Shown here one piece after another: positions 1 through 64,000 of a DNA stretch of 64,000 nucleotides; position 1 is the first letter of the stretch, and every line of letters begins with the position of its first letter. Origin of the DNA: Pseudomonas arsenicoxydans. GTDB lineage: Bacteria > Pseudomonadota > Gammaproteobacteria > Pseudomonadales > Pseudomonadaceae. The notes under the pieces are model-generated. The model was given only the letters and a program-made list of their open reading frames with translations. It had not been told where the DNA came from and ran no database searches. Both the position numbers and the translations under genes were made by a program. The stretch is from positions 1,676,001-1,740,000 of the forward strand of contig NZ_LT629705.1 in assembly GCF_900103875.1 (NCBI RefSeq), read 5' to 3'.

Positions 1-2168
1 CGCAAGGCGCGTGGCTGTATGGCGTGGCGTTGATCTTGACGGCGATCTGGGCGGTGTGGGACGGCGGTTTTGAATACTGGCCGCTGGTCTCGCGCGTGCT
101 GACCTTTGCCGTGATCGGCCTGGTCGTGGCGCTGATCTATCCGACGCTGGTGCGTGCTTCGGGCGCGACGGCGGGCCGCGGCGCTTATGGTTTGGCCGGT
201 ATCCTCGGCCTCGGCGTTGTTGCCACGATGGCGTACATGTTCGTGCCGACTCACGTCGTCAAAGCCAGCACTGAGCCGGCTGTAACGCCGGTCACACCCG
301 GCTCCGAGCAGAAGGACTGGGCCCACTGGGGCAACACCACGGCCGGCAACCGTTTTGCCGCGCTGGATCAGATCAACAAAGGCAACATCGACAAGTTGCA
401 GGTGGCGTGGACCTTCCGCACCGGCGACATCCCGCAAAGTACCGGTGCTGGCGCCGAAGACCAGAACACGCCGCTGCAAATCGGCGACACGGTCTACACC
501 TGCACCGCCTACGGCAAAGTCTTCGCCCTGGACGCCGACACCGGCACTCAGCGCTGGAAATTCGATCCGCAAGGCACCGCGCCTAACTGGCAACGCTGCC
601 GGGGCCTGGGCTATTCCGAAACCCCTGCGTCGTCGGACACCCAGCCCACCGCCTGTACGAAACGTCTGTTTCTGCCGACCGGCGATGCGCGTCTGATCGC
701 GATCAATGCCGACACCGGCAAGCCCTGCGAAGAGTTCGGCAACAAAGGCACGGTCGATCTGACCACCGACATGGGCGAAGTAAAGCCCGGTTACTACCAG
801 CAGACCTCGACCCCATTGGTTGCAGGTGATGTGGTGATTGTCGGCGGTCGTGTTGCCGATAACTATTCCACCGGCGAACCGCCAGGCGTTGTCCGCGCAT
901 ACGACGTGCGCAGTGGTGAACTGGTGTGGGCGTGGGATCCGGGTAACCCGAACACAACCAAACGTCCGCCGGCCGGTGAGACCTACACCCGCGGCACGCC
1001 GAACGTCTGGTCGGCCATGTCCTATGACGCCAAACTCGGTCTCGTGTACCTGCCAACCGGCAACGCCACACCAGACTTTTTCGGCGGGCAGCGCACGGCA
1101 TTCGATGACAAGTGGAACTCGTCCATCGTTGCCGTCGATGTGAAGACCGGTCAGGTGCGTTGGCACTTCCAGACCACTCACCACGATTTGTGGGACTTTG
1201 ACCTGCCGGCGCAGCCACTGCTGTACGACGTGCCGGACGAAAAAGGCGGCATTCAGCCGGCCTTGGCGCAAGTCACCAAACAGGGCGAGATTTTCCTGCT
1301 CAACCGCGAAACCGGCGTGCCAATCGCCCGCGTCGAGGAACGTCCGGTGCCTCAGGGCAACGTACCCGGTGAACGCTACTCGCCGACCCAGCCGTTCTCG
1401 GTGGACATGCCGTCAATCGGCAACAAAACCCTGACCGAGTCCGACATGTGGGGCGCCACGCCGTTTGACCAGTTGATGTGTCGCATCCAGTTCAAAGGCA
1501 TGCGCCACGAAGGCGTCTACACCCCGCCGGGCCTTGATCGTGCGTTGCAATTCCCCGGCTCGCTGGGGGGCATGAACTGGGGCAGCGTTTCGGTGGACCC
1601 GAACACGAACTACATGTTCGTCAACGACATGCGCCTGGGCCTGGCCAACTACATGATCCCGCGCAACAAGATTGCCGCCGGGGCCAGTGGCATTGAAATG
1701 GGCGTAGTACCGCAAGAAGGCACGCCGTTCGGTGCCATGCGCGAGCGCTTCCTCTCGGCAGCCGGCATTCCGTGCCAGAAACCGCCGTTCGGCACGATGT
1801 CCGCCATCGACCTGAAGACCCACAAACTGATGTGGCAGGTCCCGGTCGGCACCGTGCAAGACACCGGTCCGCTGGGCATCCGCATGCACCTGCCGATCCC
1901 GATCGGCATGCCGACCCTCGGCGCTTCGCTGGCCACCCAGTCGGGCCTGTTGTTCTTCGCCGGTACTCAGGATTTCTACCTGCGTGCTTTCGATACCGGC
2001 AACGGTAATGAAATCTGGAAGTCGCGTTTGCCCGTCGGTAGCCAGTCGGGGCCGATGACCTACGTTTCGCCTAAAACCGGCAAGCAGTACATCCTGTTGA
2101 CGGTCGGTGGCGCACGTCAGTCGCCGGATCGCGGTGACTATGTGATTGCCTACGCTTTGCCCAAGTAA
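1..2168 (+). CDS. gcd: PQQ-dependent membrane glucose dehydrogenase, 5' end missing
   Basis: Quinoprotein glucose dehydrogenase oxidises glucose to gluconate on the periplasmic face of the inner membrane and passes electrons to ubiquinone. The frame is open to the first bases of the window, and a GTG at 24 is only an internal codon; about 715 of the usual roughly 800 residues are present, so part of the N-terminal membrane anchor lies upstream. Visible are the last transmembrane segments (WPLVSRVLTFAVIGLVVALI and a following Gly/Ala-rich helix), then the periplasmic beta-propeller opening with DWAHWGNTTAGNRFAALDQI. Propeller blades carry repeated tryptophan docking motifs such as ALDADTGTQRWKF and AVDVKTGQVRWHF. 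A strong terminator follows the stop. In PAO1 gcd is not next to rmcA, so this neighbourhood differs from P. aeruginosa. Identification is secure; the true start is outside the window. Confidence 0.95.
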   Translation, partial: QGAWLYGVALILTAIWAVWDGGFEYWPLVSRVLTFAVIGLVVALIYPTLVRASGATAGRGAYGLAGILGLGVVATMAYMFVPTHVVKASTEPAVTPVTPGSEQKDWAHWGNTTAGNRFAALDQINKGNIDKLQVAWTFRTGDIPQSTGAGAEDQNTPLQIGDTVYTCTAYGKVFALDADTGTQRWKFDPQGTAPNWQRCRGLGYSETPASSDTQPTACTKRLFLPTGDARLIAINADTGKPCEEFGNKGTVDLTTDMGEVKPGYYQQTSTPLVAGDVVIVGGRVADNYSTGEPPGVVRAYDVRSGELVWAWDPGNPNTTKRPPAGETYTRGTPNVWSAMSYDAKLGLVYLPTGNATPDFFGGQRTAFDDKWNSSIVAVDVKTGQVRWHFQTTHHDLWDFDLPAQPLLYDVPDEKGGIQPALAQVTKQGEIFLLNRETGVPIARVEERPVPQGNVPGERYSPTQPFSVDMPSIGNKTLTESDMWGATPFDQLMCRIQFKGMRHEGVYTPPGLDRALQFPGSLGGMNWGSVSVDPNTNYMFVNDMRLGLANYMIPRNKIAAGASGIEMGVVPQEGTPFGAMRERFLSAAGIPCQKPPFGTMSAIDLKTHKLMWQVPVGTVQDTGPLGIRMHLPIPIGMPTLGASLATQSGLLFFAGTQDFYLRAFDTGNGNEIWKSRLPVGSQSGPMTYVSPKTGKQYILLTVGGARQSPDRGDYVIAYALPK

Positions 2169-2187
2169 GGTCTGAATCGCAGGTACG

Positions 2188-2215
2188 AAAAAGCCGCGCC
2201 ATTGCGCGGCTTTTT
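2188..2215 (+). terminator. Intrinsic terminator after gcd
   Basis: A 7-bp GCCGCGC/GCGCGGC stem with a CATT loop is preceded by five A and followed by five T, starting about 20 nt after the gcd stop. A nearly identical element lies at 3949-3975. Confidence 0.9.
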
Positions 2216-2308
2216 CTATTGTGGAGTTCAACCCGGTTGGGGTGCGGATGCCAGGATGGACACCAACGGACAGTCATAGTCGAATGCGATATCGAGGGAT
2301 GCGAGGTG

Positions 2309-2965
2309 ATGAACATGACGCAGAAAATGCCTTTCGCTGTACGGGATCATGCGATGCAGATTGCCCATCACGAAATGGGGCACTACGTCGTCGCCCGCGC
2401 CTTGGGGTTTGAAACGGGTGGCGTAACCCTGACAGTCACCATGGACTTGAGGCATCAAGCGGGGGCCTCCATTACCCTGGCGCGGTCAATGTCGTCGATA
2501 GACGCCATCAAGGACTATCTCGAAGCCCGGATGATGGTGCTCTTCGCTGGCGCGATGGGGCAGTCATTGGCCTCGGAGCAGTCTTTCGGAAAACGCGCCG
2601 ATAAGCGCAAGGCGGCCGAGATCCTGAAAGGGGAGCAGGGGGCGGAACAGGATTACGCAAAAATAAGAGAGCTAGGACACTTGCTGCGCAACATCACTTA
2701 CCCCGATACGAATCCGGCGTCGTCTGACCGTACAGCGGCCGAGCTGAAAGAGATTACGGATCGCCTGTGGTTTCGGACTCAAACCATCGTCGAAGAACTG
2801 GCCGATACGATTACCGGATTGGCGGGGATGCTGGTAGACGGCATGGTCATTGTCGAGCAATGGGGCAGGGCGGCGGATACGTATGAGGGGGTGTTGACGA
2901 GGAATGTGCTGGAAGGGCTTCAGGCTGTGCGGGCAATCCCTGCGTCAGGTGTCAGAACTTATTAA
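2309..2965 (+). CDS. Small M41 (FtsH-protease-like) zinc metallopeptidase domain protein
   Basis: About 218 residues. Near the N terminus is IAHHEMGHYVVARALGF, an HExGH zinc-binding helix of the FtsH/M41 type (FtsH itself has HEAGH). An Ala/Met-rich region follows (DYLEARMMVLFAGAMGQSL), which resembles the FtsH segment after the zinc motif where the family's subunits lose autonomy. There is no AAA+ ATPase domain and no clear membrane span, so this is a stand-alone peptidase-like domain; substrates are unknown. The frame is open from 2219, but ATG 2309 or ATG 2315 fits better: GAGG at 2303-2306 suits 2315 and an upstream AGGGA suits 2309. The gene converges with the DUF4258/XRE pair at 3007-3773. 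It could be a degenerate or moonlighting M41 relative rather than an active protease. Confidence 0.7.
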   Translation: MNMTQKMPFAVRDHAMQIAHHEMGHYVVARALGFETGGVTLTVTMDLRHQAGASITLARSMSSIDAIKDYLEARMMVLFAGAMGQSLASEQSFGKRADKRKAAEILKGEQGAEQDYAKIRELGHLLRNITYPDTNPASSDRTAAELKEITDRLWFRTQTIVEELADTITGLAGMLVDGMVIVEQWGRAADTYEGVLTRNVLEGLQAVRAIPASGVRTY

Positions 2966-3006
2966 CCCCGGCATTTCTGCCGGGGCTGTCAGCAACGTAG
3001 TCAGGC

Positions 3007-3447
3007 TCATGCGCATACTTTCGCCTGATTGTGCCATTCGCCTTCGAACTCCAGATTCAGTTTATAAAGGTCGTGGTCCAGTTTGTTGATGGTATTGATA
3101 GCCGCCATCAGATCCGCTTCGCCAGTCTTGGCTTCAAGATAAAGGCCACGCAAATACCGGTCGTTTACCATCGGGATTTTGTCGGTTTTTTCCCAGATCG
3201 CTACGGCTTGACTCGTCAAACCGACGATCTCGGCGAGACTTTCCTGAGACAGCCCAAGCTCTTTTCTTAAAAATCTAAACTCAGCCCCCGTCAGCACTGA
3301 AGGCTTCTCAGCGATGGCCTTGCCGATTACGTCATGCAGGCCCTTCACATCCGTGATGGCGACAGACTCGCCATATGCGGTCTGTTTCACCACGAAGCCA
3401 TTGCTAAGCCATACGTTCGGTAGGCCGCTTTCTACGTAGTGGTACAT
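3007..3447 (-). CDS. XRE-type regulator, putative antitoxin (MqsA-like C-terminal half)
   Basis: About 146 residues. The C-terminal half contains a helix-turn-helix (TGAEFRFLRKELGLSQESLA, then EIVGLTSQAVAIWEK) of the Xre/MqsA antitoxin type. The N-terminal half (YHYVESGLPNVWLSNGF) resembles small beta-rich N-terminal domains of MqsA-like regulators but lacks the CxxC pairs of a zinc ribbon. The frame extends to a GTG at 3456 that overlaps the upstream stop, but AGGGG at 3456-3460 lies 8 nt before ATG 3447, which is therefore the preferred start. It begins about 5 nt after the stop of the DUF4258 gene, so the two are probably translationally coupled. In such pairs the HTH protein usually neutralises its partner and represses the shared promoter. 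That role is inferred from organisation. Confidence 0.75.
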   Translation of the reverse strand: MYHYVESGLPNVWLSNGFVVKQTAYGESVAITDVKGLHDVIGKAIAEKPSVLTGAEFRFLRKELGLSQESLAEIVGLTSQAVAIWEKTDKIPMVNDRYLRGLYLEAKTGEADLMAAINTINKLDHDLYKLNLEFEGEWHNQAKVCA

Positions 3448-3452
3448 AAAAT

Positions 3453-3773
3453 TCACCCCTGCTTTTGTATCGTGGTCACTATGACGAGAAATGTCCCGTC
3501 GTCATCAACGTCGATAGCGCCGATGACCTGGAGAGGCGACCCAGCTCTAAACCAGGAAATAGTAAATCTCCAATCACCCCCAGGCTGCCGAAACGGCCCT
3601 TCGGTGATCTGCCCTTTTCCTAGGCAGTCCATCACATCCGGCATGGTCACACTTCGCTCAATCATTCGAGCTTTGGCATGCGGAGAGTAAAAGATGCGAT
3701 CAGATACCTCCGAAAGCTCACGTATTATTTCGAGAGCTTTCTTTTTGGGTAGTGGAAAAGGAAGGAGGCTCAT
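3453..3773 (-). CDS. DUF4258-family protein, putative toxin
   Basis: 106 residues. The motif FYSPHAKARMIERSVTMPDV followed by a glycine-rich turn (GPFRQPGGDWRF) and a C-terminal beta strand (GTFLVIVTTI) matches DUF4258 proteins, which resemble small RelE/MqsR-like or BrnT-like folds and are often paired with HTH antitoxins. The gene precedes the HTH gene, the toxin-first order seen in mqsRA and higBA. No strong Shine-Dalgarno is visible before ATG 3773; translation may be inefficient. A likely promoter and palindrome lie upstream (3781-3831). Function as an mRNA interferase is conjecture. It could instead be a non-toxic regulator partner. Confidence 0.65.
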   Translation of the reverse strand: MSLLPFPLPKKKALEIIRELSEVSDRIFYSPHAKARMIERSVTMPDVMDCLGKGQITEGPFRQPGGDWRFTISWFRAGSPLQVIGAIDVDDDGTFLVIVTTIQKQG

Positions 3774-3780
3774 TGGTTTT

Positions 3781-3831
3781 CTATAGTATTTATAGGTTGG
3801 GCTATCCTAAAGTTCAAGACTGGATTGTCAA
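3781..3831 (-). promoter_or_regulatory. Promoter and palindromic operator of the DUF4258/XRE pair
   Basis: On the minus strand TTGACA (3831-3826) and TAGGAT (3809-3804) are separated by 16 nt. Between the -10 and the start codon is a perfect palindrome CTATA-N5-TATAG (3781-3795), a plausible autoregulatory operator for the HTH protein. Visible in sequence; binding is inferred. Confidence 0.5.
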
Positions 3832-3948
3832 ATTCGATTGTGTGTCTGCGATTAACGTTGTTTCGTTAGTAACCCATGTGGACACTTTGTGGATGTTTTA
3901 AGCCTCTTTTGAAAAAAACACGCTTGCAGAAACCTGAACATCAGAAAC

Positions 3949-3975
3949 GAAAAAGCCGCGCATTTGCGCGGCTTT
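3949..3975 (-). terminator. Intrinsic terminator after tRNA-Ile2
   Basis: A 10-bp stem AAAGCCGCGC/GCGCGGCTTT with a 4-nt loop; read on the minus strand it ends in a five-T tract, immediately downstream of the tRNA. It is nearly identical to the gcd terminator at 2188-2215. Confidence 0.8.
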
Positions 3976-3981
3976 CGTGTT

Positions 3982-4058
3982 TGGTGGGCCCACACGGACT
4001 TGAACCGTGGACCAAAGGATTATGAGTCCTCTGCTCTAACCAACTGAGCTATAGGCCC
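3982..4058 (-). tRNA. tRNA-Ile2 (anticodon CAU, lysidine type)
   Basis: 77 nt including an encoded CCA end. A full cloverleaf can be drawn: acceptor GGGCCTA/TGGGCCC, D arm GCTC/GAGC, anticodon stem GAGGA/TCCTT with loop CTCATAA, T arm CACGG/CCGTG with TTCAAGT. The CAU anticodon could mean Met, but C4:G69 and C5:G68 in the acceptor stem match the TilS recognition features of tRNA-Ile2 and differ from elongator tRNA-Met. The C34 would be converted to lysidine to read AUA. The 3' end faces the accessory block at 2219-3946. Confidence 0.9.
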
Positions 4059-4073
4059 TCAGTAGGCCGCGGA

Positions 4074-7000
4074 TTATAGCGATGGTTTCTCGGCTGTGCT
4101 ATCCGAAAAATCCGATACGGCTATACGAAGAAACGTCGCGGCGAATTCATCCGGGGGCAGAGGCAGGCTGACGATGTAGCCCTGGATCTGTTCACAGCCT
4201 TCTTCGGCAAGGAATTGCTGTTGCGCCAGGGTTTCGACGCCCTCCGCGATGACCGTGAATTGCATGCTGCGGCCCAAGGCAATAATCGCCCGAACAATCG
4301 CCGCATCGTGCGGATCGTCAGGCAGGCCGCGGACGAAGGACTGGTCGATCTTGAGAATGTCCAACGGCAGGCGCTTGAGGTAGCTCAGGGACGAGTAGCC
4401 CGTACCGAAGTCATCGATCGCCAATTGCACGCCCAGGTGTTTGAGTTGGTGCAGCACCGCCAGGGCTTCTTCGGCCTGGCTCATGATGAAGTTTTCGGTA
4501 ATTTCCAGTTGCAGAAAACCAGGCGCCAGGCCGTGGTCATTGAGCAGTTGTTCGATTCGTCCAAGCAGGTTCGGCTGACGTAATTGAGCGCCGGCAAGGT
4601 TTACCGACAGTGGGCCGACGCTTTCATACACCTGGTTCCATTCGTACATCTGCCGGCAGGCGGTTTCCAGTACCCAGTCGCCGATTTGCAGAATCATGCC
4701 GTTTTCTTCCGCCAACGGAATGAAGTGTTCCGGTGGCACCGCACCGAAGGTCGGGTGGTGCCAGCGTATGAGCGCTTCGGCACCGACCAGTCGATGGTCA
4801 TCGAGGCTGATTTTCGGTTGGTAGTAGAGAACCAGCTCATTGCGTTCCATGGCTCGCCGTAATTCATGTTCCAGCGCCACGCGTTCGCTGGCCTGGGCCG
4901 TGAGGTCGCGGGTGTAGCTTTCGACCCGGTTACGCCCCTTGGCCTTGGAGCGATACATGGCAGCATCGGCGTTCTTGACCAGTGTGGCGACATCACAGCC
5001 GTCCCTGGGGTACAGGCTGGTGCCGATGCTGGCGCTGATGAAGAACTCGTGTTCGCCGGCCTGGAAAGGGGCGGCGAAGCAATTAAGCAGCTTGGTCGCA
5101 ATATTGTCTGCGTCGCTGGACTGCTGCAGGCCAGGCAGCAGGATGATGAATTCGTCACCGCCCAGGCGCGCAACGGTATCGATATCGCGCAGCTGCTCCT
5201 TGAGGCGCACGGCGATGCCTTTGAGCAGCAGGTCGCCGACCGGATGGCCAAGGCTGTCGTTGATGTGTTTGAAACGGTCCAGGTCGAGAAACAGCACTGC
5301 GCCCTGACCGCCATTTTCCTGTTGGGTGTTGAGTGCAGTCAGCAGCCGGCTCTCGAACAGCGTGCGGTTGGGCAGGCCGGTCAGCGGATCGTGGTGCGCC
5401 TGGTAGTCGAGTTTGGCTTGAGCGTGCTTGAGGCTGGAAATGTCGGCAAATACCGCCACGAAATGGGTGATGAACTTTTCGCGGTTGCGCACGGCGCTGA
5501 TGGTCAGCCAGCTTGGGTAGAGCTCGCCATTTTTGCGGCGGTTGGAAATCTCGCCTTGCCAATGACCTTCGGCGGTCAACTGATGCCACATTGCTGCGTA
5601 GAACGCGCTGTCGTGCAGGCCGGAGGCAAGCAAGCGGGGGGTGTGGCCCAGTGCTTCGCTCTCGCTGTAGCCGGTAATCTCGGTAAAGGCGCGGTTGACC
5701 GCACTGATGTGCTGCTGGGTGTCGGTGATCAACACGCCTTCGGCAGTGCTCTCGAACACCGTGGCGGCCTGTTGCAGTTTCTCCTGCATCATGTGCCGCT
5801 CGGTGATGTCCCGCGCAATGGTCAGCATGCAGTCTTCATCGCCGATGGGCAGCGGACGGCTGGACACTTCGCAGAGACGGATCTGCCCGTCGCTGCGGCG
5901 GATGTGGCAGGTGAAGTCGCGGACGAAACCATCGCGATGCAGCAAGTCGAGCATCTGTTTGCGTTCGTTCAGATTGACCCAAATCCCCAGTTCCAGGGCT
6001 GAGCGGTCCACAGACATTGCGCTGTTGAAGCCGGTGATGCGGCTGAAGCCTTCGTTGACCTCCAGCAGCAACCCGTCGCTCTGCCGGGACAGTAACAAGC
6101 CGTCCGGGGAGGCGTGGAAGGCTTTGGCGAATTTTTCTTCGGAGGTTTGCAGTTGTTGCTGGGTTTCCTTGAGCTGGCTGATATCGCGCACCACGACGAC
6201 CAGGGCAGGCGTCGTATCGAGGTCGAAAGGCTCGGCGGAAATCAGGCCGGTAAACACCTGGCCGTTGTTGCGGCGAAAGGGCATTTCCAGGTTGCGGATG
6301 CTGCCAGCCTGCAGGCGCTGCAACAAACCCGGGCCTACACCGGGTATGCCCCAGATATTCAGGTCAGTAGCGGTCTGGCCGATGACGTCTTCGGCCTTTA
6401 GGCCAATCTGCTCCTCGAACGCTTTGTTGACCTCCAGCAGGCAGCCGTCGGACAGCCGCGCAATCACCAGAATGTCCGGGCATTGCTGGAACACAGAGGC
6501 GAATTTCTGCTCGGAAAGGCGTAATGCCTCTTCAGTGCGCTTGGCATCGCTGATGTCGATCATCAACCCGCGCAGCACCGGTTCATGACCATGCTCGATC
6601 AGGCTGACGATATCGCGCACCCAAAGGCATCGGCCATCGGCCGTGATGACCCGGTAATCGAGGCTGTAATCGCGCCCGGCCAACACTTCGTGATCGCAGA
6701 ATGTCTGGGCTCGGGTCAGGTCTGCCGGGTGAATGATGTTGCGCCAGAAGCCTGGAATCAACCAATGGGACAGGGGATACCCAAGCAGGGCTTCGGCGTG
6801 GGGCGACACGTAGCTGTAGGTGTAATCGCTCATCCGTGCTTCCCAGGCGATCGCCGAAAGGCTCTCTACCAGTCCACGGTAATGATATTCACTACTGCGC
6901 AGTTCTTGCTCCAGATCGACTCGACGAGCAATTTCCGAACTCAACCGGCGGTTAATACGTATGACAACCGCCAGCATGATTATCAAAAACAGCAGCCCAG

Positions 7001-7820
7001 GCAGGCCATAAACCAGTAAGTCCGACCAGAAGGTTCGATGATCCAGGACATTGCCGACCCAATGCTCCTGAATGGCATTGACTTCACTTGGGGTCATATC
7101 CGCCAGGACTTTATCGAGGATGCCAACCAGTAGCTTGTTGTCAGGGGGCACGGCCATTGCCAGCTGATAGCGATAGGGCGTTTCGCCGCTGACGTACAGG
7201 CCCTCGAGCTTGAGCTGACGCAGACTCCAGACGCTGGAGGCGAGATCTCCCACAACAGCGTCCACTTCATCGGTAGCCAGCGCCTGCAAGGCCGAGCTGA
7301 CATTGGGCATCGCCACCAGATTCAGGTCGGGGTGGTGCGTGCGCAACAGCTCATGGGGCGCATAGTTTTCTACCACGGCGATCTTCAACCCGTACAAGTC
7401 TTCAAGTTTGCGCGGTTGCGGGCCTCCGACATGGGCGAGGATGACGATCGGAAAGTCCAGGTAGGGACGGGTAAACGACAGGTACGACTGGCGCTCCGGA
7501 GTCGACATGATGCCCGGAAGGATGTCGAGTTTGCCTTGTTTGGCCTGCTGCAAGACTTCGGTCCAGCTGATCGGCTCGATGGGTGTCAGCTTGATGGCCA
7601 ACCGTTGACGGATAACGTTGATGTAGTCCGCTGCCAGGCCCTGGTAGCGACCTTGATCGTCGCGAAACTCAAACGGCGGCCAGGATGCATCGACACCCAG
7701 GCGCAAGTCCGGGTGAACCTTCAGCCAGCCACGTTCTTCGTCGGTGAGAGTCAGCGCGCCAGCCGTTGCGGTCCAGGTCATCAGCGACAGCAAAAAAAGC
7801 ACGGACGGCAATATGGGCAT
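4074..7820 (-). CDS. rmcA: RmcA-type membrane sensor with periplasmic binding, PAS, GGDEF and EAL domains
   Basis: 1248 residues, close to PA0575/RmcA. Order: signal peptide (1-22), SBP_bac_3 amino-acid-binding-like periplasmic domain (about 25-265), one transmembrane helix (about 270-290), four PAS regions (about 310-805), GGDEF (about 815-975) and EAL (about 990-1235). The GGDEF site reads LGGDEFIIL. The EAL domain keeps GAEALIRW, IDDFGTGYSSL, KIDQSFV and EGVET, so phosphodiesterase activity is expected. RmcA of P. aeruginosa lowers cyclic-di-GMP in response to redox state and links to biofilm structure; the periplasmic domain suggests an additional small-molecule input. It lies convergent to nothing and is followed by tRNA-Ile2, with rpoD upstream on the same strand. 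Confidence 0.9.
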   Translation of the reverse strand: MPILPSVLFLLSLMTWTATAGALTLTDEERGWLKVHPDLRLGVDASWPPFEFRDDQGRYQGLAADYINVIRQRLAIKLTPIEPISWTEVLQQAKQGKLDILPGIMSTPERQSYLSFTRPYLDFPIVILAHVGGPQPRKLEDLYGLKIAVVENYAPHELLRTHHPDLNLVAMPNVSSALQALATDEVDAVVGDLASSVWSLRQLKLEGLYVSGETPYRYQLAMAVPPDNKLLVGILDKVLADMTPSEVNAIQEHWVGNVLDHRTFWSDLLVYGLPGLLFLIIMLAVVIRINRRLSSEIARRVDLEQELRSSEYHYRGLVESLSAIAWEARMSDYTYSYVSPHAEALLGYPLSHWLIPGFWRNIIHPADLTRAQTFCDHEVLAGRDYSLDYRVITADGRCLWVRDIVSLIEHGHEPVLRGLMIDISDAKRTEEALRLSEQKFASVFQQCPDILVIARLSDGCLLEVNKAFEEQIGLKAEDVIGQTATDLNIWGIPGVGPGLLQRLQAGSIRNLEMPFRRNNGQVFTGLISAEPFDLDTTPALVVVVRDISQLKETQQQLQTSEEKFAKAFHASPDGLLLSRQSDGLLLEVNEGFSRITGFNSAMSVDRSALELGIWVNLNERKQMLDLLHRDGFVRDFTCHIRRSDGQIRLCEVSSRPLPIGDEDCMLTIARDITERHMMQEKLQQAATVFESTAEGVLITDTQQHISAVNRAFTEITGYSESEALGHTPRLLASGLHDSAFYAAMWHQLTAEGHWQGEISNRRKNGELYPSWLTISAVRNREKFITHFVAVFADISSLKHAQAKLDYQAHHDPLTGLPNRTLFESRLLTALNTQQENGGQGAVLFLDLDRFKHINDSLGHPVGDLLLKGIAVRLKEQLRDIDTVARLGGDEFIILLPGLQQSSDADNIATKLLNCFAAPFQAGEHEFFISASIGTSLYPRDGCDVATLVKNADAAMYRSKAKGRNRVESYTRDLTAQASERVALEHELRRAMERNELVLYYQPKISLDDHRLVGAEALIRWHHPTFGAVPPEHFIPLAEENGMILQIGDWVLETACRQMYEWNQVYESVGPLSVNLAGAQLRQPNLLGRIEQLLNDHGLAPGFLQLEITENFIMSQAEEALAVLHQLKHLGVQLAIDDFGTGYSSLSYLKRLPLDILKIDQSFVRGLPDDPHDAAIVRAIIALGRSMQFTVIAEGVETLAQQQFLAEEGCEQIQGYIVSLPLPPDEFAATFLRIAVSDFSDSTAEKPSL

Positions 7821-7911
7821 AACCGGTCTCGTTATGGCTCGGGGGAATGTTTCGAGTGTAGACCGGCAATACGGCGGGGGAGAGTTGCGGGGGATTTAAT
7901 CTGCATAAAGC

Positions 7912-7940
7912 AAAACCCCCGGCCTGGGCCGGGGGGTTTG
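7912..7940 (-). terminator. Intrinsic terminator after rpoD
   Basis: A G/C stem CCCCCGGCC/GGCCGGGGG sits directly after the rpoD stop and, read on the minus strand, is followed by a short T tract (from AAAA at 7912-7915). Confidence 0.8.
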
Positions 7941-7943
7941 TGA

Positions 7944-9791
<1,848 letters not shown>

Positions 9792-9858
9792 AACACCCTA
9801 TCCACTGAAGGTCTTGGCGGGCAAAAAACAAGCCGAGGATTATACCTGAGCTATGACC

Positions 9859-11838
9859 TCACGCGCCAGTTGAGGTCGGGGTTGATACAGCCATATTGCG
9901 TTTTAATAGGTCGCGCATCTGATTTGCTATCTGATTTGCTTCCTCCGCGGTCAGTCCTGGCTGCCTTGCTTTTCTGATTAATGCTTCCAGGCTATCCGTG
10001 TGTTGAGAGGCCGATAGCCTAGTAATGGTGTCTAAAAACTGTTGTTCAAGGTTGTCGCCCGCAATCAGCCATTCCTTTTCCGCCAACGCCTTGAGCAAAC
10101 GCCCCTGTTCGGTCCCGTGCCAGCGGGCCATTAACTGGATTGAGTTTAGCTTAGGATTTTTTTGCACTGCCTCGATCAGCGCGACTAGCAGCTGAGCGTA
10201 GGTATTGCTTTCGTTGGCGAAGTGGTTGGCGGTTTCGACCTTGCCAGCCAGGTCTGGATGATGGATCAGGGTGCGCAGCGCAATCAGGGTCGGGGCTTCC
10301 ACTGCAATCGGCGTGCGTGGGGCGCCCGGTTGATCGCGATCGCCGCCGCGCTTGCCATTTTTGTCCCATGGCTTCTTGTCCCACTTCTTGCCGCCGGCGC
10401 CGGGTTTTTTCGGTGTCCATTCCTGCTGCGGCACATACATCTCTTGTGCCTGCGGCTGATGGTAGTCGCTGTAATCCGGCATGGCGTCGTAATCGACGCC
10501 CGGGTCGTAGGTCGGCGGTGCATCCTGAGGCGCGCTTTGCACCAGTTGGCTCACGGCTTCACCGCTGAGCCCGGTAATCTCGGTCAGGCGCTGACGCATG
10601 AGGATGCGCAGGTTCGCGCCCGGGACTTTGTCGATAAGCGGCGCGGCGAGGGTGGCCATATGGGCCTTGCCTTCGAGCGAGCGCGGATCGGATTCTTCCG
10701 TCAGCTGCTGAAAGAAATAATCCGCCAATGGCTGGGCGTGCTGGTTGATTCGCGCGCGGAAAGCGTCAGTGCCTTCGGAGCGGACCAGTGTGTCCGGGTC
10801 TTCGCCTTCAGGCAGGAACAGAAAGCGTGCGCGCCGTCCGTCTTGCAGGCACGGCAGCGTAGCCTCCAGTGCTCGCCATGCGGCGTTGCGGCCAGCCTGG
10901 TCGCCATCGAAGCAGAACAGTACGTTGGGCACGACACGAAACAGTCGTTTCATGTGTTCTTCGCTGGTGGCGGTGCCCAAGGTCGCGACAGCGTTGCGCA
11001 GGCCTTGCTGGGCGAGGGCGATGACGTCCATATAGCCTTCGACGACAATGATTTCGTCGAGGTTGCGATTGTTTTTTCGCGCTTCATACAGGCCGTAGAG
11101 CTCCTGGCCTTTATGGAATACCGGGGTTTCCGGTGAGTTCAGATATTTCGGCTTATCGTCGCCCAGAACCCGGCCGCCGAAAGCGATGATGCGCCCGCGG
11201 CTGTCACGGATAGGGAACATCACGCGATCGCGGAAGCGGTCATAGCGTTTGCCGGTTTCGGCGTTCTCGATCAGCAGGCCGGCATCGACCATGGCTTTCT
11301 GTTGCAGGGTGTCGCTGCTCAGATGCTTGAACAGATTGTCCCAGCCGGGCGGGGCGAAGCCGAGGCCGAAGTCCCGGGCGATTTCGCCGGTCAATCCGCG
11401 ACCTTTCAGGTAGTCCACGGCGGCTTTGCGCGATGGATGGCTTTTCAGCGCCTGACGGTAAAAGTCGGCAGCTGCGGTGAGCAGCGGATACAGCGGCGAA
11501 TCGGTCGGCTGGCGCGGTTTGTGCGGCCGGCCGCTTTCTTCGCGGGGTATTTCCATGCCGGCGGCTTTGGCCAGTTCTTCGACAGCCTGGACGAAATCCA
11601 GGTTGTCGTGGTCCATCATGAAGCCGAGGGCGTTGCCGCCAGCGCCGCAGCCGAAGCAATAGTAGAACTGCTTGTCGGGGCTTACGCTGAAGGACGGGGT
11701 TTTCTCTTTGTGAAACGGGCAGCAGGCGGTGTAGTTCTTGCCGGCCTTTTTCATTTGCAGGCGAGAGCTGACCACATCGACGATGTCGGTGCGGTTCAGA
11801 AGGTCGTCAATGAAGCTCTGGGGAATTAGCCCGGCCAT
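9859..11838 (-). CDS. dnaG: DNA primase
   Basis: 659 residues. It makes RNA primers for replication and binds DnaB. The N-terminal zinc ribbon is CPFHKEKTPSF...YYCFGCGAGG (from about residue 40). The Toprim core has IIVVEGYMD and FDGDQAGRNAAWRALE. A Gly/Lys-rich linker (about 475-505, GAGGKKWDKKPWDKNGKRGG) leads to the C-terminal helicase-interaction domain. It lies downstream of rpsU but separated from it by about 480 nt, longer than a normal operon gap because yqeY is missing. Confidence 0.97.
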   Translation of the reverse strand: MAGLIPQSFIDDLLNRTDIVDVVSSRLQMKKAGKNYTACCPFHKEKTPSFSVSPDKQFYYCFGCGAGGNALGFMMDHDNLDFVQAVEELAKAAGMEIPREESGRPHKPRQPTDSPLYPLLTAAADFYRQALKSHPSRKAAVDYLKGRGLTGEIARDFGLGFAPPGWDNLFKHLSSDTLQQKAMVDAGLLIENAETGKRYDRFRDRVMFPIRDSRGRIIAFGGRVLGDDKPKYLNSPETPVFHKGQELYGLYEARKNNRNLDEIIVVEGYMDVIALAQQGLRNAVATLGTATSEEHMKRLFRVVPNVLFCFDGDQAGRNAAWRALEATLPCLQDGRRARFLFLPEGEDPDTLVRSEGTDAFRARINQHAQPLADYFFQQLTEESDPRSLEGKAHMATLAAPLIDKVPGANLRILMRQRLTEITGLSGEAVSQLVQSAPQDAPPTYDPGVDYDAMPDYSDYHQPQAQEMYVPQQEWTPKKPGAGGKKWDKKPWDKNGKRGGDRDQPGAPRTPIAVEAPTLIALRTLIHHPDLAGKVETANHFANESNTYAQLLVALIEAVQKNPKLNSIQLMARWHGTEQGRLLKALAEKEWLIAGDNLEQQFLDTITRLSASQHTDSLEALIRKARQPGLTAEEANQIANQMRDLLKRNMAVSTPTSTGA

Positions 11839-12319
11839 GGCGTTCTCGTCATCTGCGCTGAAATGGACCTGAAACGAAGGGCGGCCGAACGCGGGTCGTT
11901 GTTTGAGGCGCGCAAAATGTGCGGCTCGACCGGTGTCGTCTGCTTAATCGCTGTCGGGAAGTGTATCTGCCGAAAATCCACTGACGTTAGTACCAATCAG
12001 TATTCGACTATGTGAAAGTATTGCGCTTAACTCCGCTGCGGCCAGTCGATAGCCTCGGATAGCTCATAAGCGGGCACGCAAGAAGGTGCCTTGGGCTGAT
12101 CGTCGTGAGAGGAATCAGTGGGTGTGCTCGTCAGTAGCCTTGGAAGGCTCGTCAGAAAAGACGTGCACCGCTGGCAAAAGAGCCAGGTCTGACGCTGTGA
12201 AGCGGTTTGTCTCGGTCGCGTCTGCGGCTTTGACGGTGAAGCATCAAGCGTACTCCGCAAATGCCATTAGCCCGGCTGAGGGCCGGGCTTGGCAGAAGCT
12301 TGCTACGAACGTCTGTGTA
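11839..12319. other. Long rpsU-dnaG intergenic region without yqeY
   Basis: About 480 nt. A hairpin at 12269-12288 (AGCCCGG/CCGGGCT) lies 32 nt after rpsU and lacks a T run, consistent with the leaky rpsU-dnaG terminator known in enterobacteria. The remainder has only a 77-codon minus-strand frame (12027-12260) with no recognisable domain and Ser/Thr/Pro/Arg-rich composition typical of a shadow frame. PAO1 and other pseudomonads carry a GatB/YqeY-domain gene here; no frame resembling it is visible. Confidence 0.6.
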
Positions 12320-12535
12320 TTAGTACAGACGAACGGCGCGGCGCTGTTCGCGCTGTACTTTCTTGGCGTGACGCTTAACAGCGGCTGCTGCTTTACGTTT
12401 ACGCTCAGAAGTAGGCTTCTCGTAGAATTCGCGGCTACGAACTTCAGCCAGTACACCGGCTTTTTCGCAGGAGCGCTTGAAACGACGCAGAGCTACGTCG
12501 AAGGGTTCGTTCTCTTTTACTTTGACGGCTGGCAT
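12320..12535 (-). CDS. rpsU: 30S ribosomal protein S21
   Basis: 71 residues starting [20 protein letters not shown] and ending in the basic tail [14 protein letters not shown], typical of bS21, a small-subunit protein acting near the anti-Shine-Dalgarno region during initiation. First gene of the macromolecular-synthesis cluster; divergent from tsaD, as in most gammaproteobacteria. Confidence 0.98.
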
Positions 12536-12618
12536 CCAGAGCTACCTTCATTCATTACCGGGGTCAACATCCTCGTGGCAAAAGAGCACTTGAAGACGTC
12601 GGTTTTTAAGGGTTGCGG

Positions 12619-12647
12619 ATGTTAACCCCTCATCGCTCGGAATGCAA
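12619..12647 (-). promoter_or_regulatory. Probable sigma-70 promoter of rpsU
   Basis: On the minus strand TTGCAT (12647-12642) and TAACAT (12624-12619) are 17 nt apart, about 80 nt upstream of the rpsU start. Pattern seen in sequence; start site not known. Confidence 0.45.
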
Positions 12648-12734
12648 AGCCTCTGATCGAAAACCGCTAGTCGGGGCATCACGCGGCGACTATTATGCGC
12701 GCCTTCGAATTCAGCCTAAACAAGGCGTAAACCC

Positions 12735-13760
12735 ATGCTAGTACTGGGATTAGAAACCTCTTGCGACGAAACCGGTGTCGCACTTTACGACAGTGAACGC
12801 GGCCTGTTGGCCGATGCGCTGTTCAGCCAGATCGACCTGCACCGCGCCTATGGCGGTGTGGTGCCGGAGCTGGCCTCGCGCGACCACGTCAAGCGCATGC
12901 TGCCCTTGATCCGTCAGGTGTTGGCCGAGGCCGACTGTGTGCCGACCGAGATCGACGCCATCGCTTATACCGCGGGTCCCGGCCTGGTCGGCGCATTGCT
13001 GGTGGGGGCGTCCTGTGCCCAGGCACTGGCCTTTGCCTGGGGCATTCCGGCTCTCGGCGTACACCACATGGAAGGCCATTTGTTGGCGCCGATGCTGGAG
13101 CCGCAACCGCCCGAATTCCCGTTCGTCGCTTTGTTGGTGTCGGGTGGTCATACACAGCTTGTTCAGGTCGATGGTATCGGCCACTACACGTTGTTGGGCG
13201 AGACCCTCGACGACGCCGCCGGTGAAGCATTCGACAAGACTGCGAAGATGATGGGGCTCAATTATCCGGGTGGTCCGGAGATCGCCAAGCTGGCACAGCA
13301 GGGCGTTGCCGGACGTTTCACTTTTCCGCGTCCGATGTGCGACCGTCCGGGCTTGGCGTTCAGCTTCAGCGGCTTGAAAACCTTTGCCCTGAACACTTGG
13401 CAGCAGAGCGTCAGCGCCGGGGACGACAGCGAGCAAGCCCGTTGCGACATCTCGCTGGCGTTCCAGGAGGCCGTGGTGGAGACTTTGACCATCAAGTGCA
13501 AGCGAGCCCTGAAACAGGCGGGCATGAAGCGTCTGGTGATCGCTGGGGGCGTTAGCGCCAACAAGGCACTGCGTGCGTCCCTGGAGAAAATGCTCGGCGA
13601 CATGAAGGGCGATGTGTTTTATGCCCGTCCGGAATTCTGCACCGACAATGGCGCAATGATTGCGTTTGCCGGTTGCCAGCGCCTACAGGCCGGTCAGCAC
13701 GAAAGCTTGGCAATCAGTGTGCAGGCGCGTTGGCCGATGGAGCAGTTGTCGGCGCTGTGA
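12735..13760 (+). CDS. tsaD: tRNA N6-adenosine threonylcarbamoyltransferase
   Basis: 341 residues. TsaD transfers threonylcarbamoyl from TC-AMP to A37 of tRNAs that read ANN codons, with TsaB and TsaE. The ASKHA fold begins [15 protein letters not shown]; the metal-binding HMEGH is in [13 protein letters not shown], and a nucleotide-binding segment reads VSGGHTQLV. Further motifs are GGPEIAKLA and [12 protein letters not shown]. Divergent from rpsU; convergent with plsY. Confidence 0.97.
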
Positions 13761-13783
13761 TGAGCGGCACTCGCGTGCCGGAT

Positions 13784-14353
13784 TCAAAAATGCCGTTCGC
13801 GCCCGGCAAACAGGTCGCGTAGATTGCCGCGATGGCGCCATACAATCAGCCCTGTAAGTGCGCTCATGGGCAACAGGGCTGCGGGTTCCTGCCAGGCCAG
13901 CAGCGGCAGGGTCAGTGGCGTTGCGATCAACGCGGCCAATGAGCTGGTGCGGGTCAGGTAGAACGTCAGCATCCAGGCACAGACCGCCAGCAGGGCCGCG
14001 GGCGGGTAGAGTCCCAGCAACATGCCGGCCGCGGTGGCGACACCCTTGCCACCGCGAAAGCGGAAGTACAGTGGAAACAGGTGGCCGATGACGGCGCAGA
14101 TGCCGATCCAGGCCTGCTCCTGCAGCGAAAGCCCGGCAAGACCTGCGATCAGCACCGGCAAAAGGCCTTTGAACAGGTCGCCGAGTAAAGTCAGGACGGC
14201 GAGTTTTTTGCCGGCCAGGCGCAACATATTGGTGGCGCCGGCATTGCCCGAGCCACTCATTCGCGGATCGGGGTTACCGGTCAGGCGGCTGAGCAAAATG
14301 GCGAAGGACAGCGAGCCGAGCAGGTAGGCGAGGGTCGCCAATAACCAAAACAT
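13784..14353 (-). CDS. plsY: Glycerol-3-phosphate acyltransferase PlsY
   Basis: 189 residues, integral membrane. It uses acyl-phosphate from PlsX to acylate glycerol-3-phosphate in the first step of phospholipid synthesis. The three conserved loops are present: [33 protein letters not shown] and the C-terminal [10 protein letters not shown]. Five membrane helices are apparent. It is divergently arranged with folB and converges on tsaD. Confidence 0.96.
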
Positions 14354-14427
14354 GCTAACTATTCCGGGCGAGGACGCCCTGATTCTAACGGCGCATTGCG
14401 CCCTTGTCGTGCAGCGGAGAAAAGTGC

Positions 14428-14784
14428 TTGGACAGAGTGTTTATCGAGGGCCTGGAAGTCGACACCGTGATTGGTGCCTATGACTGGGAACGAGGCATCC
14501 GACAGTGCTTGCGACTTGATCTGAGTTTCGCCTGGGACAATCGCCCGGCCGCCGCCGGTGATGACCTGACCCTGGCACTCGATTACGCGAGCGTTTCGTC
14601 GCGCATCCAGGCCTTTGCCGAGCAGGCACAGTTCCAGTTGGTCGAAACCTTCGCCGAACGTCTGGTGGAAGTGTTGATGAGCGAATTCAAGATCACCTGG
14701 ATGCGCCTCAGACTGACCAAGCCAGGCGCTGTCCCGGCGGCCACCGGTGGTGTGGGCGTGGAGATCGAGCGCGGATGTCGCTGA
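14428..14784 (+). CDS. folB: Dihydroneopterin aldolase
   Basis: 118 residues from TTG 14428. FolB cleaves dihydroneopterin to 6-hydroxymethyl-dihydropterin in folate synthesis. The start reads [20 protein letters not shown]; the pterin-binding glutamate is in LVETFAERL, and the C-terminal lysine in RLTKPGAV. The frame is open to a TTG at 14404, but GGAG at 14416-14419 sits 8 nt before TTG 14428, and the resulting length matches the family. The 3' end overlaps folK by 10 nt, implying coupled translation. Confidence 0.93.
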
Positions 14785-15302
14785 CTCAGGTGTACCTAGG
14801 GCTCGGTAGCAATATCGAGCGCGAAACCCATTTGCAGGCAGGCCTGGAAGCCTTGTCGGCTTTTTTGGTGGATATACGCTGCTCGGCGGTGTTCGAAAGC
14901 CAGCCGGTGGGGATCAAGAGCGGACCGTTTTTCAATTTCGTCGTCTCGGCTTACACCGATCTACCGTTGATGGAGCTGGATCGCCGCTTGAAGTTCATCG
15001 AGGCGGATAACGGTCGTTATGCCCCTGATCGCAAGGGTTTGCCGCTGGACATCGACGTGCTGCTGTTCGGCGATCTTGTAGGCAATTTCGATGGGCTGAC
15101 CTTGCCGCGGGCAGAGATTCTGAAAAACGCCTTTGTGCTGTGGCCGTTGTCGCTGATTGCGCCGGATCGCGTCCATCCAGGCGTAGGTAAAAGCTTTGCG
15201 GCGTTGTGGCGCGAAGCGCAGATTGATCAGGTGCTGGCGCCGGTGGCGTTCGAGTGGCGCGGCCAACAGTTGACCCCTGCGAATCTACTGGGATCTGACT
15301 GA
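14775..15302 (+). CDS. folK: 6-hydroxymethyl-7,8-dihydropterin pyrophosphokinase (HPPK)
   Basis: 175 residues. It transfers pyrophosphate from ATP to hydroxymethyl-dihydropterin, the step after FolB. It begins VYLGLGSNIERETHLQAGL; the signature region contains GRYAPDRKGLPLDIDVLLFG with the two Asp that bind magnesium. It overlaps folB and is followed by a REP pair. The length is a little above the E. coli 159 residues, usual for pseudomonads. Confidence 0.95.
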   Translation: MSLTQVYLGLGSNIERETHLQAGLEALSAFLVDIRCSAVFESQPVGIKSGPFFNFVVSAYTDLPLMELDRRLKFIEADNGRYAPDRKGLPLDIDVLLFGDLVGNFDGLTLPRAEILKNAFVLWPLSLIAPDRVHPGVGKSFAALWREAQIDQVLAPVAFEWRGQQLTPANLLGSD

Positions 15303-15306
15303 CGCA

Positions 15307-15372
15307 ATCGCGGGCAAGCCCGCTCCCACAGGGATTTACATCGAGTCTGTGGGGCGCGGGCTTGCTCGCGAT
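15307..15372. repeat. REPIN (inverted pair of REP palindromes)
   Basis: Two copies of the Pseudomonas REP core GCGGGCAAGCCCGCTCCCAC in opposite orientation (about 15307-15332 and 15347-15372), separated by 14 nt, in the folK-cca convergent gap. Confidence 0.9.
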
Positions 15373-15376
15373 GCTT

Positions 15377-16606
15377 TCAGGCGGACGCCGCCTCTTTGTA
15401 GGCTTTCAGCGTCTTGAGCCGTTCACGTTTGATCGCCTCTCCCAGCTCCGGCCCTTTAAATCCCTTCTCAAGCAACGGCTGAACCGCCACGCTGCGGGCG
15501 GCAATCGCTGCGCCGCGCAAGTAATCCGCCTGTGGATAACTTCGCTGCTCCAGCCCTTTGCGCCCACGCGCATCCATTTCGCACGCCGCAATAAACTCTT
15601 CAAATCGCTGGGGGCGACGGTAAACGTCAAAACTCTGCAACAACTCCAGCAAGGTCGAAGGCTTCAGCTCCAGAGCGCGATGGCCATGGGTGTGATATTG
15701 GCCCACCAGCAATGCCAGTTCCTGACAATCCTTGGGTGCCTTGAAGCGTTCATTGACCGCTTTGATCAGCTTCAGGCCTGTGTGTTCGTGGGCAATGTGA
15801 CGAGGCCATTCTTCTTCGGGCGTCAATCCTTTGCCCAGATCATGCAGCAGGCACGCCCAGCGCACGGTCAGCGGTTGTTTGTGCAGCGCCGCTTGTTCAA
15901 GCACGCTCAGGGTGTGCACGCCGGTATCGATTTCCGGGTGATGGGCTTCGGGCTGCGGCACGCCGAACAGGGCGTCGACTTCCGGCATCAGTACCTTGAG
16001 CGCGCCACATTCACGCAGCACCTCGATAAATACCTGAGGCTGGTCTTCCATCAATGCTCGGGAGATTTCTTTCCAGCTGCGTTCGGCGGTCAAGGCTTGC
16101 AGTTCGCCGGACTGGCTAAGTTGGCGCATCAGCTCCAGGGTTTCAGGTGCGACGGTAAATCCCATGCCGCAATAGCGAGCGGCGAAGCGGGCAACGCGCA
16201 AGACCCTGAGTGGATCTTCTGCGAACGCGGGAGAAACGTGGCGAAGTATGCGCGCCTCGAGATCACGCTGGCCGTGGTAGGGGTCAGTCAGATTCTGTTG
16301 ATCGTCTTCGGCCATGGCGTTGATTGTCAGGTCGCGACGGATCAGGTCCTCTTCGAGGGTGACTTCGGGGCTGGCGTGAAAGGTGAAACCGCCATAACCG
16401 CGACCGCTTTTGCGTTCGGTGCGGGCGAGGGCGTATTCCTCACCGCTTTTGGGGTGAAGAAAGACCGGGAAATCCGCGCCTACCGGGCGATAGCCCTTGG
16501 CGAGCATTTCTTCAGTGGTGGCGCCGACCACGACCCAGTCGATATCGGTGACAGGCTTGCCCAGCAGGCGATCGCGTACTGCACCGCCGACTTTATAAAT
16601 CCGCAT
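15377..16606 (-). CDS. cca: Multifunctional CCA-adding tRNA nucleotidyltransferase
   Basis: 409 residues. It adds or repairs the 3' CCA of tRNAs. The N-terminal nucleotidyltransferase has [12 protein letters not shown] and the catalytic Asp pair in [10 protein letters not shown], followed by [15 protein letters not shown]. The C-terminal HD domain has LLHDLGKG and HEHTGLKL, as in the gammaproteobacterial enzyme that also shows phosphatase and phosphodiesterase activity. A monocistronic unit. Confidence 0.97.
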
Positions 16607-16669
16607 AAAAAACCTCCGTTAGCTCGACAGAATAACCGTTGCATCGAGCTTCCGGAGGCACAAAGACGC

Positions 16670-18232
16670 TTAAAGGTGAATGACCGCCAAGTCCAGCCGG
16701 CCGTAATCGCCCTCGCCGTGCTCGCTTCTGGGGGGAACATGATGGGTTTTCATCACCTGATCCCCTTGCAGGGTTTCCAGGTGAATATCAAAACCCCATA
16801 GCCGATGGAGATGCTTGAGCACTTCCTCGGTGGACTCGCCCAGCGGTTTGCGGTCGTGTTGCTGGTGGCGCAGGGTCAGCGAGCGATCACCACGCCGGTC
16901 GATGCTGTAGATCTGTACGTTGGGCTCGCGGTTACCAAGGTTATACTGTGCGGCCAGGGTTTCGCGGATGATGCGATAGCCACCCTCATCGTGAATGGCC
17001 GGAACCAGCAAGTCGTCCTTTTGATCGTCATCGAGAATGCTGAACAGTTTCAGGTCACGAATCACCTTCGGTGACAGGTATTGCAGGATAAAGCTCTCGT
17101 CCTTGAAGCTGCTCATCGCGAACTTGATGCTCGATAGCCAGTCGGTGCCCGCTATTTCCGGGAACCAGCGGTAGTCCTCCTCGGTAGGGTTTTCACACAT
17201 GCGGCGGATGTCCCGGTACATGGCGAAGCCCAGGGTGTAGGGGTTGATGCCGTTGTAGTAGGGGCTGTCGAAGCCGGGTTGATAGACCACACTGGTGTGG
17301 GAAGTCAGAAACTCCATCATGAAGCCGTCAGTCACCAGTCCTTCGTCATACAGGTCGTTCATCAGGGTGTAGTGCCAGAACGTAGCCCAGCCCTCGTTCA
17401 TCACCTGGGTCTGGCGTTGTGGGTAGAAATATTGGGCAATCTTGCGCACGATCCGCACGATCTCCCGCTGCCAGGGCTCAAGCAACGGCGCGTGTTTTTC
17501 GATGAAGTACAGGATGTTTTCCTGAGGTTCGGCAGGGAAGCGTGCATTGTCCTTGTCACTGTACTTGTCCGCGCCTTTAGGAATGGTGCGCCACAGATCG
17601 TTGATCTGCTTCTGCAAATGCTCTTCCCGATCTTTCTGGCGACGACGTTCCTCTTCCGCCGAAATCGGATATGGACGTTTATAGCGGTCGACCCCGTAGT
17701 TCATCAGCGCATGGCAGGAATCGAGGAGATCCTCCACCGCGTCGATGCCGTGGCGTTCTTCGCACTGCATGATGTACTGCTTGGCGAAGACCAGGTAATC
17801 GATGATCGAACTGGCATCGGTCCAGGTGCGGAACAGGTAATTGCCTTTGAAAAAGCTGTTGTGCCCGTAGCAGGCGTGGGCGACGACCAGTGCCTGCATG
17901 CAGATGGTGTTTTCTTCCATCAAATAGGCGATGCACGGGTCGGAGTTGATCACGATCTCATAGGCCAGTCCCATCTGCCCGCGGCTGTAGGATTTCTCGG
18001 TGCTGAGAAAGTGCTTGCCGTAGGACCAATGGTGATAACCCAGCGGCATACCGACGGAGGCGTAGGCGTCCATCATTTGCTCGGCGGTAATCACCTCAAT
18101 CTGGTTGGGGTAGGTATCGAGTGCGTAGCGAGCCGCCAGGCGACTGATTTCCTTGTCGTAGGCCTGGATCAGCTCGAACGTCCATTCGGAGCCGGTGGAA
18201 ATGGGTTGGCGCTTCTGCTCTTTGGCGGTCAT
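16670..18232 (-). CDS. SpoVR family protein (YcgB)
   Basis: 520 residues beginning with polar sequence, then [20 protein letters not shown]. SpoVR-family landmarks are the His/Cys-containing stretch [20 protein letters not shown], the segment [20 protein letters not shown] and [15 protein letters not shown]. The biochemical function is unknown; in Bacillus SpoVR affects the spore cortex, and in proteobacteria the gene is co-transcribed with prkA and yeaH in stationary phase. The start overlaps the end of yeaH by 4 nt (ATGA), so the two are coupled. Confidence 0.93.
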
Positions 18233-19500
18233 GTCACTAACCTGCGCTGGAAGAGTTCACGAAAGACCGGATAGATATCCCCGGCCGAGACCAGTTGCTG
18301 TTGGGCAAAAGTGTCAGAGAAGGCTTCGGCGATGCGCTCGTACTCGAACCACAACGCCTGGTGTTCGCGCGGAGTAATCTCAACGTAAGTGTAGTACTGC
18401 ACGAACGGCATGATCTGGTTGATCAGGATGTCGCGGCAGATCGGCGAGTCGTCGTTCCAGTTATCGCCGTCGGATGCTTGAGCGGCATAGATGTTCCACT
18501 CATTGCTCGGATAGCGTTCGGCCATGATCTCCTGCATCAGTTTCAGGGCGCTGGAGACGATGGTGCCGCCGGTTTCCCGGGAGTAGAAGAACTCTTCCTC
18601 ATCCACTTCGCGGGCGCTGGTGTGGTGGCGGATGAACACGACGTCGATCTTGTCGTAGTTACGCTTGAGAAACAGGTACAGCAGGATGAAGAAGCGCTTG
18701 GCGATGTCCTTGGTCGCCTGAGTCATGGAGCCAGACACGTCCATCAGGCAGAACATCACGGCCTTGGAGCTCGGGTTCGGCTGCTTGATCAGCAGGTTGT
18801 ACTTGAGGTCAAAGGTGTCGAGAAACGGTACGCGATGGATACGTGCACTGAGTTTTTCGATTTCCGCTTCGATTTCCTGAATATCGCCAAAGTTGTCCGG
18901 TTCATCGCGTTTGAGCCGCAACAGTTCCTCTTTGGCTTCGCGCAATTTCGCCCGGCTGCTGCCAGACAGGGCAATACGCCGGGCATGGGCCGAACGCAGG
19001 GTGCGGATGATGTTGATGCGCGACGGGTTACCCTCGTTGCTGATACCCGCGCGTACGGTCTTGAAGGTGTCGGTGCCGGTCAGGTTGCGCTTGACCAGAT
19101 TCGGCAGCTCAAGGTCCTCGAACATGAACTCGAGGAATTCCTCCTGGGTGATCTGGAAGACAAACTCGTCCATCCCTTCGCCCGAGTTGCCGGCCTTGCC
19201 GGGGCCTCTGCCGCCGCCTCCTCCGGGTGGACGGGCAATGTGCTCGCCGCTGGTGAACTCTTTGTTGCCGGGGTGCACGACGGTCTGCTTGCCACCACGG
19301 CCATGGTGAAGCACCGGCTCGTCGATATCACGTCCGGGAATGCTGATTTGCTCGCCGTGCTCCATATCGGTAATGGAACGCCGGCTGACGGCCTCTTCGA
19401 CAGCCTTTTTGATGTGATCACGGTAACGCCGCAGAAACCGCTGGCGGTTCACCGTGCTCTTGTTCTTGCCATTGAGACGTCGGTCGATCACATAGCTCAT
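18229..19500 (-). CDS. yeaH: YeaH/YhbH family protein with VWA domain
   Basis: 423 residues. The N-terminal part has the family opening [20 protein letters not shown], a basic stretch, then a Gly/Arg-rich linker (about 96-112, [17 protein letters not shown]). The C-terminal half holds a von Willebrand A-like domain with the metal-site motif MDVSGSMTQ. It sits between prkA and spoVR, a conserved trio linked to nutrient stress and nitrogen starvation; the protein probably acts with the PrkA kinase, but this is inference from conserved neighbourhood. Confidence 0.93.
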
Positions 19501-19704
19501 GACTGCTCCTTAGAAGCTGTCCTGAAAGGGGCGAGCGGTGATGCAGCATCGGACCGAGAGCCAAGGGATACTGAACGCTCCCCCAAACGCTTTGGATGCT
19601 GCCTGAACTCGCTACCGACTTTCGAACACCTTCCAGAGGCCTGTGTAACAGAAAAAGCGCACACAGGTCTCTGGCTGACGACAACCGGTCTGACCGGCAG
19701 CGGG

Positions 19705-21627
19705 TTACTGTGATTTTCTGACCCGCAAGTACCACTCGGACAGCAGCCGTACCTGTTTGTCGGTGTAACCCCGCTCGACCATCCGTGTGACGAAGTCGTT
19801 GTGCTTCTGCTGGTCCTCTTTGCTGGCCTTGGCATTGAAGCTGATGACCGGCAGGAGGTCCTCGGTGTTGGAGAACATTTTCTTCTCGATGACCACCCGC
19901 AGTTTTTCGTAGCTGAGCCAGGTCGGGTTCTTGCCATTGTTGTTGGCCCGCGCGCGCAATACGAAGTTGACGATTTCGTTGCGGAAATCCTTCGGATTGC
20001 TGATGCCAGCCGGTTTTTCGATTTTCTCCAGCTCTTCGTTCAGGGCGACACGGTTGAGAATCTCGCCGGTCTCCGGATCGCGGTATTCCTGATCCTGAAT
20101 CCAGAAGTCGGCGTACAGCACGTAGCGATCGAAGATGTTCTGACCGTACTCGCTGTAAGACTCGAGGTAGGCGGTCTGGATCTCCTTGCCGATGAATTCG
20201 ATATAACGCGGTGCCAGGTATTCCTTGAGGAAGCGCAGATACCGTTCGCGAGTCTCGGCCTGGAATTGTTCCTGTTCGATCTGTTGTTCCAGCACATAGA
20301 GCAAATGCACCGGGTTTGCGGCGATTTCGTGCGGGTCAAAGTTGAACACCTTGGACAGGATCTTGAACGCGAACCGGGTCGACAGACCGTTCATGCCCTC
20401 GTCTACACCGGCGTTGTCGCGGTATTCCTGGATCGACTTGGCTTTCGGATCGGTGTCTTTGAGGTTCTCGCCGTCATATACCCGCATCTTGGAGTAGATG
20501 TTGGAGTTTTCCGGCTCCTTGAGGCGCGAGAGCACGGTGAACTGGGCGAGCATTTTCAGGGTGTCGGGCGCGCAATGAGCCTTGGCCAGGGAGCTGTTGA
20601 ACAGCAGCTTGTCGTAGATCTTCACTTCATCGCTGACCCGCAGGCAGTACGGTACTTTGACGATGTAGATCCGGTCTATGAAGGCTTCGTTGTTCTTGTT
20701 GTTACGGAAGGTGTGCCATTCTGATTCGTTGGAGTGCGCGAGCAGGATCCCGGTGAACGGAATTGCCCCGAGGCCTTCGGTACTGTTGTAGTTGCCTTCC
20801 TGAGTGGCGGTCAGCAATGGGTGCAGCACCTTGATCGGCGCCTTGAACATTTCGACGAATTCCATCAGGCCCTGGTTGGCCCGGCACAGCGCGCCCGAGT
20901 AGCTGTAAGCGTCGGCGTCGTTCTGTGGGTATTCCTCCAGTTTGCGGATGTCGACCTTGCCCACCAGTGCCGAGATGTCCTGGTTGTTTTCGTCTCCCGG
21001 CTCGGTTTTGGCCACCGCGATCTGATTGAGGATCGACGGATAGAGCTTCACCACGCGGAACTGGCTGATGTCACCGCCGAATTCGGCCAGGCGCTTGGTC
21101 GCCCATGGCGACATGATGGTGTTGAGGTAGCGCCGTGGAATGCCGAAATCTTCCTCGAGGATCGCGCCATCTTCGGTGGCGTTGAACAGACCCAGAGGCG
21201 ACTCGAATACCGGCGAGCCCTTGATCGCGTAGAAGGGCACTTTCTCGATCAGCTGTTTCAGCTTCTCGGCCAGGGACGATTTACCGCCACCGACGGGGCC
21301 GAGGAGATAGAGGATTTGTTTCTTCTCTTCCAGTCCCTGAGCCGCATGGCGGAAATACGACACGATCTGGTCAATGCATTCTTCCATCCCGTGGAAGTCT
21401 TCAAAGGCCGGATAGCGGCGGATTACCTTGTTGGAGAAGATTCGCGACAGTCTCGAGTTGGTCGAGGTGTCGAGCAGCTCCGGTTCTCCGATGGCCAGCA
21501 ATAGACGCTCGGCGGCGGAGGCGTAGGCGCTGCGGTCCTGTTTGCACAGTTCAAGATACTCTTGCAGCGTGAGTTCTTCCTGGCGTGTGGACTCGAATCG
21601 TTGTTGGAAGTGGCTAAAGATACTCAT
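19705..21627 (-). CDS. yeaG: PrkA/YeaG serine protein kinase
   Basis: 640 residues. It begins MSIFSHFQQRFESTRQ. An AAA-like ATP-binding core has Walker A LLGPVGGGKSSLAEKL (around residue 110) and ILLAHSNESEW. The C-terminal PrkA domain contains DEGMNGLSTRFAFKILSKVF. Family members autophosphorylate and affect stationary-phase stress responses. It is followed after about 200 nt by yeaH; this gap contains a GCAGCATC/GATGCTGC inverted repeat (about 19542-19605) that could modulate read-through. The upstream region (21628-21923) holds no gene. Confidence 0.95.
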   Translation of the reverse strand: MSIFSHFQQRFESTRQEELTLQEYLELCKQDRSAYASAAERLLLAIGEPELLDTSTNSRLSRIFSNKVIRRYPAFEDFHGMEECIDQIVSYFRHAAQGLEEKKQILYLLGPVGGGKSSLAEKLKQLIEKVPFYAIKGSPVFESPLGLFNATEDGAILEEDFGIPRRYLNTIMSPWATKRLAEFGGDISQFRVVKLYPSILNQIAVAKTEPGDENNQDISALVGKVDIRKLEEYPQNDADAYSYSGALCRANQGLMEFVEMFKAPIKVLHPLLTATQEGNYNSTEGLGAIPFTGILLAHSNESEWHTFRNNKNNEAFIDRIYIVKVPYCLRVSDEVKIYDKLLFNSSLAKAHCAPDTLKMLAQFTVLSRLKEPENSNIYSKMRVYDGENLKDTDPKAKSIQEYRDNAGVDEGMNGLSTRFAFKILSKVFNFDPHEIAANPVHLLYVLEQQIEQEQFQAETRERYLRFLKEYLAPRYIEFIGKEIQTAYLESYSEYGQNIFDRYVLYADFWIQDQEYRDPETGEILNRVALNEELEKIEKPAGISNPKDFRNEIVNFVLRARANNNGKNPTWLSYEKLRVVIEKKMFSNTEDLLPVISFNAKASKEDQQKHNDFVTRMVERGYTDKQVRLLSEWYLRVRKSQ

Positions 21628-21923
21628 GACGTCACCTCGCTCGATACGTGGAGCCGACGCCGGATCATTCAGTCGATGCTGGCAGCAACCGGATATGCAG
21701 TCGCTGTTTACCCCCCAGAACTCTTTCGGAGCTTACTATCCCGAAAGCTACTCCCGATGACCCGCGCGCCGGTGTACCGGCTCTCCCCTGTTTTGGATGG
21801 CCTGCGCTTAAGGATAGTTGGGAATTCGTGAGGTAAAGGCAAGATGCGTAATTAGTTGTGGCAGACCGTTCGTCTGCCACCGCGCTAACCCACGGGGGCC
21901 GGGGCTCGCGCGTTACAAAAAAA
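21628..21923. other. Gene-free region between glpE and yeaG
   Basis: About 296 nt. It contains an inverted repeat CTTTCGG...CCGAAAG (about 21723-21747) in the yeaG upstream region and a 9-bp hairpin GTGGCAGAC/GTCTGCCAC with a 5-nt loop (21858-21880). The latter may end glpE transcription although no T run follows. No coding frame stands out. Confidence 0.5.
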
Positions 21924-22253
21924 TTATTCGGAAGTGCCTTGCGCCGTTTCCGAAGGATAAGTCGTACGCCACAGTTCAAAACCGCCATCCATGCTGTAGA
22001 CGTCGGAGAAGCCCTGACTGATCAGGTAAGCGGCGGCGCCTTGGCTGGAGTTACCGTGGTAGCAAACCACTACAGTTGGTGCATCCAGATCGGCAGCCTG
22101 AATAAAGGCGTGCAGAGAATGATTGTCCAGATGCTTCGAGCCTGCGATATGCAACGCGGCATAGGTTTGCGGGTCACGGACATCGACCACCACTGCGCCT
22201 TGTTCGCGCAGGGCTTGGGCCTGTTCCGGGGGAATACGTTTGAATTCGCTCAT
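21924..22253 (-). CDS. glpE: Thiosulfate sulfurtransferase (single rhodanese domain)
   Basis: 109 residues, the size of GlpE. The rhodanese fold shows [19 protein letters not shown], and the active-site loop [17 protein letters not shown] supplies the catalytic Cys. It transfers sulfane sulfur from thiosulfate to cyanide or thioredoxin in vitro; the physiological acceptor is uncertain. An AGGAG ribosome-binding site precedes ATG 22253. It sits 33 nt downstream of apaH on the same strand. Confidence 0.93.
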
Positions 22254-22286
22254 GGCGGGCTCCTGTGGCTCGGCTGAAAGCGCAGT

Positions 22287-23171
22287 CTAGCGCTGTGCGC
22301 TGGCTGGCGTTTGTTCGCTGGTTCGTGGGGCGACTGGTGGCTCGGCGGCATGGCCATGCTCGTCGCATTTGCAGGACAGGCGTTCCCCGCTGTCGACATC
22401 CATCAGGGTCAGGGCCCCGCCCCAGACGCAACCTGTGTCGAGGGCTGAGACGCCCGGTTCGTTGCACTGGCCCTCAAGCGCGGCCCAGTGCCCGAAAATG
22501 ATTTTCACGCCCTTGGTCTTGCGTTCCTTGTGCTGGAACCAGGGTTTGTAACCCGGGGGCGCAGTGTCCACGCCTTCCTTGGTCTTGAGGTCCAGCTTGC
22601 CTTCGGCGGTACAGAAACGCATGCGGGTGAAATAGTTGGTGATCACCCGAAGGCGCGTGACACCTTTGAGGTCGCTGTCCCATTTCGCCGGATCATTGCC
22701 GTACATACCCTCGAGGTAGGGTGGCAGCAGATTATCGTCGCGCAGGGCCGTCTCGACCTCGGCGGCGCACTTGAGGGCTTTGCGCAGCGACCATTGCGGT
22801 GGAATACCGGCATGCACCAGCACGACGTTACGTTGCTCGTCGTAGTGCATGAGCTTTTGCTGACGCAGCCATTCCAACAGTTCGGCGCAATCGGGGGCTT
22901 CAATAATCTCGCGAAGGGTGTCGGATTTCTTCAGGCGTTCGATATTTTTCCCGGCGGCCAACAAGTGCAGGTCATGGTTGCCGAGCACACACACCAGCGA
23001 TTCGCGGATGCTATAGAGGAAGCGCAAGGTGGCCAGCGACTGCGGACCACGGTTGACCAGATCTCCCACCAGCCACAGACGATCTTTTGTCGGGTCGAAG
23101 GCTACTTTTTTGAGCAGGCATTGCAGGGCTTCAAGGCAGCCTTGCAAATCGCCGACCGCATACGTCGCCAT
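22287..23171 (-). CDS. apaH: Bis(5'-nucleosyl)-tetraphosphatase, symmetrical
   Basis: 294 residues. It hydrolyses Ap4A to two ADP and also decaps Np4-capped RNA. Metallophosphatase motifs are [31 protein letters not shown] and a later HAGIPPQW. The start codon overlaps the last base of apaG, so the two genes are coupled. The C-terminal tail (after about 275) is Ala/Pro-rich and likely disordered. Confidence 0.96.
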
Positions 23172-23551
23172 CAGTGCAAGGCTCCGGGCACCGCCAGCCG
23201 GAAGGGCGCAATGACAGCATCGAAATGCTTACCGTCATCGGCAAGCATCTGGTAGGTGCCTTGCATCGTACCGACCTTGGTGGTCATCACGGTGCCACTG
23301 CTGTAGGTGTGTACTTCACCGGACTGGATCAAGGGTTGCAAGCCCACGACGCCGGCACCGCGAACCTCCTCCACATGTCCGTCACCGTCGGTAATCACCC
23401 AGTGCCGTGACAACAGTTTGGCCGGTAGCTCGCCATTGTTGTGCACGGTGATGGTGTAAGCGAAGGCAAAGCGGTTGTGTTCGGGTTGCGATTGTTCCGC
23501 CAGATAGCGGGTGACGACGCTGACGTCGACCTGATAACGAGGATCGGACAT
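23171..23551 (-). CDS. apaG: ApaG (Co2+/Mg2+ efflux-associated, DUF525)
   Basis: 126 residues with the fibronectin-III-like ApaG fold: [40 protein letters not shown], then [20 protein letters not shown]. The role is unresolved; it is classically linked to cobalt resistance. It is co-transcribed with apaH; rsmA lies about 120 nt upstream on the same strand. Confidence 0.95.
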
Positions 23552-23673
23552 GCAAGAGGCCTTAAATCAAAGCGGGACGCGGGGCTTAGCTGATACAAAT
23601 CAGTCTAGGCCAAGTACCGGGTAGTAAACCAGACATCGCGTCTGGCGTCCCACCCGATAACGTTCATCGCCTG

Positions 23674-24492
23674 TCAGTCGGCGGCAGGCGCCAGCAGGAC
23701 TTGTTCGCTGAGCTTGTCGGCCAGGCGCACGAAGGCGGCGAGGTCGAGCTGCTCCGGGCGCAGGCTGCCGTCGACACCGGCGGCGGTGATCTCGTCGTTG
23801 CTCAGCAGCAGCTTGAGGGTGTTGCGCAGGGTCTTGCGGCGCTGGTTGAAGGCTTCGCGCACCACACGCTCCAGCAGTTTGTGATCCTTGGCCGGGTGCG
23901 GCAGCACGGTGTGAGGCACAAGGCGCACGATGGCCGAATCGACTTTCGGTGGCGGGTTGAACGCACCGGGGCCGACGTTGAACAGGTGTTCGACCCGGCA
24001 GTGGTACTGAACCATGATCGACAGGCGACCCCAGTCACCGCCGCCAGGTCCCGCCGCCATGCGTTCGACCACTTCCTTTTGCAGCATGAAGTGCATGTCG
24101 CGAATCAGGCTGGCGTTATGCAACAGGTGAAAAATCAGTGGCGTCGAGATGTTGTATGGCAGGTTGCCGACGACCCGAAGGCTGCCCGGCGCCGCATTCA
24201 GGCTGTTGAAGTCGAACTTCAGTGCATCACCTTGGTGCAGGTTGAAATTGCTCTTGCCGGCGAACTGCTGGTTCAGGATCGGGATCAGGTCCTTGTCCAG
24301 CTCGACTACGTCCAGTTGCGCGCCGCTCCCCAGCAGGCCTTGGGTCAATGCACCCTGGCCCGGGCCGATTTCCAGCAGGCGGTCTTCCGGTTTGGCGTGG
24401 ATGGATCGCAGGATACGGTCGATAACGCCGGCATCGTGCAGGAAGTTCTGGCCGAAACGCTTGCGCGCCCGGTGTTGGTAATGCTCGGTCAT
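23674..24492 (-). CDS. rsmA: 16S rRNA (A1518/A1519) dimethyltransferase
   Basis: 272 residues (RsmA/KsgA). It dimethylates two adjacent adenosines in the 3' hairpin of 16S rRNA late in 30S assembly. Motifs: [11 protein letters not shown] at the N terminus, SAM-binding [12 protein letters not shown], and catalytic NLPYNIST. The start overlaps the end of pdxA by 4 nt in the lptD-surA-pdxA-rsmA arrangement. Confidence 0.97.
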
Positions 24493-25478
24493 AAACGGGT
24501 CTCGGCCATCTGGTAGGCGGTTTCCAGGGCGACTTGCAGGCTGCCGGTATCGATTTTACCGCTGCCGGCCAAGTCCAGGGCGGTGCCGTGGTCGACTGAC
24601 GTGCGGATGATCGGCAGGCCGAGGGTCACGTTGACTGCCGCGCCGAAACCTTTGTATTTCAGTACGGGCAGGCCCTGGTCGTGGTACATCGCCAGCACCG
24701 CGTCGCAGTGCTCCAGATATTTGGGGGTAAACAGAGTGTCGGCGGGCAGGGGGCCGCGAAGGTCCATGCCCTCACCGCGCAGGCGCTCTAATGTAGGTTC
24801 GATGATATCGATTTCTTCGTGGCCCAGGTGTCCGCCTTCACCGGCATGCGGGTTGAGTCCGCAGACCAGGATGCGTGGCTGGGCGATGCCGAATTTTTCT
24901 TGCAGGTCGCTGTGCAGGATCCGCGTGACCCGTTCCAGGCGCTCCGGCGTGATCGCATCGGCAATCTCGCGAAGGGGCAGGTGAGTGGTGACCAGCGCAA
25001 CACGCAAGCCGCGCGTGGCGAGCATCATCACCACTTGTGCAGTATGGGTCAGGTCAGCAAGAAACTCGGTGTGCCCGGAAAAGGCTATCCCGGATTCATT
25101 GATCACACCCTTGTGCACGGGGGCGGTAATCATCCCTGCGAAATGCCCATCGAGGCAGCCTTGGCCCGCACGGGTCAGGGTTTCCAGGACGAATGCGGCA
25201 TTGGCCTTGTCCAGTTGCCCGGCGGTGACCGGTGCACTGAGCGGGGTATCCCAGACATACAGGCTATTGGCGGGCGCCGGAGCGTCTGGCCAGCTGTCCG
25301 GCGTGACCGGGAGCAAGTCGACAACCACGCCCAGCTGCGCGGCCCGCTCAAGGAGCAGGTCGCGGCTGGTTATGGCAATCAGGGGGTGCGGCTGGGCTTG
25401 CGCGGCGAGCAGCAGGCACAGGTCGGGACCTATGCCGGCCGGTTCGCCGGGTGTCAGCGCGAAACGCTTGGGTTTCAC
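24489..25478 (-). CDS. pdxA: 4-hydroxythreonine-4-phosphate dehydrogenase
   Basis: 329 residues from GTG 25478. It oxidises 4-phosphohydroxy-threonine in pyridoxal-phosphate synthesis. Motifs: [23 protein letters not shown], and [20 protein letters not shown] carrying metal ligands, and [13 protein letters not shown]. The GTG overlaps the surA stop as GTGA and ends overlapping rsmA, so all three are coupled. Confidence 0.97.
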
Positions 25479-26797
25479 TGCGCTGCCTGGTCTGCACCAG
25501 GGAGTTTGATTTCTACGTACGCTTCGTCACGGATCTGACGCAGCCAGGTTTGCAGCTCTTCGTCGTATTTGCGGTTACGCAGTACGGTCATTGCCTGTTG
25601 CTCGCGAGCCTGGGCGGTGCTGTCGGTGGCGCGACGGCCAAGGACTTCCAGAACGTGCCAGCCGTATTGGGTCTGGAACGGCTTGGACAGCTGACCTTGC
25701 GGGGTCTTGGCCATTACTTCGCGGAACTCGGGTACCAGCGCGTTCGGGTCGACCCAGTTCAGGTCGCCGCCATTGAGGGCTGAACCCGGATCTTCCGAGA
25801 AGCTTTTTGCCAATTCGCCGAAGTCTTCGCCGGCTTCGATACGGGCGTAGAGCGATTGGACCAGTGCCTTGGTTTTTGCTTCGTCGCGGATCGGACTCGG
25901 TTTGACCAGGATATGACGCACGTGCACTTCATCGCGTGTCTGGGTTGCACCGCCACGCTTGTCGAGGATCTTCAGGATGATGAAGCCGCCCGGTGTGCGC
26001 ATGGGTTGGGTGATATCACCGACTGCCATGGTGCTCAGCATGCGATCGAATGGCGGTGGCAACTGAGCCGCTTTACGCCAGCCCATGTCGCCGCCTTCCA
26101 GTGCGGTTTCGCTGCCGGATTTGGCAATGGCCAACTGACCGAAGTCAGCGCCTTGCTTGAGCTGCTGGTAGACCGCGTCCGCTTGTTTGGCCGCATTCTG
26201 AATCGCATCGGAGTTGGCGCTTTCCGGTGTAGGAATCAGGATGTTCGCCAGACGAAACTCTTCGGACAGCTGCATCTTGCCGAGGTCGGAGGCGAGGAAG
26301 TTCTTCACTTCCTGCTCGGACACCTGGATACGTTCGGCTACACGACGCTGGCGCACACGGCTGATGATCATTTCGCGGCGAATCTGTTCACGGGCGTCGT
26401 CGTAAGACAGACCGTCGTGAGTCAGGGCTGCGCGAAACTGATCAATCGACATGTTATTGCGCTGGGCAATGGTGCCGACGGCCTGGTTCAGCTCTTCATC
26501 GGTAATGCGGATGCCGGAACGTTCGCCGATCTGCAACTGCAGGTTTTCGACGATCAGGCGCTCAAGCACCTGCTGCTCCAGCACGCTGGCTGGCGGCGCG
26601 GCGGAGCCACGCTTGGCAATGGTTGCCTGAACTTCGTGGACACGCTGGTCCAGTTGGCTCTGCATGACCACGTCGTTATCGACAATGGCCACCACTTTAT
26701 CGATGGACTGCACTGCGGCGTTGGCCGCAGTACCCAGGAACATCGCGCCCAGCAATAGCGGGCGCAGACAATCAGAAAGCTTGCTCTTCACGTTCAC
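25475..26797 (-). CDS. surA: Periplasmic chaperone/peptidyl-prolyl isomerase SurA
   Basis: 440 residues from GTG 26797; AAGG about 5 nt upstream favours it over the in-frame GTG at 26791. The signal peptide is [17 protein letters not shown]. An N-terminal chaperone module follows, then two parvulin domains (about 180-275 and 290-390; the second includes [14 protein letters not shown]). SurA escorts unfolded outer-membrane proteins, LptD among them, across the periplasm. The start lies inside the 3' end of lptD (26-nt overlap), so the client and its chaperone are in one operon. Confidence 0.96.
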
Positions 26798-29570
26798 GAT
26801 AACCTTGGATGCCTTTGTCGAGGAAGCTCTCTACTTTAGCGCCGGTGAGGCCGCCGAGACCTTTCAGAACGATTTGTAGGAAGACGCCGTGGTCGCCTTT
26901 TTCGTTTTGCGGGGCTTGTTGACTGAACTCGTCATACGAAACCCAGTAACGGTTGATCAGGCGCAGTTTCCAGCAGCAGTTGTCGTACTCGAAACCACCA
27001 AAGGCTTCCAGGGTACGGTTGCGGTTGTAGTCATACTGCCAGCGGCTGATGGCGTTCCATTGCGGCACGATCGGCCACATCACCGAGAAGTCGTGCTGTT
27101 CAATCTTGTAGTAGTCCTTCACATAGCCAGGCTGGCCAGGGGTGCCGTAGTCACCGCCACCCACGGACCACTTACCGGTGTTCTGGTCATAACGAACCTG
27201 GTCGTTACGATAGCGATAGCCGGCGTTGATGATCTTGTTCGGGTTGTCTTCAGGCTGGTAGTGGAACATCGCGCTGCCCGAGCGAGGGCTGCGGCTGTCC
27301 GGGTCCCAGTTGTAATCGGCGGTGGTGCGCCAATCGCGGTTCCAGCGGTATTCGTATTCCAGTGCATACGGCGACACATTGGAATGCGCGTCTTCGCGGG
27401 TTTTTGGGTCGATACCCGGCAGCTGGACTTCGCGGTCCTTGAAGTACATGGCCTGGCCTACGCTGATCCGTTGACGCTCGAAACCGTTGTCTTCGATCCA
27501 GCGGTTGGTGATGCCCAGGGACAGCTTGTTCTCGTCGCCTACACGGTCGGAGCCCGAGAATCGGTTGTCACGGAACAGCGACGCGTAGTTGAACGTGTAT
27601 TCGCCGGTGTCGAAAACAGGAATGTTTTCCTGATCCTTCTCCGGTACATAGAGGTAGTACAGGCGCGGCTCGAGGGTCTGGCGATAGTTTTTACCGAACC
27701 ATTGAGTGTTGCGATCGAAGTACAGGCCGCTGTCGATGCTGGCGATGGGTACGCCACGGCTTTGGTTGGTGCCGAAGGTACCGTTGAGTTGGTCTTGTTC
27801 TGCGGTCTGTGCAGCAATCTGGGATTTGCCGATGCTGTCCAGGTCCAGTTGGTACTGCGTGTACTGGTACTTCAGGGACGGCTTCAGGAAACCATAGCTG
27901 GCATTCATTGGATAGCTGACAACCGGGGCGACGTTCAGACGATCACCGTTAGCACGTGCCAAGCCTTGAACGTTAGTATCCAGACGTGGACTTACATTGC
28001 CGTCTTCATCGGTAAAGGTGCCGTTTTTCAGGTCACGATCAAACCGCACCACTTCGGTTTCGTAAGCGAAATTCAGTCCGCCCGGATGCTCCTGCAACGC
28101 ACCGTTGAAGGTGATCTGCGGCAGGCGATCGTACGGCGTGATGTTGGAAACGGTCGCCAGCTGGTAAGCCTGGGCGTTGATGCGGGCGGTGTAACTATCT
28201 CCACGATAGGTGACCGAGCCCTGCTGGTTTACGTAGTCAGCGCTTTTCACGCCAATCTGGTCAGTCTGCAGATCCTGGAAGTAGTACGGATCGCTGATCT
28301 TGGTGTAATCGACCTGCGTGAGCACCCGCGAATCCAGGCCGCCCTTGTGCTGCCAGTTATACATGTAGCGGTTTTTCTGGTAGTCGGTCTGCTTGCTACG
28401 ATCGGTGTCTTCGTCATTGAGGTACGCACCACCAAACTGACCTTCGCTCGACTTGGTCAGATAGCGGAACTCGCCTTCCATCAACAGGCCGTGCTTGCTC
28501 ATGTAGCGCGGGTACAACGTGGCGTCGTAGTTCGGTGCCAGGTTGAAGTAATACGGTGTGACCAGCATGAAGCCGGTATCGCTGCCCGTGCCGATGGTCG
28601 GCGGCAGGAAGCCGGACTGGCGACGGTCGTCGATCGGGAAATAGATGTAAGGCGTGTACAGGACTGGAATGTCCTTGACCCGCAATGTCACGTTGGTTGC
28701 GGTACCGAAACCGGTCGCCGGGTTCAAGGTGATGTTGTTGCCCTTGAGCTGCCAGGAGTTGCTATTCGGTTCGCACGTGGTGTACGTACCGTCCTTGAGG
28801 CGGATGATCGCGTTTTCGGCCCGTTTGGCGTACAGCGCGTTACCGCGGATACGCGATTTATGCATCACGTATTCGGCGTTATCGACCTTGGCTTCACCGG
28901 TGTCGAGCTGCACGTCGGCATGGTCGCCGACAAGCAGGGCGCCGTTGTCGCGAATGCGGACGTTGCCGCTCAGTTCGCCACGGCTCTCGGCCTGGTAGAG
29001 GTTCGCTTCGTCGGCTTCGACCTGCATGCTGCCTTGGCGCATGACGACGTCACCGGCGAGTGTGCCGACCTGATCTTCGGTGTTATAGCGCGAAGCCTTG
29101 GCGCCGATAAAGGTCGGTGCGTCACTTTTATTCGTCTTGTCATTCATGCCAGGACGAATCGGTTCGATATAGGAACCAGAGCAGTAAGGACCTGCCTCAG
29201 CTAATTGCGCAGCCGTGAGGTTCTCGCGCGGAACCCAGTCGAGGTGACTGTAGTCTGCACTACGCGACTTCAGGCCGCGGCCTTTGGCCTCGGTAACCAA
29301 TGCAGGCTTGGCGCCAGTGTCTTCACTGGTGCCGCCTTCGGTCGAGGCTTCGCCCGTGGCGGAAACTGCGCTGCCCTCATGGACGGGGCGCGGAGGCAAG
29401 GCCGCCGCTGGCGATTTTGGCGCACAGGCCCAGGCACCCGAAGCAGAGACTGAGCAGTCATACTGTTCCGCGGCGACCACGAATGAAGTGGCTAGGGGTT
29501 GCAGGGCCAGCAGACTGCCGGTAACCAACAACGGAAATTTTTTACGAAACGCGGGGGATTTCAATGCCAT
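26772..29570 (-). CDS. lptD: LPS-assembly outer membrane protein LptD
   Basis: 932 residues from ATG 29570 ([20 protein letters not shown] signal region); the longer open frame to 29804 is not family-like and would run into the amgK leader. The N-terminal periplasmic OstA domain contains [20 protein letters not shown], and the beta-barrel ends [10 protein letters not shown]. Cysteines for the essential disulfides appear in [13 protein letters not shown] and in [14 protein letters not shown]. With LptE it inserts lipopolysaccharide in the outer leaflet. Divergent from amgK. Confidence 0.96.
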
Positions 29571-29700
29571 CTTATTAGTCCGGGCTTCCTGCGTGCCATC
29601 TGCCCGCGGTGTGGGCCGCACGCCTCTCGATGGTCTGAAAAAGATGCTGGATAATAAAGCATGACCCGCTTGACGGCTAGCGCCGTCGGAGACCCTTGCA

Positions 29701-31388
<1,688 letters not shown>

Positions 31389-31389
31389 G

Positions 31390-32157
31390 ATGCTGTGGCC
31401 AGGGACTCTGATTGGAGCCGGAGCGGGCTTGGCCATAGCCAGTATTCCGGGGGCCATGCTCGGCGCTTTGTTGGGGCAGGCGCTGGATCGGCGCTTGCAC
31501 TTGCAGAGCTGGGGGCATTTGCGTGAAAAGCTCGGCGGTCGTCCGATGCTGCGCAACGATGAGCTGTTATTCGTGTTGCTGGGGCGTTTGGCCAAGAGCG
31601 ATGGGCGTGTGGTGGACGGCCACATCCAGCAGGCTCGTCAGGAAATGCGTTCGCTGGATATGACCGAATCGGCGCAGCGACGTGCCATTGCTGCGTTCAA
31701 TCGTGGCAAGTCGGGCAATGACCGGTTACGCGGGTATCTGCGCCGCTTGAGTGCGCAGCCCCATGCGGCAGAAGGTGTATTGCGCGCCTGTTGGCGGATG
31801 GTCTGGGCCGATGGTCGTGCCGGTAGCCGCGAGCGCGAGCTGATTGCGCAGTGGGGCAAATGGCTAGGCTGGACAACCCATCAGGTGCAAGCACTGGCGG
31901 CCGACTATGAACAGCACAAACGACCGCAAGTCAGCGGCACCCTGACTTATCAGGATGCGTTGCGGCTATTGGGTGTGTCGGCGACCAGCGAGCCGGCGCA
32001 AATCAAACGTGCCTATCGTCGCCTGCTCAGTCGCCATCACCCGGACAAGATTGCCGGCAGCGGCGCCACGGCGTTGCAGGTGCGTGAAGCGACGGACAAG
32101 ACACGTGAACTGCATAGCGCCTACACGTTGATTCGTCAGCGGCGGGATTTTCGGTAG
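31390..32157 (+). CDS. DjlA-like membrane co-chaperone (TerB + J domain)
   Basis: 255 residues. A Gly/Ala-rich hydrophobic N terminus (LIGAGAGLAIASIPGAMLGA) could be a membrane anchor like the dimerising helix of DjlA. A TerB-like helical domain follows (about 55-175; LLGRLAKSDGRVV, RMVWADGRAG). The C-terminal J domain (about 187-255) contains the HPD motif in LSRHHPDKIAG, which stimulates the ATPase of DnaK. It differs from canonical DjlA in being shorter. Adjacent to murU, probably the last gene of that operon. Confidence 0.88.
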   Translation: MLWPGTLIGAGAGLAIASIPGAMLGALLGQALDRRLHLQSWGHLREKLGGRPMLRNDELLFVLLGRLAKSDGRVVDGHIQQARQEMRSLDMTESAQRRAIAAFNRGKSGNDRLRGYLRRLSAQPHAAEGVLRACWRMVWADGRAGSRERELIAQWGKWLGWTTHQVQALAADYEQHKRPQVSGTLTYQDALRLLGVSATSEPAQIKRAYRRLLSRHHPDKIAGSGATALQVREATDKTRELHSAYTLIRQRRDFR

Positions 32158-32188
32158 CAGGGTAGAAATGTGTCGCCAGTGATACCGC

Positions 32189-32281
32189 CATCGCGGGCAA
32201 GCCCGCTCCCACAGGTTCTTTGTCGATAGCAAATATTGCGTGCGACTCAGATCCCGTGGGAGCGGGCTTGCCCGCGAATGG
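32189..32281. repeat. REPIN (inverted REP pair)
   Basis: REP cores GCGGGCAAGCCCGCTCCCAC (about 32189-32215) and its reverse complement (about 32253-32281) face each other across about 37 nt in the djlA-like/DUF3530 convergent gap. Confidence 0.9.
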
Positions 32282-32295
32282 CGTGGTAGGGTCTA

Positions 32296-33288
32296 TCAGT
32301 TCGCCGGTTTCTGCGGATTCAACCAGCCGCGCACTCGACGCACCAATTGCTCTTGCTCCGCCGCGGCATTGCCGGGCAATGCCTTGAGCGATACCTGGCT
32401 GAACGCCGAAGTCTTCAAACGCTTGCTGGCCTGCATCCGCTCCAGCGCCGCGTTGCGGTCCAGTGGTTTGTCCATATAGAAAATGTCTGCCGTCGGCAGC
32501 TTCAGCGTCGGCGTCAATTCAACCAACTCGGGTTTCGCCGCCACTGGCGTCTGCACCGCGACCATCACGAATTTTTCCACTTGCGCTGGTTGCTTCTCGC
32601 TCAGATATCGCGCGGCCCAGTAAGCGCCGGTGCCATGACCCAACACCACAATGCGCCGGGCACTTTGTTGCTCGGCATAGGCAATGGCGGCATCGATACG
32701 GGCGAAGATGCGTTCTGCGTCAGCCTTGGCTTGCTCCTCGGTGGTTTCGGCAATGGCCTTGTCAGCCACCTCCGCTTCGCCGCCGGCAGCTTGCTCGATG
32801 GGGGCCGCCGTGGTCGAGTCCTTGCTGCCGGTTTGCGGCGCCTTGAGCGTTGGCGGCATTTCCACGACGCGTGGCGCAATGGCATCGCTTTGCAGGTCCG
32901 GCAGGGTGATACTCAGGCTGCTCCACTGGGCGTCAGGTAATTTGCGCCGCAATGGAGCGATTACTTGCGGCCAGTCAACGGTTTCGCCAGCGCCCGGGAT
33001 GATAATCACCGCACCTTTGGGCTCGGCGGTATTGGCCGGTTTCCACAGCGCGAGGAAAGTGTCGGCACCGGCTTGCAGTTGTTGCTGTTCCTGAGCAGGG
33101 ATTTTTCGTTCGAGTGCTGTTGCTTCTTCCTGACTACGCTCAAGCAGCGGCTGGCGTTCGAGCGGTTTTTCTCCTGCGGGTTTTTCCGCCGCAGCAGGCG
33201 TCGGATCGGCCGCTTCGACGGAAAAGGCACAAGGCAGGATCAGCGACAGGCACAATGCTGGCAGTGCCAGGCGGTAGACAGGGGGCAT
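32296..33288 (-). CDS. DUF3530 family exported alpha/beta-hydrolase-like protein
   Basis: 330 residues. A signal peptide (LALPALCLSLILPCAFSVEA) precedes an Ala/Glu-rich linker, then an alpha/beta-hydrolase-like core (VIIIPGAGETVDWPQVI; IVVLGHGTGAYWAARYL). At the place of the nucleophile elbow the sequence is GHGTG, so the usual Ser of GxSxG is replaced by Gly and catalysis of the standard type is doubtful. A low-complexity Ala/Glu-rich insertion lies about residues 155-185. Function is unknown. PAO1 has a homologue at the same place. Confidence 0.8.
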   Translation of the reverse strand: MPPVYRLALPALCLSLILPCAFSVEAADPTPAAAEKPAGEKPLERQPLLERSQEEATALERKIPAQEQQQLQAGADTFLALWKPANTAEPKGAVIIIPGAGETVDWPQVIAPLRRKLPDAQWSSLSITLPDLQSDAIAPRVVEMPPTLKAPQTGSKDSTTAAPIEQAAGGEAEVADKAIAETTEEQAKADAERIFARIDAAIAYAEQQSARRIVVLGHGTGAYWAARYLSEKQPAQVEKFVMVAVQTPVAAKPELVELTPTLKLPTADIFYMDKPLDRNAALERMQASKRLKTSAFSQVSLKALPGNAAAEQEQLVRRVRGWLNPQKPAN

Positions 33289-33361
33289 CGGATATTCCAG
33301 GCCAGAAGTTATTCCGGCAGCCTAAAGGGTTGGTCAGTATTTGTCAGTGTGTGGGACTTCA

Positions 33362-35758
33362 ATGATGCGTTTTCGCTGCCTGTGGGTTATCGGCTGTTTG
33401 TGGTTTCCCTTGATCAGTTGGGCTGCCTCCGCGCCAGCGGCGCACGTCGCGCCCTTGTCGGCCCGGCAACAACAGTGGCTGGCAGAGCATGGCGAATTAC
33501 GCGTCGGGCTGGTGTTGCAGGCGCCTTATGCGCAATACGATCGCCGTTTGCAGCGATTGTCCGGGGTTAACGTCGAGTTGATGAAATGGCTGGCCAAGGC
33601 CCTCAAGGTCGAACTGAGCTGGCGCAATTTTCCCGACCTTGAACAATTGGAGGCCGCCGCGCGCGAGGGTGAAATCGACATCGCCCCAGGCCTGACCCAA
33701 ACCCCGGCCAGCCTGAGGCTCTGGCAATTCACCGATCCCTACATGCGCGTACCGCAACTGGTGGTCAGTGACCAGAAAAGCGCCGGCGTGGTGGAGTTGG
33801 AGAAACTCGACAGCCAAATCCGCGTTGCCGTGCGCATGCCAAGCCTCACGGCAGATTATCTGCGCAGCAACTATCCGCATCTGAACCTGCAAGGCGTACC
33901 GATCGAGCGCCAGGCGTTGCAGTTGTTACTGAGTCAGCAGGCCGGTTACGCGATCGTCGATGAGGCGCAGTTGGGGCGTTTGTCCGTTGAGCCCGAGTTC
34001 GCCGGGCTGGTCGTGGTGGGGGACATCGGTTTGCCGCAATTGCTGCGCGTAGCCACGCGCCGGGACTTGCCGGAGTTGGCCGGCATCGTCGAAAGCGCGC
34101 TGCGGGCGATTCCGGCCAAAGACCTGGAGCAACTGCATAATCAATGGCTGCAACCCAAGTACCCGCGTCTGACCGAAACACCGGGATTCTGGCAAAACCT
34201 CTGCCTGCTGATGGCGGTGTTGATGCTGACGAGCATGGCCATTGTGATCTGGCAGCGTCGCCAGCAGCACAGCCTGGAGCAGCGCCTGTTGGCGGCGCGT
34301 GAAGACATTGCCCTGCGTGAAGCCAGCGAAGAGGCGTTGCGCCTGACGCAATTTTCCATCGATCAGAGCACCGTCGGCATCCTCTGGGTCAACTGGGACA
34401 GCCACGTGCGCTACGCCAACCGTGCCGCCGAAACCATGCTCGGTTACCCGGCGGGCGGGATCATTGATCGGCCGCTGATCGACTTCGAACCCGGTTTGCA
34501 TATGGACCGTTGGCTGAACCTGTGGAAGCGTGCGCGGGCCAGCGAAGAAGGGCCGCAGAGCTTCGAAACCAACTGCGTTCGGGCCGATGGCAGCATCCTG
34601 CCGACCGATGTTTCGTTGAGTTTCCTGCGCTTTCGCGACGGCGAATACCTGGTGGTCTACCTCAATGACGTCACTGAACGACGTCGCGCCCTGGCCGCCT
34701 TGCAGGAAAGTGAGGCGCGGTTGCAGGGAATTGCCGCCAACGTTCCGGGACTGGTCTTTCGCCTTGAGCGGGCTCCGGTGACAGGGCAGATCGACTTTGC
34801 CTACATCAGTGAAGGCAGCGAGAGCCTGGTCGGCTATTCGCCGGCCACCCTGGCGCATCGCGACAAAGGCCTGCGCAGCCTGGTACATCCGGACGACAAG
34901 GCCAGCTATCACCAGACCCAGGATCATGCACTGGACACCGACAGTGACTGGTCATGGCAGGGACGAATTCTCACGCGCTCGGGCGAACAGCGTTGGGCCG
35001 AGATCAAGGCCATTACCCGCCGGTTTGAGGATGGCGCCTATGTCTGGGACGGGATTGTCTGGGACATCAGCGAGAGCAAGCGCATCGAACTGGAACTGGC
35101 CAGCTCCCGCGAGCAACTGCGGGAGTTGTCGGCTCACCTGGAGAGCGTGCGGGAAGAGGAAAAGGCCCGCATCGCAAGGGAAGTTCATGACGAATTGGGT
35201 CAGATGTTGACGGTGCTCAAACTGGAAACGTCCATGTGCGAACTGGCCTACGCCCAGCTCGACCCAGGCCTGCATGAACGATTGAACAGCATGAAACGCT
35301 TGATCGCTCAGCTGTTCCAGTTGGTGCGTGATGTGGCGACGGCGCTACGGCCACCGATTCTCGATGCCGGCATCGCCTCGGCCATTGAGTGGCAGGCCCG
35401 GCGATTCGAGGCGCGCACACAGATTCCGTGCCTGGTGCAGGTGCCGGAAAATCTGCCGGTGCTCAGTGATGCCAAGGCGATTGGCCTGTTCCGGATCCTT
35501 CAGGAAGCGCTGACCAATGTCATGCGCCATGCCCAGGCGCATACTGTTGAGCTGACACTGACCCTTGAAGGCGACGAGTTGTGCCTGACCGTCAGCGATG
35601 ATGGCGTAGGATTTGTTCCGGCTACAGGCCGGCCAACGTCCTTTGGCGTAGTGGGCATGCGCGAACGGGTGTTGATCATGGGCGGGCAGTTGTCGCTTGA
35701 GAGTGAACCGGGGGAGGGCACGACGTTGAGCGTGCGTGTTCCGGTGGATAACACCTGA
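33362..35758 (+). CDS. agtS: AgtS-type sensor histidine kinase
   Basis: About 798 residues. The frame is open from TTG 33341, but ATG 33362 or 33365 immediately precedes a signal peptide (RFRCLWVIGCLWFPLISWAA). An SBP_bac_3 periplasmic sensor (about 40-265) is followed by a transmembrane helix (LLMAVLMLTSMAIVIW), two PAS domains (about 330-585), and a NarL-class HisKA_3 kinase with phospho-acceptor His in IAREVHDELGQMLTVLK. The HATPase has ALTNVMRHAQAHTVELTL and VSDDGVGF. In PAO1 AgtSR controls uptake of 4-aminobutyrate and 5-aminovalerate. Only the next gene, a LuxR-type regulator, is needed as partner. Confidence 0.88.
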   Translation: MMRFRCLWVIGCLWFPLISWAASAPAAHVAPLSARQQQWLAEHGELRVGLVLQAPYAQYDRRLQRLSGVNVELMKWLAKALKVELSWRNFPDLEQLEAAAREGEIDIAPGLTQTPASLRLWQFTDPYMRVPQLVVSDQKSAGVVELEKLDSQIRVAVRMPSLTADYLRSNYPHLNLQGVPIERQALQLLLSQQAGYAIVDEAQLGRLSVEPEFAGLVVVGDIGLPQLLRVATRRDLPELAGIVESALRAIPAKDLEQLHNQWLQPKYPRLTETPGFWQNLCLLMAVLMLTSMAIVIWQRRQQHSLEQRLLAAREDIALREASEEALRLTQFSIDQSTVGILWVNWDSHVRYANRAAETMLGYPAGGIIDRPLIDFEPGLHMDRWLNLWKRARASEEGPQSFETNCVRADGSILPTDVSLSFLRFRDGEYLVVYLNDVTERRRALAALQESEARLQGIAANVPGLVFRLERAPVTGQIDFAYISEGSESLVGYSPATLAHRDKGLRSLVHPDDKASYHQTQDHALDTDSDWSWQGRILTRSGEQRWAEIKAITRRFEDGAYVWDGIVWDISESKRIELELASSREQLRELSAHLESVREEEKARIAREVHDELGQMLTVLKLETSMCELAYAQLDPGLHERLNSMKRLIAQLFQLVRDVATALRPPILDAGIASAIEWQARRFEARTQIPCLVQVPENLPVLSDAKAIGLFRILQEALTNVMRHAQAHTVELTLTLEGDELCLTVSDDGVGFVPATGRPTSFGVVGMRERVLIMGGQLSLESEPGEGTTLSVRVPVDNT

Positions 35759-35810
35759 TGGTTTTGTGTTGATTGAGCTGGCGCGATAGGTCTTGAACCT
35801 GGAGAAGAAC

Positions 35811-36440
35811 GTGATCCGTGTACTGGTAGCCGAAGACCACACCATCGTCCGTGAGGGCATCAAGCAGCTGATTGGCCTGGCCAAGGATTTGCTGGTGGTG
35901 GGGGAGGCGAGCAATGGTGAACAACTGCTCGAAACCTTGCGTCATGTGCCCTGCGAGGTGGTGTTGCTGGACATCTCGATGCCCGGGGTCAATGGCCTGG
36001 AGGCGATTCCACGGATTCGCGCGCTGAACAATCCCCCGGCGATCCTGGTGCTGTCGATGCACGATGAAGCGCAAATGGCCGCCCGGGCACTGAAGGTCGG
36101 CGCTGCGGGTTATGCGACCAAGGACAGCGATCCGGCATTGCTGCTGACCGCGATCCGCAAAGTCGCGGCGGGCGGGCGCTACATCGACCCGGACCTGGCT
36201 GACCGTATGGTCTTCGAAGTCGGCCTGACCGATTCGCGTCCGTTGCACTCCTTATTGTCGGAGCGCGAGTTTTCGGTGTTCGAGCGCCTGGCCCAGGGCG
36301 CCAACGTCAACGACATCGCCCAGCAACTGGCCTTGAGCAGCAAGACCATCAGCACCCACAAGGCGCGTCTGATGCAGAAGCTCAACATCACTTCCTTGGC
36401 GGAACTGGTGAAATACGCGATGGAACACAAACTCCTCTAG
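35811..36440 (+). CDS. agtR: AgtR-type response regulator (NarL/LuxR family)
   Basis: 209 residues from GTG 35811 (frame open to a TTG at 35793; GGAG at 35801-35804 fits the GTG). Receiver domain: VAEDHTIVREG and the phospho-acceptor Asp in VVLLDISMPGVNGLEAI. C-terminal LuxR HTH: LAQGANVNDIAQQLALSSKT. The partner of AgtS; a candidate target palindrome sits upstream of agtA (36663-36678). Confidence 0.88.
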   Translation: MIRVLVAEDHTIVREGIKQLIGLAKDLLVVGEASNGEQLLETLRHVPCEVVLLDISMPGVNGLEAIPRIRALNNPPAILVLSMHDEAQMAARALKVGAAGYATKDSDPALLLTAIRKVAAGGRYIDPDLADRMVFEVGLTDSRPLHSLLSEREFSVFERLAQGANVNDIAQQLALSSKTISTHKARLMQKLNITSLAELVKYAMEHKLL

Positions 36441-36457
36441 ATTTGCACGCGCCCCAG

Positions 36458-36551
36458 GTAGGAGCTGTCGAGTGAAATGAGGCTGCGATCTTTTGCTTTC
36501 TAAAGATCAACATCAAAAGATCGCAGCCTCGTTTCACTCGACAGCTCCTAC
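36458..36551. repeat. Long inverted repeat, copy 1 (38-bp arms)
   Basis: Arms 36458-36495 and 36514-36551 are complementary over 38 nt with one mismatch, separated by 18 nt. The core reads GAGGCTGCGATCTTTTG. A second copy lies at 41295-41400, on the other side of the agt operon. It could form a very stable RNA hairpin or cruciform. Confidence 0.9.
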
Positions 36552-36662
36552 AGGCTTTTGGACGGGCATATCCATTTGCGACACCCCGCGACTCCGATCT
36601 TGCCTGTCCTTGCGGCTTGCAGCTGACCGCCTGCCGCGCGTTTGCCAAAACGCGCCATCCTT

Positions 36663-36678
36663 GTAGGGCAATCCCTAC
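36663..36678. promoter_or_regulatory. Palindrome GTAGGG-N4-CCCTAC upstream of agtA, candidate AgtR site
   Basis: A perfect 6+4+6 palindrome about 110-125 nt upstream of the agtA start. NarL-family regulators commonly bind such sites. Assignment to AgtR is inference from location. Confidence 0.4.
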
Positions 36679-36788
36679 CCCCAACCTTCCATATGGCTGA
36701 GGCGATTCTCTCCTGCGCCCCGATTTGCGTGCTCCCCGGCGTCCACTAGGCTTAGTCCACAGCAGTCATCAATAACAAAGGTGTGGGT

Positions 36789-37913
36789 ATGAGCCAGGTC
36801 GATTCAAGTACAGGGGCCAATGACATTCTGGTCAGCTTTCGTGGAGTGCAGAAGAGCTACGACGGCGAGAACCTGATCGTCAAAGACCTCAACCTGGATA
36901 TTCGCAAAGGCGAATTCCTCACCTTGCTCGGGCCGTCCGGTTCCGGCAAGACCACCAGCCTGATGATGCTCGCCGGTTTTGAAACACCGACCGCCGGCGA
37001 AATCCTGCTGGCCGGACGCGCCATCAACAATGTGCCGCCGCACAAGCGCGATATCGGCATGGTGTTCCAGAACTACGCCTTGTTCCCGCACATGACGGTC
37101 GCCGAGAACCTGGCATTCCCGCTGACCGTGCGCGGCTTGAACAAGAGCGACGTCAGTGACCGGGTCAAGCGTGTCCTGAGCATGGTCCAGCTCGACACCT
37201 TCGCCCAGCGTTATCCGGCCCAACTGTCCGGCGGTCAGCAACAGCGTGTGGCCTTGGCCCGTGCGTTGGTGTTCGAACCGCAACTGGTGCTGATGGACGA
37301 ACCGCTCGGCGCACTCGATAAACAACTGCGCGAACACATGCAGATGGAGATCAAGCACCTGCACCAGCGCCTCGGCGTGACCGTGGTCTACGTGACCCAC
37401 GACCAGGGCGAAGCCTTGACCATGTCCGACCGTGTGGCGGTGTTCCATCAGGGCGAAATCCAGCAGATCGCTCCGCCGCGCACCCTCTATGAAGAGCCAA
37501 AGAACACCTTCGTCGCCAACTTCATCGGCGAGAACAACCGTCTCAACGGGCGCTTGCACAGCCAGACGGGCGACCGTTGCATCGTTGAACTCGGTCGCGG
37601 TGAAAAAGTTGAAGCGCTGGCGGTCAATGTCGGCAAGACCGGCGAGCCGGTCACGCTGTCGATCCGCCCGGAACGCGTGAGCCTCAACGGTTCGAGCGAG
37701 TCCTGCGTCAACCGCTTCTCCGGGCGGGTGGCGGAATTCATCTATCTGGGCGACCACGTCCGGGTTCGTCTGGAAGTCTGCGGCAAGACCGACTTCTTTG
37801 TGAAACAACCGATTGCCGAGCTCGATCCCGCGCTCGCCGTCGGCGACGTGGTACCGCTTGGCTGGCAGGTCGAACACGTTCGCGCGCTCGACCCACTTCT
37901 AGAGGCGCATTAA
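36789..37913 (+). CDS. agtA: ABC transporter ATP-binding protein (AgtA/PotA type)
   Basis: 374 residues from ATG 36789 (AAAGG 7 nt before; a GTG at 36783 is in frame). Walker A GPSGSGKTTSLMMLAG, Q-loop VFQNYALFPHMTV, signature LSGGQQQRVALARAL, Walker B LVLMDEPLGALDK, and H-loop VTHDQGEALTMSD. The C-terminal TOBE-like region (FANFIGENNRLNG onwards) is typical of PotA-type importers. With agtB, agtC and agtD it forms an importer; PAO1 uses it for 4-aminobutyrate and 5-aminovalerate. 48 nt precede agtB. Confidence 0.92.
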   Translation: MSQVDSSTGANDILVSFRGVQKSYDGENLIVKDLNLDIRKGEFLTLLGPSGSGKTTSLMMLAGFETPTAGEILLAGRAINNVPPHKRDIGMVFQNYALFPHMTVAENLAFPLTVRGLNKSDVSDRVKRVLSMVQLDTFAQRYPAQLSGGQQQRVALARALVFEPQLVLMDEPLGALDKQLREHMQMEIKHLHQRLGVTVVYVTHDQGEALTMSDRVAVFHQGEIQQIAPPRTLYEEPKNTFVANFIGENNRLNGRLHSQTGDRCIVELGRGEKVEALAVNVGKTGEPVTLSIRPERVSLNGSSESCVNRFSGRVAEFIYLGDHVRVRLEVCGKTDFFVKQPIAELDPALAVGDVVPLGWQVEHVRALDPLLEAH

Positions 37914-37960
37914 TCGCCCCGGCTACACCAACACCAACCTGCACGTGGAGAGAACAATAA

Positions 37961-39004
37961 ATGTTGAGATCCCTGAAATTAACCGCTTTGGTCATGGGCA
38001 TGATCGGTGCGGCACACGCGATGGCGGCGGGCCCGGACCTGACCGTGGTGTCCTTTGGCGGGGCGAACAAGGCCGCGCAGGCCAAAGCGTTCTACGCACC
38101 GTGGGAAGCGGCAGGCAACGGCAAGATCGTGGCGGGCGAGTACAACGGTGAGATGGCCAAGGTCAAAGCCATGGTCGACACCAAGAGCGTGTCCTGGGAC
38201 CTGGTAGAAGTTGAATCGCCAGAACTGTCCCGTGGTTGCGATGAAGACATGTTCGAGCAGCTGGATCCGAAGTTGTTCGGCAAATCCGAAGACTACGTCA
38301 AAGGCGCTATTCAGCCGTGCGGCGTGGGTTTCTTCGTGTGGTCGACCGTGTTGGCCTACAACGCCGACAAACTGGCATCGGCACCGACCAGCTGGGTGGA
38401 TTTCTGGGATACCAAGAAATTCCCGGGTAAACGTGGCCTGCGCAAAGGCGCCAAATACACCCTGGAATTCGCTTTGATGGCCGACGGCGTTGCGCCCAAA
38501 GACGTCTACAAAGTGCTGGCTGGCAAAGACGGCCAGGACCGCGCGTTCAAGAAGCTCGATGAACTCAAGCCAAACATCCAGTGGTGGGAAGCCGGCGCAC
38601 AGCCGCCGCAATACCTCGCTTCCGGTGACGTGGTCATGAGCTCGGCCTACAACGGCCGGATCGCTGCCGTGCAGAAAGAAAGCAACCTGAAAGTCGTGTG
38701 GAATGGCGGCATCTACGACTTCGACGCATGGGCAATCCCGAAAGGTCTGGACAAGGCACGCGCTGAAGCGGCGAAGAAATTCATCGCCTTCTCGGTGATG
38801 CCGCAGCAGCAGAAGACCTACTCGGAAAACATCGCCTACGGCCCGGCCAACACCCAAGCCGTACCGTTGCTGGCCAAGGATGTCCTGAAAGACATGCCAA
38901 CCACCCCGGAAAACATCGCCAACCAGGTGCAGATCGACGTCAGCTTCTGGGCTGATAACGGCGAGCAACTGGAGCAGCGCTTCAATTCCTGGGCTGCCAA
39001 GTAA
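37961..39004 (+). CDS. agtB: ABC transporter periplasmic substrate-binding protein (AgtB)
   Basis: 347 residues with a signal peptide (KLTALVMGMIGAAHAMA) and a PotD-like spermidine/putrescine-type binding fold: LTVVSFGGANKAAQAKAFYA, then MVDTKSVSWDLVEVES, SSAYNGRIAAVQKESNLK and WAIPKGLDKARAEAAKKFI. Substrate by context: short omega-amino acids. A structured repeat follows before agtC. Confidence 0.9.
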   Translation: MLRSLKLTALVMGMIGAAHAMAAGPDLTVVSFGGANKAAQAKAFYAPWEAAGNGKIVAGEYNGEMAKVKAMVDTKSVSWDLVEVESPELSRGCDEDMFEQLDPKLFGKSEDYVKGAIQPCGVGFFVWSTVLAYNADKLASAPTSWVDFWDTKKFPGKRGLRKGAKYTLEFALMADGVAPKDVYKVLAGKDGQDRAFKKLDELKPNIQWWEAGAQPPQYLASGDVVMSSAYNGRIAAVQKESNLKVVWNGGIYDFDAWAIPKGLDKARAEAAKKFIAFSVMPQQQKTYSENIAYGPANTQAVPLLAKDVLKDMPTTPENIANQVQIDVSFWADNGEQLEQRFNSWAAK

Positions 39005-39035
39005 GCACGTCACACAGGACGACGGTTCACCGGAT

Positions 39036-39138
39036 GATCGTTCCCACGCTGTGCGTGGGAATGCCGCCCGGGACGCTCCGCGTCCCTGTGACGCAGAGCG
39101 TCACTGGATGCGTCCCCACGCAGAGCGTGGGAACGATC
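39036..39138. repeat. Array of four small hairpins between agtB and agtC
   Basis: Outer arms GATCGTTCCCACGC (39036-39049) and GCGTGGGAACGATC (39125-39138) are exact complements. Inside are four stem-loops with 3-nt loops: 39041-39061, 39070-39086, 39088-39104 and 39115-39131, each with a GACGC- or CACGC-type stem. It lies inside a transcription unit, as REP elements do between malE and malF. Confidence 0.9.
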
Positions 39139-39202
39139 AGTACCAAAAGTTCGAGGCGGCGTTTGCCGCCTCTGTAACGATCAAAGATTTCCGGAGTACG
39201 CC

Positions 39203-40450
39203 ATGGCCACCGCCATTCCCCTGAACGCGGGCACTGACCCCACCTTGAAGCAGCGGCTCAAGCACGCCGAGCGGATCAACCGCTGGAAGGCACAGGCCTT
39301 GATTGCGCCCTTGGTGCTGTTTCTGTTGCTGGTGTTCCTGGTGCCCATCGTGGCGCTGCTCTACAAAAGCGTTGGTAACCCGGAAGTGGTCGGCGGCATG
39401 CCGCGCACCGTGGCGGCCATCGCCAGCTGGGACGGCCGTGGCCTGCCCGCTGAACCGGTTTACAAAGCGGCCAGCGAAGACCTCGCCGAAGCCCGCAAGA
39501 ATCAGACCCTGGGCGATCTGTCCAAACGCTTGAACATGGAGTTGGCCGGCTACCGCAGCCTGCTGACCAAAACCGCACGTGCCTTGCCGTTCGCCACTGA
39601 GCCGGCCTCTTATAAAGAAGCGCTCGAAGGTCTCGACGAGCGCTGGGGTGACCCGGCCTATTGGCAAGCGGTGCGTCGCAACACCAGCAGCATCACGCCG
39701 TACTACTTGCTGGCGGCGGTCGATCACCGCATCGACGACCTCGGCGAACTCGCCCCGGCCACGCCGGACCAAGCGATCTACCTCGATATCTTCGCCCGCA
39801 CCTTCTGGATGGGCCTGGTCATCACCGTGATCTGCCTGTTACTGGCCTATCCGCTGGCCTACCTGCTGGCGAACTTGCCATCGCGTCAAAGCAACCTGCT
39901 GATGATTCTGGTGCTGCTGCCGTTCTGGACCTCGATCCTGGTGCGGGTGGCCGCGTGGATCGTGTTACTGCAATCGGGAGGCTTGATCAACAGCGGCCTG
40001 ATGGCGATGGGCATCATCGATAAGCCGCTGGAGTTGGTGTTCAACCGCACCGGGGTCTACATCTCCATGGTGCACATCCTGCTGCCGTTCATGATTCTGC
40101 CGATCTACAGCGTGATGAAAGGCATCTCGCCGACCTACATGCGCGCCGCGATTTCCCTCGGTTGCCACCCGTTCGCGAGCTTCTGGCGGGTTTACTTCCC
40201 GCAGACCTATGCCGGTGTCGGCGCCGGTTGCCTGTTGGTGTTCATCCTCGCGATTGGTTACTACATCACCCCAGCGTTGCTGGGCAGCCCGAACGATCAG
40301 ATGGTCAGTTACTTCGTCGCTTTCTACACCAACACCAGTATCAACTGGGGCATGGCGACCGCACTCGGTGGGCTGCTGCTGTTGGCGACTGTGGTGCTTT
40401 ATCTGATTTACAGCTGGCTGGTGGGCGCCAGTCGCCTGCGCCTGAGCTAA
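39203..40450 (+). CDS. agtC: ABC transporter permease (AgtC) with long periplasmic insertion
   Basis: 415 residues against about 290 for a typical PotB-type permease. After TM1 (LIAPLVLFLLLVFLVPIVAL) an insertion of about 130-140 hydrophilic residues (about 60-190) precedes TM2 (FWMGLVITVICLLLAYPLA). The binding-protein-dependent-transport loop is YMRAAISLGCHPFASFWRV. The insertion has no motif I recognise; it may contact AgtB. CCGGAG precedes ATG 39203. agtD follows after 12 nt. Confidence 0.9.
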   Translation: MATAIPLNAGTDPTLKQRLKHAERINRWKAQALIAPLVLFLLLVFLVPIVALLYKSVGNPEVVGGMPRTVAAIASWDGRGLPAEPVYKAASEDLAEARKNQTLGDLSKRLNMELAGYRSLLTKTARALPFATEPASYKEALEGLDERWGDPAYWQAVRRNTSSITPYYLLAAVDHRIDDLGELAPATPDQAIYLDIFARTFWMGLVITVICLLLAYPLAYLLANLPSRQSNLLMILVLLPFWTSILVRVAAWIVLLQSGGLINSGLMAMGIIDKPLELVFNRTGVYISMVHILLPFMILPIYSVMKGISPTYMRAAISLGCHPFASFWRVYFPQTYAGVGAGCLLVFILAIGYYITPALLGSPNDQMVSYFVAFYTNTSINWGMATALGGLLLLATVVLYLIYSWLVGASRLRLS

Positions 40451-40462
40451 GGGGAGAATGAA

Positions 40463-41287
40463 ATGCTGAGTCCTTATATGTCGCCCATTGAACGGGTGTG
40501 GTTCTACAGCTTGCGGATTCTCTGCGGCCTGGTTCTGCTGTTCCTGATTCTGCCGGTGTTGGTGATCATTCCGCTGTCGTTCAACTCCGGCAGCTTCCTG
40601 GTGTACCCGCTGCAAGGTTTTTCGCTGCACTGGTATCAGGACTTCTTCGCTTCGGCTGAATGGATGCGTTCGCTGAAGAACAGCATCATCGTTGCCCCGG
40701 CCGCGACAGTGCTGGCGATGGTCTTCGGTACGCTGGCGGCGATCGGCCTGACCCGCGGCGACTTCCCCGGCAAGGCGCTGGTCATGGCGCTGGTGATTTC
40801 GCCGATGGTGGTGCCGGTGGTGATCATCGGTGTGGCGAGTTATCTGTTTTTTGCCCCGCTGGGGTTGGGTAACAGCTTCTTCTCGCTGATCGTGGTGCAT
40901 GCGGTGCTGGGTGTGCCGTTCGTGATCATCACCGTGTCGGCCACGTTGCAGGGCTTTAACCAGAACCTGGTGCGCGCCGCTGCCAGCCTCGGTGCTTCGC
41001 CCCTGACGGCGTTCCGCCGGGTGACGTTGCCGCTGATTGCGCCGGGTGTGATCTCGGGTGCGCTGTTTGCCTTCGCAACGTCGTTCGATGAAGTGGTGGT
41101 GACGCTGTTCCTCGCAGGTCCCGAACAAGCGACCTTGCCTCGGCAGATGTTCAGCGGCATCCGTGAAAACCTCAGCCCGACTATCGCCGCCGCTGCAACG
41201 CTGTTGATCGCTTTCTCGGTGATCTTGCTGCTGACCCTGGAATGGCTGCGTGGCCGCAGCGAGAAACTGCGCACCGCCCAGGTCTGA
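40463..41287 (+). CDS. agtD: ABC transporter permease (AgtD)
   Basis: 274 residues, PotC type: TM1 LCGLVLLFLILPVLVIIPLSF; the ATPase-contact loop is RAAASLGASPLTAFRRVTLP; final TM TLLIAFSVILLLTLEWL. GGGGAG precedes ATG 40463. Last gene of the agtABCD operon; followed by a long inverted repeat and then an alcohol dehydrogenase gene. Confidence 0.92.
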   Translation: MLSPYMSPIERVWFYSLRILCGLVLLFLILPVLVIIPLSFNSGSFLVYPLQGFSLHWYQDFFASAEWMRSLKNSIIVAPAATVLAMVFGTLAAIGLTRGDFPGKALVMALVISPMVVPVVIIGVASYLFFAPLGLGNSFFSLIVVHAVLGVPFVIITVSATLQGFNQNLVRAAASLGASPLTAFRRVTLPLIAPGVISGALFAFATSFDEVVVTLFLAGPEQATLPRQMFSGIRENLSPTIAAAATLLIAFSVILLLTLEWLRGRSEKLRTAQV

Positions 41288-41294
41288 CCCAGTC

Positions 41295-41400
41295 CCTGTA
41301 GGAGCTGTCGAGTGAAACGAGGCTGCGATCTTTTGACTTTGATTTTTAAAAAACAAAATCAAAAGATCGCAGCCTCGTTTCACTCGACAGCTCCTACAGG
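41295..41400. repeat. Long inverted repeat, copy 2 (42-bp perfect arms)
   Basis: Arms 41295-41336 and 41359-41400 are perfectly complementary over 42 nt with a 22-nt A/T-rich spacer. The core is the same as at 36458-36551. It lies after agtD, where it could also terminate or stabilise the operon mRNA. Confidence 0.95.
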
Positions 41401-41490
41401 TCGTTGCTCATTCATGACCTGAATAACAGACAAACCCCAATCCCCAGCTACTCTTGTGCCCAGCTCCCCTATTCATAAGAGGCTGCGCGC

Positions 41491-42639
41491 ATGAGTCTTT
41501 CCTCTTTCAAAATCGCTCACAAACTGATCACCGGCGCTGGCGCCATCGAGCAACTGGCCGCTGAACTCAACCGCCTGGACATCGACAACCCGCTGATCGT
41601 CACCGACGCCGCCCTGGTCAAATCCGGTACGGTCGAGCTGGCGCTGGCGCAACTGGGCGATCGAACCTACGAAATCTTCGATCGTGTGTTGCCGGACCCG
41701 GAAATCGCCATCGTCGAAGACTGCATGCGGGTTTACCGCGAAGGCGGGCACGACGGGCTGATTGGCCTGGGCGGCGGCAGCGCTATCGACATTGCCAAAA
41801 GTGTCGCGGCCTACGCCGGTTACCACGGCGCGCTGGAGGATTTGTTCGGCGTCGATCAGGTGCCGCGCAAAGGCCCACCGCTGATCGCCATCCCGACCAC
41901 GGCCGGTACCGGATCGGAAGTGACCAACGTTGCCATCCTCTCCGACAAGGTCGCGCAGCTGAAAAAAGGCATCGTCAGCGACTATCTATTACCGGATGTC
42001 GCGCTGGTCAGTCCGCAAATGACCCTGACTTGCCCGCGCAGTGTCACCGCCGCCAGTGGCGTCGATGCGCTGGTGCATGCCATCGAATCGTACCTGTCAC
42101 TCAACGCTTCGCCGATTACCGACGCGCTGGCCATCGGCGCCATCAAGCTGATCGCCAAGGCGCTGCCCAAGGCGTACGCCAACCCGTCCAACCTGCAAGC
42201 CCGCGAAGACATGGCCACCGCCAGCCTGATGGCCGGCATGGCGTTCGGCAATGCCGGTGTTGGCGCGGTGCATGCGTTGGCGTATCCGCTGGGCGGGCGG
42301 TTCAACATCGCCCACGGCGTGAGCAATGCCTTGCTCCTGCCGTACGTCATGACCTGGAACAAGATGGCCTGCGTCGAGCGCATGCAGGATATTGCCGAGG
42401 CCATGGGTGTGAAGACCGCTCATCTGAGCGCCACTGACGCGGCCGACAAAGCCGTGGAGGCGATGACCGAACTGTGCGCCGCAGTGGAAATCCCGCCGGG
42501 CCTTCGCAGCTTCGGCGTTCCCGAGGATGCAATCCCGGCGATGGCCGTGGAAGCCGCGGGGATTGAGCGCTTGATGCGCAACAATCCACGCAAATTAAGC
42601 GCGATTGATATCGAGAAGATCTACCGCGCGGCCTACTAG
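41491..42639 (+). CDS. Iron-containing alcohol dehydrogenase
   Basis: 382 residues, group III Fe-ADH. The NAD-binding region has [15 protein letters not shown] and [16 protein letters not shown]; iron ligands are suggested by [16 protein letters not shown] and by [14 protein letters not shown] with neighbouring His. The substrate cannot be read from sequence. Downstream of agt genes it might reduce semialdehydes formed from 4-aminobutyrate or 5-aminovalerate, but Fe-ADHs are broad and this is conjecture. The arrangement is AGAGG before ATG 41491; rpe follows after about 90 nt. Confidence 0.9.
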
Positions 42640-42731
42640 GGCCTGGCCCAATCATCGCGGTCACGGTGCGCGGGCCAAAGCATGAGGTATACAATGCGCG
42701 CCATCGTGATTCTGTTCAAAAAAGGTGCGTC

Positions 42732-43406
42732 ATGCAGCCCTTCGTCATTGCTCCATCGATCCTCTCCGCCGACTTCGCCCGCCTGGGTGAAGAAGTGGAC
42801 AACGTCCTGGCCGCTGGCGCCGACTTCGTGCACTTCGATGTCATGGACAACCACTACGTGCCGAACCTGACCATCGGCCCGATGGTTTGCGCTGCGCTGC
42901 GCAAGTACGGCGTGACCGCGCCCATCGATGCACACTTGATGGTCAGCCCTGTGGACCGCATCGTCGGCGACTTCATCGAAGCCGGCGCGACCTACATCAC
43001 CTTTCACCCGGAAGCCACGCAGCACGTCGACCGTTCCCTGCAGTTGATCCGCGAAGGCGGTTGCAAGTCGGGCCTGGTATTCAACCCGGCGACGCCGCTG
43101 GACGTGCTCAAGTACGTGATGGACAAGGTCGACATGATCTTGCTGATGAGCGTCAACCCGGGCTTCGGCGGGCAGAAGTTCATTCCCGGCACCCTCGACA
43201 AGCTGCGTGAAGCACGCGCGCTGATCGATGCGTCCGGCCGTGATATTCGCCTGGAAATCGACGGCGGCGTCAACGTGAACAACATTCGTGAAATCGCAGC
43301 GGCGGGCGCGGACACCTTCGTCGCCGGCTCGGCGATCTTCAATGCACCGAATTACCAAGAGGTGATTGAAAAGATGCGTTCCGAACTGGCGTTGGCTCGT
43401 CCATGA
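42732..43406 (+). CDS. rpe: Ribulose-phosphate 3-epimerase
   Basis: 224 residues from ATG 42732 (frame open to 42666; AGGTG lies upstream of the chosen ATG and the family starts at [16 protein letters not shown]). Interconverts ribulose-5-P and xylulose-5-P. Motifs: [37 protein letters not shown] and [10 protein letters not shown]. Stop overlaps gph start. Confidence 0.97.
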
Positions 43407-44221
43407 GTGGCTTTGAGCAGCTGTTCCCGGGGCGTCTGCCGCGACTGGTGATGTTCGATCTGGATGGCACGCTGATCGATTCGGTCCCCGACCTCGCGGC
43501 GGCTGTGGATAACATGTTGCTCAAACTGGGGCGTGAGCCGGCCGGCATCGAATCGGTGCGTGAGTGGGTCGGCAACGGCGCGCCGGTGCTGGTTCGCCGT
43601 GCGCTGGCCGGTGGAATCGACCATTCGACCGTCGATGACGGTGAGGCCGAGGGCGCGCTGGAGATTTTCATGGAAGCCTACAGCCAGAGCCATGATCTGA
43701 CCGTGGTGTACCCCGGCGTGCGCGACACCCTGAAGTGGCTGAACAAGCAGGGCGTGGAAATGGCGCTGATCACCAACAAGCCGGAGCGTTTCGTCGCGCC
43801 GCTGCTGGATCAGATGAAAATCGGCCGCTACTTCAAATGGATCATCGGCGGCGATACCTTGCCGCAGAAGAAACCCGACCCGGCTGCGCTGTTCTTTGTG
43901 ATGAAAATGGCCAACATCCCGGCCTCGCAATCATTGTTTGTCGGCGACTCGCGCAGCGACGTGCAGGCGGCGAAAGCAGCGGGGGTCAAGTGCGTGGCCC
44001 TCAGTTATGGCTACAACCATGGCCGGCCGATTGCCGAAGAATCGCCAGCGCTGGTGATCGACGATCTGCGCAAACTAATTCCCGGTTGCCTGGATCCAGC
44101 CGCTGAGATAACGTTGCCCGACGTTGCTCAATCCCCTTCTGGAAACGCCATCGTGGTGGTCACTCGCAAACTCTGGATGAAAGTCATGAAGGCCCTGGCC
44201 CGCTGGCGTTGGCGCGCCTGA
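43403..44221 (+). CDS. gph: Phosphoglycolate phosphatase with C-terminal trp-leader-like extension
   Basis: 272 residues. HAD family: [34 protein letters not shown] and [17 protein letters not shown]. It removes phosphate from 2-phosphoglycolate. E. coli Gph is 252 residues; this one carries a C-terminal tail ending [13 protein letters not shown]. The last 24 nt are identical to the end of the small leader ORF before trpG (47976-47999). In-frame ATG codons at 44177 and 44186 could also start a separate 14- or 11-codon leader peptide. The tail thus doubles as, or is fused to, the trpE leader. trpE begins 71 nt after the stop. Confidence 0.92.
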
Positions 44222-44292
44222 CTCGATTCTGGCCGGCTCGCCGGCGCGTTTGCATACCTGACTGTTAGCACCTCAAGCCACGAGGCTACCCC
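44177..44292 (+). promoter_or_regulatory. trpE leader/attenuator region overlapping the gph 3' end
   Basis: In frame with gph, ATG 44177 would give a 14-residue peptide [14 protein letters not shown] with two Trp codons just before the stop. Downstream is a G/C hairpin GCCGG-CTCG-CCGGC (about 44233-44246), and an alternative pairing of CGCGCC near the leader stop with GGCGCG after that hairpin. No strong T run is present, so the exact terminator is unresolved. Attenuation of trpE has been reported in pseudomonads. Confidence 0.6.
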
Positions 44293-45774
44293 ATGATCCG
44301 CGAAGAATTCCTGCGTTTGGCCGCTGCCGGCTATAACCGTATCCCGATGGCCTGCGAAACCCTGGCCGACTTCGACACGCCACTGTCGATCTACCTGAAA
44401 CTGGCCGACGAGCCCAACTCTTACTTGCTGGAATCGGTACAGGGCGGGGAGAAGTGGGGCCGTTATTCGATCATCGGCCTGCCATGCCGCTCCGTGTTGC
44501 GGGTTCACGATCATCACGTGAGCGTGACCCACGATGGCGTCGAGATCGAAAGCCATGATGTCGAAGACCCACTGGCATTCGTCGAAACATTCAAGGCCCG
44601 CTATAACGTGCCGACCATTCCGGGCCTGCCACGCTTCAACGGCGGGTTGGTGGGTTACTTCGGTTATGACTGCGTGCGTTATGTGGAGAAGCGTCTTGGC
44701 AAATGCCCGAACCCCGATCCACTGGGCGTGCCGGACATTCTGCTGATGGTGTCCGACGCGGTGGTGGTGTTCGACAACCTCGCCGGCAAGATGCACGCCA
44801 TCGTTCTGGCCGACCCGTCGCAGGCCGAGGCTTTCGAGCAAGGTCAGGCGCGTCTGGAAGCGCTGCTGGAAAAACTCCGTCAACCTATCACGCCGCGCCG
44901 TGGCCTGGATTTCAGCAAGCAACAATCGGCTGATCCGGTGTTTCGCTCCAGCTTCACCCAGGACGATTACGAAAAAGCCGTCGACACCATCAAGGAATAC
45001 ATCCTGGCCGGTGACTGCATGCAGGTCGTCCCGTCCCAGCGCATGTCGATCGACTTCAAGGCTGCGCCGATTGATCTGTACCGGGCGCTGCGTTGCTTCA
45101 ACCCGACCCCGTATATGTACTTCTTCAACTTCGGCGACTTCCATGTCGTCGGCAGTTCGCCGGAAGTGCTGGTGCGGGTCGAAGACAACTTGATTACCGT
45201 ACGCCCGATTGCCGGCACCCGCCCACGCGGGGCCAACGAAGAGGCCGACCTGGCGCTGGAAAAAGACCTGCTGTCGGACGACAAGGAAATCGCCGAGCAC
45301 TTGATGCTGATCGACCTGGGTCGTAACGATACCGGTCGGGTGTCGGAAATCGGGTCGGTGAAACTTACCGAAAAGATGGTCATCGAGCGTTATTCCAACG
45401 TGATGCACATCGTGTCCAATGTCACCGGGCAATTGAAGGCCGGGCTGACGGCGATGGACGCACTGCGGGCCATTCTGCCGGCGGGCACTTTGTCGGGCGC
45501 ACCGAAGATTCGCGCGATGGAAATCATCGACGAACTGGAACCGGTCAAGCGCGGCGTCTACGGCGGTGCGGTTGGTTATTTCGCGTGGAACGGCAACATG
45601 GACACTGCGATTGCGATTCGTACCGCGGTGATCAAGGACGGCGAACTGCACGTTCAGGCCGGTGGCGGCATCGTCGCCGACTCGGTGCCGGCGCTGGAGT
45701 GGGAAGAAACCTTGAACAAGCGCCGCGCGATGTTCCGCGCTGTTGCCTTGGCCGAACAGACTCCGGACGCTTGA
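44293..45774 (+). CDS. trpE: Anthranilate synthase component I
   Basis: 493 residues. It converts chorismate to anthranilate with the TrpG glutaminase. N-terminal Trp-binding region includes [19 protein letters not shown] (LLES-type feedback-site motif). Catalytic region has [42 protein letters not shown] and [16 protein letters not shown]. Separated from trpG by estA. Confidence 0.97.
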
Positions 45775-45795
45775 GCCGCAGACTTCATCAGCAAT

Positions 45796-45833
45796 AAAAA
45801 ACGCGGCGCCTGTGAGGGCGCCGCGTTTTTTTG
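45796..45833. terminator. Bidirectional terminator between trpE and estA
   Basis: Stem ACGCGGCGCC/GGCGCCGCGT (10 bp) with a 6-nt loop, A tract before and seven T after, between the convergent trpE and estA. Confidence 0.92.
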
Positions 45834-45844
45834 TTGCCTGCGAT

Positions 45845-47755
45845 CTAGAAGTCCAACGCAACTCCGACATTAATGCCTTGCTGGGTGAAGTCATCATCCT
45901 TGCGAATGTCGTAGCTGGCGCGCAATGCCAGGTCCTTGGTGAGGTTATGGCTCACGCCCAGGTTCAAGCGGTTCAGGTTGGACTGCGGGGTGTAGCCGGC
46001 CAGGGTGTAGTGGTTGTTTGGCAGGCTGTTGAGGTTCATGGTTACGTTCTGGGTGTCGTCGTTGTACTCGCGCTCGTGGGCCAGTTCGCCAAACACTTGG
46101 GTTTGCGTGGTGATCTGGTATTTGCCCTGGATCCCGAGGCCAAGACGACGGGAAATGCGTGACTGGTCGTCATATGTCAGCGCGGTGGAGTCGGCGCCGT
46201 TTTCCGAGTAACCGTTCACTTCAACTTTCGCGAAGTCCGCGCTCACGAATGGCGACAAGTGCCATGGGCTGCTCGCTTCTGGCGCGATGTCATAGCCCAG
46301 GCGGCCGCTGATGGCGACCAGGTAACCGTCGGTGTCGCCTTTCTCCCCGCGTTCGTTGACCCCCAACTGGAATTTGCGTTTGAGACTGTCGTAGTCCAGA
46401 TGCCCTGCCGTCAGCGCCGCGTCACCCCAAATGCGATTCTGTTGGTATTGAGCGAAAGCGGTGCCCATGTAGGTGTTGAGTTTGTAATCCGAATCGTTAT
46501 CGCCCGCTTCGAGCTTTTGGTTATAGAAGCCCGCCGCCAAGCCAACGCGCCATGCGTCATTGAGCCGATAGCTGCCACCGATGTTCAAATTGGCGCCATT
46601 GCCGTCAGCACTCGCACCACTGCGCTGGCTGTCGAAATCCTGGTGTTGGCCGCCGGCGGCGACAATCGCCCGCCATTGACCCACGCCTTGCCAGTTTTCC
46701 CAATCGGCCAGCCACTGGTTGCGCAACTCATCCTGATGAGAACGCAAAGTCCCTTGGGCCATTTGTGGCAAAAGGGATGCTTCCCAAGGTGCGGACAGCA
46801 GCGAGTAAGCGTAATCGGCAATCAGGCGTTGCCCGGCTTCGGTCGGGTGCACCGAGTCGTTGTAGATCAGTTTGGTCGGATCCGGAGTGGCACTGTTGAT
46901 GCCGTAGCGGGCGTTTTCGGTGCAACTGTTGCCGCTGAAGCAGGTGGCGCTCAGGTTCTGGTCGGTGGCCAGGCCGAACTGGCCAGGGTTGGCAAACGTC
47001 TCTTTGAGCAGTACCGGAATGTTCAGCGGGATGATGTTGGCGTTAATGCCCTGCAGTTGGCTGACCAGTTCAGTATTGAACTGGGAGCTGAGCTGGGACG
47101 TGAAGGCTTGCAAGGGTGTGCCGTTGAAAGCCGGGGTAAAACCAATGTCCGGCAGCAACCAGACCATGATGTAGCGCGCCCCGGCCTGTTGCAGGGTCTG
47201 CACGCTGCTGGCCAGGCGATCGGCGGCGGCGCTGGCCTGGGGCAGGCTGGTTACGCGGCCCTGCAGGAAGTCATTGCCGCCTCCCGAGAGGTAATACAGC
47301 GCATTCGGGTCGGCGCGGAAGTTGTTCGACGGCAGATAACCCGCACGGGTGCGTTCGCCGGTGGCGGAAGTGCTGGTGATCGAGTCGAGAATCTGGTCGG
47401 TGCGATAACCGCCGACGGCCCAGTTGTTGCCATCGGGCAGGCCTTCGCCGGCGCGCACCGCCGAGGACGATGACGCCGTCTGGTCCGGCGAGAACCCCAG
47501 TTTCCCCCCAAGGACCTGCGTGGCGTTGAGCGAGCGGACTTCGCCGCTGCCATCCAGATAAACCGGCCCCGTACGGTTGGTAAAGCGCTCCGTCGCCCCG
47601 GCAGGCCCGCCGGTATCGGCAAACGTGCCGGCGTCATTGAGGCTGTCGCCGAAGACGATGAAATTGGTGTACGGATTGGGTGAGGCGTTCGCCTGGGCGC
47701 AGGCCATCGCGAGCAGGCATCCTGCGAGAGGTACAAACAACGTCTGTTTGATCAT
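45845..47755 (-). CDS. estA: Autotransporter esterase EstA (GDSL lipase)
   Basis: 636 residues from ATG 47755 (an upstream in-frame TTG at 47761 is less likely). Signal peptide [23 protein letters not shown] esterase passenger: [15 protein letters not shown] with the nucleophile Ser, GGGNDFLQG, and the catalytic Asp/His in [12 protein letters not shown]. The autotransporter barrel occupies about the last 280 residues and ends GVALDF with terminal Phe. EstA is an outer-membrane-anchored esterase linked in P. aeruginosa to rhamnolipid production and motility. There it lies elsewhere; here it separates trpE from trpGDC. Confidence 0.93.
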
Positions 47756-47873
47756 GAGCAAGTCCGTTTATTTTATTGTTGTAGTAAACGAAACGACAGT
47801 ACCAAAAACTTCCGGCGTTTTGCCATCTGTCGCGAACCCTTCGATTGTTTCGCGAGCTGTCACCCCCGCCATA

Positions 47874-47902
47874 TTGCACGCTCTGCCCAGCTAAGTTACT
47901 GT
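47874..47902 (+). promoter_or_regulatory. Possible promoter for the trpG leader
   Basis: TTGCAC (47874-47879) and TACTGT (47897-47902) are 17 nt apart, just before the leader reading frame at 47913. A pattern match only. Confidence 0.35.
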
Positions 47903-47912
47903 GCCGAGACGT

Positions 47913-47999
47913 ATGAATGAGACCTTCCCCGTGTTGATCATCAGCAAACTCCTGGATCAAGTCATCAAGGCACATGCCCGCTGGCGTTGGCGCGCCTGA
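47913..47999 (+). CDS. trpL: trpGDC leader peptide (TrpL-like)
   Basis: 28 codons from ATG 47913, ending SKLLDQVIKAHARWRWRA with two Trp codons directly before the TGA; an internal GTG at 47931 preceded by GAGA is an alternative start (22 codons). The last 24 nt are identical to those ending gph (44198-44221), and the preceding residues align (KL..., KA.A). Two Trp codons before a stop in the leader are the hallmark of ribosome-mediated attenuation. A G/C hairpin CCGGC-CTG-GCCGG (about 48010-48022) follows. Too short for routine annotation. Confidence 0.7.
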   Translation: MNETFPVLIISKLLDQVIKAHARWRWRA

Positions 48000-48162
48000 A
48001 TCTTTTCTGCCGGCCTGGCCGGACCTGTACCGCTTTGCCTTCTTCACCCGTTAGACATACCGCTTTGCTGGCGCATCCTGCGACAGACAAAGTGCAGGAC
48101 GCTGCGGGTAATCGTTCGAAGGCTGTCTTAAAAGTCAGTGAATTCAAGAGGTTCTGAACGCC
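48000..48162 (+). promoter_or_regulatory. trpGDC attenuator region
   Basis: Between the leader stop and trpG. It contains the GC hairpin after the leader and a second imperfect stem GCATCCTGC/GCAGGACGC (about 48074-48102). I could not identify a terminator with a clear T run. Confidence 0.4.
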
Positions 48163-48756
48163 ATGTTGCTGATGATCGATAACTACGACTCTTTTACCTA
48201 CAACGTTGTGCAGTACCTTGGTGAGCTCGGCTCCCAAGTCAAAGTTGTGCGCAACGATGAACTCACCATTGCCGAAATCGAAGCCCTCAACCCTGAGCGC
48301 ATCGTCGTATCCCCCGGTCCTTGCACCCCGACCGAAGCCGGCATCTCAATCGAAGCGATCAAGCATTTCGCCGGCAAGCTGCCGATTCTGGGCGTCTGCC
48401 TCGGCCATCAATCCATTGGCCAGGCGTTTGGCGGTGATGTGGTCCGCGCCCGTCAAGTCATGCACGGTAAGACTAGCCCGGTATTCCATGAGGACAAGGG
48501 CGTATTCGAAGGCCTGAATCGTCCGCTGACGGTAACGCGCTATCACTCGCTGATCGTCAAGCGTGAAACCTTGCCCGATTGCCTGGAGCTGACCGCTTGG
48601 ACCCAGCTCGAAGACGGCTCGATCGACGAGATCATGGGGCTGCGCCACAAGACATTGAACATCGAGGGTGTGCAGTTCCACCCTGAGTCTATCCTCACTG
48701 AACAGGGCCACGAGCTGTTCGCCAACTTCCTCAAACAAACCGGCGGCACGCGCTAA
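48163..48756 (+). CDS. trpG: Anthranilate synthase component II (glutamine amidotransferase)
   Basis: 197 residues. Class I GATase: [20 protein letters not shown], the oxyanion region [12 protein letters not shown], nucleophile Cys in [15 protein letters not shown], and the catalytic His/Glu in [11 protein letters not shown]. Supplies ammonia to TrpE, and possibly to PabB as well, as in other bacteria with a shared subunit. Followed by trpD after 9 nt. Confidence 0.96.
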
Positions 48757-48765
48757 GGACTTTCC

Positions 48766-49815
48766 ATGAATATCAAGACAGCCCTGAGCCGTATCGTCGA
48801 TCACCTCGACCTCAGCACCGATGAGATGCGCGATGTGATGCGCGAAATCATGACCGGGCAATGCACGGATGCGCAGATCGGCGCGTTCATGATGGCCATG
48901 CGCATGAAGAGCGAGAGCATCGACGAAATCGTCGGCGCCGTGTCGGTCATGCGCGAACTGGCAGACAAGGTCGAACTCAAGACCCTCGACGGTGTAGTCG
49001 ATGTCGTCGGCACCGGCGGCGATGGTGCGAACATCTTCAACGTGTCGACGGCTTCCTCTTTCGTGGTGGCGGCTGCCGGTTGCACCGTGGCCAAGCACGG
49101 TAACCGTGCTGTATCAGGCAAAAGCGGTAGCGCTGACTTGCTGGAAGCGGCCGGTATCTACCTCAACTTGAGCCCGGTCCAGGTGGCGCGCTGCATCGAC
49201 AACGTCGGCATTGGCTTCATGTTCGCCCAGACCCATCACAGTGCCATGAAGCACGCTGCCGGTCCGCGCAAGGATCTTGGCCTGCGTACCCTGTTCAACA
49301 TGCTCGGCCCGCTTACGAATCCGGCCGGTGTGAAACATCAGGTGGTGGGCGTGTTCAGCCAGGCGCTGTGCCGGCCATTGGCCGAAGTCTTGCAGCGCTT
49401 GGGCAGCAAGCACGTGCTGGTGGTGCACTCGAAGGATGGCCTGGACGAGTTCAGTCTGGCGGCACCGACGTATGTGGCAGAACTGAAGAATGACCAGATC
49501 ACCGAATATTGGGTCGAGCCTGAAGACCTGGGCATGAAGAGCCAGAGCTTGCACGGTCTGGCGGTGGAAAGCCCGGCGGCCTCTCTTGAGCTGATCCGCG
49601 ATGCCCTGGGCAAACGCAAGACCGAATTTGGCCAGAAAGCTGCCGAGATGATCGTGCTCAATGCCGGTGCCGCACTGTATGCCGCCGACCTGGCGACCAG
49701 TTTGAAAGAAGGCGTTGCCCTGGCGCACGATGCGCTGCACACAGGCCTCGCCCGAGAAAAACTCGAGGAATTGGGTGCATTTACCGCGGTATTCAAAGTG
49801 GAGAATGAGGGATGA
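48766..49815 (+). CDS. trpD: Anthranilate phosphoribosyltransferase
   Basis: 349 residues. Joins anthranilate to PRPP. Motifs: [40 protein letters not shown] and [20 protein letters not shown]. Stop overlaps trpC start by 4 nt. Confidence 0.97.
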
Positions 49816-50648
49816 GTGTACCGACGGTTCTGGAAAACATTCTGGCCCGCAAGGTCCAGGAAGTTGCCGAGCGCAGCGCCCGTGTGAGTCTGGCGGAGCT
49901 GGAAAGCCTGGCCAAGGCGGCCGATGCACCCCGTGGTTTTGCCAAGGCATTGATTGCCCAGGCCAAGCTGAAACATCCGGCAGTCATTGCCGAGATCAAA
50001 AAAGCATCACCGAGCAAAGGCGTGATTCGCGCGAATTTCGATCCCGCCAGCATTGCTAAAAGTTACGAAAAGGGCGGCGCGACCTGCCTGTCAGTGCTCA
50101 CCGATATCGATTTTTTCCAGGGCGCCGATGCTTATCTGCAACAGGCCCGGGCGGCGTGCAAACTGCCAGTGATCCGCAAGGACTTCATGATCGATCCGTA
50201 CCAGATCGTCGAGGCCCGTGCGCTGGGCGCTGACTGCGTGCTGTTGATCGTCTCTGCACTGGACGACGTGAAGATGGCAGAGCTGGCGGCCGTGGCCAAA
50301 AGCGTCGGCCTCGATGTGCTGGTGGAAGTGCACGACGGCGACGAGCTGGAGCGGGCCTTGAAAACCCTCAACACGCCGCTGGTCGGCGTGAACAACCGTA
50401 ACCTGCACACTTTCGAGGTCAATCTGGAAACCACCCTCGATCTGTTGCCGCGCATCCCTCGTGATCGTCTGGTGATTACCGAAAGTGGCATTTTCAACCG
50501 GGCCGATGTCGAGCTGATGGAAATCAGCGACGTGTATGCGTTCCTGGTCGGCGAGGCGTTCATGCGTGCCGAAAGCCCGGGTACCGAGTTGCAGCGCCTG
50601 TTCTTTCCTGAGCGTGGTACTGCGGTGAGTGGTTCTACGCTCGACTGA
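49812..50648 (+). CDS. trpC: Indole-3-glycerol-phosphate synthase
   Basis: 278 residues, monofunctional (no TrpF fusion). Barrel motifs: [17 protein letters not shown] with catalytic Lys, [47 protein letters not shown] and [13 protein letters not shown]. Last gene of trpGDC. Confidence 0.97.
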
Positions 50649-50656
50649 AAACATCT

Positions 50657-50704
50657 TCGCAGGCAAACCCGATTCCCTGTGGGAGCGGGCTTGCACGCGA
50701 AGAG
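50657..50704. repeat. Degenerate REP palindrome
   Basis: A REP core (GTGGGAGCGGGCTTGC) preceded by a degenerate opposite copy (TTCGCAGGCAAACCCG), forming an imperfect inverted repeat after trpC. Confidence 0.7.
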
Positions 50705-50746
50705 GCCATCAAGCCCCCAAAGACTTCTTGTCTTGCGGAGTCGTCC

Positions 50747-51448
50747 ATGCACCAGCCAACCTCTCTGACCGTCGAAGCCGGCCTGCAAGCCGAGCAAGAT
50801 CTGTTGGCGCATGTCTGCACCGGCGATTCGGACTTCGGCCTGCTGTTCTGGCAGCCCAATGATCGGGCGCTGGTCATGCCGCGTCGCTTGAATCGTCTGC
50901 CGGGCTTCGAGGCTGCGTGTGAAGTCTCGGCTGCGGCTGGTTGGCCAGTGTTATTACGCGAAACCGGTGGGGAGCCGGTGCCGCAATCGACATCGACCAT
51001 CAATATCGCACTGGTCTACGCACCTCCGCGTCGCGAGGGTGACCAGAACCGGATCGAAACCGCTTATCGCCGACTCTGCGATCCGATTTGTCAGTTGCTC
51101 GATGAACTGGGCGGGGTTTCGTCGCTGGGTGAAGTGGACGGCGCATTCTGCGATGGCCGTTTCAACGTCAACCTCGACGGTCGCAAGATGGTCGGCACCG
51201 CTCAGCGCTGGCGTCAGAGCAAGGGAGGTCAGCGTCCGGTGGGGTTGGTGCACGGCGCTTTGTTGCTCGATAACGAACGGGAGTCGATGGTCGCGGCGGT
51301 CAATCGCTTCAATCAGGCGTGCGGTCTGGAGCAGCGGGTTCGTGCCGAAAGCCACATTGCCCTGCATGAGAAGTTTGCCGCGCCTGATGCATTGGAGCGG
51401 CTTGATGCGCTGTATCGCCAGTTGCTGGCAGACATGCTTGAGGCATGA
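50747..51448 (+). CDS. Lipoate-protein ligase-like protein
   Basis: 233 residues, BPL/LPL fold. LplA-family features: LLFWQPNDRALVMPRRL at the N terminus and DGRFNVNLDGRKMVGTAQRW, where Lys in GRKMVGTAQ matches the LplA active-site lysine. The usual RRxxGGG motif is present only as LRETGGEPVPQSTST, altered after GG. So the protein may be a lipoate ligase, an octanoyl- or lipoyl-amidotransferase, or a paralogue with changed substrate. GGAG precedes ATG 50747. It separates trpC from vfr, where PAO1 has no such gene, and converges with vfr. Confidence 0.75.
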   Translation: MHQPTSLTVEAGLQAEQDLLAHVCTGDSDFGLLFWQPNDRALVMPRRLNRLPGFEAACEVSAAAGWPVLLRETGGEPVPQSTSTINIALVYAPPRREGDQNRIETAYRRLCDPICQLLDELGGVSSLGEVDGAFCDGRFNVNLDGRKMVGTAQRWRQSKGGQRPVGLVHGALLLDNERESMVAAVNRFNQACGLEQRVRAESHIALHEKFAAPDALERLDALYRQLLADMLEA

Positions 51449-51457
51449 GTTCTCGAT

Positions 51458-52102
51458 TTAACGCGTACCGAAGACCACCATGGTCTTGCCTTTGACGTCC
51501 ACCAGGTTGCGCTCTTCGAGATCCTTGAGCACACGACCGACCATTTCACGTGAGCAGCCGACAATCCGGCCGATTTCCTGACGGGTCACTTTGATCTGCA
51601 TGCCGTCGGGATGAGTCATCGCGTCCGGTTGCTTGCACAGCTCCAGCAGGCAGCGTGCGACGCGACCGGTCACATCGAAGAACGCCAGGTCGCCGACCTT
51701 GCGTGTGGTATTGCGCAAACGTTGTGCGATTTGTCCGCTGAGTACGTAAAGAATGTCCGGGTCTTGCTGGGACAGCTCACGGAATTTCGCGTAGCTGATT
51801 TCCGCCACTTCACATTCGATCTTGGCCCGCACCCAGGCGCTGCGCTCCTGTTCAAGTCCCGCTTGTTCAAACAGCCCCAACTCACCAAAAAAGTCCCCGG
51901 AGTTCAGGTAGGCGATGATCATCTCGCGGCCGTCATCATCCTCGATCAGGATCGTGACCGAGCCTTTGACGATGAAGAACAGCGTGTCCGAGCGATCACC
52001 TGCACAAATGATGTTGCTCTTGGCCGCATAGCGACGGCGCTGGCAATGCATCAACAGCTTGTCGAGGTTCTTGATCTTGGGTGTTGGGGCAATAGCAACC
52101 AT
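51458..52102 (-). CDS. vfr: cAMP-responsive transcription regulator Vfr (CRP family)
   Basis: 214 residues, the length of P. aeruginosa Vfr. cAMP pocket: [14 protein letters not shown] and [17 protein letters not shown]-binding [23 protein letters not shown]. Vfr controls virulence factors and motility in P. aeruginosa; in fluorescent pseudomonads the scope is less clear. The leader region contains nested palindromes (52165-52199). The start is opposite the osmC-like gene. Confidence 0.95.
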
Positions 52103-52164
52103 GGTTGTATCCCGAAAGGCTTCACGGTGTGTTTGGTTTTTTTATGAGTCGTTGACAAGGTTGC

Positions 52165-52199
52165 TGCAAAGCTGGCTATGCGCCAGCGAATTGGCGCCA
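52165..52199 (-). promoter_or_regulatory. Nested hairpin upstream of vfr
   Basis: Outer arms AAGCTGGC and GCCAGCTT enclose a second palindrome GCGCCA-N6-TGGCGC, about 65 nt before the vfr start. It could be a transcript hairpin or a regulator site. Confidence 0.4.
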
Positions 52200-52335
52200 G
52201 CTTAACAGACACTTCCGGCATTTTTCGAGAAATTACCTACTGCCCGGAAGGTTATGCCCTACAAAGCCAGGGCACTGTCAATCACGGGCCCTGTGCTAAG
52301 CTGGCGACCCTTTTTTATACAGTGGAGTCTTGGCG

Positions 52336-52758
52336 ATGAAGGCACGCATCCAATGGGCTGGCGAAGCCATGTTCCTCGGTGAATCCGGTAGCGGTCACGT
52401 CGTGGTCATGGACGGTCCGCCCGATGCCGGCGGTCGCAACCTGGGTGTCCGGCCAATGGAAATGCTCCTGCTGGGTGTCGGCGGTTGCAGTAATTTCGAC
52501 GTGGTCAGCATCCTCAAGAAATCCCGTCAGGCCGTCGAAAGCTGTGAAGCCTTCCTCGAAGCCGAGCGTGCGACCGAAGATCCGAAGGTCTTCACCAAGA
52601 TTCACATGCACTTTGTGGTCAAGGGGCGCGGGCTCAAGGAGGCTCAGGTCAAACGCGCGATCGAGCTGTCCGCGGAGAAGTATTGCTCGGCATCGATCAT
52701 GCTCGGCGCGGCCGGCGTCGCCATTACCCACGACTACGAAATCATCGAACTCGGTTGA
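52336..52758 (+). CDS. OsmC/Ohr family protein
   Basis: 140 residues from ATG 52336 (GGAG at 52324-52327, 8 nt before; an in-frame TTG at 52330 is too close). The family's redox Cys pair is in LGVGGCSNFDVVSIL and SAEKYCSASIML. Members reduce organic peroxides or respond to osmotic stress. It matches the YhfA-like OsmC subgroup. Divergent from vfr. Confidence 0.9.
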   Translation: MKARIQWAGEAMFLGESGSGHVVVMDGPPDAGGRNLGVRPMEMLLLGVGGCSNFDVVSILKKSRQAVESCEAFLEAERATEDPKVFTKIHMHFVVKGRGLKEAQVKRAIELSAEKYCSASIMLGAAGVAITHDYEIIELG

Positions 52759-52997
52759 TTCGACATTCAACTATCATAAAAGCAGTGCAGACTCTGGCGA
52801 TCCCAAGCTGACGTCTGCATAATGCGCCACTTTTTTCAGGGTCGTGGCCCGTCACCCGACAGGCCCCGCACCCGAACAGACAACCAAAATCGCCATCGCG
52901 AAGAGGTGTTAACCGTCCTACGCAGCTGCGTTGTTCGCATCTGACGGGCATGCTTGATCACGCGGCCCGGGCCGCAATACATAGAGAGTTTTTAACG

Positions 52998-53792
52998 GTG
53001 AAAAGCAAACTCAAGCTCCACGGGTTCAATAACCTGACAAAGACCTTGAGCTTCAACATCTATGACATCTGCTACGCGGAAACCCCGCAAGACCAACAGG
53101 CTTACGTCGAGTACATCAATGAAGAGTACAACGCGAAGCGCCTGACGCAGATCCTCACAGAAGTTGTCGATATCATTGGTGCCAACATCCTGAACATTGC
53201 CAGTCAGGACTACGACCCACAGGGCGCCAGCGTCACGATTCTGATCTCGGAAGAGCCGGTGACCCCGACTGAAAGCCAGATCGAAGAGTCTCCGGGCCCG
53301 CTGCCCGAAATCATCCTCGCCCACCTCGACAAGAGCCACATCACGGTGCACACCTACCCGGAAATCCATCCGGTCGATGGTATTGCGACCTTCCGTGTGG
53401 ACATTGACGTGTCGACCTGTGGCGTCATTTCACCGCTTAAAGCGCTCAACTTCCTGATTCACCAGTTCGACTCGGACATCGTGACCGTGGATTATCGCGT
53501 GCGCGGTTTCACCCGTGACGTTGAAGGCAAAAAGCACTTCATCGATCACGAGATCAATTCAATTCAGAATTACCTCTCCGAAGACACCCGCGACGCGTAC
53601 CAGATGACCGACGTGAACGTGTACCAGGAAAACCTGTTCCACACCAAAATGCTGCTGAAGAACTTCGAACTGGATAACTACCTGTTCGGTGACGCGACCA
53701 GCGGCCTGTCCTCTGAGCAACGCGCTCAGGTAACCGACCGTGTGAAACACGAAATGCTGGAAATCTTCTACGCGCGCAATATGCCGAGCTAA
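52998..53792 (+). CDS. speD: S-adenosylmethionine decarboxylase proenzyme
   Basis: 264 residues from GTG 52998, matching the usual Pseudomonas length ([20 protein letters not shown]); the frame is open to 52950. The cleavage Ser that becomes the pyruvoyl group is in [14 protein letters not shown]. Supplies decarboxylated SAM for spermidine. The 239-nt gap before it holds no gene. Confidence 0.96.
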
Positions 53793-53806
53793 GATTTTTC
53801 GAGCAC

Positions 53807-53844
53807 AAAAAAAAGGCGACTACCTCACGGCAGTCGCCTTTTTT
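53807..53844. terminator. Bidirectional terminator between speD and coq7
   Basis: Stem AAGGCGACT/AGTCGCCTT with A run before and T run after, between convergent genes. Confidence 0.92.
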
Positions 53845-53861
53845 GATGTTCGGAGTACAGA

Positions 53862-54509
53862 TCAGATTCGATAAGTGCTCTTGGTCATCACTTTGGCCAA
53901 CAAACTCATCCCGAATTTCACCGGTGCCGGAAACCGAAAACCACCTGCATCCAGTGCGCTTTCTGCGTGATGTTCTTCATCAATACGCATCTGCTCAAGA
54001 ATGGCCCGGGACTTCTCGTCCTCGGCCGGCAGTTGCTCCAGGTGTTCGTTCAGGTGCTTGCACACCTGATGCTCGGTTGCGGCAACGAAACCCAAGCTGA
54101 CCTTGTCGCTGATCAACCCGGCCACCGCGCCAATCCCGAACGACATGCCATAGAACAGCGGATTGAGAATACTGGTGTGGCTGCCCAACTGGTGGATGCG
54201 TTGTTCGCACCAGACCAGGTGATCGATTTCTTCTTCGGCAGCATGTTCCATCGCTGCACGCACGTGCGGCAGCTTGGCGGTCAGGGCCTGCCCCTGGTAC
54301 AGCGCCTGGGCGCAGACTTCGCCGGTATGGTTGATGCGCATCAGACCGGCCACGTGCCGGGTGTCTTCGTCGCTCATTTGCGCATCCGGCTGCACAATGG
54401 CAGGCGACGGACGGTACGGCTGGCCACTGAAGGGTAGCAAGGTACGCATCGCGGCATCGGCTTGCAGCAGAAGACGGTCAATCGGCGAGTAGTGACGTTG
54501 GGTAGTCAT
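53862..54509 (-). CDS. coq7: 2-nonaprenyl-3-methyl-6-methoxy-1,4-benzoquinol hydroxylase
   Basis: 215 residues. Carboxylate-bridged di-iron enzyme that makes the last hydroxylation of ubiquinone synthesis. Ligand motifs: [43 protein letters not shown] and [15 protein letters not shown]. Monotopic membrane helix [19 protein letters not shown]. Preceded by a hairpin (54607-54634). Confidence 0.96.
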
Positions 54510-54606
54510 GCTGACCTCCGGGAAGAATCTCGGCGGCCAGTTTAACCCAATCGGCCGGGGAAGGTTTGCGCTGGGTCATTGTGAAGCAGGTGCGTTGCCA
54601 AGAACC

Positions 54607-54634
54607 CCTGTGGGAGCGGGGTTGCTCCCACAGG
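54607..54634. terminator. REP-derived hairpin between hinT-like and coq7 genes
   Basis: Arms CCTGTGGGAGC and GCTCCCACAGG (11 bp, 6-nt loop). It resembles half of the REP element. No T run, so it may stabilise transcripts rather than terminate. Confidence 0.55.
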
Positions 54635-54644
54635 ATAAATACAA

Positions 54645-54983
54645 TCAGCCCGGCGGCCAGTGCATCTGGCGCTGGCCGAGCACATGCATATGAATGTGAT
54701 AGACGGTCTGCCCGCCCAGTTCATTGCAGTTCATGACCACGCGGAAACCGTCGTCGCAACCCAGTTCCTTTGCCAGGCGCTGGGCGGTGAACAGAATATG
54801 CCCGGCCAACGCCTTGTCGTCCTCGGTGAGGTCGTTAAGGGTGCGCACAGGTTTTTTCGGAATGACCAGAAAATGCACCGGCGCTTGTGGGGCGATGTCG
54901 TGGAAGGCCAGTACCTGGTCGTCCTCGTAAATGATCTTGGCCGGGATTTCCCGGTTGATGATCTTGGTGAACAGAGTATCCAC
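54645..54983 (-). CDS. HIT family nucleoside phosphoramidase (HinT-like)
   Basis: 112 residues from GTG 54983; GGAG 9 nt upstream and the family start DTLFTKIINREIPAKIIYED support this over the longer frame to 55025. The catalytic HIT motif is QTVYHIHMHVLGQR. Hydrolyses purine phosphoramidates and acyl-adenylates; the cellular role is uncertain. Confidence 0.93.
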   Translation of the reverse strand: MDTLFTKIINREIPAKIIYEDDQVLAFHDIAPQAPVHFLVIPKKPVRTLNDLTEDDKALAGHILFTAQRLAKELGCDDGFRVVMNCNELGGQTVYHIHMHVLGQRQMHWPPG

Positions 54984-55056
54984 AGCTGTTTTCTCCGTTG
55001 TTTGGGCTGGCCTGAGTGTACTCATGGGTTATCCCCGAGCCCAGCCCTGCCTTGTG

Positions 55057-55845
55057 TCAGCGCGGGCAGTAGGCCTTGTTGACCATGCCGGCAATTGTGC
55101 GGTTCAACCAGCGAGAGCCGAGCCGCGGCAGAAAGGCGCGCCAGCGGTTGCCTCGACCCGGAATGATAATCGCGCGATCTTTCTCCAGGGCCCGTACGGT
55201 ATACAACGCGACCTCTTCCGGGCTCATCAGCATTTTACTGTCGGCCAGTTTGCCGGTATCCAGTTGCGCCGTTCGGAAGAACCCGGTGCGAGTTGGGCCG
55301 GGGCAGAGCACCGAGACCTTGACCGCACATTTCTTCAGCTCGACGCGCAACCCTTCGGAAAAATGCAGCACATAAGCTTTGCTGGCGTAGTAAGTGCTCA
55401 TCCACGGGCCGGGTTGGAAGGCTGCCATTGAAGCGACGTTCAGAATCTGCCCGCCGCCCTGCAAGGCCATACTGTTGCCGATGGCATGGCACAAGCGGGT
55501 CAGCGCCAGGATGTTCACTTCGATCAGGTCCTGTTCGGTCATCCAGTCCTGGGCCAGAAATGGACCACAAGTGCCAATGCCGGCGCAGTTGACCAGCAAA
55601 TCGATTTGTCGGTCACCTTCTTCCAGTTCCAGCAGGAACCCCGACAGCCGTAACGGCTCGCCAAGGTCACAAGCGCGAAACAACACTTCCACGCCAAACC
55701 GTTGAGTCAGTTCAATTGCAATACTTTCCAGCTGATCACGCTGTCGGGCCACCAGAATCAGGCTGCGGCCGCGCCGGGCCAGCGCTTCGGCCATCGCCAG
55801 GCCGATGCCGCTGGAAGCGCCAGTGATCAGAGCGTAACGGGTCAT
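55057..55845 (-). CDS. Short-chain dehydrogenase/reductase
   Basis: 262 residues from ATG 55845 (GGAG 6 nt upstream; in-frame ATG at 55857). Classical SDR: ALITGASSGIGLAMAEAL nucleotide-binding, LVNCAGIGTCG, catalytic Ser in LNVASMAAF, and YYASKAYVLHF with the Tyr/Lys pair. Substrate unknown. The PAO1 equivalent lies in the same place. Confidence 0.9.
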   Translation of the reverse strand: MTRYALITGASSGIGLAMAEALARRGRSLILVARQRDQLESIAIELTQRFGVEVLFRACDLGEPLRLSGFLLELEEGDRQIDLLVNCAGIGTCGPFLAQDWMTEQDLIEVNILALTRLCHAIGNSMALQGGGQILNVASMAAFQPGPWMSTYYASKAYVLHFSEGLRVELKKCAVKVSVLCPGPTRTGFFRTAQLDTGKLADSKMLMSPEEVALYTVRALEKDRAIIIPGRGNRWRAFLPRLGSRWLNRTIAGMVNKAYCPR

Positions 55846-55907
55846 GCAGTTCTCCATCGCAACAGCTCCGCGCCGGCGACGCAGGTGTCACGGGCGGGGA
55901 GCGCTGT

Positions 55908-56885
55908 TCATTCTTTTGCAGAGTCTACAGGGGCCGGGGCTTCTTCGGCTTCATCGTCTGCGGAATCGGGTGCTTGTTCAGCCTCTGCGGCGGGCTCGAC
56001 TTCAACGTCTTCGGTGATGACCGAGCTGCTGTCATAGCTGGTTTGGGCGGCGTTTTCGTACTCGTTCTGGATGGCGGTGATGCCGCCGGCCAATGCGCCA
56101 ATCAGAATGAGTGCGATGAATACCACCCAGAGCGAAGACAGGACTTTGACCGCAGTGCTATTGGGCGGAGGCGGCGCGCCATAGCGATTGGCGATGTTAG
56201 TGCCGGGCACGACCATGATGACCAGCGGAAAGAAGCTGCCCACGAACGGTACGAGGTTCAACAACCAGAGCCAGCCGGACCAGCCGATATCGCGCAGGCG
56301 TTGAACACTGAACTGAACGCTGACGACCGCCAAGACGATGAACAGGATAAAAGCAACCAGGCCTCCAAGAATAAGGCCTGCGGTGGAGTCGGCGCTGATG
56401 ATGGCAAAGGCGAAAATCGCCAATACAGAGCCGACGGCCAGCGTCACTAGCGTCAGGGCCATCGTCCAGGCGAGATAACGCAAGCGGCCGATGCGACCTT
56501 CGATGCTAAAGAGCTTGAGCGTCGCGAAAGCGGGCAGGCTTTCGCCAACGGTGGAGCGAGGCGGGGCGTACGGGGAAGCCGGGTCGGTGAAGACAGGCTG
56601 GCTACTCGCGGGAGGGTGTTCATGAGCGTCGGCCAGGTTCAGCTCGATGGACGGCTCGCTTTCGATCCGGGCATCAATGCCGGTTTTATTCAGGGCCTGC
56701 AGATAGGTTTGCGCGTCGGCGTGCGACAAGTCCTGTTTGAGCGTAACCGATTTGCCGGTGAACAGCCGTTCGACGGCAGCGACCTCGCTTTTGTACAGCG
56801 CGGCCAGATTCAGTTTGGCGGTTGTGACGTCAACACCTGGCAGCAAAGCGCCGTCGAATACGATCTTGAAGCGGTTGTCGCTCAT
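55908..56885 (-). CDS. DUF805 family membrane protein
   Basis: 325 residues. The N-terminal about 80 residues are soluble (FKIVFDGALLPGVDVTTAKL). The DUF805 core has four membrane segments (TMALTLVTLAVGSVLAIFAF, LILGGLVAFILFIVLAVVSV, then WLWLLNLVPFVGSFFPLVIM and VVFIALILIGALAGGITAIQ) and the family signature QFSVQRLRDIGWSGWLWLLN. The C-terminal tail is acidic (EVEPAAEAEQAPDSADDEAE). Function unknown. Confidence 0.85.
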   Translation of the reverse strand: MSDNRFKIVFDGALLPGVDVTTAKLNLAALYKSEVAAVERLFTGKSVTLKQDLSHADAQTYLQALNKTGIDARIESEPSIELNLADAHEHPPASSQPVFTDPASPYAPPRSTVGESLPAFATLKLFSIEGRIGRLRYLAWTMALTLVTLAVGSVLAIFAFAIISADSTAGLILGGLVAFILFIVLAVVSVQFSVQRLRDIGWSGWLWLLNLVPFVGSFFPLVIMVVPGTNIANRYGAPPPPNSTAVKVLSSLWVVFIALILIGALAGGITAIQNEYENAAQTSYDSSSVITEDVEVEPAAEAEQAPDSADDEAEEAPAPVDSAKE

Positions 56886-56977
56886 TGCGAGGCATCCTTG
56901 TCGCGAATAATTGAGTTTTAAGAGGTTGCTGGTGTTAAGTGTAAGGCCAGCCAGGGCGGGCTGGCCAAGCTTTCATT

Positions 56978-57946
56978 TCAGCGCGGCCAGCGTTTTGGCA
57001 GCTGTGCTGCCAGTTCCAGTGCTTTGCGGTATTCGGCGTCCAGTCGTGCGACCAATTCATCGACACTGGGCAAATCGTCGATTTCGCCGACACCCTGGCC
57101 TGCGGACCACACGGTTTTCCAGGCTTTGGCTTCATCGCTCAACGGTTTGAGCTTGGAGCCGAAATCCACTTCACCTTTGGCTTGCAGCGCCTTCATGTCG
57201 AAACCGGCAGCTTCCAGGCTTTGGCGCATGAAGCTCGCCGGTACGCCCGACACCGCGGGAGTATGAATGATGTCAGCCGCTCTGGACGTCAGCAGCATTT
57301 CTTTGTAGGCGTCAGGGGCATGACTTTCAGTGGTGCCGATAAATCGCGTACCGAAGTAGGCCAAATCCGCACCGAGCAATTGTGCCGCGAGAATTTCGTG
57401 GCCGTGGTTGAGGCAGCCGGCCAGCAGCAAGGTCTTGTCGAAGAACTGGCGGATCTCGGCAATCAACGAGAACGGGCTCCAGGTCCCGGCGTGCCCACCG
57501 GCGCCGGCGGCCACGGCGATCAAGCCGTCGACACCGGCCTCGGCCGCTTTCTCGGCATGACGACGGGTCGTCACGTCGTGAAACACCAGGCCGCCGTAGC
57601 TATGGACGGCATCGACCAGTTCTTTCACGGCACCGAGGCTGGTGATCACGATCGGAACTTTGTGCTCGATGCAGATCGTCAGGTCGGCTTGCAGTCGTGG
57701 ATTGCTGTTGTGAACGATCAGGTTCACAGCGTAAGGCGCCGGGTTCTCCAGTGTCGCCAAACCTGCTTCGATCTCTTCCAGCCAGGCCTTGAAGCCGCTG
57801 CTCTCGCGCTGGTTCAAAGCAGGAAAGCTGCCAACCACGCCATTACGACAGCAGGCAAGGACCAGTTGCGGATTCGAAATCAGGAACATCGGCGCTGCCA
57901 CCACGGGCAATCGCAAACGTTGTTCGAGCAAAGCGGGCAGCGACAT
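56978..57946 (-). CDS. Nitronate monooxygenase family protein
   Basis: 322 residues, FMN-binding TIM barrel: LPVVAAPMFLISNPQLVLAC, VAAGAGGHAGTWSPFSLI and AAQLLGADLAYFGTRFIGT. Oxidises nitronates with O2. The substrate in vivo is unknown; similar genes are annotated 2-nitropropane dioxygenase. Confidence 0.9.
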   Translation of the reverse strand: MSLPALLEQRLRLPVVAAPMFLISNPQLVLACCRNGVVGSFPALNQRESSGFKAWLEEIEAGLATLENPAPYAVNLIVHNSNPRLQADLTICIEHKVPIVITSLGAVKELVDAVHSYGGLVFHDVTTRRHAEKAAEAGVDGLIAVAAGAGGHAGTWSPFSLIAEIRQFFDKTLLLAGCLNHGHEILAAQLLGADLAYFGTRFIGTTESHAPDAYKEMLLTSRAADIIHTPAVSGVPASFMRQSLEAAGFDMKALQAKGEVDFGSKLKPLSDEAKAWKTVWSAGQGVGEIDDLPSVDELVARLDAEYRKALELAAQLPKRWPR

Positions 57947-57972
57947 TGGAAGTACCCCGGTAGTTGTGCTTA

Positions 57973-58401
57973 TTAGAATGGTCGAACGACGACCAGAATG
58001 ACGATAGCCAGCAATATCAGAACCGGTACTTCATTGAACCAGCGATAAAAGACATGGCTGCGGGTGTTCTCGCCACGGGCAAAACGTTTTACCTGTGCGC
58101 CGCACATGTGGTGGTAGCCGATCAGGATGACCACCAAGGTCAGTTTGGCGTGAATCCACGCGCCCGAACTGAAGATGCTTGGGTTAAGCCAGATCAACGC
58201 AATGCCGAAAATCAGGGTGGCGATCATCGCCGGGCCCATGATGGCGCGGTACAACTTGCGTTCCATGAGGCTGAAGCGTTCTTTGCTGACGCTGTCCTCG
58301 CTTTGCGCGTGATAAACAAACAGGCGCGGTAGATAAAACAGGCCGGCAAACCAGCAGACCATGCTGACGATGTGAAGCGCTTTGAGCCACAGATAAAGCA
58401 T
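57973..58401 (-). CDS. hemJ: Protoporphyrinogen IX oxidase HemJ
   Basis: 142 residues with four membrane helices, starting LYLWLKALHIVSMVCWFAGL with the conserved His and continuing FYLPRLFVYHAQ. HemJ oxidises protoporphyrinogen IX in heme synthesis in bacteria that lack HemY/HemG. Divergent from argC. Confidence 0.9.
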   Translation of the reverse strand: MLYLWLKALHIVSMVCWFAGLFYLPRLFVYHAQSEDSVSKERFSLMERKLYRAIMGPAMIATLIFGIALIWLNPSIFSSGAWIHAKLTLVVILIGYHHMCGAQVKRFARGENTRSHVFYRWFNEVPVLILLAIVILVVVRPF

Positions 58402-58536
58402 TTTTGGTTATTCCCTAGTTCACGGTAGCCCGGATAGTAGAGGCTTGTTCGGCCGCACGTCACCTAAGCGGTTGTCGCAGGGCCGCGCGGCCCCTATTAT
58501 CGACGGCTTTCCAGTGGGTTCGTTGAGGGCAGGTTT

Positions 58537-59571
58537 ATGGTCAAGGTCGGTATCGTCGGCGGCACGGGTTACACCGGTGTCGAACTGCTGCGTCTGTTGG
58601 CACAGCATCCGCAAGCAGAAGTGGTTGTGATCACTTCCCGATCCGAGGCCGGTCTGGCCGTGGCTGATATGTATCCGAACCTGCGAGGCCATTACGACGG
58701 TCTGGCATTCAGTGTTCCGGACATCAAGACGCTGGGCGCTTGCGACGTGGTGTTCTTCGCCACGCCACACGGTGTTGCCCATGCGCTGGCCGGCGAGTTG
58801 CTGGCGGCCGGCACCAAGGTCATCGACCTGTCGGCGGATTTCCGTCTGCAAGACTCTGCGGAGTGGGCCAAGTGGTACGGCCAGCCGCACGGTGCGCCGG
58901 AGCTGCTGGAAGAAGCCGTCTACGGCCTGCCGGAAGTCAATCGCGAGCAGATCAAGGGCGCTCGCCTGATTGCCGTGCCGGGTTGCTACCCGACCGCGAC
59001 GCAATTGGGTTTCCTGCCATTGCTCGAAGCCGGCCTGGCTGACACCACTCGGTTGATCGCTGACTGCAAATCCGGCGTGAGCGGTGCAGGTCGTGGTGCT
59101 TCGGTTGGTTCGCTGTACTCCGAAACATCGGAAAGCATGAAGGCCTACTCCGTGAAAGGTCATCGTCACTTGCCGGAAATCCGCCAGGGTCTGCGTCGCG
59201 CAGCGGGCAAGGACGTGGGTCTGACCTTCGTTCCGCACTTGACGCCAATGATTCGCGGTATTCATTCGACGCTCTACGCTACCGTCGTGGATCGCTCGGT
59301 GGATCTGCAGGCGTTGTTTGAGAAGCGCTATGCCAATGAACCGTTCGTCGACGTAATGCCGGCCGGGAGCCACCCGGAAACTCGCAGCGTGCGCGGTGCC
59401 AACGTTTGCCGTATTGCTGTGCATCGTCCGCAGGATGGTGATCTGGTGGTAGTGCTGTCGGTGATCGATAACCTGGTCAAAGGTGCGTCGGGTCAGGCGG
59501 TGCAGAACCTGAACATCCTGTTTGGCCTGGATGAGCGTCTGGGCCTGTCCCATGCGGGCATGCTGCCGTAG
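58537..59571 (+). CDS. argC: N-acetyl-gamma-glutamyl-phosphate reductase
   Basis: 344 residues. NADPH-dependent step of arginine synthesis. Nucleotide-binding [20 protein letters not shown]; catalytic Cys in [20 protein letters not shown]; His in [13 protein letters not shown] terminator follows the stop. Confidence 0.97.
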
Positions 59572-59589
59572 GGTGTTATCTCGCACAGC

Positions 59590-59616
59590 AAAAAGGCCCG
59601 TCTGACGGGCCTTTTT
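59590..59616 (+). terminator. Intrinsic terminator after argC
   Basis: Stem AGGCCCGT/ACGGGCCT with a 4-nt loop, A tract before and five T after. Confidence 0.92.
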
Positions 59617-59658
59617 GTATTTCGGGCTGACAAATGTGTTGATTGATATACCGTAACA

Positions 59659-59692
59659 ATAGTTGACCAATTTTCTAGGAGAAGCGGATAAT
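59659..59692 (+). promoter_or_regulatory. erpA promoter overlapping an IscR-like half-site
   Basis: TTGACC (59663-59668) and GATAAT (59687-59692) are 18 nt apart, about 50 nt before erpA. ATAGTTGAC (59659-59667) matches the left half of the type 1 IscR consensus; the right half is degenerate. If real, holo-IscR would repress erpA. Confidence 0.5.
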
Positions 59693-59739
59693 GCGCGTCA
59701 TCACGCATTATGGCGGCGTAACGCCGGGAGATTATTAGC

Positions 59740-60090
59740 ATGAGCGTCGAATCCTTCACCCCCACGGCTTTGCAATTCACCCACGGTGCCGCGCACAAGG
59801 TGAAGAGCCTGGTCGATGAAGAGGGGAATGATCGCTTGAAGCTGCGCGTATTTGTTACGGGCGGTGGTTGTTCAGGTTTTCAATACGGCTTCACCTTCGA
59901 TGAAGAAGTGGCCGATGACGACACCATCGTCGAGCGCGAAGGTGTGAGCCTGGTGGTCGATCCGATGAGCTTCCAGTACCTGGCGGGTGCCGAGGTGGAT
60001 TATCAGGAAGGTCTGGAAGGTTCGCGTTTCGTGATCAAGAACCCGAACGCCAGCACTACCTGTGGCTGCGGCTCCTCGTTCTCGATCTGA
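59740..60090 (+). CDS. erpA: Iron-sulfur cluster insertion protein ErpA
   Basis: 116 residues, A-type carrier. The three cluster cysteines are in [10 protein letters not shown] and the C-terminal [11 protein letters not shown]. Delivers Fe-S clusters to respiratory and isoprenoid enzymes. GGGAG precedes ATG 59740. Confidence 0.97.
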
Positions 60091-60157
60091 TCGCGCTTCA
60101 CGGCATCATCAAGCGCCGCATGGCCTCCAGGCTTTGCGGCATTTTGCTGTGTGGCGT

Positions 60158-61252
<1,095 letters not shown>

Positions 61253-62683
61253 TTAGCGCTTGCTCGAAGCCAGCATGGTGGCTTTCTCTTGGTCCATGCG
61301 GGCCATCAGTGGTTGGCTCTGAGCCAGGAAACGCGCGCGTTCGGCTTTGGCGATCGGATCGGCCATCGGCAGCTTCTGGCCCAGCGGGTCTACGTGCACG
61401 CCGTTGACCTGGAACTCGTAGTGCAAGTGCGGACCGGTGGAGAGGCCTGTTGTGCCGATGTAGCCAATCACCTGGCCTTGCTTGACGTTGCCGCCAGTCT
61501 GCACGCCTTTGGCGAAGCCTTGCATGTGGCCGTACAGCGTGCGGTAGGTGTTGCCGTGCTGGATGATCACGGTATTGCCGTAGCCGCCACGGCGACCGGC
61601 CAACAACACTTTGCCGTCGCCTGCCGCCTTGATCGGCGTGCCGCGCGGCGCTGCGTAGTCAACGCCTTTGTGGGCGCGGATTTTGTTCAGGATAGGGTGT
61701 TTGCGGCCCATGGAAAATTTCGAGCTGATGCGGGCGAAGTCTACCGGAGTGCGGATGAATGCCTTGCGCATGCTGTTGCCATCAGCGGTGTAGTAGCTGC
61801 TGTTGCCTTGTTTGTTGGTGTAACGCACGGCGGTGTACGTCTTGCCGCGGTTGGTGAAGCGTGCAGAGAGGATAGGGCCGTTGCCGACAGCTTTGCCGTT
61901 GACGACTTTCTGCTCATAGATCACGTCGAACTCGTCACCCTGGCGAATATCCTGAGCGAAGTCGACGTCGTAGCCAAACACGCTGGCCATGTCCATGGTC
62001 AGGCTGTGGGACAGGCCGGCGCGCGCGGCAGACTGCGACAGCGAGCTGTTGATAACGCCATGAACGTAGGCAGAGCGCACGGTAGGCTTGGCGGTAATTC
62101 GATTGAAAGTGTAGCCCTTGTCGTTCTTGGTCAGGGTGATGCTTTCGAGGTCGCTGACCTTGCTGTGCAAGTTGGTCAACTGGCCATCGGGGTTGAGTTC
62201 GAATTCGAGTTTCTGGCCGTGTTTGAGCTGGCTGAACTGCTTGGCTTGCTTGTCGCTGGCCAGGACTTCATGCACAGAGGCTGCAGGGAGCCCGACTTTT
62301 TCAAACAACGTGGAAAGCGTATCGCCTTTGCCTACGATCACTTCCCTGTGGTTTGGCGCCTTCTTTGCTTCGGCGGCGTGTACAGGTGCTGGCGCTGGTG
62401 CGGCTTGGGCGGTTTCCTGAGTGTCTTCGGCGCTGTTTTCGATCTGCGCGAAAGGGGAGACTGCTGGCTCATTTGTGGCTTGAACGGCTTCAGCAGCGTC
62501 TTGATCTTGTGTCAGTTGTTCAGCAGGGCTTTCCAGTTCAAGACTCAGGGTCGTCTTTTTGGCTTCTACATCACTGGAAGGGAATACCAGAAGCGCCAGG
62601 CTCAATAGAGCGGCGATACCACTTGCTGCCAGCAGGTGGGTCTTCGGGTAAAGCGGGGGCGCTTTAGACGATTCTTTGGTCAT
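61253..62683 (-). CDS. mepM: Murein DD-endopeptidase (LysM and M23 domains)
   Basis: 476 residues from ATG 62683 (SSKAPPLYPKTHLLAASGIA); the longer frame to 62803 is not family-like. N-terminal membrane anchor LLSLALLVFPSSD, an acidic Ala/Glu-rich linker, a LysM-like segment GKGDTLSTLFEKVGLPA, then M23: AHKGVDYAAPRGTPI with zinc ligands and GPHLHYEFQVNG. Cleaves cross-links to allow cell-wall growth. No strong Shine-Dalgarno is visible. Divergent from tyrS. Confidence 0.93.
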   Translation of the reverse strand: MTKESSKAPPLYPKTHLLAASGIAALLSLALLVFPSSDVEAKKTTLSLELESPAEQLTQDQDAAEAVQATNEPAVSPFAQIENSAEDTQETAQAAPAPAPVHAAEAKKAPNHREVIVGKGDTLSTLFEKVGLPAASVHEVLASDKQAKQFSQLKHGQKLEFELNPDGQLTNLHSKVSDLESITLTKNDKGYTFNRITAKPTVRSAYVHGVINSSLSQSAARAGLSHSLTMDMASVFGYDVDFAQDIRQGDEFDVIYEQKVVNGKAVGNGPILSARFTNRGKTYTAVRYTNKQGNSSYYTADGNSMRKAFIRTPVDFARISSKFSMGRKHPILNKIRAHKGVDYAAPRGTPIKAAGDGKVLLAGRRGGYGNTVIIQHGNTYRTLYGHMQGFAKGVQTGGNVKQGQVIGYIGTTGLSTGPHLHYEFQVNGVHVDPLGQKLPMADPIAKAERARFLAQSQPLMARMDQEKATMLASSKR

Positions 62684-62895
62684 AAGTAATTTTTGACTTT
62701 GAAAAAGATGAATTGGAAAAGATGAATGACATGATGAAGATGAAATAACTGTATAAAATATAACCAAATCATCTCTGAAGCAAGTCCGCGGACGCTCTGT
62801 CACCGGATTGGCGTCATTGCGCCGGCCAAACTTTGTATTTGACGCGTGATCTTGTATGGTTGGTTCCCTTTGAATTCGAGCCTTGCGGGTCTGTT

Positions 62896-64000
62896 ATGAA
62901 GTCGGTTGAAGAGCAGCTAGCGCTGATTAAACGTGGTGCGGAAGAACTGTTGGTCGAGTCCGAGCTGATCGAAAAGCTCAAGCGTGGCCAGCCGCTGCGT
63001 ATTAAGGCAGGCTTCGATCCGACTGCGCCGGATTTGCACCTGGGTCATACCGTGCTTATTAATAAGCTGCGCCAGTTCCAGGAGCTGGGGCATCAGGTGA
63101 TCTTCCTCATAGGTGATTTCACCGGGATGATCGGCGATCCGAGTGGCAAGAGCGCGACGCGTCCTCCGCTGACTCGCGAGCAGGTTCTCGAGAATGCCGA
63201 GACCTACAAGACTCAAGTCTTCAAGATTCTTGATCCGGCCAAGACCGAAGTGGCGTTCAACTCCACCTGGATGGATCAGATGGGGCCGGCGGACTTCATT
63301 CGTCTGACGTCGCAATACACTGTGGCCCGGATGCTGGAACGCGACGACTTCGACAAGCGCTACACAACCAATCAGCCAATTGCCATTCACGAATTTCTCT
63401 ATCCGCTGGTTCAGGGCTATGACTCGGTCGCATTGCGCGCGGATGTCGAGCTGGGCGGTACCGATCAGAAGTTCAATCTGCTGATGGGGCGTGAGTTGCA
63501 GCGCGGCTATGGTCAGGAAGCTCAATGCATTCTGACCATGCCTTTGCTCGAAGGTCTGGATGGCGTGAAGAAGATGTCCAAGTCCTTGGGCAATTACGTC
63601 GGTATCCAGGAAGCGCCAGGTGTCATGTACGGCAAGCTGGTTTCTATTCCAGATGCTTTGATGTGGCGCTACTTCGAGTTGCTCAGCTTCCGGTCCATGG
63701 ATGAGATCAATGCGTTCCGTGCCGATGTAGAGGCAGGCGCCAATCCGCGCGATATCAAGATCAAGCTGGCTGAAGAGATCGTTGCGCGTTTCCATGGTGA
63801 AGAGGCTGCGGCCAATGCGCATCGTGCGGCGGGTAACCGTATGAAGGAAGGTCAGTTGCCGGATGATCTGCCTGAGATCGAATTGACTGCAGCAGAAGAC
63901 ATGCCGATCGCAGCTGTCCTTAATAAGGCAGGCCTGGTCAAGAACTCGGCTGTCGCGCGAGACCTTCTGGGTTCTGGTGGTGTGCGTATAGATGGTGAGG
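62896..64000 (+). CDS. tyrS: Tyrosyl-tRNA synthetase, 3' end missing
   Basis: 368 codons present from ATG 62896 of the usual about 399, running off the window edge. Class I motifs: HIGH-like [17 protein letters not shown] in [10 protein letters not shown]. The C-terminal S4 RNA-binding domain begins ([20 protein letters not shown]) just before the edge. Type TyrZ-like enzyme by sequence. Confidence 0.95.

Follow-up and report, generated by a model that had tools for sequence, protein, structure and literature searches.

The trp leader of Escherichia coli is a short open reading frame (ORF) with tandem Trp codons that is located before trpE. For trpL/peTrpL of Sinorhizobium meliloti, we know of no fusion to an upstream gene. 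PMC7298713 describes it as the leader peptide in a trp gene's transcription attenuator. In pseudomonads, the title of Olekhnovich and Gussin (2001) states attenuation of trpE and trpGDC in Pseudomonas putida, and for azithromycin-treated biofilms of P. aeruginosa, PMC8297930 describes premature 3′ ends ahead of trpGDC, near a GTG upstream ORF, the trpGDC signal being under the cut-off in the other conditions. In the main text of PMC8297930, gph is unmentioned and trpE occurs only in a cited title. A survey of titles and abstract openings returned no description of a leader nested in gph.

We analyzed a stretch of 64,000 nucleotides of the P. arsenicoxydans genome (NZ_LT629705.1, positions 1,676,001–1,740,000, forward strand; here called the window), in which a trp leader lies in frame inside gph, the phosphoglycolate phosphatase gene that precedes trpE. 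The same two operons are named in the P. putida title, and the P. aeruginosa trpGDC ORF of PMC8297930 probably corresponds to this leader at its paralogous position. As in E. coli, a short leader ORF with tandem Trp codons is found ahead of trpE, and the likeness to trpL/peTrpL as described in PMC7298713 would lie in a leader peptide that belongs to the transcription attenuator of a trp gene. Unlike the E. coli leader, the one described here lies inside the enzyme gene upstream of trpE, begins with GTG, is followed 8–11 nt past its stop by a hairpin without a U-run, and has no covariance-model match to the Rfam trp leader of enterobacterial type (the sole match at E up to 1 in positions 42500–50000 was a weak one to P34 elsewhere, E 0.87). 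Attenuation of these operons has already been reported; the nesting in gph, the retention of the reading frame and a long-range pairing between two RNA arms, A and E, are added here.

A trp leader at the 3′ end of gph

The region between gph and trpE in the window contains the following elements:
43403–44221, + strand: gph, phosphoglycolate phosphatase, 272 residues (HAD core to residue 225, the remainder being linker and trp leader)
44081–44152, + strand: linker, gph codons 227–250, corresponding to the translated promoter-like region and 5′UTR of the trp leader
44086–44091, + strand: TTGCCT, −35-like element of a putative trpE promoter inside gph, assigned by conservation and not called by the consensus scan
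44109–44114, + strand: −10-like TAACGT, 17 nt past the −35-like element, within the codons ATA ACG TTG
44141–44145, + strand: Shine-Dalgarno (SD)-like GGAAA ahead of the leader GTG (GAGA in most relatives)
44153–44221, + strand: trpE leader ORF, in frame inside gph, 22 codons, GTG start (first residue presumably Met)
44204–44212, + strand: two terminal Trp codons, UGG-CGU-UGG
44282–44285, + strand: Shine-Dalgarno sequence of trpE, GAGG, assigned by eye
44293–45774, + strand: trpE, anthranilate synthase component I

The original prediction, made from the letters of the window, was that gph ends with Trp codons directly before its stop and that trpE follows closely, and this is indeed the arrangement (the gap from the gph stop to the trpE ATG at 44293 is 71 nt). 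The view that the tail of Gph is a trp leader and not part of the catalytic domain is also borne out. Pfam and TIGR01449 matches stop at or before residue 225, and the alignment with the best solved relative, 2hsz, reaches the same residue, so that the HAD domain excludes residues after ∼226. The NCBIfam equivalog NF009698 (PRK13223) matches Gph over its full length (556.8 bits; the cut-off is 466). The peptide of a second leader, located before trpG, matches the last 20 positions of NF009698 (18.6 bits, E 8e-4, far below the cut-off), which indicates that this 272-residue Gph model includes the trp leader.

The second leader is free-standing and paralogous to the first:
47874–47902, + strand: promoter-like TTGCAC-17-TACTGT of the trpG leader
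47931–47999, + strand: trpG leader with GTG start, encoding VLIISKLLDQVIKAHARWRWRA up to the stop
48010–48022, + strand: hairpin CCGG-CCUGG-CCGG past the trpG leader stop, followed by ...CGCUUUGCC, assigned by eye
48163–48756, + strand: trpG

The two leaders can be aligned over 69 nt from GTG to stop with no gaps and 54/69 identities, a value that was matched in 0/20000 codon shuffles. The last 24 nt of gph (44198–44221) had been noted as identical to the end of the trpG leader (47976–47999); the match is exact, and this 24-mer has two copies on the + strand of the window (44198 and 47976) and none on the − strand. A TTGCNN-17-TANNGT pair is found upstream of both leaders (at 44086 and 47874), and the end of the trpG leader is separated from trpG by 163 nt. 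Among 30 trpG loci (L143–L172), a leader with RWRW or HWRW precedes trpG in ten and, by the rule used, is missing from 20 (one of these, L168, sits at a contig edge). In 14 of the 20 leaderless loci trpE is closely followed by trpG, and the second leader may therefore stem from the separation of trpE and trpG; L158, L162, L163 and L169 have the two genes apart and are nevertheless leaderless. In the window, a large ORF of 638 residues, a putative GDSL esterase autotransporter, lies between trpE and trpG on the − strand (45845–47761), and a terminator-like hairpin with a T-run is present at about 45800–45836, the stretch of the weak P34 match. The other three of the five GCNCGNTGGCGNTGGCG matches in the window's own genome lie at places where no gene was identified. 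Two of them (L273 and L275) were rejected as leaders because they lack an in-frame stop within 10 codons after the Trp codons, and the third (L274) because, despite an in-frame stop, another frame reads as protein.

Distribution of the fused and free-standing leader

The search for Gph covered 149 genomes from the genus of the window and 59 from the family (five in both); 142 loci were taken from them and 141 parsed. One locus (L052) was left out of all counts as a second copy in a contaminated genome; this genome (G051, 8.7 Mb, 9% contaminated) has two gph matches, L051 and L052, ∼1.5 kb apart. A leader was defined strictly as R-W-x-W followed by a stop. By this rule, a Trp-rich short ORF precedes trpE in 128 of the 141 parsed loci, being fused in frame to gph in 75 and free-standing in 53. 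The 13 remaining loci comprise six without trpE in the piece, four with variant Trp-rich ORFs and three (L115, L121 and L141) in which trpE is present and leaderless. Fused loci belong to genera g1 (66 fused, 23 not), g2, g9 and g12, the free-standing leader is the sole form in 13 of the 19 sampled Pseudomonadaceae genera, and genera g3 and g7 have no leader by the strict rule. The module common to the relatives consists of TTGNNN-17-TANNNT, an SD-like GAGA, GTG and ∼22 codons ending in RWRW, followed by a hairpin. The stretch from the gph stop to the promoter of the leader contains a run of GCTTGCG units in L044 and ∼180 extra nt in L038.

In a second set, the 80 top-ranking loci among at least 522 matches in genome contigs, 78 end in RWRWRA, one in RWRWRT and one (L247) is unfused, and trpE is downstream in all 80; four of these loci are identical in sequence to loci of the first set. 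One check that had been proposed is whether the tail is found only where trpE follows. trpE adjoins the gene in all 154 tail-bearing loci that were read (149 distinct sequences; 75 from the first set and 79 among the 80 top-ranking of 522 or more matches), with no counter-example among them. Outside the family, 20 of the 23 matches in other families of the order were fetched. Their Gph proteins have 221–246 residues and no tail. trpE is in the piece in 12 of these 20 loci, and between gph and trpE eight of the 12 have a Trp-rich ORF (ending, for example, in ...RWWRWRTG, ...VKRWRW or ...VTRWRW) and four have none. The unfused state was taken as ancestral.

Start codon and promoter-like sequence of the nested leader

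The codon of V251 (44153) is GTG in 75/75 fused loci, compared with 58% GTG among the Val codons of the core, and all leaders (128/128) have a GTG in frame that is preceded by an SD-like motif, as judged with a loose motif list. The idea that an internal start produces a leader nested in the gene therefore stands with respect to nesting, and the start codons that were proposed for it, 44177 and 44186, do not. The ATG at 44177 is kept in 72/75 fused loci and lost in three; its equivalent occurs in 120/128 leaders, only two of which have an SD-like motif for it by the same loose list. Position 44186 reads ATC (Ile) in 70/75 fused loci, and the window's own ATG at this place does carry an SD-like motif. 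GTG 44153 is thus the likely start of the leader. The promoter-like sequence occupies codons 228–238 of the fused gph. Codon 229, in the −35-like element, is TGC in 75/75 fused loci, and codon 236 is ATA in 59/75, a triplet that accounts for 11 of 689 Ile codons in the core. A consensus scan called no promoter at the trpE leader, and the proposal of an internal trpE promoter is therefore drawn from conservation.

Fusion and un-fusion

To place the fusion in a phylogeny, a tree was computed by a quick search from the Gph core and the TrpE N-terminus for 120 of the 141 rows (21 rows of L001–L030 were left out). In this tree, all 54 fused rows are found within one clade of 63 (SH-aLRT 99). The fused/unfused label changes five times, compared with 39.6 times in shuffles, and the starred branches alone force two changes. 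The unfused loci inside the fused clade are L031, L053 and the pair L054/L055, in which the linker has shifted in length by numbers that are not multiples of three, and all of them have the leader with its GTG and SD intact after the break of the gph frame. Five further rows of genera g3 and g13 (L115, L138 and L140–L142) form long branches inside the fused clade; we consider their placement wrong, and they were left out of the frame counts. If they are rightly placed, there would be one more un-fusion, and the fused clade would have 54 fused among 63 rows. The sequences thus support a history in which an older free-standing trp leader became joined in frame to gph essentially once, and in which at least three lineages have since lost the joined frame and kept the leader. 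Since the leader outlived at least three such losses, it does not need the fusion.

Selection on the linker, the leader and the open frame

Substitution rates were compared over 393 pairs of fused loci with a core pS of 0.1–0.4. The core of gph has a dN/dS of 0.16 and a dS of 0.457, linker residues 230–250 have a dN/dS of 1.05 and a dS of 0.22, and the leader has a dN/dS of 0.36 and a dS of 0.124. The leader looks constrained at the nucleotide level, and the amino acids of the linker look free.

The gph frame is kept in 54/58 tips of the fused clade. In the frame of the leader, the 24 codons ahead of the GTG are open in 56/58 fused-clade tips, of which 54 are open by definition because they are classed as fused, compared with 19/49 unfused loci. 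The other two frames are open in 27/58 and 3/58 fused-clade tips, and in the unfused loci the three frames are open in 19, 18 and 17 of 49. When evolution was simulated without selection against stops, 21–25% of the 54 tips were closed on average, none of 80 replicates had all tips open, and the most open one reached 96%. None of the 58 tips appears to have been closed by a stop substitution alone, and the four broken tips carry indels. Of 13 inferred linker length changes, nine are multiples of three (P 0.009 at an expectation of one third), and one of the other four postdates a frame break. Because 54/58 tips are in frame with a linker dN/dS of about 1, it is the open frame of the linker, and not its amino acids, that seems to be kept. 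We interpret this pattern as selection for an open passage, as far as can be judged from few events and a sample partly conditioned on being in frame. With the passage open and the amino acids drifting, the ribosomes that arrive from gph may still matter.

RNA structure downstream of the Trp codons

The following elements are considered for the leader RNA:
44166–44171, + strand: arm A, GCAAAC, leader codons 5–7, complementary to arm E
44174–44176, + strand: first leader Trp codon, adjoining arm A, TGG in 75/75 fused loci
44232–44245, + strand: hairpin GCCGG-CUCG-CCGGC, 10 nt past the leader stop, without a U-run
44248–44253, + strand: arm E, GUUUGC, just past the hairpin, conserved and covarying with A

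The hairpin starts 8–11 nt past the leader stop in 25/25 representatives, which leaves no room for the classical 1:2/2:3/3:4 layout of E. coli. Over 72 leaders, its inner pairs are variously GC, CG, AU, UA and GU, but the arms were chosen to pair, so that an arm-swap test of the hairpin is circular. Folding of the region as a terminator had been suggested as a check and lends no support: a hairpin is present, the longest T-run behind it is 3 or less in 69/72 leaders of alignment A1 (72 of the 128 leaders, near copies removed), and the minimum free energies of single sequences are no better than those of shuffles (z 0.11 and 0.64). RNAalifold on A1, which misaligns the hairpin, recovered neither the hairpin nor the A:E pairing. 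With a hairpin this close to the stop and no U-run, the classical attenuator layout does not fit.

An A:E helix of at least five pairs can be formed in 71/72 leaders and one of at least six pairs in 62/72. Arms that have changed still pair, as in GCACAG/CTGTGC (L107), CACACAC/GTGTGTG (L092) and AAAAACA/TGTTTTT (L138); in L039 the arms GCAAGCG/CGCTTGC also pair, with the partner in an insert slightly downstream. In a first permutation test on 72 rows, the reversed-E control was likewise beyond all 5000 permutations, and the test was therefore redone on 25 rows hand-picked across lineages. In these rows, own arms scored 15.8 and swapped arms 13.57 (sd 0.43), with 0/20000 permutations reaching the own value. 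Of the three controls, the one with E reversed reached its own value in 794 of 20000 permutations, the one with a downstream segment in 1107 and the one with E reverse-complemented in just 131; because of this last control, part of the A:E signal is attributed to relatedness. The Trp codon next to arm A is missing in 7/128 leaders (five of genus g5, L132 and L139), and masking of A by a ribosome at this codon cannot be universal. The g5 leaders L117, L118, L120, L124 and L126, which end in RWRWT or RWRWP, keep arms A and E in L117, L120 and L124, doubtfully in L126, and offer a natural test of masking.

Proposed mechanism and alternatives

The reading that we favor, with a probability of about 0.7, is that a trp attenuator module is nested in gph and may be entered by ribosomes in two ways. 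Its parts that are supported by comparison of the loci are the module, its nesting, a nearly single origin, the un-fusions, the conservation of the start, the retention of the frame and the A:E covariation; the transcripts, the use of the GTG and the response to Trp are putative. In one clade of Pseudomonadaceae, gph would have lost its own stop, and its frame now extends via the promoter-like region and the leader to the stop of the leader. Because gph reads in frame through the leader, ribosomes could reach the Trp codons and stop in two ways. They may initiate at GTG 44153, a start that a short transcript from the putative internal promoter would also offer, or they may arrive from gph on any gph–trpE read-through transcript. 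By analogy with known trp leaders, the Trp codons adjoining the stop of a short leader before trpE suggest attenuation that is read by the ribosome. When Trp is plentiful, ribosomes would reach the stop, leaving arm A free to pair with arm E behind the hairpin; this pairing would complete the attenuating structure, and transcription of trpE would be attenuated. When Trp is scarce, a ribosome held at UGG 44174 would cover arm A, the structure would fail, and trpE would be expressed. Alternatively, A may be covered by a second ribosome that waits, at a distance of about 30 nt, behind one stalled at UGG 44204. A narrower version, in which the 24-codon junction is under selection to stay open for the sole purpose of bringing gph ribosomes in frame to the leader Trp codons and stop, with GCAAAC pairing over the ribosome to RNA behind the hairpin, seems doubtful to us.

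The probabilities that we attach to the explanations apply to each separately and do not sum to 1. In the simplest alternative, which shares the module with the favored reading, only ribosomes that initiate at GTG 44153 on a short transcript matter, and read-through followed neutrally from the loss of a stop. We consider this quite possible, if somewhat below even odds: unfused lineages, and those in which the frame broke secondarily, have an intact leader, and the linker has a dN/dS of about 1, but unfused loci and neutral simulations have the frame open less often, and linker length changes favor multiples of three (few events, in a sample partly conditioned on being in frame). Frame retention and the constant presence of trpE next to the tail in the loci read would also agree with one of the two options in the original prediction, namely that translation of gph is itself the sensor, sets attenuation of trpE and couples phosphoglycolate repair to Trp status, the tail existing for that. 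This proposal is unlikely, and translation of gph is not required: besides having a GTG, an SD-like motif and a promoter-like sequence of its own, the leader is free-standing in most genera and outlasts un-fusion; no link between Gph activity and Trp was seen at the sequence level. Selection of the tail for a function in the Gph protein itself (stability or oligomerization, for instance), with its likeness to a leader being secondary, is very improbable. NF009698 treats all 272 residues as one family and the leader residues are conserved, but conservation extends to the leader's synonymous sites (dS 0.124), free-standing forms of the same peptide precede trpE and trpG, and the linker residues look unconstrained.

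A further alternative concerns the output of the leader, which may act through translation or RNA stability (by A:E pairing and occlusion of the trpE Shine-Dalgarno sequence by CCUC 44271–44274) and not through termination of transcription. The absence of a U-run terminator from 69/72 aligned leaders speaks for it, as do the position of A:E past the hairpin, where the pairing would form late, and the CCUC/GAGG complementarity, seen by eye only. Against it stand the premature 3′ ends before trpGDC reported in PMC8297930 and the word attenuation in the title of Olekhnovich and Gussin (2001), and we hold it to be less likely than not.

Implications

The element is ordinary in kind, being a trp leader, unusual in place, being in frame inside an enzyme gene, and informative in its history. 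It shows a regulatory leader that was swallowed by an upstream gene and apparently still works. It is also a warning that NF009698, a curated protein family model, counts a regulatory peptide as enzyme. The natural series of free, fused and un-fused leaders in these bacteria offers a way to test whether ribosomes from an upstream gene can serve as amino-acid sensors. If the narrower version of the two-entrance reading is true, the C-terminal tail of an enzyme gene would be maintained for the passage of ribosomes and would not serve the protein.
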